Source: Paraphysoderma sedebokerense (taxonomy: Eukaryota; Blastocladiomycota; Physodermatomycetes; Physodermatales; Physodermataceae). Taken from it: a stretch of DNA of 64,000 nt. The stretch's first letter is position 1. Each line of letters begins with the position of its first letter. The translations under genes and the position numbers were made by a program. The stretch is taken from positions 1 through 64,000 of the forward strand of contig JAHLJZ010000050.1 of the NCBI GenBank assembly GCA_025602915.1, written 5' to 3'. The notes under the pieces are model-generated. The model saw only the letters and a list, made by a program, of their open reading frames with translations, did not search any database and was not told the origin of the DNA. Shown here in pieces: positions 1 to 64,000 of this stretch.

Positions 1-249
1 GTTGCCGTAACACAATAAACAACGTTCAAACAAAAAAAAAATGTTCGCCGTTTGTAAACATTGCCACAAAACAAAAACCTAAAAAAAAAAACAACAAACA
101 AAAAAGAAAAAAAAAAAAAAAAAACAAAAAAAACAAAAAAAAAAAAAGAAAAAAAAAAAGAAAGGCAATCCCATCAGTTTTTGTCTAACCCAATCGAAAC
201 CGAACCCAATCGAAACCGAAAAAATCAAAAAACAACATACACTCCAAAC
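1..249. repeat. A-rich low-complexity tract in an ATG2 intron
   Basis: On the + strand about 60-170 is nearly pure A with scattered C and G; on the minus strand this is a long poly-pyrimidine run. It lies directly after a plausible splice donor of ATG2 exon 7 (minus strand, 250/249), so it is most simply the start of the next ATG2 intron. I see no convincing coding sequence from 1 to 249; the poly-lysine and poly-phenylalanine reading frames here are products of base composition. Confidence 0.6.
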
Positions 250-3200
250 CGACTTAAAGTTAACATTCGAAAGCGTATCGAATTCAGGAACTTTAATTTT
301 CGATTTATCGTCAATCAAGAAGATAGATCCATTTTCGAATCCAAAATTCATAGAAGAGTTTGGTGACCCGGGGATAAAATTAGACGAAACCTAAATCGAA
401 ACCCAAAATCAGAATCAATATGTTAGGTCTACCTACATCCTGACTTTTCAAAAATCATGAATAAAACAATACGGTGGATAAAACATACGTTAATGCCGTC
501 AAAAGCCCACACAGTTTGCATTTGAGATCCCATAGGTGAATAAGTAAACGACACATCACGAAACAAGATCAACGAATTCGTGAATTGAGTGGTTGAATCT
601 ACACCCTGATCCTAACATTCATTAACAATCCACAATCCACAATCCACACAAAATCAGTAAACTCTGAAAATCCAAACACCGAGAAAACAAATAAGAATCG
701 ACGAACCGTAGCCGTTGGACCAGCAAAAAAAGCAATTAAATCCGACCAAACTTGATCTTGAACTGCATATCTCACGACATTTTTATCAAACACCATCGTG
801 ACATTGTTCTCTGTAACTTTCACTTCTTTATCGTAACTAGATAAATAAGTCAATTGTAGGTTCAAATTTTGCCTTGGTTGCAACGGATAAAACGAGGACG
901 AAGGAGAAACCGAAGAAGGACGGTGAAGCGGGGATTGGGAATGAAAGTGTGAAAAAAGTGAAGAAACGATGGTGATGGGGTGTTCGTGGGTGGTATCGAT
1001 GAGGGTTAAGTCACGGGTGGAAAGGTGAGTGTACATCGTTGGCTAGAACACAAAGGAATATAAAAAAGGGGTTAAATCACGACGGATAACTACATCGAGG
1101 AGAGGATAGATACCGAAGAATCATATCCGTATATCATTGAAATACCCATATCGTCCATGGATAATGTATATTTTCTATCATGACCTTGCACTTTTGAATC
1201 CGGTTGAACCAATACCACGGATGCTACAAGTGCCGCCAAAACAGTCAAAATTTTGTTATCGCTTAATACGTTCAAAATACTAAACATACCTTCTTCAACG
1301 TTACACACAACCGTCATAAAACAATTCACCCCTTTCTTTTCTCTTTGGTTTCTTCGTTTTTGTTGTTCATGTCGAGGAAGTAACAATCGTTCATTATAAG
1401 GTTGAGATTCAAACACCACACTGTCACCACCAGTACCACTGAACGCGTCAGTGGTGTTCCCGCTCTCGGGGTCGCTTTCTTCTTCGTCCGAGTCACGACA
1501 TAAATGAAACGTATCGGTGTTTTTGGCGTCGGGGTGAAGTGTTGATGAAGGAGATGGAGTAGGGTACAACATTTTTGGTGAAAATTTGGTGAATGAATTT
1601 GAGAGTTGTTGAATTGTAGAATAAATTGAGGGAGTGAGTTGAATGACGACTTTAGGAAGACTTGTCGTGACGACGTAATTCTGCGTAAATAAAGATACAC
1701 CAGGTTAATTTCTCGCCTAATTTTTTTTTTCAAAAACCCAGACCAAAACAAAGTACAAGAAACCAAACACAAACCGATCGTGTCCAACAACTTCTCACAA
1801 ACCCAGCCACATCTTTTCCCAATCCACTCACCCTCCCGATCCACCCATCACCAATTTGCACTTCTTCATCCACTTCGGCATCTACACCAACCCTCGTTTT
1901 TGCGCCACTTTCGAACCCACTGTTCCATATTCCCGGGAACTTTTCACCAGAGTGGACTTCTCGGTCTCGGTCTCTGTCACGATGAAAATCAATGTACACG
2001 CTGTCCATCATTCCGGCTGGTAACGTGAAAGCAGTTTGTTGAATAGATTTTGTTTCGAGTGTACTAGACGGTTTCGAGGAGGAAGGAAATGATAATTTGA
2101 TGGTGGGATTCCGAGCAGAGGAGGAGGAAGTCGAAGAGGATGAAGCAGACGGATGGATGGTAAGAAATGAAGAGACGGTCGTGGCTAAAGAATCAAAAGA
2201 ACAAATCAGAACAATGGAAATTGGAGAGACAAAAGCAGAAACTCTGAACGCACAATCTTCTGGTAACAAGAATGCATGGCAACTTTCCCATTCCATCGTG
2301 ATTCCAGGCTCGTTAACACGTTTTTCCTGTTGATTTAAAGGGTCAATCGAATCCGATGCAGCAGTTGAAACAGGTGACGACGACGACGCATTCAATATTT
2401 CGGGTTTCCAAAAATCAATGGCTAGCAGTTCGGGATGCAAATTTGTAGGTCTACATAACCAACAAAAGGTTAAACCAACAAAGAAAGACGCAAAACTTCA
2501 AAATAAAAGTAAAAAAGAACGTACGACGCGTCATCGTCCACCACCATGGGTACCCCAACCCAAACTCTAACCAAATCACAATTCACTTTCCATTTCGTGT
2601 CACCCTTTTCTCCGTCTACTCTATTCCCATCTGCAGTTCCAGTACCCAACAAATCCCCCTCCACGTCATCCAAAAGACTATCCTCCATTCTCTCACTGTC
2701 AGTATCCGCCTCTCCTTCTTCTTCCCACATTCTTGAAAACTTTAATTCTCGTTCTTCGAGTCTTGATTTCAACAAAGACAAAGACGACAAAGAAGGGGGA
2801 AACGGGTATACTAATTTCTCTAGCCGATCTAGTAATCGTAGATCCATAAACAACAAGACCGGTAACATAGTGACAACGAATGGTGGGTCGTTGACTGTTG
2901 TTTCGTTTTGTGTGGAAGTAAGGCGTCGAGAGGCAGAAGGCGAGTAAGATATCCGGATGTCGTCGTTGGCTCCTTTGAATGCACTTTTTAGATTCATTTT
3001 CGGTGAAATCGGAGAGTGAAGAGACTGGGTGGGGTTGATGAATCCCATGGGTTGGAGGATACTTCCTGTCCCACTAAAAGCTCCCGCTTCAGGGGGTGAT
3101 AATGGTCCTGATGGATGAAAGGATTTAAGCGAGCTGACGAATTCTCCCACGGGATTTTGAGATTTCAATTCAACGTGAAATCGTTTCAAAAGAGAGGAGG

Positions 3201-5381
3201 ATTCAAAGGTGTCGGGAATGAAAGTAGGGAAGAGCGTAGACGGGTTGTAAGAATTCAAGATGGTAGGTGCGAATGTCAAGATAGGCGCGTATTGCGAGGT
3301 AGGGGTCGAGGAGGATAAATGCGATGGGTGCGAGTGAATGTACTCGTGTATCCTAAACTTTGAGATGGATGCGTCTACTGAGGGAGAAGGGCGAGAAGAC
3401 TGAGGGGAGGAGGAGATGTATTTGAGGACGGTATTATGGATTGAGATTCGAAGATGATTATGGTGAAGGTATGATGATTCGGGTATAAAGGGCTCATATA
3501 ATTTTTGCGTCGGTTGAGGTTGTTGTTGCTGCGAGGGAGAGTTGGGATGCGCAGCGGAAGTGACAAGAAAAAATTGTCGATAGAATTGGGAACGCGAAGC
3601 CAAATGAGATTGCAGCGACACAGGCGACGGGTTATTGTGAGTTAAATCTTCAAATAAAAAGAGTGAAAAGTTGACAAGGTTGAATCGCAATCGGAGACTC
3701 GTCCATTCAGTTTCATTTGGATGTTGATTTTCTAAAGGAGGGCCAGACGTTGAATGGAACGACACTGAGGATTCTGGAGCATAGGAGTAGACTGAGGATT
3801 GCCCAAACATGACGGAACGAGACGTCGCAAAAGTTGTAGTGGATTCAGAGGACATGTCAAAGAATTTGTCTGATGGCGAGACATCCGAGTCGGAATCATA
3901 AAGTTGAGAAGGCTGAGATTCGGTTTGACCTACTGTACTCGAGTCCGGATTTGGATGTTTGGAGGGGGAGCTGCTCCCGCTCGGGGAGGGCCAAGACTGG
4001 TTTATCACTTCCCACAGTTCAGAGAGAACTTTGAATTCTAAAGGGGTGACCACTCCACACATGTCGTTTATGACGAAATCCACTTCGTAATGCGACGATT
4101 TCCCAATGGTGTCGCTCTTTAAATCGTATATATCTTCCTCGTCGCTGTCACTGTCGTCAGTGCCCGACGTTGAAGCGTGCTTGGATTCGTTTCCAAATTT
4201 GATTCTTATCCAGTTTTCTGTCGATTCCGATACAGATAATACAATGGGACTCGACGTAGACGGAGGTGGAAGTTTGGAGAGATTGTAGACGTCATCGTCG
4301 TTCAAGTCTGCCGAGTCTGACGCCGACGTGTCTTTATGAGGGGAGGTTTGTTGATTCCATTGGTGTATTCGAACGTTAAGGGAAGAGATACGAATGAGTT
4401 TGATTGTTTCTATTGGGGGGAGGATAGTGGAAAACGCTAGGGAATCTTGAACGGAACCAGAGACAGAGGAAGACATGGTGGAGGCGGGCGTTTCGTCTAC
4501 GTAGGAGAGATAAGGTATCTGGATTTCTGTAAAAGTGGTATTCGTTGGTGTAGGTGAAGGCGAGGCGGCGTTGTGGGACAGGGAGACGTCGACTTGATGT
4601 TTGATGCGGACGACGGTGTTTTTGGCGGTGATTCTTATTTTAGACATGATTTTGTCAATCAAGGTTGCCAGGACTTGGATGCCGTCCATGCTAGAGGCAT
4701 CGCCGTCCGGGGCGTCCTGCGAGGACGGGGCTGTGAACACGATGGAGTCAGTCATGTCTGGTTTGTCGGATTCGGATGAGGAGATTGAATCGTCATCGGC
4801 GTGGAATCCTTCGGTTCTGATGAATTTGTCGGCGAGATGGATAGAGGAAGAGAGGATTTCTTTGTGTCTGAGTCGGGGGCTAAGTTCCTGCTCCTTTTTG
4901 GGGGCGTCCTTTAGAGGGACGATTGTGAGGACAAAGTCTTGAATTTCCAATGTGCAGTTGCCGTTCCATATGTCGACCCAGGGGATGGTGACTGTGATTG
5001 AGCCGAGGCGACCGTCGATGATTTCAAAGGGGACGGCGGGATGTTGGTTGATCTGAGAGGGTGGGAGGGAGCCGGAGCCGTCACCGCCGGCGAGGAGTTC
5101 GTTCAAGACGAGGACATTGAGATCCAAATCCCGCAGAGTGACAGAGCCGCTGCCGAGTTGCACGTCGAGGTTGTTGAGGTCAATTTCTGAGGCGAGGAAC
5201 TGACCGATGGCTCTCTGCAGGACAAACTTGAACAAGCGGCGTTGGAGAGTGGAGGGGATGTGCCAGCCTAGATAGAGAGGGTAGTTAGTAGTGGGTAGTG
5301 AGTAGAGAGTGAGTGGGTGAGTAGAGAGTGGGAGGGGGTAGTAGGGAATAGATAGATACCAGAGAAGGGCCATTTGATCAT
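1..5381 (-). CDS. ATG2: ATG2, autophagy lipid-transfer protein (3' part beyond left edge)
   Basis: ATG2 is a rod-shaped bridge protein that moves phospholipid from the ER to the growing phagophore, working with ATG9 and ATG18. Exons on the minus strand: 5360..5381, 2525..5267, 1832..2450, 1114..1680, 707..1042, 489..611, 250..390, with all phases closing; about 1517 residues are visible and the rest lies off the left edge. The start at 5381 gives MIKWPFSGWHIPSTLQRRL, the chorein-type N-terminus, followed by FVLQRAIGQFLASEIDLNNL and SGSVTLRDLDLNV, typical of ATG2. Later exons carry KVVIQLTPSIYSTIQQ, LFRDVSFTYSPMG and GSIFLIDDKSKIKVPEF, also ATG2-like. Starting at 5373 instead would read through intron 1 and break the chorein motif. 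The middle of exon 2 is Ser/Pro/Asp-rich and probably disordered. VPS13 is the related alternative, but order and motifs favour ATG2. Confidence 0.9.
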
Positions 5382-5735
5382 ACTTGGGGCTGGGGGTGGG
5401 CGTGGCAGTAAGTAGAGTAGTGAGTAGTAGAGTAGTGAGTAGTGAGTAGTAGTGAGTAGTGAGTAGTGAGTAGAGAGGGAATCAGCGGAATAGAATACAG
5501 AGCAGTGCAGGTGGAGTAGAGTAGAATAGGGAACGAGTGCCCATTAGTGCACAGTGGCAGCGAGTAGCGAGTCACGCTGTCACGGGATCACGCTTGCAGT
5601 GCGTTCTGTTCCTTTGATTCCACTCACTCTGTCCACTGCTCACCACTACTATCTACCACTACCACTACACCATGCTGTAAGTACTCTTCTACTCCACTCC
5701 ACTCCACTCCACTCCACTCACTACTCACTACCACC
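5270..5735. repeat. GAGTAGT/ACTCACT-type microsatellite across the ATG2-XPD divergent promoter
   Basis: Degenerate tandem copies of a 5-7 nt GTAGTGA/GAGTA unit occur in ATG2 intron 1 (about 5280-5345) and in the spacer (about 5405-5475). The reverse-complement form, ACTCC/ACTCACT, is in XPD intron 1 (about 5690-5735). The spacer between the two start codons (5382-5671) is only 290 nt and must hold both promoters. No TATA box is obvious. Confidence 0.7.
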
Positions 5736-8700
5736 GCTCACTCACGCTGATCCCAAATGTAGCCTCAACATCAGGGGCCTGCAGGTCCTCTTCCCCTACG
5801 ACTTCATCTACCCCGAACAATACGCCTACATGTGCGATATCAAGCAATCCATCGACGTAAAGGTAAATCTACTGCTCATCCCTCTTCCAATCTCTCTCCC
5901 TCCACCGCTCCATTGATCAAACGCTCAACTCTCTCTCAACTCCCTCCACCAGGGCCCCTGCCTGCTGGAAATGCCCTCAGGCACAGGGAAAACCGTGTCC
6001 CTCCTATCCCTCATCGTCGCCTACATCCTCAACTCAAACGAAAAACGCAAACTCATTTACTGCTCTCGTACAGTCCCCGAAATCGAAAAGGCCCTGATGG
6101 AATTGAAACGGCTAATGGAATACAGAGAAAAAGTCTTGGGCAAAAAGGAAGAGTTTCTCGGTCTAGGTTTAACCAGTAGGAAAAATCTTTGCACCCATCC
6201 CGACGTGAGTCAAGAGAAAAGAGGAAAAGTCGTCGATGCTAGATGTCGGAGCCTCACTGCCTCTTGGGTCCGCCAAAGGGCCCAGTCAGAATCCACCAAC
6301 GTTCCATTATGCGACTTTTTTGAGGTAATGCCTTTTTGCCCAGTCTTCTCTAACCCATGATTCGTCATTTTTTTTTTTGCGAAATCGCTGACTGATTCGC
6401 TTCCCTTCCATAACAACTCCAGGGCCTGGAAAACGCAGACGAATCAACCGTCATGCCTTGCGGAGTCTATACACTCGAAGACTTGAAAAATTTTGGAAAA
6501 CAGAAAACTTTTTGTCCCTACTATCTGGCGAGGAGAATGGTTTAAAAGCTTATTTTCTCTTTCTCTAAAATGACGACACTAATTCTGGTTCCCATTTTTG
6601 CCGTGTAGATTACTTTCTCCAATGTCATTATTTATTCCTACCATTACCTTCTCGATCCAAAAGTCGCGGATCTCGTTTCAAAAGAAATGTCAAAGGATTG
6701 TATCGTCGTGTTTGACGAAGCTCACAACATAGGTAGGCATCCCCATTCTTGACTCCTCTCCTGACCGCATATCACCCTTCATAATTCATACCTTTCCATT
6801 AAACGTCGCCCTGTCGCCCTTCTACTACACATCATAGACAACGTTTGTATCGAGTCCATGTCAGTCGATATCACACGACCTATACTTGAAGCCAGCTCCC
6901 GAAGTATCAATGTCCTTTCCGAAAAAATTGACCGGTACACCTTTTACAAATTTTTGTCCAATTCATTTTGTCGTCTCATCTAACGGATCGAGTAAACCAG
7001 AATCAAAGAAACCGATGCAGAAAAACTGCGGAACGAGTATTCTAGACTCGTCGAGGGATTGAGAGAAACAAGTCAATCCAGAGCAGAAGACCAATTCATG
7101 ACAAATCCTGGTATGAAAATGCAACTTTCATTCTATTTTTGAAAGTGAATCCTTACCCTGTCGAATGTGCACTCACATGGAACCCCTCTTTTGCCTTTCT
7201 GGTGAATGCGCTATAGTGTTACCTGATGATATCTTGCAAGAAGCTGTCCCCGGTAACATTAGGCGGGCTGAACATTTCATTGCCTTTTTGCGACGATTTG
7301 TAGAGTATCTCAAGGTACTGTTCCCCCCTCTTTTCAGTCATGCTTCCAATGATGCGATAGTCCAGAAGTTGCGTATATTTGGTATAGAATATAACCACAG
7401 TTGTGTAACGTATTTCAATAGACTCGACTCCGAGTGATGCATGTGGTGGCCGAAAGCCCGATATCTTTTCTACAACATCTAAAAGATGTTACCTATATTG
7501 AAAAGAAACCGTTGCAGTATGTATCTTTTACCTTTATTTTCAAGTATCCGGCTATTGATTCACTCTGTCATACTTTCCCAAGATTTTGCGCCGAACGATT
7601 AGCCTCTTTGACGAGGACGTTAGAGCTGACGGATATCGATGAGTTTTCGTCGCTGCAGAAAGTTGCAACGTTTGCAACTATCTGTGCCACATATGCACAA
7701 GGTGTGTTTCTTGCAATTTATTTAAACTGTAAATCTTTGATCTCACATGATGACGGATTTGGGTGTAACTTCACGATAGGGTTTCTACTGATCCTCGAGC
7801 CATTCGAAAACGACAATGCCCGCATCCACAATCCCGTCCTCCACCTCTCGTACGTCCTCTTACTCTCTTCATATTCTTCCTTCCCTTTTCTCCATTCCGC
7901 TCATTCTCACTCGTTCAATTCAAAATTAGTTGTCTCGACGCCTCTCTGGCCATCAAACCTGTGTTTACTCGTTTCAGTACCGTGATTATTACGTCAGGTA
8001 CATTGTCTCCGCTGGAAATGTACCCCCAAATGCTTCAATTTCGGCCCTCCATTTCCAAAACTTATCCAATGACATTAACAAGGAACTGTTTCTGTCCTTT
8101 GGTTTGTTTCGCCTTTCATTTCAAACTATCATTCTTTTCGAGAACACATCATATTCAATCTTACATTTTTGACGGGGTTAAAGGTAATCACACGAGGATC
8201 CGATCAAGTCGCCATTTCATCCAAATTCGAAGTTCGTAACGACCCGGCCGTTGTCCGTAATTTTGGGTCTGTCTTGATCGAGTTGGCCAAAATCGTGCCC
8301 GATGGTGTGGTTTGCTTTTTTCCGAGTTATTTGTATATGGAGAGTATTGTCTCGATGTGGAACGAAATGGTTTGTTTCGTTTTTGTTGTCCATTACTTTA
8401 TTTGTTTTTTTCCTTTACGGTCCTGTTTAAATCGTGTCCATTACTTCATTTATTTTTTTCTTTACGTTTTATTCCTTATCCTTCCGTTTCAGTGGAGATT
8501 AATTTTTGGATTTTTATTTTTGTTTTGTTAGGGTATTTTGAACGACGTGTGGAAGAATAAATTAATTTTCGTGGAAACTCCTGACGCGGCGGAAACTAGC
8601 GTCGCTTTGGAAAATTATCGGGCGGTTTGTACACTTTCTTTGTTCACATTCTTTTTTTTTTGATTCTATTACGCCTCTCGTGGCTTTGTTTCCCCCTTCC

Positions 8701-9529
8701 GTTGATACCCATCATTTTCTTGATTCTGTGAAGCCTCTCATGTGAAGCCTCTCATGGCTTTATTCTTGTGAGATGAATTTTGAATGTTGACTTACAACTT
8801 AATGACAGGCTTGTGATAACGGTCGTGGAGCGGTATTGTTATCTGTGGCGCGAGGAAAAGTTTCTGAAGGGATCGATTTTGATCATAATTACGGTAGAGC
8901 CGTCGTGATGTTTGGCATTCCGTATCAGTATACTGAGAGTAGAATATTAAAAGTCTGTACTCACTACTCTAATCCGAGTATTTTGTGTCAACCCTGAGTT
9001 CTTTCTAACTTGCTTTCACCTTTTGTTTATTTTTCTTCTCCAACAGGCCCGTCTAGCCTACCTCCGTGACAACTACCACATCCGCGAAAACGATTTCCTA
9101 ACCTTCGACGCCCTCCGACACGCCGCCCAATGCGTCGGTCGCGTCCTCCGCGGTAAATCAGACTACGGTCTCATGATATTCGCGGACAAACGGTACTCTC
9201 GTTCCGACAAACGCAATAAACTACCACAATGGATGTCTGCCGGGTTTAACGAAGCCACAATTAATCTAAGTACCGATATGGCGATGGTGATATCGAAAAA
9301 ATTTTTGAGGAGTATGGCGCAGCCGTTTGATCCGTTGAGTCAACTTGGGGTGGCACTGTGGAATGAAGACGATGTCAAGAAACGGGAGAAAAGATTGAAA
9401 ATCGTGGCACAAGAGGGGGAAAAAGAAAAAGAAAATGTCGAGTTGGATTTGAATTTGAATTTAGATTTGGAAATGGATTCGGAAATGACAGCAATGGAAG
9501 TACAATCCCATGGAAAAATTCCGGAATGA
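5672..9529 (+). CDS. RAD3: TFIIH DNA helicase XPD/Rad3 (ERCC2)
   Basis: This is the 5'-3' superfamily 2 helicase of TFIIH, which opens DNA in nucleotide excision repair and supports transcription initiation. Sixteen exons, all phases closing: 5672..5676, 5763..5862, 5953..6324, 6423..6539, 6609..6732, 6838..6934, 7001..7110, 7217..7314, 7422..7516, 7583..7701, 7780..7849, 7930..8101, 8184..8369, 8532..8624, 8819..8952, 9049..9529; 790 residues against about 760-780 usual. Visible: Walker A MPSGTGKT, the four [4Fe-4S] cysteines (RKNLC, DARC, VPLC, KTFC), DEAH box VVFDEAHN, motif [13 protein letters not shown], motif V region [13 protein letters not shown] and motif [15 protein letters not shown]. 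The first coding exon is just ATGCT. The C-terminal tail (last ~40 residues) is Glu/Lys/Asp-rich and specific to this lineage. Confidence 0.97.
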
Positions 9530-9927
9530 TACCCTCAATAGACCACAAACAAAACAGCCGAAACCCGTCATTGTAATTGTAAAAATAATAATGGAATGAA
9601 TACATTTCTATACCCAATTCTATATCAATCAATAGCTGTATAAGGGATATCCAACGTCTATAAACGTACACTATCTGTTACCCCCAACTTTTCAACTCTA
9701 TATTAATAGGTATAAGGGATATATAACATCATTACAAACAAGGATATGCGAATTAAAAATGAAGTCGGATATTTATTATTTTAAAGCTGATTCATGATTA
9801 TGAAAACCTAGTACATCCCTCTATATCTATTTCTTAACCCCAATTTCAAATTCACATTAAACTTTTTTTTAATCTTTAGATTTTTAGATTTAATATTCTT
9901 ATAGTTATTATTAATTATTAATAAATT
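9530..9927. other. Intergenic between convergent XPD and secreted-protein gene
   Basis: AT-rich 3' flanks of two convergent genes. It contains a diverged direct duplication: about 9617-9655 and about 9694-9730 both read as a TCTATAT...AATAG segment followed by GTATAAGGGATAT. No coding sequence is seen. Confidence 0.5.
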
Positions 9928-11292
9928 CTAATCGTTACTTAAAGCCACACAGGCGCTTAGTTCCCCACAGAGAAAGGAGAGTTGTAGCCTTAAATCAATT
10001 GATTTTTTTTCCGCCAATTTCAAATTAAACTCTTTAGATTTCATGACACCCCAGAGATACTTTACCTCTTTCCCAAACACACCGACCTCCAAATCGGGTT
10101 CTACATTTCCATTGACCCCGGGTGATTTAAACCTACGTGTACTTTTCACCTGATACAAAGCTAAATCACCAAACCAAGAATGAATTTTAGTTCTAACGGA
10201 TTCGTATCTGATGACTTGATTTTCGATTAACAGTGAATACAAATACGGGATTTCAAGGGTCGCGTAGGTGAATGGTAAATTAGGGTAATATTGGGATCGT
10301 AGTGTAGTCAAGTTGGCTTTTGGTTGGGAAATAGTATGACGGTGAGGGGTAGATGGGAGACTATGATATTTGAATTCGAGTTTTTGTAGGTACGTTTCTA
10401 TTAGTGAGAGTTTACAAGTTTCTTGGACGGATAGGTATTGGAATCCTAGAGCGATGAATCGGTCTGGAGTGTCGTAATGTTGGGGTGGAATGTATCCGTT
10501 TAACATGATTTGGTTACATGAAAGAGAAATAGATTTACTGGCGGAACAAAATTTACAAATATCAATGACATTGTCGATGTTGTTTAACATCATTCGAATC
10601 GTGTCAGTGGGGATGGAATCCGGATTTAATGGTGGTGTCTTGGAAGCTGTACGTTTGTTTGACCAAATTTGATGGAGGAGTGAAAACAAGTAAGATCTAG
10701 GAGAACTTTGACTTGGATTTTGAATCGTAATGATAGTTGAAACCGGTACCACGAAATTCGGTAAAATAATCCAATGTTCATTGTCCTCTTGGTAATAAGA
10801 AAACACTAAAAGATATTGACCAGCTTCTAAAAACCACGGCGGCGTAAACTCAATACTGTATTCTTTATCACGTAAATATTGAAACCGTTTAACTATCGAT
10901 CCCTCGTATATATATTTCGGTATCCCCAATAAATCAGCCGTCACTTGAACCCCATTTTCCCAAGTTCTACGTTCCATTCGAAACAACGAAACCGTTAAAG
11001 GTAATCCATACGAAAATTTATGTCCCGTTCGAAACGCGATTTGGACAGGCGTTTCGTGGGTCCATTTGTTGGATGAAATCCCGGCTTTAACGATATAATT
11101 GGATGAGGATTTACATATGACTTTATCGGGACAGGTATTGAGTGATGCTGGATCGTCACGTGCAAATCCTAAAAGCGTCAAGAGAGGCCAATTTCGTTCG
11201 GATACTTGACGAACTTGTACCGAAATGTTTTGTAATAATTCGCTATTAACTTTTGTGAGAGTAACGAGTAAAATGAAGATGTAGAACTTCAT
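9928..11292 (-). CDS. Unrecognised secreted protein, single exon
   Basis: I do not recognise the family. The chosen start at 11292 gives a clean signal peptide (MKFYIFILLVTLTKVNS, cleavage near NS-EL). An in-frame start at 11325 would put 11 residues before it. The mature chain of about 437 residues has no further membrane segment. Cys pairs are visible (LNTCPDKVIC; DICKFC), as are several potential N-glycosylation sites (QNIS, AN-L-T) and many aromatic residues, consistent with an extracellular beta-rich protein. A Ser/Thr/Pro stretch lies near residue 210. The gene is intronless, unlike its neighbours. A TATA-like run (11388-11396) lies 60-100 nt upstream on its strand. It could be a cell-wall or host-contact protein, but nothing in the sequence fixes a role. 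Confidence 0.65.
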   Translation of the reverse strand: MKFYIFILLVTLTKVNSELLQNISVQVRQVSERNWPLLTLLGFARDDPASLNTCPDKVICKSSSNYIVKAGISSNKWTHETPVQIAFRTGHKFSYGLPLTVSLFRMERRTWENGVQVTADLLGIPKYIYEGSIVKRFQYLRDKEYSIEFTPPWFLEAGQYLLVFSYYQEDNEHWIILPNFVVPVSTIITIQNPSQSSPRSYLFSLLHQIWSNKRTASKTPPLNPDSIPTDTIRMMLNNIDNVIDICKFCSASKSISLSCNQIMLNGYIPPQHYDTPDRFIALGFQYLSVQETCKLSLIETYLQKLEFKYHSLPSTPHRHTISQPKANLTTLRSQYYPNLPFTYATLEIPYLYSLLIENQVIRYESVRTKIHSWFGDLALYQVKSTRRFKSPGVNGNVEPDLEVGVFGKEVKYLWGVMKSKEFNLKLAEKKSIDLRLQLSFLCGELSACVALSND

Positions 11293-11387
11293 GTTGAGAG
11301 TCCCACACAAAGCCTCAAACATCACCGAGTGTCTTGGGGAGGCGAATAATTACCGACGGTTAGAAACATCCGAGGTGGATGGTCTAG

Positions 11388-11396
11388 TATATATAT
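11388..11396 (-). promoter_or_regulatory. TATA-like element upstream of the secreted-protein gene
   Basis: An alternating TA run 63 nt upstream of the 11325 ATG and about 96 nt upstream of the preferred 11292 ATG, on the gene's own strand. The position suits a core promoter, but the region is AT-rich, so chance occurrence is possible. Confidence 0.4.
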
Positions 11397-13053
11397 GAGA
11401 AACCCAAATTCAGGGGGATTCATATCAAATAATAAGCAAACCAAAAAACCAAAGACAGAATTAGATGCCATGATTCTTGATTTGAGCGGTGAATCATCAC
11501 AATAGAGAAAACCAATCTGAGTACATGCTAATCACCCCCTAACTTTTGCTACCGCTTCATCCAAATAATATCATGCCACAGAGTCACTACGAATTGCTTG
11601 TGCTTGATTATTTACGAGTCAGGTAACACACCGTTGACAAAGCCGTGAGCTAAATACTACCCATATTTGAAAGGATATGCTTGTTAACCCCTGGTTTTTG
11701 TTATCTGTTCTAGGAGCGACTTAGAAGAATATCGGCAGCTGAAATGTTTAATTAGCTTGTTCCAGCAACTGAAACAAAATAAATCAGTCGCGTGAAATTG
11801 GTGATTTCATGGTTTTCTCTTCAATATGGTTCGTTGAAAAGTATCATTAATGACACGACTTTCAAGTCTCATATATTTCATTGAATGTGCGTACGTATGA
11901 TTATTTGTTTGAAACAATTTATTCCGCCAGGGTATCATATTACATTAAGAAATATGATCATATCGGGAGATTATGGGCCATGACGATGGGGCTGGAAACC
12001 ATTGAATGTTTATTGTGATTTTCTCATTCTCAAATACGTTTATAATAATAGTCTAAAAAAACTCAATAAAAAATTATAGATACACGTTTGATAATGCTTG
12101 GTAGTCGGTCTTTTAAAGGATTATGATATTCTGAACGTGTCGATTGCCCATGTAGAGGTTTTTGGCGCCAGCACTTGCGAAAACAAACACCGAGTGTTCA
12201 GCTTTGACTCGGCCGTCATTTGATACAATTTTATTCCAAGCATGAGTATTCCATACCCCACGAAGATAACAATTCAATACGGCAATTTAAGACCCGAGAG
12301 CTACCATGTGCAGAGTGTGATAACTTGATAACAGTATCGTCGGTTTGATTTGCAGGGAGTATTGATGTTTAGTGTGGTTAAATTTCTTGAGTAGAAGCGG
12401 TTCAGTAATAGTAGTATCAGTGAGCCAGCTTACATGAAAGACAACAGTAAGAATTAATATGGCAATATTTGGAGTGCAAGATTTAAGTTGACCTTGGCAT
12501 GTTTTGAGGAGTCTTTACTTCAGTTGATGGCTGGTCTAGCTCATCCGGTCTTCCGGATATGATGTTGCAGGTAAACAAGGTGAAGCCAGCCAGGATGAAG
12601 TGTTAGTCCTTAAGTGGCATATACCGTCGATAATATCAGTCTGTTTTACTGAGTTTTCATTTTGTTTAAGGAGTGCAGACTGCAGCCGACGCGAGTTTGA
12701 CACTTTTTGTTGACCAGTTGGTTTATCCTGTCGACATTCAAAATACATTTTTCGACAACAGAATGTGGAATCCATACCCGGAGTACATATATGGGTTTTA
12801 TCTTTATATCTTCAAGCCTGTTCTACGTTTCTCATACAAGCCATTTTATGATTTGCTGGAAGAAAAGGCAATCAGTTAAACCTCGCTCTGTCGGGCCAGT
12901 GCAAGTCGTTTGAACGAAATTAGATGAAATAGATCTTCTTCCTATTATCTCTTCCATTCTAGGCAGTCATTCTCATAATCTCTTGTCCTTTTTGAATATC
13001 TCTGTTCTATTCAAATTTGATACCACTGAACCACTTGATCCTATTCCTCAACA
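11397..13053. other. 1.7 kb intergenic region without recognised gene
   Basis: This is a divergent spacer between the secreted-protein gene (-) and the spliced gene starting at 13054 (+). Only short open frames occur (for example 12673-12879, 68 codons), with no conserved motif and no convincing splice structure. No tRNA or repeat was recognised. It may hold long 5' untranslated regions or a non-coding RNA. Confidence 0.4.
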
Positions 13054-14329
13054 ATGACAAAATTCTCTACAGAAAAATCTTGTCGACAATACGCGAAAAA
13101 ATTACTTTCAAAGAAATCGTTCAACGGTTTGGACGAGTTTGAGGTAACAATTTTTATTCTAACTTATTGAGTATTAAGTATATGATGCTGAGTGTTACGG
13201 TGCTTTTTTGTCGTTGAATAGCGATTGAGTACTATTATCCATTTGGGGTCAACATTGGTGACTCGATCTACTCCTGAATTTCAGAGAAAGGGGAAAAGAA
13301 AGACAGCAAGTGAGTAACAATTAGGATTCAATTTTTATGTCTTCAATATAAATTAAATGTGGAATCACAACAGTGTTTGAAGAATTTATCCGTTTATGTC
13401 TAAACGGCGATGTAAATCTCGCGACTGAGCACAACTTCCTAAAACGTATGTTGAATTAATGCCTTGTGCTTTCATTGCTTAGCGTTGCCAGAGGAGCTAT
13501 AATGATCTAACATATTTCATATTGTCAGGTCCTCCCCGTATTCAGAGGAAGGGGAATAGGATCATGTCTAACCATGATGACTTATTGATGTCCTCGATGT
13601 TGAAGTCCCAAGAATTTAGAAAGAGAAGAGAAATGCTGTATCAGGCAGAATCGGAAGACACTATTAAATGTCTTGGGTACTGCGATTATTCACGTTACGA
13701 GACACAAAATGATGGTACTGATGACGGTAAGGTTTCTTTTTTTCTCCCTTTTTTGATGATTAAATTATGCAACAAAACTGATATAATATGTCATCTCACT
13801 CACAACGTTGCATCATATTCTTCTTGTACTTCACTAGTCACAGTGCATCACAAACTGCATCCAAAGAGTCGATCTTCTCAGTCATTATCGAAATTATCTG
13901 AGGAAATTGATAGTAGATTTTCAAGTCTCGAAGATTCCAAGACATTGCACGGATCTAGGACTTTAAGCACCAGAGGTCATTCACAGAATGGTAAGTTGTT
14001 GTCAATACATAACAATGTTTACTGTATGTTTTGATATTTGTTCGCTTTATGAATATTAATATTCCGTATCACCACTTCTCCAACATTCTGGTATAACAAA
14101 TGATTTAGTGTCAGGAACATTCGAAAGTCGGCTTGAACAGCAACAGGCTCTCCAGAGACAGCAAATGATTGCATTTTTGTCTGCAATTCATTTTGAAAGT
14201 TTACAACAGACCCAAGAGAAGACGTCGAAACCTGAAGGGTTGTCATCAAAATCTAAACTGTGTAAGATGCTCGAGTCATTATTCAATTCGTTTCACCTGA
14301 AGACGATTCGATCGCGAATACTGCGATAA
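13054..14329 (+). CDS. Unrecognised spliced protein, 273 aa
   Basis: Six exons with good GT-AG signals and closed phases: 13054..13143, 13222..13309, 13374..13445, 13529..13726, 13838..13990, 14109..14329. The protein begins MTKFSTEKSCRQYAKKLL and is lysine/arginine- and serine-rich, without signal peptide or membrane segment. Two basic segments resemble each other: FQRKGKRKT near residue 55 and RIQRKGNRIM near residue 86. The middle has KSQEFRKRREMLYQAESEDT, and the C-terminal third is glutamine-rich (LEQQQALQRQQ), probably helical or coiled coil. Looks nuclear or cytosolic by composition only. The gene model rests on splice consistency rather than on homology. Confidence 0.55.
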
Positions 14330-14867
14330 ATATAATTGGATTTTAATATTTCAGATGTTTTTAGAATAAATGCAGCAAACTGCATCTGTTAGTTAGATGT
14401 AATAGTAGCGTCTCTTCCGTTGTATACCAGTGGAATCGGAGAAGCGAGAATAAAGTTGACCTGCTAACAGAATATTATCGCCGACACCAGATATACATTT
14501 TGCACAAAGTTTACTACTAGAATAAGATTAATGATCCGCTTATGGGACACATTTATCTTGCATTTCATGTTGTATGAGGCCGTTAAATTTGACCTCCTAT
14601 GTTACAATAGTCAAAGCGGGAGGATCGGAGAGGTGGCTCTTAACTATTCTTGACAAGTTCTTTTACGTAATAGTTTGGTCATATCTATTCTAGTATATTA
14701 CGCAATTCTTCATCCGCAAATGATCATATTATGTGAAGATGTCCGTTCGCCTTGAAGGTAGTTCGCCAAAATAAAATGAGAAATCAAAGCTCCTCCCTAA
14801 ACCAAGCCAATCTATTGATTATACATCTTGATTAACTGCAAGAAGTGACAGACGGAGATTGTAAATA
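14330..14867. other. Intergenic, convergent 3' flanks
   Basis: AT-rich spacer between the unknown 273-aa gene (+) and lipase copy A (-). I see no coding or RNA feature in it. Confidence 0.5.
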
Positions 14868-16642
14868 TCATTTCCGGGTAGAATCATCTCTTTCTTCCTG
14901 ACTAGCATACATCAGTTGACTCCATTGCTCTCTCATGCATTTGCCAGCAGCCTTCACTGTCTCCCCTATTTCCAGTAAACTTATTCCAAGTCCCAAAATA
15001 TGGCTCAACATTCCCATCCACTCTTTCTCTAAACGAAATTTCCAAGCTTTGATGTCCAGTTTGTGTTTTGGGACAGTATCTTCATGGCGAATGGCATCTT
15101 CGTCGGTTCGGATTGTAGTCCACGGGATTAAGTCATTCGGAAAATCAGGTTCATCAAGTTTATAGGCGAACACCGCGTTATATTGTTCAACCCCAATCTG
15201 CTTTGGGTACCGGCTTACCAGGATAGGTTTGCCGAGATGGCCTATGACAACAGGACATCAAACGTTAATATCACGAGAGATGGGAATCCATGAAGGAAGA
15301 CATACTGTATAATTTTCGTCTAGGTCTAGTTTCCACTAAACCAAACCAGAAAATTGAATTCTGATCTTCTCCAACGACACGCCTATGGTTCCAACCTCCA
15401 TCTTCGAGTACATTTTCAAGGGCGGAAAAGGCCCCTTCCTTTGAAAATCCGGGAGGGGCATTGAACGTCAGAATTTCCTTCGATTCAAACTGTTTTTGAC
15501 GCATGAACTTTGGCGGACGCAGAGCTAAACGAATAGCAAAGGATTGGGAAGACAATCCTCCCGCAGAATGCCCTGTGACCATCAATCTTTTGCCGGGCAA
15601 CTTTCCTTCTTTGGCAAGTTTATTTAAGCGCTCAATCACCAACCTCTCTGTTCGTTCGTACTCCGGGCGAGCGGCAGCTAGAATATACACGCTTGCGTCA
15701 TCGTCAGAATTTCTGGGTGACGGAATGTGATGTTCTTTAACTTGAATGGGAATGAACTCATTACTGTCATCATCCCAACCGCGCAGTGGAACCGGTTCAA
15801 CAGTCGCGTCGGCCGCCAATAGTCGTTGCTTTATGGGTAGGTATACTTCAGGGTCCGAGTAAGGCCGGAAAACAACAGCCAAAGTCTCTGATTGCACATT
15901 GTAATACAGAACAGCCCTGACAACGAATATGATTGACGTTATTGCTGTTTTCCACAAAATTATTAATTCCTCAAAGTAGTCTTACCCGTGCCGATCTTCT
16001 GTCGATTGCAGAGTATCTATTATGTCCCACCCTAGTGTTCTTGGTGCCCACAGATCGGCAAAAACTTTGGCGCCAACCTCAGTTTTCATTTCTTTAGTAG
16101 CCACCCCAAGGCATCCCATCGCTAAATTCAATGCATGCATTGTGCGAACGAATCCTGAAAACCCGCCGAACGCTTTCCAATCGACTAATGCATGGTGAGT
16201 TTCGTCGGATCGCATAGAATTTGCGTGGTATCGCCACCACCTCGCCCGTGCTTGGCAAAGAAGAAAGAAACATATTAATGATTGTACGTACATCTCAAAA
16301 GGATAGCGAGCACCTACCTTCTCGAAAAGGTAAGAATAGACTGTTCATAATGAAGGAAGACTTTGATGGCGTTGGCGTTGGAATACGGCCGACATAACTG
16401 AAGTCAATTGGTTCCAAATCGCCTTTCGCCTTCCTCACTACTTTGGTGCGAAGAACTTGAAAACGACTGGCAGCATCGTCCTTCCTTTGATCCTTGGCCA
16501 AGCAAAATTCTGGCTGCTTGTACCGGTGAATGATTTTTGCGAATTCATTATCGACAGGTGGTGCGGAGAGCCAATCAACAGTGTGAACATTGAGAATCAA
16601 AGAGGCGAAAAGCAGCGCCAGTGTTAGTTTAGCATGTATCAT
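14868..16642 (-). CDS. Secreted lipase-like alpha/beta hydrolase, tandem copy A
   Basis: Exons (minus strand): 16314..16642, 15986..16240, 15306..15916, 14868..15241; 522 residues. It starts with a signal peptide (MIHAKLTLALLFASLILNVHT). Near residue 312 is a nucleophile elbow VTGHSAGGL (GxSxG) preceded by a helix (ERLVIERLNKLAKEGKLPGK) and followed by EILTFNAPPGFS, the layout of class 3 (fungal) lipases, so secreted acyl-ester hydrolysis is the likely activity. The aspartate and histidine of the triad cannot be assigned by eye. The exon 1/2 join uses the GTGCT donor at 16313 rather than the GTAGG donor 4 nt upstream, because only the former gives a matching frame in both tandem copies (FREGRWWRY here, FRECRWWRY in copy B). 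Copy A carries 13 extra C-terminal residues compared with B. Confidence 0.75.
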
Positions 16643-17523
16643 CTTGGAAGTCGGAATAATTAGAAGAAAGGAAATAGATGGGATTAGCGTTGGCTACACA
16701 TAGTCAACTCTTTGGGGAGATTTCACAGCGAAAGAACAGAATGGGACGCCAGGATTTGAATCACCCCATAGGAGGTAGCATAAGTTTCAAATTCGAGTTG
16801 CGATGAGATAAGGGGTTCGGAATAGACCAACCGATGATGCGATCTGCCACTGATCTGCCTTTGTGCTGTAAGGGTACGCGACGCAACAAGGGAGGACTCG
16901 CGGCTCGGCGCCCGCCCGCACACAAAACATTGGTACGATTGCTTAAAGTCGACACATATCACGCATGGTATATGCATACTCATTCGCAAAATATTGATTA
17001 ATTAATTTTAGTCTCCACCAGATTAATTATTCACAATTATTAGAGAAGTTCCCAAGTAAATAACCGCAGATTTAAGTACGAATCGATTGATGAAGCGGCG
17101 TTCCTCAATCGGCCCAACATTATGTTTTATTGAATCTATCACTAATAACAATAATATCTTCCTTGACAGTGTCAAACATTGCAGGATTACATGTATTATT
17201 TGGTGTGTCGATAATTTTGATTAATCCGACAGTTAAAGGAGACCGAAGAAGGGGCCTGTAAATACACTTGAATCCTACGCAATTATTTTATTTTGCTCTT
17301 CTAGCATTTTTCGGAATGCGTCATTCATGATGGGGCTAATGTTGGCTTGCCTAACCCTAATTACGCACAAATAAATTAATATGAAACTTTATTGTCTATC
17401 TCATCTGGGCTATTCTATTGATATTACGTGCTGGATGCTTACAATAATGAATTGAGAAGCAAAAAAGTACCAGGCTCCTTGAAATATTTGGGATTGAAAA
17501 TGTTTTTGCGCTGCTTACCTGGG
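16643..17523. other. Spacer between tandem lipase copies, with duplicated promoter
   Basis: The first ~260 nt upstream of copy A (to about 16900) match the region upstream of copy B (19262 to about 19510), including an identical CGCGACGCAACAAGGGAGG at 16877-16895 and 19491-19509. The remainder (16960-17520) is AT-rich without a gene. Confidence 0.7.
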
Positions 17524-19261
17524 TTACATCAGTTGACTCCATTGCTCTCTCGTGCATTTGCCAGCATTTTTCACCGCCTCACCTATTTCCATTAAACTCA
17601 ATCCAAGTCCCATGACATGGTTCACCATTCCCATCCAGTTTTTCCTGATACTATATTTCAATGCTGTCATGTCTAATTTGTATTTTGGCAGAGTATCTTC
17701 ATGGCGAATGGCATCTTCATCGGTTCGGATCGAAGTCCATGGGAACAATTCACTCGGAAAATCTGGTTCATCGATTTCAAAAGCGACCGCCCCTTTATAT
17801 TGCTTAAGCCCTATCTGTACTGGGTACCGGCTTACAAGGATAGCTTTGCCAAGATGGCCTATGGCAACAGGATATCAAATGTCAGCATCACGAGAAATGA
17901 AATTGCAAAATCTATAAGGCGAGGCATACTGTATAATTTTCGTCTAGGTCTAGTTTCCACTAACCCAGACCAGAAAACTGAATTCTGATCCTCTCCAACG
18001 ATACGCCTATGGGTCCAACGTCCATCTTTGAGTACATTACCAAGAGCAAAAAAGGCACCTTTTTTTGAAAATCCGGGAGGGGCATTGAACGTCAGAATTT
18101 CCTTTGATTCAAACTGTTTTCGCAGCATGAACTTTGGCGTGTTCAGAGTTAAACGAACAGCAAAGGATTCGGAAAATACGCCGCCTGAAGAAAACCCAGT
18201 GACCATCAATCGCTTGCCGGGCAACTTTCCTTCTTCGGCAAGTTTATTGAGGCGCACAATCACTAGCTTCTCTGTTCGTTCGTAGACCGTTCGAGCGCCA
18301 GATACAACATACACGCTTGAGTCATTGATTGAATTGCTAGATGACGGGCTATAATGTTGTTTAACTTGAATGGGAATGAACTTGTTGATTTCGTCATCCC
18401 AACCGCGCAGCGGCACTGGATTAACAGTTTTGTCAGCGGCCAATAGCCCTTTCCTTGTGGATTGGATCACAGCAGGGTCGGTATAAGGACGGAAAACTAC
18501 AGCCAAAGTTTCCGATTGCACGTTGTAATACACAACAGCCCTGACAACGAATATATCACACGTCAGTGCTAACAACAGAAAAATGATAACGGATGATGTT
18601 TTTACCCTTGAAGATCTCGCTTCGATTGCACAACATCTATTATGTCCCAGCCTTGGGGTCTTGGAGCCCACAATTTGGCAAAAACTCTGGCCCCGACCTC
18701 GGTCTTCATCTCTTTTGTGGTCACCCCGACGCTTCCCATCGCCAAACTCAATGCATGAATTGTGCCAACAAATCCTGAAAACCCGCAGAACGCTTTCCAT
18801 TCGACTAGTGCATGGTAAGCATTCTCGGATTTCCTAGAATTTGCGAAGTAGCGCCACCACCTCAAGCGAAATTATGGAAGACAACAGTTAAACTCTTGAT
18901 TGCTCTTGAGCGATCAAAAAAATTGTAAGCACCTACATTCTCGAAAAGGTAAGAGTAGACTGTTCGCAATGAAGGAAGACATTGATATTGTAGGTTTCGG
19001 AATACGCCCGACATAACTCAAGTCAAGTGGTTCAAAACCGCCTTTCGCCTTCCTCACTACTTTGGTGCGAAGAACTTGAAAGCGACTGGCAGCCTCGTCC
19101 TTCTTTTGATCCTTGGCTAAACAAAATTCTGGCTGCTTGTACTGGTGGATGATGTTGGCGAATTCATCATCGACAGACGGCGCTGGGGGCCAATCAACAG
19201 TGTGAACACTGAGGATCAGAGAAGCCAAAAGCAGCGCCAGTACCAGTCTAACTTGTAGCAT
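17524..19261 (-). CDS. Secreted lipase-like alpha/beta hydrolase, tandem copy B
   Basis: Exons (minus strand): 18933..19261, 18606..18860, 17930..18540, 17524..17858; 509 residues, same intron positions and the same sizes for exons 1-3 as copy A (329, 255, 611 nt). Signal peptide MLQVRLVLALLLASLILSVHT. The nucleophile elbow reads VTGFSSGGV, so the catalytic serine context GxSxG is kept but the histidine before it is replaced by phenylalanine, unlike GHSAG in copy A. The downstream EILTFNAPPGFSKKGAF block is shared. C-terminus ends at QWSQLM, shorter than copy A. Sequence drift is spread over coding and non-coding parts, so the duplication is not very recent. Both copies look intact; B may have altered substrate range. 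Confidence 0.75.
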
Positions 19262-20297
19262 TGGAAGTCGGACTTATTGAAATGAAAGGAATGGATGAAA
19301 CTACCGTTCGCTACAGTCTACACTTTGGAGATTTTACAGGGGAAGAACAGGATCAGACTCCGGACTTTGATAAACCGCATGAGATGTGGCATCAGTCGCA
19401 AAAACGAGTTGCGATGGGATAAGTCGTTGGGTCGGAATAGATTAACCGATGATTTGATTCGCTTTCGTGGTGACAGTAGAATAGAGGGAACGCGACGCAA
19501 CAAGGGAGGGCTCATCGGTCGAAACGGACATTCCACAAGATCGGCTTCACAGTGTGCGAAAGCCCAACTTCAGTTATCATAATATCCCCCGACGTCGGGT
19601 AACTTTCAGCAGTTTGCGACAATTTGAATGACTTCATCAGATTTGCCTCACAACTTCATATTACATTTATTGATTCCAGTCAGCAGCAAACTATTTAAAC
19701 TGAGTTAGTTTATGAATGGACAGCTGTAGTAATCATGTTTTACAGACCACCAATTAGTGAGATACATGGTCACAATTTTTCTATTTGTTTTATAGCGGCT
19801 ATTGGTCTTGACTTGTCGCTTACAGCATGGCCCAATTGAGGGCAATCTTCAAATCAGAAGTAGAATTCGTCGAACCTAGTCGCGACGGTTTGTTTTAAGA
19901 ATATTGCTTTATATTGAGAAGCTTAGTCGTATACCTCTGAGCAATTTATAGCTTATTGGCACCCCGAATTATATCATTTGAATTTATCATTGACGTGTCA
20001 GCTGTGCAGGTCAGAACCAGAAGAGAGGCCAGCGCATCCGCCGAGGTGGCCTAGAAACAAAAATTGTCGAGATTTTACTCCATCACCATTTCCATCCAGA
20101 TTCCATCTCCATCATCCACAATCCCTCATCCGTCATCCGTCATCCCTCCTCCCATTCCTGCATCATCCTTCCACTCTTCATCCCTCGTATCTATCCCTGT
20201 CATCCCCTTTAATAACACGATCAACACCTAGACAACGATTTGTCAGACATAAACAAAGCAAAACCTCTCAAACAACAAAAGCACAAATCACAAAAAC
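19262..20297. other. Divergent promoter region of lipase B and PRP8
   Basis: 19262-19510 is the duplicated lipase upstream segment. About 20080-20200 is a pyrimidine-rich stretch with repeated CATCC units just before PRP8, typical of fungal core promoters or 5' leaders. Open frames here have no conserved features. Confidence 0.5.
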
Positions 20298-28005
<7,708 letters not shown>

Positions 28006-28440
28006 TCAAGTAAGCACGAATTGTTTATACTGTTCTAAAAAAAGGGATATTGGCGGAAAAAATTTTAACTGTACTAGTGTTGAGTTTTGTCAATTTGTAA
28101 TACATATTTGATTTGTATAACATACGTAAGTGAATTTTGCGTAGAATTTTAACGTCGTGCCGAAGACCTGAACATGTTCAACATTAGTACTATATGACTG
28201 AATGCATCTTGTTTTAATCATCGCTCTAACTAATCTTTAGTGGTGTTGTAAGGATAGGCGCTTTGTCACAAATGTAGTTCTCAGATTTTTGTTGGGATAT
28301 CTTCCTTTTTACTTTCTTCTCTTTATTTGAACTAATTGGATTCGCTAGCATATAAACACAACCAGAATCAACGCTATAAGTACAAATGATTATATATACA
28401 TTTAGGTAACACAAATGAGCTATGTGCTGTTTCCATCAAT
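28006..28440. other. Convergent 3' intergenic (PRP8 / 7TM gene)
   Basis: AT-rich 3' flanks of two convergent genes. No gene or RNA recognised. Confidence 0.5.
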
Positions 28441-29424
28441 CTAATTACAACGACTGACTTCCGTAGGAGACCTGACATGAGATGCAATGTTTGGCGGATG
28501 ACGATTTGACGAAGAATGGCTGCGATTACGCTGTAATTTTGACTCGCGTGGAGAAGTACTGAATTCCGCTGCCGTTGTTGCTACCACTGTTACGGCACTG
28601 AGTTCTTTTATCTTATACAAGCACCATAGTTCAACCACGAAGTATATTCTCATCAAAAGTGAGGAAAGACCCAGTAATCCGTCGTTAAAACGAGCTGCTA
28701 TATTGACAGCCAATGCAAGGAACATGATCAGAACGTTGAATAATGACATGCTCAGTAATGCCTTGATAAGCGACAATATTTCCGGGGTCGTTTTAGTAAA
28801 ATTTGAGCGCGCTTGGACAACGAAATGTAAAATGCATGCTGTTACGATAATATTCATAATGATAATCCAACCAAAGTAACCGAAAAAATAAATTGAATTT
28901 AAAACTACAGGAATTGTTAGCATTTGTTCTGATTTTGCTGAACCGTCGAAAATTATAATTCTACGAATGGAAGAGTACAGATGCACGGTCATCGCGAAGA
29001 TCAATAGAAACGCTGTGATGGATACAAGAATTTTCGGAAACTGTCGTATACGTCTGGGAAAAAGACGTTTGAAGAGTTGAAGTCTTTGTAGCCCTACAGA
29101 TGCATAAATTCCGGAAGCGATAATATCCGAAGTGACACGAATAAGCATAAATATCATTGCAGCTCTGACCATTGCAGGGCTCATGACAGCGTTAGGGACG
29201 CTTTTCGTGACGACCGTAGGTATCAATGAAACAACACTGACATCGGAAAGAAAAAGGAAGAAAGTAACGGCTGTAATTTGCTGAACGAAACGCATTTGCT
29301 GCTGTGCAACTTCGGCATTTTTGCTCAACCTATATAACTTTATGATATGGCTCACCAAAAAGATGCTCGACAAGATGATACTCAGGACGTTGCAAAGAAC
29401 TTCCACTAATACTGCTACCGACAT
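28441..29424 (-). CDS. Seven-transmembrane protein, family not recognised
   Basis: Intronless, 327 residues. Seven hydrophobic helices are visible, at about residues 3-25, 50-73, 84-110, 129-151, 168-200, 212-238 and 245-270, with short loops, followed by a Ser/Arg-rich cytoplasmic tail of about 55 residues (SPRESKLQRNRSHSSSNR). The topology (seven helices, phosphorylatable tail) resembles a G-protein-coupled receptor, but I see no DRY, NPxxY or other class-defining motif and cannot place it in a fungal GPCR class. A transporter-like or regulatory membrane protein is equally possible. Confidence 0.7.
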   Translation of the reverse strand: MSVAVLVEVLCNVLSIILSSIFLVSHIIKLYRLSKNAEVAQQQMRFVQQITAVTFFLFLSDVSVVSLIPTVVTKSVPNAVMSPAMVRAAMIFMLIRVTSDIIASGIYASVGLQRLQLFKRLFPRRIRQFPKILVSITAFLLIFAMTVHLYSSIRRIIIFDGSAKSEQMLTIPVVLNSIYFFGYFGWIIIMNIIVTACILHFVVQARSNFTKTTPEILSLIKALLSMSLFNVLIMFLALAVNIAARFNDGLLGLSSLLMRIYFVVELWCLYKIKELSAVTVVATTAAEFSTSPRESKLQRNRSHSSSNRHPPNIASHVRSPTEVSRCN

Positions 29425-29997
29425 TCTTTCAAATGTTGTGTGAGAAGAAAGAGATTACTAAGAGGGAAGGAGTTTTCGAACGGAATTGCTCAACAACTAT
29501 AAAAAGATGTGGCATTGCTTTTCCATGACGGCCCACGCGAACACTTGCATTCTTTGAGACAATGTTAAACTATGAGTAATAATATAACTCCCCTTCAGAG
29601 CATCGGATATAGATGACAGACATTGAAATTGTGCTATATATGCACTCTTGTGATTACATATACAGTACGCTTAATTTATTTACTTTAAACCCTGTAAATA
29701 GACACAACGACAGCTCGGCGACAGTTTATGGGTTTCCGGAAGAAAATGAAAATCGACTCCACTGGAGGATACAAAGTGTTCTAATGGCAGATATCACCGT
29801 CATTGTTATCATGACAAGGGATTACGATTTAGCAGTGTATACATGTATGTCATCAGCGAATCAACATATATAGCGCCTGGAGACAAGACTTTTGGGTTAA
29901 ATTAATATTCAGGTACTTTGTCACGGGACCAGGCAGAACAACAAAGTTGCACTTGGCCATTGACTCACATTCCTTGACTAGAGTCATTCATCAGAAT
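29425..29997. other. Divergent promoter region (7TM gene / ESS2)
   Basis: 573 nt between oppositely oriented start codons. AT-rich, with a TATAAAAAG-like run near 29497. No coding feature was recognised. Confidence 0.4.
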
Positions 29998-31805
29998 ATG
30001 GCGGAAAATTCAACAGAACCGACCCAATCCACTGCTCTAACGAAACGATCTTCATCAGAGGCTGCCTTAGTTCAGTATAATGACCATCGGACGGTCATAC
30101 CGAAGTACAAACCAATTGTTCTGGATGAAGTTAGTTTCTCGCTCTTATTGAACCGAGTTTCGATAGTGTACCAACTTAATTTGATTTAATCTGTTGATTC
30201 CGTTTCTGCCCTTGCTATTTTTTAATGAGTGTTAACGGTCAGTTATAGCAATCGCCATTACTGACAGGTTTCGATTTTTGGCTCTAGGATACCTACATCG
30301 AGGCGCTCAGTCACATCATTCAGCGAGACTTTTTCCCCGACTTAAAGAGGCTGAAAACGGAGACAGATTACTATACTGCTTTAGAATTTGGTGATTTGGA
30401 AAAAATTAAATCATTGCAATGGGAACTAGAAAAGTTAAAAAGTGATCAAACCAATAATGGTAAGTTGATAGCAAATGGGGTCGTTTTAATTCTCGTGCAT
30501 AGTTAAATATCGCTAGGATAATACAAGTTAACGATGAATTTTATCTAGACAATACATCTAGCTCTACCATTAAGGCGGCTTCCGTCGAATCTCAGTTATT
30601 AAACCAGCCCCCGTCTTCATCACTTCCCTCTGATATCAACCTCAGTCTTTCGCTCGACGCTTTCCAAACCAAGTATACCAGCGAGGATAATGCATCATTT
30701 TCGGAGATATTGGATAAAATGAACGAAAAGAAACGTGAGCGGTATCGATGGATATACGATAAGGAAAAGCAAAAACTCGCTCTAGAAGGACCGAAACCGG
30801 GCGATGATTCCGGTCGGCCAGCATTAATTCAGAGTTGGGATTATACGGTCCGTATCTTCGTTGCTTTTATATTTGGAATAAATTTAACATTGTTGATACC
30901 GCATGTAGGCTAAAAATGCGCTGATGTATATTCCGGATGGGGTGGCATTGGATGTGAGTACTATGTTGAATGAGAAGTCCAGAAAAGCGGCTCCCTCGGT
31001 TACACATTCAGCTACTCGATTCAGTGAAACTAGTACAAAGGCTTTGCAAAAAGCAGAGGACACTGCAAATGAACAGCCTCAAGGTATTTTTTGTCATGCG
31101 GCAGTTCTACTCGGTTGGCTTGACACTAAATTTTGCTCAAGTAGCTATTTCGGGTGAACCACAAGTAAACGGTTTTGGTTTCGTTGATTCTACCCCTGCC
31201 CCGCACCCTTCGACAGCCGAATTACCACCAATGTTTACTTGGGGTTCTATAGAGGGAACTCCTATGTTAGTAAATGGAACGGGGAATGAAACTCCAGGAG
31301 GGCCGTCGTTCAAATTTCCAGAAACGCGGCGAAGAGACGAACTTGGTAGGAAACTATCCGAACAAGCTAGTAGAAGCATACGGAAAAAAGGCTGGACACC
31401 GAGCAGTTCATCTACTTCGCATATGACATTCCAAGTCCCGACGCCTCGATTTGCAAATGGATGTCGCTCGAGAGGAGAGAGTAGCGATGGATCGGAAACA
31501 CCAAGGTTGTCCGATGCAGCCGCAAAACTATTGAAGAAAACAACTGGACGCAGCGCAAACTTGCATAGTGCTGATCAGCAACTGAGGGCTTCTTACTCGT
31601 CAGCGACTGCGTCTGGAAGAATAAAAACACCCGGTAAGAAACTCAAAACTATGTAGTTGTCGCGTTTAACATAAAGAGTTCTTGCTCACAATCATCAACT
31701 TTAATAGGCCGCACACCCGGTGCTACTCCGTGGTCGTCTCGTTCCAACGCAACTCCTCATCTTTTGCATACGCCATCGTCGTCATTCAAACCGAAACAAG
31801 GTTGA
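29998..31805 (+). CDS. ESS2: ESS2/DGCR14 family nuclear splicing-associated protein (Bis1)
   Basis: ESS2 (DGCR14; Bis1 in fission yeast) is a nuclear protein found in spliceosomal C complexes. Six exons with closed phases: 29998..30129, 30288..30459, 30549..30847, 30909..31083, 31145..31633, 31708..31805; 454 residues. Family marks: VLDEDTYIEALSHIIQRDFF near residues 40-60 with PDLKRLKTE after it, SFSEILDKMNEKKRERYRW, then the Asn-rich ALMYIPDG block, PPMFTWGSIEGTP, FKFPETRRRDELGRKL and a C-terminal TPGATPWSSRSNATP segment. Exon 1 joins exon 2 exactly inside the conserved Asp-Glu/Asp-Thr-Tyr motif, which supports the splice sites. Ser/Thr-rich middle and tail, probably phosphorylated. Confidence 0.92.
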
Positions 31806-32265
31806 CGAAATCTGCCCTTGTCCCTTTTTGCGAAATAGATTGAAGTTAATTTGTACAGCAATCATTTTTGATTATACCCAATGTAAAATAAGTCATCATT
31901 GCAATGTATCATTCTATCATATGAATTGATGATTTAACACCCGCAAGTTATCCTATATGTCATACTCTCGTTTAATTCTGGCACGGTGGGTATGCTTCTA
32001 GTATATGCCAGGGATGTTGATCCCGATGGACTCAAATCTCTCAACCAGAGGCCGATAATTTTTTCCAAATGAACGTCGCCGTCAGACACAATACTAATGC
32101 AATTGCTAGGATGGAACATTGCCGAATACAACTGACTGTGTCGCGTGGGTCTGGGTTGGCCGCAGCCCTCAGCGATTTCGTTTGTTTACGTTCCTCCGCA
32201 ACCATTCCTCCTCCATCTGTTTGCATTCCACTCTCCCGTATCAAACACAACACTATCACCAAAAA
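31806..32265. other. Intergenic between ESS2 and cyclophilin gene
   Basis: ESS2 3' flank followed by the cyclophilin promoter and leader. No TATA box is evident; the leader near 32200-32260 is C-rich and ends in CACCAAAAAATG. No separate gene is seen. Confidence 0.5.
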
Positions 32266-33333
32266 ATGTCCAAGCCCAGAGTTTTCTTCGATGTTACCGG
32301 TAAGCATCCTCAGTTCGTCTGGCCTCCAGTTCATTCTGCCCGCTCCCCCTTGCTCCCCCTTGATGTCCTTTGCAGATCGCGTTTTATTGTTGATATTAAC
32401 TGATCTATCCACGATGGACATCTTTTGTCGTTCATAAACATTAGCCGATAACCAATCTCTCGGTCGTATCGTGATGGAATTACGTGCTGATGTAAGTGTG
32501 CCTACCTCACTACTACAAAGGGGGCCATGTCTTGTGGTGTTGTGTAGGCCCTGACCTAGCTGGCTGACTCTAACGGTTGATTTTAATTTGGGACGTCTAG
32601 GTTGTTCCCAAGACCGCTGAAAACTTCAGAGCTTTGTGGTATGTTTAATACAACTTTAGAGCCAAGGGCTCCGTATCGGAAGACTTTTTTTTAATGGTAT
32701 TCCTTTCATAGTACTGGCGAAAAGGGCTTTGGATACAAGGGATGTGTCTTCCACAGAGTTATCCCTCAATTCATGCTGTAAGTTGAGCTTTCTCTTTTGT
32801 CGCTGTCCACCCGAATGCTGTGCTGATCAGTCATTGACCCTTCTTTTAGTCAAGGTACGCACCGAACCTCGACCTGTCTTGATGTCGTCGCTACTTATTT
32901 TTAGTAGTATCATTGCCTGCTAACGCTTATCGCGCTCACTAGGTGGTGACTTCACCCGCGGTAACGGTACTGGTGGTAAATCCATCTATGGTGAAAAATT
33001 CGCCGACGAAAACTTCACCCTCAAGCACACCGAACCTGGTCTCCTTTCCATGGCTAACGCTGGTCCCAACACGTAAGTTTCTCATTCGTTATTTTTTATA
33101 TCACTGTTACGTCATCGTACTGATGTCATTATTGGATTCGATATTTTCAACAATCCAGCAACGGTTCCCAATTTTTCATCACCACCGTTCCCTGCTCTTG
33201 GCTCGATGGCAAGCACACCGTCTTCGGTAAGGTCATCGAAGGTATGGATGTCGTCAAGAAGGTTGAAGGTATGGGTAGCTCGTCCGGTAAGACCAGCAAG
33301 AAGATCGTCATTGCCGACTGCGGTCAATTGTAA
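32266..33333 (+). CDS. CPR1: Cyclophilin A-type peptidyl-prolyl isomerase
   Basis: A single-domain cyclophilin catalysing cis-trans isomerisation of Xaa-Pro bonds, probably cytosolic/nuclear because no signal peptide is seen. Seven exons: 32266..32299, 32445..32491, 32601..32638, 32712..32777, 32850..32854, 32943..33072, 33159..33333; 164 residues, the usual cyclophilin A length. It starts [10 protein letters not shown]; the active-site segment [18 protein letters not shown] holds the catalytic Arg and Phe, SQFFIT holds Phe and [11 protein letters not shown] holds the Trp that binds cyclosporin in this family. Exon 5 is a 5-nt micro-exon (TCAAG) that supplies the Gln of QGGDF; skipping it creates a frameshift and an immediate stop. 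Possible poly(A) signal AATAAA at 33409-33414. Confidence 0.96.
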
Positions 33334-33784
33334 ATCATTGAAATCGTGTTATCATTTTTGTAATAACATTCTATGAACGGAAAATCATCATTATGATTGC
33401 ATATGTCCAATAAAATGAATCCAAGACATTATAATACTCTGTCCACTATCTTGTTTCGGATCAATGCTTTCTTATTCTCTTCGGTACTTATTTCGTCCAC
33501 CCGAAAGACGGAGGGCAAGGTCATTTGGCAGAACATCTCCTGGGGTCTGTTGGGGCATTCATGAGTGCAAAATCGGTTGTTACGAATAAACATCTGAGGT
33601 GTACATCCCTCACATATGTTGTGATACGATTGCAATCGAGAAAGAGTTCCATCTGTCGGCTATTATAAAACCTGGGTCTCTGATAATAAAAATAATTGCA
33701 AAATCATGTACAATGTATAAATTTATATATACACGCCCCCAGAACTTTTTACGTAAACTTTAGACTATCTCGACTACATCCCTT
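33334..33784. other. Convergent 3' intergenic (cyclophilin / SNARE)
   Basis: 3' flanks of convergent genes, with AATAAA at 33409-33414 for the cyclophilin. A short minus-strand open frame at 33429-33635 has no recognised features. Confidence 0.5.
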
Positions 33785-35004
33785 TCAAATCTTTATCGAC
33801 CACAGCACCACTAATATTATCACCAAAATCAGAATAACACACCAGGGAGCCGAATTTTTAGCCTTTTTCGAAACGTCCATAACTCGTTTAGTCGCCCTTC
33901 GTAATCGACTATCGGTATTATCGATTTCTTCGTTCATTTCTTCTAATAATCCTACTTGAGTTTCTAACTCTTCGTTCATTTGAAGACCGATTTGTTTTTG
34001 TCGGGAGAGAACGCCGGATAACTCGTCAAGGTGAGCATCTTGATCTGTGAATTTGAAGTAGGAGATTAATCAGGAATCCTTGGTCATTCAATTTCTTTGT
34101 TCTTCACTGAGGCCAGTTTTCGTTTCTTTATAATCCATAAAAAGAATGAACGAAATTAAAACATACCGTCAAATTGTCTTCTCTGCAGCTGCAACAATCC
34201 TTCATCGGTTACCGAATCGTCAATCGTAATTCTTTGTTCCCTCAAATTCACTTGTTTAACCCTCGGAACGTACGGTCCCTCTGCGTCTGTACCTGCGCCG
34301 CTAGGTTCTAACAATTCATGTCGTTGAATAGATGCTAGTCCATTGACACCGGATCCGATTAGAGAGTCGAGTTTTTCAAGTTGATTGGTTAATTTTAGTA
34401 GCAAGTCTTCCCATTGGTGCAATTCTTTGGATGACCTACAGACATTGAGTGAATAAAATTGAGAATAAGGTTGGCAATAGAAAAAAGGATTGCGTCAGAA
34501 TCAGTAAAAGAATTAGAAGGAATAAGACAATGAATTGAGTCGGAAGCGCTGCGAAAACAATTCAAGCATTTTACGGGCAAGGACATAGAATTTCCAGTTT
34601 GTATAAACCGACATGGAAAGAACAATGTGAAGTTAAAAACATAAAGATAAGTTTACTAACAATTCCCCCTTTTGCTCCGCCAAACTTAACAATCTTTCGT
34701 TCTTCGTTTTCCCATTCCTAATGGTATCCATATTTGATTTCACTTTTGAATTGTGGGCCGCATTGTTAGTCGTAACGAGAGAGCTATCCATCAATAAAAG
34801 CAGAGTAGAGTCTGCCAATGACAGCAATTTTTCGAGGTCTTTCCGCCTAGTCAGGTTAAGTTATCATAAATCCGGATGAAGGATATTGGATAAGACGTTA
34901 GGGATCCCGCGAGGAGAGTCGGTAAGGTAAGGATGAAAAGAATAATACCATGACGGTTTGGTTTGCTTTGCGTGGGAAGATGGGGGTGCAGATAGAGGAT
35001 CCAT
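33785..35004 (-). CDS. Syntaxin-8-like Qc-SNARE, tail-anchored
   Basis: A Qc-SNARE for endosomal/vacuolar membrane fusion. Exons (minus strand): 34949..35004, 34661..34846, 34167..34435, 33785..34044; 256 residues. The C-terminal SNARE helix reads DQDAHLDELSGVLSRQKQIG then MNEELETQVGLLEEMNEEID, very close to syntaxin-8 (EQDAGLDALSSIISRQKQMG in animals), with the zero-layer Gln in ELETQ. It ends with a tail anchor (PWCVILILVIILVVLWSIKI), so the N-terminus is cytosolic. The N-terminal half is helical and charged (KDLEKLLSLADS), as expected for a Habc-like region. The start at 35004 is the only ATG giving an open first exon. Confidence 0.88.
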
Positions 35005-35728
35005 TTAGTGTTGTGAGGGATTGAAGGTGAAGAATTAAGATTGGAGAGATGATTAAATTCGGCCCGTGGCTTGCGTTCGATTCAAACTTTAATAGCGTGT
35101 GGAGCGGAATCAGGCAGCTAGGAGAATTTCACAACTGACGGATATTAGTGCGTATATATAGCTGATCCAGAGATTGACATTTGCTACAGCATTTTGATGG
35201 AATTAAGCAAAGCAATTATTTATGCCTTAGACATCAATTCCATTCAATGGTCAAGTATGCCGATTGACCATTACAGCAGATACAAGGCTACCAGCGCCAA
35301 CATTCTCAAATTCAATAAATCGTTAATTCATTTTCATTTCAAATGTTTAGGAACCAAGAAATCATTCTCATAGGACGCAGCTCGTAATTCCAATAAGTTG
35401 CCCACTTATTAGGCTTAAAGTCCTACACTCCTAGTTAACAGTGTGACATCCAATACAAGGTGTACCGTGTAACACTATGTGTCTAATTGAGACCTTGGAA
35501 ATCTTTCACTCTGCGACCTCTAGAATGTATTGAGGAGAATCTTTCGTCCATTATATCATTATCGTAAGAACTAGATTCCTTGATCCTTGGATATTAAAGC
35601 ACGCTGCATACAGGTGAGTGAACTCGATTTGGTTCACAACTCCAGAAATGATCGACCGTCCAATGGCTGCGTTACAAATGTCAACTGTGATGTTAAGCCA
35701 CAACTTTAGTCTCCAAATTTATTCAGCG
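35005..35728. other. Divergent spacer: SNARE promoter and U6 upstream region
   Basis: About 720 nt without open frames of note. The right end is the U6 promoter. Confidence 0.4.
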
Positions 35729-35736
35729 TATATATA
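35729..35736 (+). promoter_or_regulatory. U6 TATA box (Pol III, type 3-like)
   Basis: TATATATA centred about 28 nt upstream of the predicted U6 5' end, the spacing expected for a Pol III U6 TATA element. I found no clear A box or B box around the gene. Confidence 0.8.
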
Positions 35737-35760
35737 CTTTAGCTTGTTCTACTGAATTTC

Positions 35761-35872
35761 GTCCTTCGGGACATACAAAAAATTGGATTCGATACAGAGA
35801 AGATTAGCATGGTTCCCTGCAAAAGGATGACACTCTAGTTCTGAGATGGCGCTTCTTCGGAAGCAAAATTTT
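35761..35872 (+). ncRNA. U6: U6 spliceosomal snRNA
   Basis: U6 forms the catalytic core of the spliceosome with U2 and PRP8. The 5' end forms a perfect GTCC-TTCG-GGAC hairpin, followed by AATTGGATTCGATACAGAGA: the ACAGAGA box is at 35794-35800 and the catalytic AGC triad at 35806-35808. The internal stem-loop region (TTCCCTGCAAAAGGATGACA) matches the U6 consensus. The RNA ends with a second UUCG hairpin (GCTTC-TTCG-GAAGC) and an AAAA spacer before a T run at 35869-35874, which serves as Pol III terminator. The TATA box lies at -32. The exact 3' end depends on terminator use. A protein-like open frame starting at 35846 overlaps the gene and is not real. Confidence 0.95.
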
Positions 35873-35874
35873 TT
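35869..35874 (+). terminator. Pol III oligo-T terminator of U6
   Basis: Six consecutive T residues on the coding strand right after the U6 3' hairpin. Confidence 0.85.
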
Positions 35875-36253
35875 GTTTCTTTACTTCTCACATATTGTCG
35901 GTGTTACTTGTAGAAGCCAGGATGGTGTCATAAGTTGGGATAGTTTTAGTGTTAACCCGATATTTTTATTATTTTTCCGATTGTCCGGTTATTCTTGGTT
36001 TCTCTGGGACCTTGGTACAAAACAAAATCTTTCTTAGAATTAAAATCGTTGTTGATAATAATACAATAAAAATATCTCTCTCTTTGCTCTTGCGTTAATT
36101 TTCCGAACGACAACGGTCATATTAATTATACAAAAAACTATTCACCACTTATCCCACAAAATGACACTTTACATTAACGCACCGCCGTCCGCGTTGCGAG
36201 TAATCCACTCGATTCCTTTTCATCATGAATATATTGTAAACACCACAAACACA
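35875..36253. other. Intergenic between U6 and RDD gene 3' end
   Basis: AT-rich; the RDD gene ends at 36254 on the opposite strand, so this holds its 3' flank. Nothing else recognised. Confidence 0.45.
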
Positions 36254-38230
36254 CTATGCGGTTTCGTGCACTTTTCTCGTATTCTCATCAAGTCCCTCAA
36301 TTCCCACAGTATCGACGGTCGACATTTGATACGATTTTAGTCCTTCTTTTGACTTGATCTCATCTCCAGATTCAGATGCGGGTTCCGGTGATAAACTAGA
36401 GTCGTGATAGGAAGTTGAAATAGAATTCATGGGTACATCGTTTATGTTTGCTGCCACTTCTTGAGGAGTTTGTTCGATTGGAGCGGACACTGGTTGCAAT
36501 TGATCAGGCTCTTGGTTACCCTCAGCTTCAGATCTGGAGACCAAGACTGTTGAATCAGAAATGTTGAATGCTGAGGAAGAAGGAATGTATTCCTTTCGAA
36601 GTGATGACTGTACTCTGTTTTCATTTGGTTTCGGTTGGGTTGCAGAGGAGAGATCATTGGTAGACATCTCTATAGTATTGTCGGAGTCTTTTGATTCGAC
36701 GGTTACTGCGTTTTCCATAGAGTCCGAGTTGTCATGACTGGCACTTACTTCGTTTGGATTATGAAACGGACTACTGGTCCTACTGATGACTTCGTAATCA
36801 CCTGTGATTGAACTCGTCGCAGAGGCAGAAACGAGAGGGGATGAGCGAGGAGATGATTGCGGAGAAGATGAGGAAGACGATGCCTGTTGCGAATCTTTAT
36901 GCGGAGAATCCACGAGAACGGTTGATTCCGAAATTGATGCAGAATTAAAAGTATCGGTGCTCGAAGCTTGTGCCGTTGGCGTATTTACTCTGCTAGAGGT
37001 GGACGAGGTAATAGAGGAAGAGAGCTCTCTAATCTTTGGTTCATCAGTCAATGATTCAAGACTATCCGCTCTGCTGGCGTTTTCGCTGTTTCCTTCGCTG
37101 TTCGGCATGAGTTGCCAAATGATTCTTCTCATAGCCCCAAATCCTTCTTCATTCCCACTTCCGGTGCCTCTTTCATTGACTCGCTCCTTTCCTTTTTGAC
37201 GCTGGCGATTTGGGATCACTCCCGTTTCAAGAAAAGAGTTGTAGTCACTTTCTTCGATAATTTGGATGCCAGTAATTTTGTCCCATAAAGTTCTACCGTG
37301 ATCAAGACCTGATTGGAGAGCCACTATGCAATAAACAAAGGCAGAAAACGAAGCGACAGAGGATAATGGTCCGAGAGAAGACGAGATGAATCGAAAGGTG
37401 TTGTGTAGTAACAAAGAGACGGTATCCACCAAATAAGGATTCTTCGTCATAACAGCATTTGACTTTGGAAATTTATCTTCCTCATTTTCGGAAGATAACT
37501 CGATGTAACCGGGGCGAAGTCTGTTGGCTAATTTCGTGCTGATAATCACTTGTCCGGCCAAGTATCTACCGGGACTCGGTAGACCCCAATGACACCCCCA
37601 GAAATCTCTACCGCACCAAACCAACGCTACCACCACACTTTTCAGTCCAAACGGTTTAAATGGGGACGCCACAATGGTAGCAATCGCGGAATCAATCATC
37701 CAAGCGAACACTCGTTTCGTGAATGAAGCCGGTGGAAACGGTAATGTATCGTCTGATGAGGATGAAGATCGGGACGTCGTTCCGGTGGAAGAGGTGAGGT
37801 GATTTTCCAATCGGTGGACACACGAAGACAAGACATTGGTGGTCAATCCGACTATTGATTCGGAGGTGACGAAAAGGTCCCGAGAGATTTGGTCGGTATC
37901 GATGAGAGGAGTGCTGGAGCCGGCAGGGGTGGATGTTGAAGATGAAGAATCAGATGAAATAGAACGGGAGGTTGAAGCGGCTTGGACGGGTTGGGAGAAC
38001 GGAAGCCTTTTGAAGGGCTCATAGATTCTGCGACGATGGGTCCTGAAGGGAGGAGTTTCAGCGGAAGCGACGAGATTGAGTACTTTCACCCTGACATCGT
38101 CCCAAAGGAGAGAGGCAAAGACGGTTAGTGCGATCACACCTGACATTCTCTGTTGTAGGATGTCAGAATGTGGAAGATGAGCGCAGACACCGACACAAGC
38201 ACAAGCAGAAGAACGGCTGAGCATTTTCAA
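36254..38230 (-). CDS. RDD-family membrane protein with long disordered tail
   Basis: Intronless, 658 residues. Residues 168-326 match the RDD pattern: FTKRVFAWMIDSAIATIV (Arg and Asp of the first signature), a middle SPGRYLAGQVII, and the closing HGRTLWDKITGIQII, which corresponds to the R-x-x-x-D-x-x-x-G-hydrophobic end of RDD domains. RDD domains are multi-helix membrane domains, best known in bacteria, with unclear transport function. An additional hydrophobic segment lies near the N-terminus (GVIALTVFASLLW). Residues about 340-658 are Ser/Thr/Glu-rich and look disordered. The first ATG (38230) is followed by internal Met codons at residues 3 and 29, so the true start may be later; starting at Met29 would place the hydrophobic segment at the very N-terminus. 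Confidence 0.65.
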   Translation of the reverse strand: MKMLSRSSACACVGVCAHLPHSDILQQRMSGVIALTVFASLLWDDVRVKVLNLVASAETPPFRTHRRRIYEPFKRLPFSQPVQAASTSRSISSDSSSSTSTPAGSSTPLIDTDQISRDLFVTSESIVGLTTNVLSSCVHRLENHLTSSTGTTSRSSSSSDDTLPFPPASFTKRVFAWMIDSAIATIVASPFKPFGLKSVVVALVWCGRDFWGCHWGLPSPGRYLAGQVIISTKLANRLRPGYIELSSENEEDKFPKSNAVMTKNPYLVDTVSLLLHNTFRFISSSLGPLSSVASFSAFVYCIVALQSGLDHGRTLWDKITGIQIIEESDYNSFLETGVIPNRQRQKGKERVNERGTGSGNEEGFGAMRRIIWQLMPNSEGNSENASRADSLESLTDEPKIRELSSSITSSTSSRVNTPTAQASSTDTFNSASISESTVLVDSPHKDSQQASSSSSSPQSSPRSSPLVSASATSSITGDYEVISRTSSPFHNPNEVSASHDNSDSMENAVTVESKDSDNTIEMSTNDLSSATQPKPNENRVQSSLRKEYIPSSSAFNISDSTVLVSRSEAEGNQEPDQLQPVSAPIEQTPQEVAANINDVPMNSISTSYHDSSLSPEPASESGDEIKSKEGLKSYQMSTVDTVGIEGLDENTRKVHETA

Positions 38231-38560
38231 CGGGAGAAGTCATGGGCCACCAGAGTCACCATGGCGACAGATCAGCTGGCGAGAGAAGAGGACAACGGAG
38301 ACTGAGCATATGTGAGCGGACGATGGGTTCCACCATCAATTAAAGAAGAGTGAAAGCAAGCCGTGGGACTAAGAATGTATATTCAAAGATACAAAATACA
38401 TCCATGATGTAGATGTGCGGAAGTGGAGACGGGCCGAGGCGATGGAACGATGCGAGCGCTCCTCTGCTGAATCTAAATTGGCGTCACTTTCTGCGCTCCT
38501 CTGGTCCCCAACCATTCCACTTCTGTCCTCTCTCGCAACCATCCTTTATCCCCTGTGCGA
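38231..38560. other. Divergent promoter (RDD / CDGSH genes)
   Basis: 330 nt between opposite start codons; no TATA box recognised. Several ATGs occur in the leader of the CDGSH gene but none lies in the frame of its conserved motif. Confidence 0.4.
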
Positions 38561-39186
38561 ATGTCCATATCCACAGACACCGCCGACATCGAAGACCTGA
38601 AGCCCTGCGTTCCCTTCTTTGGCCCTTGCAATCTCAAAAACCTTCAGCCAAATACTACAAAACTATGGTGCAGATGTGGCTTGTCAAAGACTCAACCTTG
38701 GTATTGACTATTTTCAGATTCATAGCAATTGACGATAGTTATATATAAATCATTATTTTACTAAAATTTGCTGTTAAAGGTGCGACGGTAAATCCCACAT
38801 TGGGACGGGATTTCAACCGTTGAAATGGGTCGTGCCAGAGAAAAATCAGTCGATGTATGCCATTTGTAACTGCAAATATACAAAGTACGTAAGGTGCTTT
38901 CTGCAGTAGCCCTCCATCGCGGTTGAGTTTAGTTTACGGTTCTTGAATAACTAATTAACGCAATTTCTTTGACTAGATCTCCGCCCTATTGTGATGCCAC
39001 TCGTAAGCATGATCTTTCTTGGTTAGTACTCCTATTTTTATAAAAACGATATTAACTCTGGTGATAGATACGCTAGTCCCTATAGAAATTTACAACCGGC
39101 AAAAGAACTGTTCAAACCCACACGACGATTCCGTTAAACTCTGCGTGAAATGTGGATGGACCAAAGAAAAGAATTTATTAGATTAA
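38561..39186 (+). CDS. CDGSH iron-sulfur (NEET/CISD3-type) protein
   Basis: Four exons with closed phases: 38561..38700, 38780..38884, 38977..39002, 39068..39186; 129 residues. Two [2Fe-2S]-binding CDGSH motifs are present: WCRCGLSKTQPWCDGKSH (C-x-C...CDGxxH) and CNCKYTKSPPYCDATH. Two motifs on one chain is the CISD3/MiNT arrangement, a mitochondrial Fe-S handling protein. The ligand histidine of motif 2 is created only by the intron between 39002 and 39068; reading through gives CDATRKH and an early stop. The tail carries an extra KLCVKCGWTK. No membrane segment. A clear targeting peptide is not visible, although the N-terminus is acidic and short, so localisation is open. Confidence 0.88.
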
Positions 39187-39244
39187 TTGACCATCGAAGC
39201 CATATGCAACTATCGTCTGGAATTGCATAGTGCTTAGACTGATG

Positions 39245-39255
39245 TATATAAAAAG
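39245..39255 (+). promoter_or_regulatory. TATA box of HMCES gene
   Basis: TATATAAAAAG, 187 nt upstream of the HMCES start codon and 60 nt after the CDGSH stop codon, so the two genes are closely spaced in the same direction. Confidence 0.55.
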
Positions 39256-39431
39256 TATTTAGAATGTAACAGTTGAAATATATGACGTCACCTATCAAAA
39301 TAAGCAACAGTTCCAAACTTCCGCAACAAAACTGCAACCACATACTTGGGTTTTCTATTTTGGAGAGTTCTATGAAAGAATTCAGAACCGATAAATAACT
39401 GCAAGAAGTTATTAATCCAGAAAAAGTCATC

Positions 39432-41514
39432 ATGTGTGGAAGAACAGCTTTGGCAATGGTATTCCTCCCTTCAGTGTTGTTGAATGGCTCCTCCGCCTTA
39501 AAACTGACTTTTGCACCCGGAACTTACAAAGGCCCCGGAACATATCCAATCACAAACTCACACTTCTAAATGGTCTCTATTTGCTTTCTTATTTTATTTT
39601 ATTTTGCTGTTGAACTATTAGATTATCGCTGGGTGTTTTCGGTGTCTATTCCCTGGACCTACTTTATACTGTTTCACTTACAGTCAATGTTCAGCGCATA
39701 GTTGATACCGTAGAATTCAATTTATTGATCTGCATCATTTTCAAACCTCCGATTAAAAACAAACAGGGTAAACAAAGAATCGTATCGAACGTCATATAAC
39801 GTTCCGCCGACACGCTATCAACCTGTTTTATTGCAGTATTCTTCCACCGCGCATCACAAATTTGATGCCAAAGAGAAACATGATGGAAAAACCAAGGACG
39901 ACGAATCAAAGTCACCAAGATTTGAATCCAAGGAAGAAAGGAGTGTGAAAGATGATACGTATGAAAAGTCGCCAAAATCTATGTCAAAAGAACATCTAGA
40001 ATCGAAAGAGGGTATGGAACAAAACGATCGAGAATTAGAAGCAGAACCCGAAGATGGAGAACGTTATCTTCAATCTATGGTACGGCTTTCCCTATGAATC
40101 TCAGGGGTCTTTTTCTGCAGATTTCTTCCTATTCAATTTGTCGTATTGAAAACTGAAGAAGAGGACACGGATTTCCTCGTGCTGATTAAAAAACATATAT
40201 CGTTTTTGACGTAGAGATGGGGACTTATACCGCACTGGATGAAATCAATGCCTGATTTTGGCGGACAACTGAAAACTATTAATGTGAGGTAACAAATCTC
40301 AAGCGTTCATCTGTCGCTATATCGTGTGGCACTCTAACACCCTCTTACTTTGAATCTTTGGGTAACAGGGACGATTCACTCATAGAAAATAAACCAATGT
40401 ACAGAGGGATCAAACATACGCATCGATGTGTGGTCTTAGCAGAAGGGTATGACCTCCAAATTTTGGTTTTGATCTCTCACGGACAAGATGAAATGAATTG
40501 AAATCTTTGGTGAACGCTTGCATAAGGTAACGAATTGTCAATTTAACTCCTGAATATTAGGTTTTTTGAATGGCAAAAAACGAAAAGTGGCAAAGTGCCA
40601 TATTTTGTAAAACGAAAGGATGGGGGATTACTGATGCTTGCTGGGTTATGGGATCGAGTCAAATTCGAAGGTAATCGAATTCCTCCATGTCTATTTTATG
40701 TCAAACCTTATTTTAATGTTCGATTGTTTCTTGTCGGTTGACACTGACCCAAATTTTCCGCTCTTAATCTGTTTGAAAATCATGGATACGCGCCCCCGGA
40801 TGAACTCTATTGCCAGATGGAAAAGAGATATACAGTTACACTATAGTCACTACCTCTTCTCATTCTTCTCTTTCTTTTTTGCACGACCGCATGCCAGTGA
40901 TATTATCTGATCCTGAAGCGATGTCGACCTGGCTGGACCCCAATCTAAGGTGGTGTCCTAAATTGGAGGAATTGTTACAGCCGAACGTAGAAGGCTTGGA
41001 GTGGTATATTGTTGACAGTCGAGTTGGGAAGGTAGGCGTGGATGAAGACGTTTTTGTTAGACCTTGGAGTGAGGTCAAGAAAGAGCAAGCAAACAGCGGG
41101 ATTGGTAAATTTTTTGTCAGTGCTGATGGCGGTAAGATTGAAAAAGGCAAGAAAGAACAGAAGGAATTTGAAGGAGATGTAAAAGCAGAATCAACGGAGA
41201 AAAGTCCAGGAAAAAGTGGAGGTGTAGTAAAATTAGAAGTGAATCCATCCGAAGTACCCGAGCCGAAGAGTGAAAAAATATTGGGAAAACGCGAGAGAAC
41301 AGAGTCGGGAAGTGTCAGCGGTAATGAGGGAGGATTCGAAAGCACAGAAAGTGACGGCACTGTGAGCAAGAAATCTCGCATAAGAGATAAAAGTACGCCT
41401 AATTCGACACCTTCCAAGAATCAGTCAATCGGCAGACAACGAAAGACTCCGTCGAAATCGGCTGTATCAGAAAAAGGGAATGGAAAAATAACTCAATTTT
41501 TCAGCAAACAATAG
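39432..41514 (+). CDS. HMCES: HMCES/SRAP abasic-site DNA-protein crosslink protein
   Basis: SRAP proteins bind abasic sites in single-stranded DNA through the Cys just after the initiator Met and shield replication forks. The gene starts MCGRTALAM (39432..39458), with that cysteine in place. Resolved exons: about 39767..40079 (holding SYRTSYNVPPTRYQPVLLQ), 40215..40288 (RWGLIPHWMK), 40369..40446 (ending CVVLAEG), 40561..40670 (FFEWQKTKSGKVPYFVKRKD), 40817..41514 (IYSYTIVTTSSH, LHDRMPVIL). The join between exon 1 and about 39767 does not close in phase, so a short intermediate exon or another donor is missing from my model. A charged insert of about 70 residues separates YNVPPT from RWGL. The C-terminus KITQFFSKQ looks like a PCNA-binding PIP box. 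Confidence 0.88.
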
Positions 41515-42062
41515 GCAAGGAGTTAGCAAGGGGAGTGTAGCGGAGGATTGACAGAGATGTAGTATATATTAGACACAGACGTGTACATCATTAATATAAA
41601 TATATATCATACAGCACATTTTTACGTATTGTGAGGGGTATTTCTAACTGAGCCTTATGGATTCGCACTTTGAGCCCTGTCTGTGGTAAGTGATAAGAAA
41701 ATGAGCTGTCGGCGGGAGTGGGACACAAAATGGAACGAGAGGTTTGACGAGAGCAGATTGAACCACAGACATTGAAGATAGGACACAGACACAGTCGATT
41801 AATATATCCACCACACCCACCCAGCCATCACTAGAAGCACATTCCCCACAGCATCCTTTGCGATTGATAAAGCGAAAAAAGATATACCCTTGATACCTCG
41901 CTTTATGAGCAGTCGTCGACACGTTTGAGCAGACTTCGCTCATCCACACCAGACGCACCATTCGAGAACAAAAATTTGGAACACCCCCAACATCAATTCA
42001 ACTCTGTAATTCTCTCCGCAACCAGCTTCCCCCTTCTCCCTTCGTAGCATTCCTCCCTCATC
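41515..42062. other. Intergenic HMCES to Spa2-like gene
   Basis: AT-rich 3' flank with ATATA runs (41560-41615), then a C-rich leader just before the Spa2-like start. No separate gene seen. Confidence 0.45.
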
Positions 42063-45000
42063 ATGGCATCGAAACAACCGGCCTCTCCCAATAAAATACT
42101 CGTGCCGGGATTCGAAGTCGCTGTTCAGTATTATGAGTCCTTGAAAAAGTATCTGGAGAAACATGCTGAAAAGGGTTTGTAATTTTTATTTTAATTTCAT
42201 TAAATGCTCAATTAGAGTATATTCGCTAGTAGTGTATTTATAGAGCAAAGAAAGATGGATGTCATGCTCAATTTGCTGAAAGAAATATACATGCGGTTCA
42301 TTTCCAGTGTTCACTTGTTACGACAATTTTAACAAATAGGGGGACATGGTTATAACGACAACTAGATATTAAACTACAAAGCAAAAGAGTTTAAAAGATG
42401 ATACTGAATTTGTTTAACTGATATTTCTTTCTGTTCTTTCTTTATCACCTTGTACCGAATTGACAATGTTCAACTCCAATACCGCTCCAATTCACAAAAC
42501 TCGCAATTTCCGTAATTCACTCAATATAAAGGTCAAACGATATCGCAACAACGACAAAATGCACGAGACAAATTAACTAGGCTGTCTAAACCTCAATTTC
42601 AAGAATTAGCGACAGATGTATACGACGAGATGACTCGTCGACAATTTAATTCCGCAGAGATGCCATTTTTACCAGTTCGTGATGATTTCCACCCAAAACG
42701 TAATCAAGCAAGACAAAAATTAGCAACTCTACCGAAAAATAGGTTCAAAGACTTGGCGAGTGATGTGTTTTTTGAATTGGAACGAAGGTTTCCTCAGTTA
42801 CTGGAAGGTCAACAAGAAGAAGCGGCATTGTTGGCTAGCCCTCCTACTTCTGCTACAACATCAGTTTCCCCAGCTGCAACTGCAATAAAGTCTGTGGAGA
42901 TAGGTAAAGAGAATGCGGTAGAGAAAAGTCCAGGACAAACTCAAAATCAGAACAAGTCGCCAACGACGCAACCACCTATTGTGGCAACCGCTGTAACGGA
43001 CAAGAAACCTATGTTACCTCCGACGCAGGATAAGACCGACGCAAGTTTTGGTAATTTGGACGCTTTAATGGCTGATTTAGGAGATATGATATCAAAACCT
43101 GGCGACGTGAGTATCTCTCTAACGCGCAAACATAGTTACCGTTGTTATTTACTTTCCCCACACTGATATTGGTTCTTTCCTATAAAATTTGTGATGCATA
43201 TTATTCGAAATAACTAGCTTCTCGATCCTGCGCCCTCAACCGATAAACTGCGAACCGAATATGAATCAAAATTGTCATCGATGACCAAGCGAATAGCACA
43301 ATTGGAGACAGAATTAGCGGTATGGATAATTGATTGCATAGTTTATAGATAAAATCGCTAAATTGATGAATTTTCTGTTGTAACAGGCAAAATCAAAGCA
43401 ACAGGACACCGCTCAGGGATCTAAAGTTCAGCAATTAGAAGAACAACTTCGAACTCAAAAACAGGTACAACCTATCTCTTCATTTTGTGCTCAATCACAA
43501 CTTGCGCTGTCACTTTCTGGCTTCAATATCAATAACTGTGTTCTCGTGTTGTCATATATAGACAAACCAAACCCTCGAAACCACACTTTCCACTTTACGA
43601 GACGATCATAGCCGGTTACAAGAAGATTATCGAATGCAACAGGAAGTAGCTGAAGATGTCAGAAAGGAAGCAGCTGCGTTGTTAAATGAGATTAAAGCAT
43701 TAAGTAACAGAAATGACGATTTGTTGGCGGAAAGAGACAGCAATCGAGAGAGTATCAAAAATTTGACGGAAGAGGTAACAGAAGAATCTTCATTATGGGT
43801 TTAACAGTCAGAATTAGAAAACTGAAATTTTAATTTCTTCATAATATCACAGAATCAACGGCTCCAATCTCAAGTGCGAGATCTTCAGTCTCAACTGAAG
43901 GCCGCTGCATCACAAAGGCGACCATCGGAACAACTCAATTCATCATCAGCGTCTACTTCAACAATTAAAGGGAGCAATTTCAGTGCTGAGACAGAAAAGA
44001 TTTGGTCTCCGCAGGAAGATGGAGCGATTGATGAAGGTAAAACCACATCGTATAAAGATGCAGTCGATGGATTAAAAAGGGCAGCCAGGTCAGTTTCTCA
44101 TTTATGCGTTCCATACCTGATTGACAGCACTTGCGTTCTAACATCACATATGTCATCTTTAGATCCGACAATCCAACGGAAGTTTTGATTGCAATGAAAT
44201 CGATTGTTATAGCGTGTAAATCTATCACAGAGGATGTCGAAATTTACGAATCCAACCCAACTGTCTCAATATCGTTAATCGATCGGGAGAATCTATTGAA
44301 TTTCAAAACTGATTTATCTGGTTGTTTGACAAGATTAATGGCGGTGGCTAAACAGCATGCTACTGGTGGCGCTGGTGGATCCCCAACTAAGAGAACCAGT
44401 TCAGAAAAGGGCAAAGAAATCGATGCGGCAGTTGAGGAATTAAGCGACACAATTCAAGAAATCGTGCGGTTGATTGGAGTGAAGAAAGCAATTGGTGGCG
44501 GAGTTGGCGGAAAGAAATTGAACGATTCAAGGGAAGACGGATCGAAAGGTCTGAGTCTTAATGGCGCGTCGCCAAAGAAAGAAAATGCACCTTTATATGA
44601 GGTCGATGAGTTGAGGGTAAGCTGTTCTTGCTCTTGAATTTTCTTATTCGAACAGTTCTGTTTCAACCGAAGTGTATACTAATACTAATTTCTCATTAAC
44701 TAATCATTTACTGCTCGATTATACAATCCTTGAATTAGCTTTATCTCGAAAAACAGACCGATTTGATTGTTCAAGCCATCCAGTCACTACTTTACGCCAT
44801 GCGACAAGCTACATTCGGCCAAGACTTTCAGGATACTATCAACGGAATTACATCTATTGTATCTAACCTGATAACGGCATGCCGAAAGACATTCAGAGAA
44901 GTCCCTGAAGCTAGCCAGTACAAAGTGAAAGGAGAATCTGTGCTGAAAGATCTACTGAATAGCAATGACAGATTGGCTATGTTAGGGAAATCATTTATGA

Positions 45001-45242
45001 GCGGCAATATGGGCGGTGGCAGTGGCGGAGATGATGAGAAGCCAAGCAAACAGAAATTAGCCAGCGCTAGTTACGAGGTGGCAAAATATACTAAGGTTTG
45101 TTCGACTGTTTATTACCTGTTCTTGCCAAACGTTTTATCTGGAGTTCGTTTTCCACTTTTCGGTGTGTGTGTTATTAACCTCAAGACATCATTCCTACAA
45201 ATAATCCCACCCACACAGGAACTCGTCTCATTGTTCGACTAA
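42063..45242 (+). CDS. SPA2: Spa2-like polarisome scaffold (double SHD/GIT repeat)
   Basis: Spa2 is the polarisome scaffold that gathers formin and Rab-GAP partners at hyphal tips. Nine exons with closed phases: 42063..42174, 42532..43106, 43218..43319, 43387..43464, 43562..43774, 43853..44088, 44163..44616, 44739..45095, 45219..45242; 716 residues. The N-terminus has two tandem Spa2-homology repeats: ARDKLTRLSKPQFQELATDV and ARQKLATLPKNRFKDLASDV, each followed by a basic/aromatic segment (MTRRQF; LERRFPQL). The middle (about residues 230-400) is a long coiled coil; the C-terminal third is helical with Gly-rich linkers, like the Spa2 C-terminal domain. Intron 1 is unusually long (357 nt) and could hide a small exon. 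The last coding exon is only 24 nt. Confidence 0.88.
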
Positions 45243-45720
45243 ACCACTCCAAACGAAATATACACATTTAAGAAAGCTCAAATTATACCCGTTGCCCATC
45301 CCGCCTTTCATCGCTCCATCGACCTTAATCGGCTCCAAAATCATTCGAATAAAACTACAATTTGTCTTACCTAATCCTTTTCCGTAATTACATATCGTAT
45401 ATTCTGTTGTTGTTCTTATCTCGAAATGCTATGTACTCTTACTTCCTATTTTGAAACGGTTTTGGGAGGAATGCTATGGAGCGTTATGGCGTTAGCGGGT
45501 GAAGAATGAAGATTAATGAACCGGGTTACAAGTACTTTTTGTTATATTTAATAAATTTAATCAACCCTTTCGGTGTATGTTCCAAGTTACTAGCAATATC
45601 TGAGACATTTAAAGTTCGGCCAATATGAACATTATCTATGAAAGCTGATCTGCTAAGCTAAGAGTTCACGGAAACGTAACGCACCACCAATGTCATCTTC
45701 ACAACAAATACAAGAAACCC
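45243..45720. other. Convergent 3' intergenic (Spa2-like / FAM50)
   Basis: 478 nt of 3' flank for two convergent genes. Nothing else recognised. Confidence 0.5.
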
Positions 45721-47245
45721 TTAAGTTTTATTCTTCTTTGTATCCTTGATCGTATACCCACCTTCTGCATAGTTTTTACTAGGATCAAATATTTCCCATC
45801 GACTTGCCGGAAAGATATGTTTATTTCGTTCATACCAACTCCTCTCACAAACTTTACCGGCGTGGGATTCTTCAGTTTCTACCCTTGCATCTGAAACTAA
45901 CCGGACGTCATCGTGGACATCGAAATGAAAGAGCGGACCTGATTTTCCTCGGACTCGGTTGAGAATAAAATCGTAAAAAGTGTAATGCTAGTATAAATGA
46001 GAAAGCATAGTACCAAATAGTTAGTGATACTCGTAAACCACCGGAAAGGGCAGATATAACAAAGGTAATAAAGATGAAGATAGGTACATGTGGAATGATT
46101 AAATCTTCCTTTACATAAATCAGGTTATCGACAGTAACACCGCGCAGTTCATGCCACTGTTGTCGGACTTTTTCCAGGAATTGTGAGACTGTATCTCCTT
46201 TTCGACACTACATTAGGACAATAAAATGAATATAACTTAAGTATGGAATCGAAATAATGGTAGCGAGAAGGAAAATGCATGTACCTCGACACTCTTTCGA
46301 TGACCAGTACCGTCCCAAAACGAATAGGTAATGTTGATGACTTCGTCTAAAATTTTGAGAAGTTATTACAGTTGAAAAATTGAGGGACAATATCAAGGGT
46401 GTATGAATGAGTACTCACTTTTGATGATTTCTTGTTGCTCCAGCCATTCTTTCCTTAATCGCTCCCGTTCTTTCCGTTCTAATTCTTCCCGTTCTCGATC
46501 TGGCAGGAAGCTGGTGTCAACGTCCGGATTTTTCCCAACCTTCAATTTTTTGCCGTTTCCTGAGAATTGGAATAAGAGTCGCTGTCAATAAAAGGGACAA
46601 ATAGTCTGTGTAGAAATGATGAACTATGGCCTTAAAGGAAACGTACCATTTGATTTGACCTCTTCCTTTGAAGTTTGTGTGGAACCGTTACTGCCTTCAT
46701 CAGCTTCTTCTTCTCCGTCCATTGCAAACGATAGTTTCGATTTATCTGCTTTCTTCTTTTTCTTTTTTGGTTTTAATTCACTGAATCAGTTGAACCAGCA
46801 AGAGTTTAGTGTTTTGTTCAGAGATGACTCTAATATCGAGTTGTCTGCAACGAAAGAAGAAATGGCCATTCAGACATACTCCTTCTGCTGTCCACTTTCT
46901 AGTGCCCTCTTTTTTTCTAACTGTTCTCGCTTTGCCCTGAACTCTTCAAAAGTAACAAGACCGACGGTATCTCGCTTTAATTGGTCTTCTACACTTTCAG
47001 TATAAGCGACGAATCTATCTGATCCAATTTTAACTTCATTGTCCTAATAATATTAACATGTTTGGGAAGGATTGCAGGTGAGAATCGTAATTGAAAGCAA
47101 TTGATGCAGTAGAATCCGGCAGAGAGTTTGTTACTTTTGAGATCTGCTCCTTTCGTTTTTGGAACTCGGAAAGCATAGCTTCTCTTTGCTTCTCCAGCAT
47201 CGTATGTCGCTGTCCTTCGCCGGATCCGCCTTTGTATTCAGCCAT
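45721..47245 (-). CDS. FAM50: FAM50/XAP5 nuclear protein
   Basis: FAM50/XAP5 proteins are nuclear and associate with the spliceosome C complex. Seven exons (minus strand) with closed phases: 47135..47245, 46880..47043, 46647..46780, 46419..46559, 46285..46346, 46088..46207, 45721..45987; 332 residues, close to the family's ~340. Visible: [14 protein letters not shown] start; [20 protein letters not shown]; a lysine-rich segment; [48 protein letters not shown]; and the C-terminal block [41 protein letters not shown]. The chosen exon 1 donor (after ISK) joins to DNEVKIG; reading on gives a premature stop. In plants and animals XAP5 affects splicing and light or clock signalling; here a splicing role is the simplest inference. 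Confidence 0.93.
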
Positions 47246-47585
47246 AATGCAGATGTATTGATTTAAATAGTAGCGATGGATCAAGGATGTAGATGATTTC
47301 AATGGGAAGGAATAAGGCGCCAATTCGTTTTTAGGCGGGACACTTCAATGGCCATAGTGCAACAAATTTTGATTCTTATAATATTGTTTTATTTTGAAGT
47401 CGAAAATTCTATACCAGCAAACTAACTTGTCTACACCATCTGAATTATATTTGACCAAGAGAAACGCAATGAAAATATCATTATCAAGTTTATGATTTTC
47501 TCCCTCTGAGGTCACATGAGGAAAGGAACGTCCCGCTTAAATTTTTAGCTCATAGTTCATCAAAGTGAGCAGAACTCAAAAGATA
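47246..47585. other. Divergent promoter (FAM50 / YARS2)
   Basis: 340 nt between two opposite start codons. AT-rich, no clear TATA box. A GTG-initiated in-frame extension of the synthetase (from 47565) exists but lacks an ATG. Confidence 0.45.
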
Positions 47586-49886
<2,301 letters not shown>

Positions 49887-50269
49887 TCTGGGTACTGCTT
49901 TGTTTATACACGGGTAGCCAAATAAGATTTTGGTCCATTAAACTTTTGGGTAGTTGTAGACAATATTTATATAATGACAATATTAGTTATTCAATTCCTA
50001 AGGTTCACAATCAAGGGGCATAACACCTATAATAGAAAACTTCAATTGAGCCAATATTGTGGCATTTCTGTCTCGGAATATCGTTTGCTGGAATAACTGC
50101 ATTATTGTCGATATGGGTGTAATTTCCGCACTTCGACTTTTATTTCGCGGCGCGTTTCCGAACCTCTGAACTCAGCTTTAAGTCTTGGATACAGACTGAA
50201 TCTCAGCAGCGATCGAAAAATACTTATTGCCGGCATCATTAATTTATCAATGCTGATCTTCTATTAGAA
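49887..50269. other. Intergenic YARS2 to LRR gene
   Basis: 3' flank then promoter of tandem genes, AT-rich. No feature recognised. Confidence 0.45.
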
Positions 50270-52165
50270 ATGGAGTTGGATAAGCTTAGTGGTTGCCGGT
50301 CCGGCCAACAAATCGCCTCTTCTTCGATTTCTCACGATTCCACATCTACCGAAAGCACCTCACATCCCTCCAAAAAGGAAAGCGAGGAGCGAATTGATTA
50401 CGAAAGACTGGGACTTGTGTTCTCTCGGATTCTCCCAACTGCTCGCTGTCGTCCTCGAACTATTCTAGGTGCACAACAACCACGATTTCATGATTCGACT
50501 GCGCTGCTTCATCATGATACGTCCATTGCGGTACCGGCAGTGTCAAATGCACAGTCTAGACAGTTCCCACGCCCGATCGAACGCCGAAAAGGTGGTTGCA
50601 TTCCGTCTCTAAGATCTCTATGTTGTAGAGTGATAGTGGAAAAAATAGACTGGATTGACAGAGAATGTTTCAGTGATTCTGGGGACTTGCCATGGTGCCC
50701 TGTTGGACAAATGATCTTTGAGGTCGCCAAAACAATGTGGAGGGTATTGCCATTTTATGTCGTCGAAGTCTTGGTATCGGCGTATTTATGTTTGGACGAA
50801 GCTGAAAGAAACGGTGGTATGAGTTCAGATTCATCGGAAGAGTTGAAGACTTACACTCGACTTCGCATTCGGCGTAACTTACTCGATGAAACCAAGCTAT
50901 CAAGAATTTCCCAAATTCATTTTCTAACATTCCTCGATCTTTCAAAAACAAATCTATCCGATGCGTCACTAATGCACCTGAATAAGTTTAGATACCTAAA
51001 CTATCTCAATCTATCTGGGAATGAAGACATCACCGATTATGGAGTCAGCCATTTAGTTCGACCTCATAGTATCAACAAGGAAAATGGCCTACGAAGTTTA
51101 AAAGTTCTGGATCTAAGTAAGACCCGGATCGGAATAGTAAGCGTGGACAAGTATTTGCCTTCTCTTCCCACTTTGCAAGTCGTGAATGTTAGTTACACAA
51201 AGGTGGTTTGGCATAACAAGTTGGAGAACTGGAATAAGAAACCAGGGTTTACTTTCAATTGGGGTGAGAATACCCAAAAAAACGAAGATGATAAAATCAT
51301 CGGTGCTATCGCCCCGGAAATTTATGATTTAGTGAGACCATGTTCGACATTTCAGAGGAGTCGAATAATCGATTCTTTCGCCAATCCACTCTACCAGTAT
51401 GTCATGCAGGATGAAATGAGTGATGATGTCGAGAGATGGAGTCTCTTTTATTCGAAAATTGAAAGAATGGCAGAAATCGCCGAAAGATACGACGCTAATG
51501 AACAATTAGGCTCCCAAAAAGTAGTACTATACAGAGATGTGGGTAAAACAGGAGCTGCATCAGTGGGGACCGACACAAGTATACGCAATCGTTCGTCGGC
51601 GGCAGTGAAACCGGTGCGAATTGTCTCTAAGAATTCCTCAATGAACGATTTGCTTGCCCAATATGATCCATTTTCTTCGAGCATTCGGTCATCTGACTCT
51701 ACCTTCATCCATCCCTCCATCCCTCCCTCTGATCTTGGTAAATCTTCCGCTCGGGCACCCAACCCATTTGCGCGCGCTATGACGAAGCCTCTTTCTTCAG
51801 CAAAATCAAAGTCAAATATTCATCCCCCAACTTCACTCCATCCGCTACATTCTAAACAACGTAAATTGGACAAACCTAGTTTTCCCTTTCGTAGCCGCGG
51901 ATTCAACAAATCGGATGTGAGTTTGATACGGAGGAGTCCGACCCAAGGACAACCGATTAATAAAATTCGTAAACCTAATCCGTTTCTATCCAGTGTTAAT
52001 ACATCAGCCAACTCCAATATTCATGAAAATAGACTTATAAAACCGTATGCGGTTGTGAACACGTTATCAAGTAGTAAGGAGGACAGGCAACGTAGAAATG
52101 ATCAAGGGAATGAGACGAGATCCCTAAGCCGAAATGGACTAAGCTTATCTGATGTATTAAAATAA
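50270..52165 (+). CDS. Leucine-rich-repeat protein of unknown role
   Basis: Intronless, 631 residues. About residues 217-311 form three to four LRR-type units: FLDLSKTNLSDASLMHL, YLNLSGNEDITDYGVSHL, VLDLSKTRIG and VVNVSYTKV, the cysteine-lacking LxxLxLxxT/N pattern. The N-terminal region has Cys/Trp residues (CIPSLRSLCC; PWCPVGQMIF) but no signal peptide. The C-terminal half (about 430-631) is Ser/Pro/Lys/Arg-rich and probably disordered, with repeated NPFxR/S elements (PNPFARAM, PNPFLSSV). Looks cytosolic or nuclear, an adaptor-like protein by architecture only. It is longer than its surroundings suggest for a single exon. Confidence 0.7.
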   Translation: MELDKLSGCRSGQQIASSSISHDSTSTESTSHPSKKESEERIDYERLGLVFSRILPTARCRPRTILGAQQPRFHDSTALLHHDTSIAVPAVSNAQSRQFPRPIERRKGGCIPSLRSLCCRVIVEKIDWIDRECFSDSGDLPWCPVGQMIFEVAKTMWRVLPFYVVEVLVSAYLCLDEAERNGGMSSDSSEELKTYTRLRIRRNLLDETKLSRISQIHFLTFLDLSKTNLSDASLMHLNKFRYLNYLNLSGNEDITDYGVSHLVRPHSINKENGLRSLKVLDLSKTRIGIVSVDKYLPSLPTLQVVNVSYTKVVWHNKLENWNKKPGFTFNWGENTQKNEDDKIIGAIAPEIYDLVRPCSTFQRSRIIDSFANPLYQYVMQDEMSDDVERWSLFYSKIERMAEIAERYDANEQLGSQKVVLYRDVGKTGAASVGTDTSIRNRSSAAVKPVRIVSKNSSMNDLLAQYDPFSSSIRSSDSTFIHPSIPPSDLGKSSARAPNPFARAMTKPLSSAKSKSNIHPPTSLHPLHSKQRKLDKPSFPFRSRGFNKSDVSLIRRSPTQGQPINKIRKPNPFLSSVNTSANSNIHENRLIKPYAVVNTLSSSKEDRQRRNDQGNETRSLSRNGLSLSDVLK

Positions 52166-52503
52166 TATAAATCAAAATGAAATTTAAATCTGCTTTCCGA
52201 GCTATATCTCCCTGCTTGACATCACAATAAATGATTTCGCTGCTGGGTGTAGCAATGGTTGCGCACTGAGGAGATCGATCAATCAGTCTATATGCGATAC
52301 CACTAGTGTCCGAGGAAGCATTTGACAGGGCATTCTATTAGGTTAAAATAACACTTTATTTTACAGCGCTCTTAACATATTCGGAGATTATAAATTTCTA
52401 GTGTGGGTATGGTACAATTTACAAATCCACCCATCCAATGGCGTGGTGATACATAATAATCGACTAATAACTATCGCGCATTTCGAACGATAGATCTCCT
52501 ATG
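52166..52503. other. Convergent 3' intergenic
   Basis: 338 nt between the LRR gene and the receptor-like gene. No feature recognised. Confidence 0.5.
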
Positions 52504-55500
52504 TTATTCCTTAGGCGGTAAACGATCCACCGTGCGATTATATAAGAACTTGGAAGCTGTCATCATTGGCAGCCCGGCGGTACTTTCAATTAAAACAGCA
52601 TTCGATATTTCAAGTGGTCGCGTTGGCGTACTCTCTGTGTCCTTCATCTGCTTTTCATTTTTCGCGTTCTTTAGGCTCGAACTCAAGGATAGTGAAGATG
52701 TAGAGGATTGTTTCCTAGTCTTCATTCCAGTCTTGACCTCATACATGATCGCGAGCACGGCTGCACCGAAGAATACCGATATTATCGCAATTAGGATAGC
52801 GGAAACCACTTGCTGATGTGATTCTGCTGGAAATTGTTCGGTATACAGGAAATTACCGACTGCCAAAATCGCGATGGCCGAGAATATAGAGCATACTTCA
52901 AGGTAATGAAGCGATTTGTAGCGGTAAGGTTGCTGCCGCCGGTACACCTGATAGGAACCGATAAGCACGCAAATCGTCAAAGTAATTTGAAGCGTAACAT
53001 ATCTGCGATGCAGAAATCAGACATATCGCAAGTTAGCTTTTCGCGTCCATCCGGACAGGATTTTGAGAACTCACTTTGTGAAAAACATATTAATGCAAAT
53101 AACGATGAATTTTTGAAGGATCTGCAAGACGATGAAATATTGTCGCTCAGCTTTGATAAAACTGTAATCAAAATTGAATACTGCCTCTGCCAGTTTACGC
53201 AGTCTTGTCCAAGTCGGTCCGCTCCAACGTCGCTGAAAGAGGAGGAAAAATAAAATGGAAAAATAAAGCGGGATTCCGAACGCGTAGAATCTATTATCAA
53301 CGTTAGCTGATAAGACAAGGACTTTGAAAACGGAAATGGGTAGCTTACAAAGCCGCAGGTAAAACATAACTCAGGTTACTATACCACAAATCGTCAAAGC
53401 ATTTGACGCTACTATCTTCGTCTGCGTAAATATGGTACCGTTAATATTTTACGTATCTTATTACAACAGAAAGCAAGGCATACCAAGATAGAAAGTGTCG
53501 TTGACCTCTTGCGTACAATCAAAAAGGGCCAAAGATTTTGTAGCGACAATGACATACACTACCGATAATAGGGCATTCATTGCTCGGGTAGCAATCAACA
53601 AATTTTCGGCTTGACTTTGTTTTAACGCAACAAGGTTAATTACTGGGTTGTATCTTATTCGAACTCTTTTCGCCAACCATCTACAGGCATATATAATGGA
53701 TGATCGAATGGGCCAAAGATGTATCAAGGTCCATAGAATAAGGGGCAAAGATAAAAAGAGGGGAAGGGCGAGTGTGACTTTCATTTTAAAGTAGTAATTA
53801 CTGGCGGAGTCAGTGATAAAACATTCGGGACTTGCGAGCTCAATATTAAGATTGGCAATGGATATCGTATTCATGAATTGCTGAAATTCGGGAGTCCTAG
53901 GCATCTAATTAGATGATGTCACTTCGCTTAAAGCTAATTCGTCTTCCTACCATTTCATTTTAATTTCGCTGAGCACAAGAATCATCTGCGTAAAATTTAA
54001 GCATATCGTGGCGACACCAAGTCTACAAAATGTTTAGGTTACTGTCGCTGATACTTTCAGAACATAATAGGCGGTTACTTACATCCAACCGTTTGCAACG
54101 TATCTTAGCACTAGCGAAATTAGAGCGAAGGCACCAAAGAGCAATAAAATAATAAGCGTTATTAATACACCGATGTTGTTGGTGCATTTCCGACAATCTC
54201 CGCCGAGTCTGTAGAAATTTTGACTGCATTCTCCGCAGCGAGTTCCGCTAAATTCCATTGATTAACGTAGCCCATAGGTTGATGTTAAATTAAAGTATAG
54301 CCATACGTATATCCTTCCGCGCACACTGTCGCATTGGAAAATCCAGGGCAGGCAGACGCTGGCTCACAAGGTAGAAATACCATGCTATCTAGAGCTTTCC
54401 AATATCCTATTACGATATTCAAGACATTTGAGAAAATGAACAGCTAAATTGAATTGTCATGGTGAGGCTATACGATACCTCTCGCGGCGTAAGGTTCAAA
54501 CAAGCCATTGAAACTTGAACAAAAAATAACAGTTAGCTGGGGTTTACAAGAGGCTCTTGGGTGCGGGTATCTACAAACCTACAGATTGCTCCGACTGGAC
54601 AAGTTTCTGTATGTTACAAGCGCATGCAGGGACATATTAGTACACTGATTCAATCTGCCATCGCTACTTTGCAAACTTACCACATATGCTCACTGATGAT
54701 TTGTTGAAGATATTCAAATAAAGCGGAGCGCATGACACAACAAATGTAACGTTGCAGAAATTCGATGTCAGGTTATCTGCCCCTATGGCTTGGTATAGGT
54801 AATTCCCAACAAATGGTCTACATTGAGGTGAGTGAGGAAGTCATCGCTTGACTTACTGATTCTGAGATGCAACATTACCTTCCTCTTGTAATATTTGCGA
54901 TAAGTCGCACTCGATTTTCTCGATACCGAGTTGTTGTATTGATTCGGTATGCCGGAATACTGCTATCTGCACTCATAAACATTGCGTCTTGGGGGAACTC
55001 GAAAAATCGAAATACTAGGCTGAAGCAAATGTCAGCATCGGAAAGAAATCTGCAACGAACTAATATGAAAATACGCACCCGTCAGCGATAGGATCACCGT
55101 TATAAATCTTTATGTAGTCTGAGTTGATTTCAATTCTATCATTACACGGGATTTGTGGTATGACCGTCACATTAACAAAGCCTGGAACTGAAGGCAAGTT
55201 TTCCTTATGGTCTGTATGAAGGGTGGGTTATGAGTGACGGCCCAAAAACTAACCTAACCGAGAGCGGGAAATAAATTACGAACCATAGCAATCATAAGAG
55301 AATCCGAATCTTCCGTGATACTTGGGGGCCGGTTGATAATAGAGACGGCCCCACAAATCGTTGACTACACCATTTTCAAAGGCAGGACCAACCACAAAAT
55401 TTTGATCTGCGAAAGAATCATTTGGAGTAGCTAACCGAACACCTCTAAATATCGCTTGATTCAATGTGCCAAATGCAGTGTTGAAGCCATCGACTATTCG

Positions 55501-56866
55501 ATATGTTATTATCTCTGCTGGTCGTCTAACGTAGGAACACAATAGCCTGATCGGTACTCGCATTGCCTGTGTGGTTCCGACAGTGATATTAAATATACCT
55601 GGCGGACCGATGGGAATGCGGACAGTTTTCTCAGCCCAGGGATTGTTCGAGAGCCGATAGTTCACTGACCCAACAAGTTGAGTAGCAAGTGACTGCGGGA
55701 ATGCTGGGACAAAAGTAACGGTCGTCCCATTGACGGTTTGAGCCAATGCCGAAATCATGTTCCCGTTATACAGGAGGACACCACCCCGAATTCCCGTGAT
55801 ATTTGATGTCACGTCGCTGCAATTCCCGCTGCATAAGGATAACGGTACAGAAACATTTCTGTCGGTATAAACAAAGAAAACCTGTCTAACCACGATGCTC
55901 ACGACAGTTGTTATCGAAGCTATCCAAGTTGTTATTAGATTTGAATTCTCATGATCCAGGCTCAGTGCAGTGGCAGGCAATAAAAGCAGAACTTACGCTG
56001 CGAAAACCTGTCAAAAACTGACCATAGAAGTCAAGATGAATAATGTCGTCCAGGAAACAGGGAAAATTTAACTACATTACCTTGAAACTCGAATGTATCG
56101 TTTCCCCAGTACTCTAAGTTCGGGACATAAACTGCAGTTCCGGATACGTCTCTGACGAGCCTGCTGGAGATGCTAGAATCTTCAATGCGGGCCCATTGAA
56201 AAGTTCTGCTTTGTAGCAAAACGCCGTTAGATGGAAATTGGGTGATATAGTATCTGAAAGTTTCGTTTGCGTCGGGATCGGTTGCAAGAAGTTGGATTCC
56301 AGCACCGTCTGTATTCTGATCCAGAGTGATTGTTTGAGGTGGAGCTGTTGGTGGCGAATTTGGGATTCCTGTTCTGAAGACTCCAGGGGCGAAATGGCGG
56401 AGACCAGAGAAAAAAACAGTGACATTGAAAGTGTCACTTGACGGTAATATGTTTTCTGAGAGTGAGCTTTGTTGTATCGAAAGAATTGGGTCAATTGCTA
56501 GCGCCGGCTATGTAAGTTCAGAATACCTCGCTGTTGCATACCAATTTATATATCCGACAAAGAATTCTGGACTCGGGCATGGCTTATAAATGTTTGATCC
56601 ACTAACAAATTCAACAGAAAGACCTGATACCAGAGACGTCTGAAATTGAATTGAAAACGAAAAAGGAGTTAACCCGTTGTTTCTCTATTTCTGTAATCGT
56701 GCATGAGGCGGCTCGCACATACCCCTTCTATTAACACATATCCGCTTGACCCCGGAATACTGTCAGGATAGAATCTTCGTAACCTCGGAGCTTGTGCTGT
56801 CACAAAGGGAAGGATGCTGAGAGTAATGACTGCGCATATTGCCCACGATATAGGAATTATCAGCAT
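52504..56866 (-). CDS. Receptor-like multipass membrane protein with Cys-rich module, 17 exons
   Basis: My reconstruction gives 17 exons (minus strand) with closed phases: 56723..56866, 56542..56639, 56081..56466, 55997..56017, 55284..55919, 55079..55211, 54879..55049, 54681..54817, 54579..54606, 54479..54513, 54307..54406, 54083..54247, 53951..54022, 53484..53896, 53349..53421, 53075..53290, 52504..53002; 1108 residues. It starts with a signal peptide (MLIIPISWAICAVITLSILP...TAQA). The ectodomain (about 26-575) has beta-sandwich-like, N-glycosylated segments (YVPNLEYWGNDTFEFQVFD; FVYTDRNVSVPLSLCSGN). A Cys-rich module follows (TCPVGAICSFNGLF; PCEPASACPGF; RCGECSQNFYRLGGDCRKC), then about eight helices (first near 654-678) and a Ser-rich tail. 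The Cys module then multipass domain resembles protist and basal fungal surface receptors. No ligand or function is known to me. Confidence 0.75.
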
Positions 56867-58050
56867 TGGTGATATTGGTAAACCGATGGTGCCGGAATAT
56901 TGAATACTGGTGTCGAATGACCAGAAAGCAATAACCCAACAACTGTTTATCTTGAATGCAGATAAATACAATCTTGTTTGTACTGATTGTGGTTTAAGGA
57001 GTCCTAATCTGTCTCCTGCCTCATCGTCATTACTACACATTCATCCGATTTTACCTCGCATTTTGACGACCGCAAATGCCAAGCGCGTCGTCTTGTTCAA
57101 ATTCAATCTTGCTTCTCTTCTTTCCTTCTTCTTGTTCAGCTTCATTCTTCTCAGTAGATTTTTAATGGATATAACATGCGTGCAGTTGTAACTCTTGAGC
57201 ATTGTAAAATACAATTTGAGTATATTGTTCGCCTTCCTCACTGTTCTTTATCACTCTATACGTTATAACGGCCCACAGGAAGTCGCCTAAACCCGAAGAA
57301 AATGTCGGAAAAGTCAACTGACCACCCTGACGTGGGTGGGCGAGGCGCGAGCAAGGAGGTCGAAAGAATATCTCAAAAAAATCAATGAGTTGCAATATTA
57401 TTGTCCATATTTCTATCTCTTGCCATTTCCAAGATAATCCCCACTTGAGCAGCTGTCCATAAAACTCCATACATCATGCAGCAGTTGTGAGTTGCTCTCC
57501 CGGCAGACTTGATTCCCTTTAGGCAGGCTGCAATTTATGTATAGATTTCCGCAGCTACGTTGCATTCTCTTTTCTACTAACTTTCTATAAATTCAACCTT
57601 GGCAGATGTGAATGGAGCGCCGTCAATACAACCGCCTGCCACAGAGGAAATTTAAACGCGGTTGCATCCAGCATCTCCAGCATTGAACTGTGGGAGTCCA
57701 CAGGAACCGGCTCAATTAACCTGATATAGTCTTCAAGATCCTTTTCAATTTAATTTTGAGAGCTTTAATTGACTCATACTTTGGCAAGACTTGTCTTCGC
57801 CGTTAAATTGCTTGATAGTGTGAAAAAACCTGCTTTATGGCCCGCCTGGGCGAAAAGTACCGTCGCAAAATTCATTCACGATTTCACAGACTTTTTCAGG
57901 AAAAGAGTCTGATATCACCGTTATTGTTGCTGTACTTCTTCATTCAATTCCATATACAAATATTGCTGCTTGACTATTGATCATTCAGCTTACATCATCC
58001 ACATAGGAATATTCTACCAACCCCGCATTATTGTCCAACGAGACATTCCA
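56867..58050. other. 1.2 kb divergent promoter region of two surface-protein genes
   Basis: Between the receptor-like gene (-) and the mucin-like gene (+). Short open frames (for example 57162-57470 on minus) have no recognised features. In-frame codons upstream of the receptor start (to 57040) exist, but they would bury the signal peptide. Confidence 0.4.
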
Positions 58051-58800
58051 ATGAAAGTCAGAAAGTTACTCCTCGTCGCAATCATTTGCTTATTTCCGCC
58101 TTATATTACTAAAGCTCAAGATGTAACTATCATTTTACCCCCTCTTTCAACCCCACCAATCGATGCTACATCTATCGTAGTACCACCTCCACCTCCAGCG
58201 AGTACGACGGAACAACCTCCAACTACAACTGAGACTCCCCCTCCACCACCTACCACTTCCGTTCCGGCAAATGATGTTACTTCTTCCGCTGCAGTTACAA
58301 CTTCATCTTCCGGTGCGGCTACATCAAACAGACCGAATGAACAAATAACATCGCCCACCTCTGGTACACAAGAACCCACATCAGATTCAAACCCACGCGA
58401 AACAGATAGAACCAAAGTACTGACATTTGACAAGGATAATGACAAGAAACCTGAACAATCTTCAATGATCATTCCAATAAGTATTGTTGTTGCGGTATCT
58501 GTCGTTGCCTTTATCGGTATCGGCACCGTCATTGCTGTCAGACGCAAGCGAGCTAGACAAGAACAAATCGAGAATGAACGCAGAGCAAGATTGTACGGTG
58601 GCAATCATTCGACTGGCAGTTCATCTGCTTCTTTGCGTCCTAGTAATAATGGTAATGATTTAAGTCAGGTAGTGATTGGTGAAGGTGCAAACAGTATTGC
58701 TTCGGGCAGGGGAACATACGAAACTAATCACTCCAGAAGGCGAACAGGTCAGCAAGGACATCATGTTGGTCCAAATCCTGGAGCTAGAAGGATGGGATAG
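58051..58800 (+). CDS. Mucin-like single-pass membrane protein
   Basis: Intronless, 249 residues from the preferred start at 58051 (an upstream in-frame ATG at 57970 would precede the signal peptide by 27 residues). Signal peptide MKVRKLLLVAIICLFPP..KAQ; a Thr/Ser/Pro-rich ectodomain of about 120 residues with proline runs (VVPPPPPASTTEQPPTT), likely O-glycosylated; one transmembrane helix (SMIIPISIVVAVSVVAFIG then IGTVIAV) followed by a basic stop-transfer RRKRARQ; and a cytoplasmic tail of about 75 residues rich in Gly/Ser/Arg. The layout matches fungal wall-stress sensors (WSC/MID type) but no WSC domain is present, so a sensor or adhesin role is only suggested. Confidence 0.7.
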   Translation: MKVRKLLLVAIICLFPPYITKAQDVTIILPPLSTPPIDATSIVVPPPPPASTTEQPPTTTETPPPPPTTSVPANDVTSSAAVTTSSSGAATSNRPNEQITSPTSGTQEPTSDSNPRETDRTKVLTFDKDNDKKPEQSSMIIPISIVVAVSVVAFIGIGTVIAVRRKRARQEQIENERRARLYGGNHSTGSSSASLRPSNNGNDLSQVVIGEGANSIASGRGTYETNHSRRRTGQQGHHVGPNPGARRMG

Positions 58801-59387
58801 TAAATGTCATACGCCGGGGCTACGCTGTGCATTGGAGACTTGTGTAGTTTTTTTACTCGAAAGCGAATGTTAGTTCTAGTTTTTGTCAACAGTTTCTGAT
58901 TGTTTAAATGATCATGCTCTCTATTGCAATTTGAACAATCATTAAATGCTTAAATGCTGTGGATGGCGATCATAATCTGAGATGAGTTCTGAACAGATAA
59001 CAATCGTTACGGATCATTTGTACACTCCGATACACAATCGGAGGCAATTGATGGATTTATAGCCAACCAAACCTCATCCATAGAAGAGAATAAACAGTAT
59101 TTCAAACCAAATCTGAGGATGAGCGAATTAAAAATAGGTCGTGATTTGCCAAATAATTCGATATTCGTGGATGAATTCCAATAAATTCGAAGAATCAGAA
59201 ATCGAAAGATCTTCGGAGATTAAAAAATTTAGATATTTCTGTGCACAATGAATGGATATCGAAGCACAATTGATGTTCACATTATTTCGTTAATGTCGAG
59301 TGTAAGTATATAAAACCTGTGGTCTGCCGAATGTCTTGGTGATGGCAATTTTTGTGTGACAGCTTTCTACCCTACATTACAAACATT
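58801..59387. other. Intergenic, 3' flank of mucin-like gene
   Basis: 587 nt, AT-rich, no gene recognised apart from a TATA-like element at 59307-59315. Confidence 0.45.
59307..59315 (+). promoter_or_regulatory. TATA-like element before small spliced ORF
   Basis: TATATAAAA, about 80 nt upstream of the ATG at 59388. Its spacing suits a core promoter. Confidence 0.4.
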
Positions 59388-59643
59388 ATGGCAAATATTT
59401 TTACGGTAAGCATCGATGTTGGGAACTTTGAATTCGAAATCTCGTAATCCTCCACCACATTAAAACGTAATTGCCGAATGGTTGCCAAATGTCATTCATA
59501 CCGATTGAATATTTCAATTGGCGTTATGTTTTCAGAGTTTGCACTTTTTCACGCGGTGGATCGAATCCGTAAATGACATGGAAAAATTTAACTATACTTT
59601 TAAAACTCCCAATATGGATGAATCTTGCGGCAACCCAAAGTGA
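59388..59643 (+). CDS. Possible small spliced protein, 41 aa
   Basis: A TATA-like element, an 18-nt first exon (59388..59405, MANIFT) with a strong GTAAG donor, a 130-nt intron ending TTTTCAG, and a second exon 59536..59643 that stays open to TGA. Joined, it encodes MANIFTSLHFFTRW followed by IESVNDMEKFNYTFKTPN and a short Cys-containing tail. No known family. A five-codon upstream ORF begins at 59342. Length is too short for statistical support; treat it as a candidate. Further 3' exons are possible. Confidence 0.3.
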
Positions 59644-60608
59644 AGTATCCCAACATATTCTAATGTCATTATGTGGGTGGTGACCTGTTTAACAGTGAGC
59701 CACTCGCATCAAGCCGCAGATAGCTGAAGAGGACGGGGTTAGATATCCGGATGTTCGGCGTCCCTTAAGGTATGGTTGCACAATCAAGAGGACTGGATTG
59801 GGCATGTTGCTATGATGCTATTCCAGCGGCGTCATGGCACATATGTGGGTACAGTTCTGTCTTCGTCATTCCGCAATATATGGTTTAAGCCATAATGATA
59901 CACACGCAGATGCCGCTCGATGCAAATTATTTCTGAATCCAAAGCCAAACTGATACGTGGAAATCTCTGCTAAAAACACTTGCCATAAAGTGGATGTCTA
60001 CGATTTTTCGTCTTCGTTGACGAATGGGAGCAAGAATTGAGCAAGATCGGCTGCAGTCTTGCGTTCATCGATTCTTTGAATGTACATCAAATTTAAGAAT
60101 TTTGATTCCGATCAGTAACATGAATAGATATGAATGCTTAGAAATGTAGAAACGTATTTTGCTGTTGCGCATTGACTTTAAATGAAACGAACACCAATCG
60201 ATCTGCCTGCATCGTCTGAGAGACTGAGACTAGTCTCCGAGACGGCCCAACCATCATTGCTGATCACGCTAATTAGCATGAGACTGTCCAAACATGTGAA
60301 AGTGATGAGCGAGGGCGGATGGCGATTGTCTGTACCAAAAGATATTGAGCCAGAGGAGTGATAAAGCAGTCGCACAACGCACTCCAAGCTCATCATTGTA
60401 CACAATTGTGAGATAATCGCATTCCGGCGTCATCTCCCCCGTTGAAAGGGAATCGGCAACAACAATTGGGCTGCTCGGCTGGAGTGAATTTTTCCGTCAA
60501 CAACTCCTCAAAACCACTGATAAATCCCATCGTTCCCTCCCGCATCATCTCATTTCTGGCCTATTTATACCTCTCTGATAGAATCTAGAAGGATACACTC
60601 TCTTCGCT
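59644..60608. other. Intergenic upstream of the desaturase gene
   Basis: 965 nt without recognised genes. The 60430-60600 part is the desaturase promoter and leader; CTATTTATACC near 60561 is TATA-like. Confidence 0.45.
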
Positions 60609-62375
60609 ATGGCTGTTCTTCATTCAAACCAACCCACGACCTTCTCGAGGTCGTTCATCATCAACTACATGCAAAAATTCAAATATTCCCCAGATGTCGA
60701 CACTCCTGCTTATATTATCATCCACAATAAAGTTTATGACATCAAAGACTTGGTCACTCAGCACCCCGGTGGTGCGGTCATTTTAACTCACATCGGTAGA
60801 GATGGCACTGGTATGTGTGAATGTTTTCTGTCGTTCTTTCGTGACCCGGATGAAAATTTCGTTTGAAAAATTTAATTATCGGATGTAAATTTTTTTTGAA
60901 AATCTCTGTTTCCCTCAGGGGCACTTGTTAGTTCAAAAATTTTTCATATATTACACGATACGAAATGTCAGTTTTTGTTGAAACGTATTACTAACCCATT
61001 TTTTGAATCGTGTTCCTTGTTTGTTTTTCAATGACTACTTTGTCCCATAGACGCTTTTGATGCTTTCCACCCTGAAAGTACAGCTGGAGTGCTAGCTGAT
61101 TATTACGTCGGAGATATTGTCGATGATGAAAAACATATTGAGCAGTCTGGTACGTTCTTCCCGCTTTGGAAATCATTCTTATGTGCGGTAATCTCTGACG
61201 ATATATTCTCGGATTGTTCCCGCTATGATATTGCTTCTTCTCCCTGTCAGCATTTCCTGACGAAATTCGTAAACTCAAAGAAAAATTTGCCGATATGGGA
61301 TTATACGAGTCGAATAAATTATACTATGCAATGCTCATCCTGATCAACGTCTCCCTTGTTTCCCTTTCGTTGGCCTTACTCTTCCTCTTTCCGAACAATG
61401 TTCCCGTCGTTCTCGTCTCCGCATCGATTATGGGTCTGTTCTGGCAACAATGTGGTTGGCTTTCACATGATTTCCTTCATCACCAAGTATTCCGTAACCG
61501 TTTCTACAACGATTGTGTCGGCTATGTCGCTGGTGGATTGGCTCAAGGATTTTCTGTTTCCTGGTGGAAAGATAAACATAACACCCATCATGCCCAACCT
61601 AATGTGCACCAAGAAGATCCTGATATCGATACAATGCCACTCTTAGCCTGGTCCGAACACGCTTTAGAGTTATTCTCCGATTTTTCAAATGAAACTCTTG
61701 CTCGTTTCTTCGTCAATCACCAAGCTATTCTGTACTTCCCCATTCTTGCCATCGCTAGAGTCTCTTGGGCAATTCAATCCGCTCTTTTTGTTACCCCTTA
61801 CTGGCAAAAACTTGGCAAACCTCCAATCTCCATGCTTGAGCAATTGTCGGTCGCAATGCACTGGGTTTGGTATATCGGAGTATTGACTTATGCATTGTCG
61901 CCTGTCATGGTATTGGTATATTTTGCAACCAGTCAGATGGTGTGTGGATTGTTATTGGCAAGTGTTTTCAGCTTGAACCATAATGGTATGCCGATTATTG
62001 GTCATGATGAAGCAACAGAAATGGATTTCTATAGCAAACAAATTATTACTGGGCGCGATGTTTTCCCGAGTATTTTTGTGGATTGGTTTATGGGTGGCTT
62101 AAACTTTCAAATTGAACATCATGTATGTATTACTATCTGTTTTCGTCTTTGATAAACACCCACTCTAACATCATCTCCTTGCTCAGTTATTCCCCAACAT
62201 GCCTCGTCATTCCCTCCGAACAATTAAACCAATTATCCAAGACCTTTGTGAAAAGCATAACATTCCTCACCACAACACTTCATTTTGGGATGGCACAGTA
62301 GAAGTGCTGAGCAGATTAGAAGAAGTCAGCAAGATGAGCAGAAAAATGGCCAAGATGGCAAAGAAAGAGGAATAG
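60609..62375 (+). CDS. Front-end fatty acid desaturase with N-terminal cytochrome b5 (delta-6 type)
   Basis: A front-end acyl desaturase that inserts a double bond between an existing one and the carboxyl end, using electrons from its own cytochrome b5 domain in the ER membrane. Four exons with closed phases: 60609..60810, 61051..61149, 61251..62122, 62187..62375; 453 residues, as in mucoromycote delta-6 enzymes. Seen: heme motif HPGG near residue 53 with FHPES after it; the histidine boxes HDFLHH, HNTHH and QIEHH (Gln in the third box marks front-end enzymes); long hydrophobic helices between. The exon 3/4 join falls directly after QIEHH and continues LFPNMPRH, the conserved sequence. The tail is Lys-rich (KMSRKMAKMAKKEE). 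Delta-6 fatty acid versus delta-8 sphingolipid specificity cannot be told by eye. Confidence 0.9.
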
Positions 62376-62860
62376 AATAGCTTGCTCTATGGTATCTTTG
62401 GACATTGGATGGACAATGAAGCTATGATGATCTGGCATCTAAGATATTGACAAATTTGATTTAGCTCCACATGTAATCTTAAACATTTTGTCGCTATTGT
62501 TATACTCTTTCTGTTCACAAGTTGATTTTGCATATGTTTTCATACTTACCCTTAATGAATGAAGTACCCCTGTGGAGTAATTGTAGAAGATTCTGGCTGG
62601 AGTCCCGGAAAAATGAAAATTGGACGGGTGGAGGAATGATTATACTGAATAAAACTTAAATCTTGAAAGCCTTTATCTTGGATGTCAATTTTAAGTTCTT
62701 GTTCTTTTTCAGAAAATTCTAATATTATCAATACATCACGATCACTTCTGAAATCTTTTGTCATTCACAAACAAACTCTCTTCCTTCTTTATCGCCATTT
62801 TACACTATTGCCATTTTGTTAGGGACATTACAATCCCCATCTTGATCGAACCACACAAAT
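62376..62860. other. Convergent 3' intergenic with one open frame
   Basis: Between the desaturase (+) and SAM50 (-). It contains the minus-strand frame 62552-62764 listed separately. Confidence 0.5.
62552..62764 (-). CDS. Hypothetical 70-aa protein, uncertain
   Basis: An ATG-initiated frame on the SAM50 strand, starting 97 nt after the SAM50 stop codon. Composition looks protein-like (DVLIILEFSEKEQELKIDIQ, then RPIFIFPG), with alternating hydrophobic strands, and a good GTAAGT donor lies just after its stop. No family recognised. It may be a stand-alone small gene, a leftover exon, or chance. Confidence 0.25.
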   Translation of the reverse strand: MTKDFRSDRDVLIILEFSEKEQELKIDIQDKGFQDLSFIQYNHSSTRPIFIFPGLQPESSTITPQGYFIH

Positions 62861-64000
62861 CTACAAGAAACTGATTCCTAAACCTACGCTCCAACCTTTC
62901 TTGATTTGATCACCTTGTCGAACTTGGAATGGTACGCCGAAATTAAATTCTAATCTGCACATCGGATGTCGAAGAACGACCCCGGTGCCAATGGATATTG
63001 TAGGCGGGGAGTTAAAAATAGTGGGAACGAGTTTGGTGTCTTTTGGGGAAAAAAATGAATATAATGGTCAGGAAGAGTGCGTGAGAACCCAGAACGACGG
63101 AAGTGGGGAAAGTATGGGAGAGAAACGACGAAAAATGGATTGATTTGCATACCGGTATTCACTTGACTAAGGTTACCTCCGTTCACCCAAACATGGCCTT
63201 TGATCCACTCCTTGTCAGATAATTTAGGAATTGGGGTGAACAATGATACCCCAAGTTGATAATGCACGTCACCGCCGAGTGCGTCACCTACAAGAAATTT
63301 ATGTAGGCGAATTAGAATATGAAAATATTGGACGGGGAGGCTAACAGAAGAATACTAACGGCCGTCTCTAGGTCCAATACCGTGATATTCGAAGCCTCGA
63401 ACTGAGGTGACACCACCCACGAAAAATCGATCATTGATTCTTGTACGGTCATTATCAAACGGTACAATCAAGCCAGTTCGAAGAGTAGTCGACAATGACT
63501 GTCATTTTTATGATTCAGGAGTAATGAATGTTGAGTTATTTCACATTCAAATGAAATCTAAGGGGTTGAGAAAGCGATACTAACAAATCCTTGGCCAAGA
63601 GGAATGGCCAATTGAGAGTCTAGCTCATTTTTGAGGTATTTCACAGAACCGCCGAGACCAGCAAATTCCTGATGGCGAGATAATGAAGCTTAATAAAAGT
63701 ATACAGAGACAGCTTATATATCATCGGTAGCAAATACGTACATTATGCAACTTCACAAAGTAGCCCCTGGTTGGCAGCAGCTGATTGTCCCGAAGATCAC
63801 GTTCAAATATATGACTTATGGATGACTTCAGAGAGTGTCCGGCTTCATGTCGTACGCTAACGTGGATCGGTTAACTGATTAAAGAACGGGTTGATTCGAA
63901 AGCAACAATCTCGGTTCAAACCTTAGCGAGGCATTGGAAGCCAAATTGCATACTTGCCGCCAGTCAAGATCATAACTAAATGAATGTCGTCCGTACGACG
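62861..64000 (-). CDS. SAM50: SAM50/Tob55 outer-membrane beta-barrel insertase (5' part beyond right edge)
   Basis: SAM50 is the Omp85-type core of the SAM complex that folds beta-barrel proteins into the mitochondrial outer membrane. Exons (minus strand) with closed phases: 63922..>64000, 63742..63856, 63585..63668, 63360..63498, 63153..63287, 62861..63039; the POTRA part and start codon lie off the window. Visible barrel: GRHSFSYDLDWRQ, SVRHEAGHSLKSSISHIFER, LLPTRGYFVKL, DRFFVGGVTSVRGFEYHGIG (the conserved L6 loop GVTSVRGF) and C-terminal KKGWSVGLGISFL, which fits a beta-signal. Introns are short (65-113 nt). The gene is otherwise ordinary. Confidence 0.93.

Follow-up and report, generated by a model that had tools for sequence, protein, structure and literature searches.

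The minus-strand locus at 56866-52504 of contig JAHLJZ010000050.1 raises the question of what kind of protein it provides to Paraphysoderma sedebokerense, a fungus parasitic on green algae, and of whether it represents one gene or two. The window, that is, the whole stretch of DNA analysed, comprises the first 64,000 nucleotides of this contig, and an earlier note had proposed here a receptor-like gene joining an ectodomain, a cysteine-rich module and a multipass core. This reading is borne out by the gene model, by a public protein of the same species (P0001) and by paralogs in the genome, which confirm a single gene; from its sequence, the product is predicted to begin with a signal peptide and a glycosylated ectodomain, followed by a module of ten cysteines and a multipass core. 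More generally, the locus belongs to a newly found, large family of paralogs that share the cysteine module and the core and carry adhesion-like, mostly more variable ectodomains.

Hand splicing of the coding region (52504..56866, on the minus strand like every feature below, a strand that the earlier note had not named; stop codon at 52506-52504) with GT-AG introns of 51-115 nt gives a form of 17 exons and 1,090 aa with zero internal stops, and four variants at two junctions lead to 16-17 exons and 1,074-1,099 aa. Seventeen exons closing in phase, as previously claimed, are thus recovered within this range, and the exact claimed length of 1108 aa was not reproduced. Automatic splicing from codon and splice-site scores only ended the gene after three exons when left unforced and, when forced, recovered many, not all, of the hand-model exons, with one setting returning the last four only; these models, which stopped early or over-split the gene, were dropped in favour of hand splicing.

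The public protein P0001, named 'hypothetical protein' and 828 aa long, is letter-identical to residues 263-1090 of the model, and exons 5-17 have hence been annotated independently. It starts at an internal Met of exon 5 (55284..55881, ectodomain), the match beginning at 55758, and runs equal to the model through the ectodomain exons 6 (55079..55211) and 7 (54879..55019); exon 8 (54681..54817), in which the ectodomain ends, is conserved across paralogs. Missing from the public model are exons 1-4, and with them the signal peptide and the first Ig-like domain. This start is what would be seen if the locus were mis-modelled or held two genes, with exons 1-4 separate and the protein beginning at the exon 5 Met. 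The same reading gains from the junction between exons 3 and 5, which requires a proposed 11-nt micro-exon (exon 4, 55997..56007) or a weak site, the alternatives being a direct exon junction or a longer exon 5; from the paralog models being ab initio predictions in their N-terminal halves; and from the focal ectodomain, cut at residue 530, giving no match to that of paralog L042 at E 1e-3. Nonetheless, we regard it as very improbable. P0001 has no recognisable signal peptide, yet the predicted topology requires an outside N-terminus, and paralog L048 aligns with focal residues 1-163, signal peptide included, at 32% identity (E 2e-14). Besides, 11 of the 24 paralog models, L048 among them, match within focal residues 1-218 at E below 1e-6, in each case upstream of their own cores. 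These alignments also disfavour the two-gene alternative that the earlier note had itself named.

Exon 1 (56723..56866), the part that aligns with the L048 N-terminus, encodes the start of the ectodomain and, before it, a signal peptide of about 26 residues (MLIIPISWAICAVITLSILPFVTAQA, judged by eye), an element also claimed before; L048 aligns from residue 1. For exon 2, paralog similarity favours the longer variant at 56559..56639 (summed bits 844.5 vs 826.3). Exon 3 (56081..56507) contains a candidate cadherin/Ig-like (Big_9-like) domain at residues 125-217, which scored 20.5 bits against a cut-off of 23.6 in the Pfam search (E 9e-4), and paralogs match the surrounding focal residues 96-218. 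The domain preceding it we infer to be IPT/TIG-like. A survey of paralog ectodomains, covering 20 ORFs from 18 sampled stretches, found ten positive ORFs from ten stretches, nine passing the curated cut-off for cadherin/Big_9/SibA-Ig and one further ORF that for TIG. The ectodomain is more divergent than the core in six of eight close paralog pairs. N-glycosylation of the ectodomain, also claimed before, agrees with the position of the sequons, 16 of 20 of which fall within residues 27-640.

The cysteine-rich module of the earlier note corresponds to ten cysteines at residues 557-633 (exons 9 to part of 12, 54184..54606), conserved among paralogs. It resembles DUF7630 (PF24633), with a similar cysteine-rich pattern, GYxGxRCGxC...YRLGxxCxxC, and some paralogs score over or near the cut-off of that profile; the focal protein differs in scoring well under it (8.3 vs 27 bits for P0001). 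The separate profile search of the module that had been suggested left the focal protein below the cut-off and gave matches over it at four loci elsewhere in the genome, of which two are nearly identical to each other. Among the papers covered by a literature search, none names DUF7630.

The module is followed by the core (residues 641-1014, part of exon 12 to part of exon 17, 52735..54162), delimited by hydropathy and paralog conservation, and by a predicted cytosolic tail (residues 1015-1090, 52507..52734) that is basic and then Ser-rich. Averaged hydropathy of 20 cores returned 14 overlapping segments, which we read as nine helices in place of the 'about eight' counted before. The loops predicted to lie inside carry positive charge, and the protein can be read as having its N-terminus outside, nine helices and a cytosolic tail. 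Core motifs and loop cysteines are conserved among paralogs, including the PEC and FDC...C outer loops, and the focal outer-loop cysteines lie at 716, 818 and 836. Of the topology and structure prediction that had been proposed, the topology was read from sequence, and an AlphaFold2 model from two input sequences reached a pLDDT of 34 and was not taken to a fold search.

The family comprises 48 loci, focal gene included, on 29 contigs of the 27 Mb genome; the figure comes from 47 clusters, one with two genes, and the exon search gave 102 matches, again counting the focal gene. Some loci are duplicate copies, and the family may be put at about 40 or more paralogs, with the cysteine module and the nine-helix core common to its members. 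The closest to the focal protein (L038, 46% identity) lies on the same contig. Searches of the public protein database matched only P0001 and P0002; the results also lacked the remaining paralogs from this very genome, and hence absence elsewhere is no evidence. One pattern run against viral contigs matched three stretches, none of them a relative, and among the literature matches listed no title or opening of an abstract deals with this family. The earlier description of an undescribed protein thus stands insofar as no characterised family with the full layout was found, with the qualification that the protein is one of many paralogs.

Two tandem copies, L040 and L041, agree at 97-100% of positions, as assembled, across 1.5 kb of their 3' part with its introns, and upstream of this identity falls to about 65% within a few hundred bases; the sequence of contig C97 reads as a recombinant of the two. 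This pattern leads us to offer, as a speculation that we consider unlikely, a diversifying receptor-channel system. In it, recombination or gene conversion of tandem copies would keep a TRP-like core near constant, each copy having its own ectodomain, and exchange at the core would join an unchanging signalling part to ever new ectodomains for the recognition of algal hosts, bacteria or self.

What the core itself might be is a question on which the profile searches diverge. No Pfam family passed its cut-off for the core in the whole model, in single cores or in the family consensus, and solved structures searched by sequence gave nothing relevant (one chance-level chain at E 0.8, none in a repeat search). 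The top match to the consensus of 20 cores is PF06011, the TRP-like Pkd2/Flc family, at E 2.2e-5 and 23.9 bits (cut-off 28.5), in a collinear alignment of consensus positions 105-386 with profile positions 151-414 of 426. Hence, the suggested separate search of the core ranked a family first, below its cut-off. The consensus of sub-clade A (seven cores) also ranks PF06011 first, in the same register (E 4.3e-4, 19.7 bits). PF06011 appeared in none of six scanned reversed or shuffled controls (eight were made) and in neither of two in the sub-clade test; controls reached E 8e-5 and 4e-4 with other, unrelated membrane families, and E-values of this order are hence inflated for helix-rich sequences. 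Single fragments matched PF06011 in 5 of 34 cases, and no match at E 10 or better was obtained with P0001 or with any of four single cores (focal and three paralogs), nor any match with the consensus of sub-clade B (nine cores), to which the focal gene belongs.

Two loci, L001 and L005, bridge the focal family and PF06011. A piece of L001, a more distant, DUF7630-bearing relative, passes the PF06011 cut-off marginally (28.9 vs 28.5 bits), with 26.3 bits, below the cut-off, in the genome-wide search, and its hhalign comparison with the focal family gives E 2.1e-4, against 0.055 for the best among 20 shuffles. Another relative, L007, has no PF06011 match, and the family set against the genome's own, partial Flc-like gene (L058) gives an hhalign E of 0.11, the best of 20 shuffles being 0.059. 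An ML-like (TRP_N) domain was found neither in the whole model (E up to 1) nor in P0001 (E up to 10). Membership in PF06011 was not assigned, given the lack of a match for the focal protein and sub-clade B, the sub-threshold consensus and the failed L058 comparison. The core may, as far as these alignments go, be related to fungal calcium channels. The absence of a Pfam family or relevant solved structure for the core, and the failure of the focal protein and its sub-clade to match PF06011, would also suit a receptor or adhesin with a core of its own fold that conducts no ions and signals via partners or the Ser-rich tail, or merely anchors the ectodomain. We hold this to be possible, if distinctly less probable than a TRP-like sensor, in view of the agreement in rank and register of the whole-family and sub-clade A consensuses and of the bridging loci. 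The claim that no named family has this full layout is accordingly retained for the whole model, which has no Pfam match over cut-off and a public counterpart without a functional name, and tempered by the leads to a TRP-like family (consensus), to DUF7630 (cysteine module) and to cadherin, Ig and TIG domains (paralog ectodomains).

The reading that we favour, with moderate confidence, is that the gene encodes a sensor of contact or of a ligand at the plasma membrane, one member of a family expanded in this lineage, in which an adhesion ectodomain works a TRP-like core. The beta-sandwich domains (IPT/TIG-like first, cadherin/Ig-like next), secreted and N-glycosylated as a stack, would bind an extracellular partner, for which a glycan or protein on the surface of an algal host, of a bacterium or of a second fungal cell is the most plausible choice. 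The ten-cysteine module adjoining the membrane would transmit force or conformational change, and the nine-helix core, as a distant relative of fungal TRP-like (Pkd2/Flc) channels, would respond, most likely with Ca2+ entry; TRP relationship, surface location, Ca2+ permeation and ligand are all inferred. The TRP-like link of the family consensus would also fit a secretory-pathway protein diverged from the Flc/Pkd2 type, whose role in Ca2+, lipid or wall precursor handling would be homeostatic, and the Aspergillus nidulans member TrpR is a Golgi protein with effects on Ca2+ balance and on the cell wall, according to PMC8618638. We find such a role unlikely, since diverging, adhesion-type ectodomains in so many copies fit the sensing of an outside partner better.

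A surface sensor would have an evident place in the biology of this species, whose infections, according to abstracts, devastate commercial Haematococcus cultures. Its encystment has been attributed, in the part of PMC6446968 concerned, to propagule receptors that bind heat-stable algal ligands and were not identified. Members of the family are natural candidates for receptors sensing the algal host, and a multi-copy, adhesion-type, nine-helix family provides a concrete candidate list with which the question becomes testable. If the core is truly TRP-like, the family would also show that a fungal lineage of early divergence had turned such a core into a large set of sensors. Duplications of TRP-CC genes have been reported for Neocallimastigomycota and Glomeromycotina, in a paper where the word Paraphysoderma does not occur (PMC8778642).

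Compared with known systems, the family shares with the Pkd2/Flc channels (S. pombe Pkd2, yeast Flc, Aspergillus TrpR) an outside N-terminal part, a nine-helix core and a cytosolic tail. It differs from them in having cadherin/Ig/TIG-like domains and a ten-cysteine module with no ML-like domain found, in its conserved PEC and FDC...C outer loops, and in its copy number, against four PF06011 genes in A. nidulans (PMC8618638). Adhesion GPCRs, which are reported from fungi (PMC3251606), likewise set an adhesion-type ectodomain on a multipass core; this class was rejected, as no 7tm_2, GAIN or GPS match was listed and the predicted helices number nine, not seven. SibA-like and IPT/TIG recognition proteins have in common with the paralog ectodomains their Ig_SibA or TIG domains. 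Those proteins are known as single-pass, whereas the focal family sets such domains on a nine-helix core.

The window gene lies on the minus strand, from 56866 to 52504, and is modelled as open frames joined across GT-AG introns into 17 exons that encode 1,090 residues and close in a single terminal stop; with alternative splicing choices tried at two of the junctions, the model has 16-17 exons and 1,074-1,099 residues. A protein search returned an 828-aa 'hypothetical protein' (BKA69DRAFT_1085893; hereafter P0001) of Paraphysoderma sedebokerense, a blastocladiomycete fungus, that is identical, letter for letter, to residues 263-1090 of our model. Exons 5-17 are therefore independently annotated. 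The single multi-exon, receptor-like gene observed here by the earlier note is both confirmed and extended, and the note's interpretation of it is supported in part. Automatic splicing did not recover the model unaided. In summed bits against paralog models, the longer form of the exon 2/3 junction scores higher (844.5 vs 826.3, 16 models), and the options for the exon 3/5 junction score 844.5 (micro-exon), 846.0 (direct junction) and 834.8 (longer exon 5).

The first 262 residues of the model are not in P0001, and three grounds argue for keeping them as part of the gene. No signal peptide is recognisable at the start of P0001, and residues 1-26 of the model resemble one, as judged by eye. Moreover, residues 1-163, with the signal peptide, can be aligned to the paralog L048 (32% identity, E 2e-14). 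Lastly, the 24 paralog models include 11, one of them L048, with a match inside residues 1-218 that lies upstream of the model's own core, at E <1e-6 (as calculated for a database of 24 models). The paralog models derive from a script that used homology to P0001, and their N-terminal halves are therefore ab initio. Long alignments were also obtained for the paralogs L042 (residues 12-562) and L056 (60-561), the former being given little weight because, when truncated at residue 530, the window ectodomain does not match that of L042 at E 1e-3. Two family members seem to have truncated public models: P0001 is missing its N-terminal exons; the 653-aa P0002 departs from the family reading frame past the third helix, the rest of the core being missing.

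Several neighbouring frames can be described. Upstream of the window gene, a divergent 295-aa open frame (57913-58797, plus strand) is rich in Pro and Thr over one stretch and has a single hydrophobic segment with a basic stretch after it; its product resembles a single-pass surface protein of the mucin type, and its sole match, to TMEM154, is sub-threshold. On the plus strand lie also a 640-aa open frame with leucine-rich repeats (50243-52162), whose 3' end faces that of the window gene, a fatty acid desaturase (61229-62149) and PRP8 splicing factor domains across three long open frames (20844-28002), apparently one gene. The minus-strand frames at 2476-5481 (1,002 aa), 9934-11349 (472 aa) and 36260-38239 (660 aa) have no Pfam match at E 1e-3.

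The window protein begins with the signal peptide, followed by a region that we read, by alignment with L048, as resembling an IPT/TIG domain; Pfam does not list TIG in this protein and places it above cut-off in the paralog L038. Next come a Big_9/cadherin-like domain (residues 125-217; E 9e-4, under cut-off), further ectodomain to residue ~550, ten cysteines (557-633), nine hydrophobic helices (641-1014) and a 76-residue tail. A hydropathy scan gave 14 overlapping segments, which we merged into the nine helices, setting their boundaries likewise; the multipass core described by the earlier note stands, in our reading with nine helices in place of about eight. Sixteen of the 20 sequons fall within residues 27-640. 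Counting K+R vs D+E, the predicted inside loops hold 7 vs 0, 7 vs 3 and 3 vs 0, the first inside loop being two uncharged residues, the start of the tail 4 vs 0, and the outer loops 2 vs 4, 1 vs 8 and 0 vs 2. These charges fit a predicted topology of nine helices with the N-terminus outside and the C-terminus inside.

Searching the same genome with P0001 yielded 102 exon-level matches, the window gene's own included, which form 47 clusters on 29 contigs and, with one cluster holding two genes, 48 loci. This figure is a lower bound, with 55 of 386 candidates scored, yet some loci duplicate one another: those at 110 kb and 144 kb of contig C41 are identical across 3,351 bases, two on C27 along nearly all of ~3.0 kb aligned, and C97 duplicates parts of C41; C13/C151, C109/C117 and two C63 loci have equal scores, seen by score alone. 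We estimate about 40 distinct members. From 20 fetched stretches 24 genes were modelled, and after removal of two poor models 22 were aligned with P0001; the membrane profile, from which the incomplete L038, L044 and L050 were also removed, comprises 20 sequences including P0001. Shared core motifs include NFxQTI, WPPEF, NxNIELxSPEC, LALFDCTxExDGxxYLD, YVIGIPLYF, QLxQKL and KPYxYxSLNxLE. A tree of 21 cores, from which L044 and L050 were omitted, pairs the window gene with L038, a gene on the same contig at a distance of ~100 kb (support 87/86); these two next join L042 and the L046 pair (97/94). The P0001 search found no near-identical copy of the window gene. As far as our searches show, the adhesion-type proteins with this nine-helix core form a multi-copy family that has so far gone unnamed.

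Ectodomains vary more than cores in most close pairs. Of the 20 stretches, 18 contributed the 20 ectodomain open frames scanned: L038 and L040 gave two each, and L041 and L050 are not represented. Ten of these frames, from ten stretches, lie above curated cut-offs: nine cadherin-like, Big_9 or SibA-like Ig, and one (L038) TIG. The ectodomain is less similar than the core in six of eight close pairs (ectodomain/core identity 45/75, 62/97, 57/67, 64/68, 49/63 and 46/62%), the exceptions being 65/65 and 59/58%; a ninth pair, L046, was left out for want of a modelled ectodomain. For the window gene, the ectodomain reaches 23% over 94 residues against L038 (core 47%), 30% over 262 residues against L048 (core 36%) and no match against L042 (core 38%). 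The tandem paralogs on C41 (L040 1863-8241 vs L041 782-7251) combine near-identical core DNA with ectodomains ~65% alike: identity is 97-100% along L040 1863-3362, introns included, 88% over the following 294 bases and 61-72% from 3657 onward; the protein alignment places this shift within the Cys module or immediately ahead of it. The fetched 3.8 kb of C97 match copy one exactly across the core and, in the ectodomain, match copy two exactly. By this pattern the core appears to have undergone recombination or gene conversion, with C97 reading as a recombinant; an assembly path artefact, rather than real exchange, is also possible, because the C97 contig coordinates equal those of C41 there.

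No curated family matches the core above cut-off. In an exon-fragment alignment, five of 34 members match PF06011, the fungal TRP-like channel family, weakly (best E 0.014), more than any other listed family, and a paralog fragment (C93:61981-62370) does so in a genome search (E 0.015). PF06011 is the top match of the 20-core consensus (E 2.2e-5; 23.9 bits, cut-off 28.5; profile 151-414), and a seven-core sub-clade consensus matches in the same register (E 4.3e-4); a second sub-clade (nine cores, window gene included) yields no such match, and the remaining four cores were assigned to neither group. None of eight reversed or shuffled controls scanned matched PF06011, and controls reach E 8e-5 and 4e-4 against other families, so that we take the PF06011 E-values as inflated and put weight on register and coverage. 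PF06011 is matched neither by P0001 nor by any of four single cores, that of P0001 included, and the genome's own Flc-like gene matches the core family no better than chance. Three remoter relatives, L001 (C122), L005 (C26) and L007 (C74), combine a related membrane core with DUF7630-type modules, which exceed the cut-off in L001 alone. In L001, a piece ~800 bases downstream of the module, apparently in one gene with it, is marginally above the PF06011 cut-off (28.9 bits; 26.3 in the genome-wide search) and matches the window gene's family (E 2.1e-4, against 0.055 for the best of 20 shuffles). L005, with DUF7630 slightly under cut-off, matches the family strongly (E 1.5e-7) and has a weak PF06011 match (E 0.026, profile 227-394); L007 matches the family (in a small set, E 4.7e-8) and not PF06011. 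L001 and L005 help to bridge the two families. A remote relationship to TRP-like channels is likely, membership of PF06011 not being established.

Swarmers of P. sedebokerense recognise algal cells, then settle and encyst on them, and the authors of that work infer that heat-resistant ligands of the algae have 'parasite propagule receptors', also noting an earlier LacNAc proposal (PMC6446968). We infer, the link being our own, that the present family may supply such receptors. Its nine-helix core is probably TRP-like, and adhesion-type domains in place of the ML-like domain that precedes the core in PF06011 proteins would make it a tethered, contact-gated or ligand-gated sensor.
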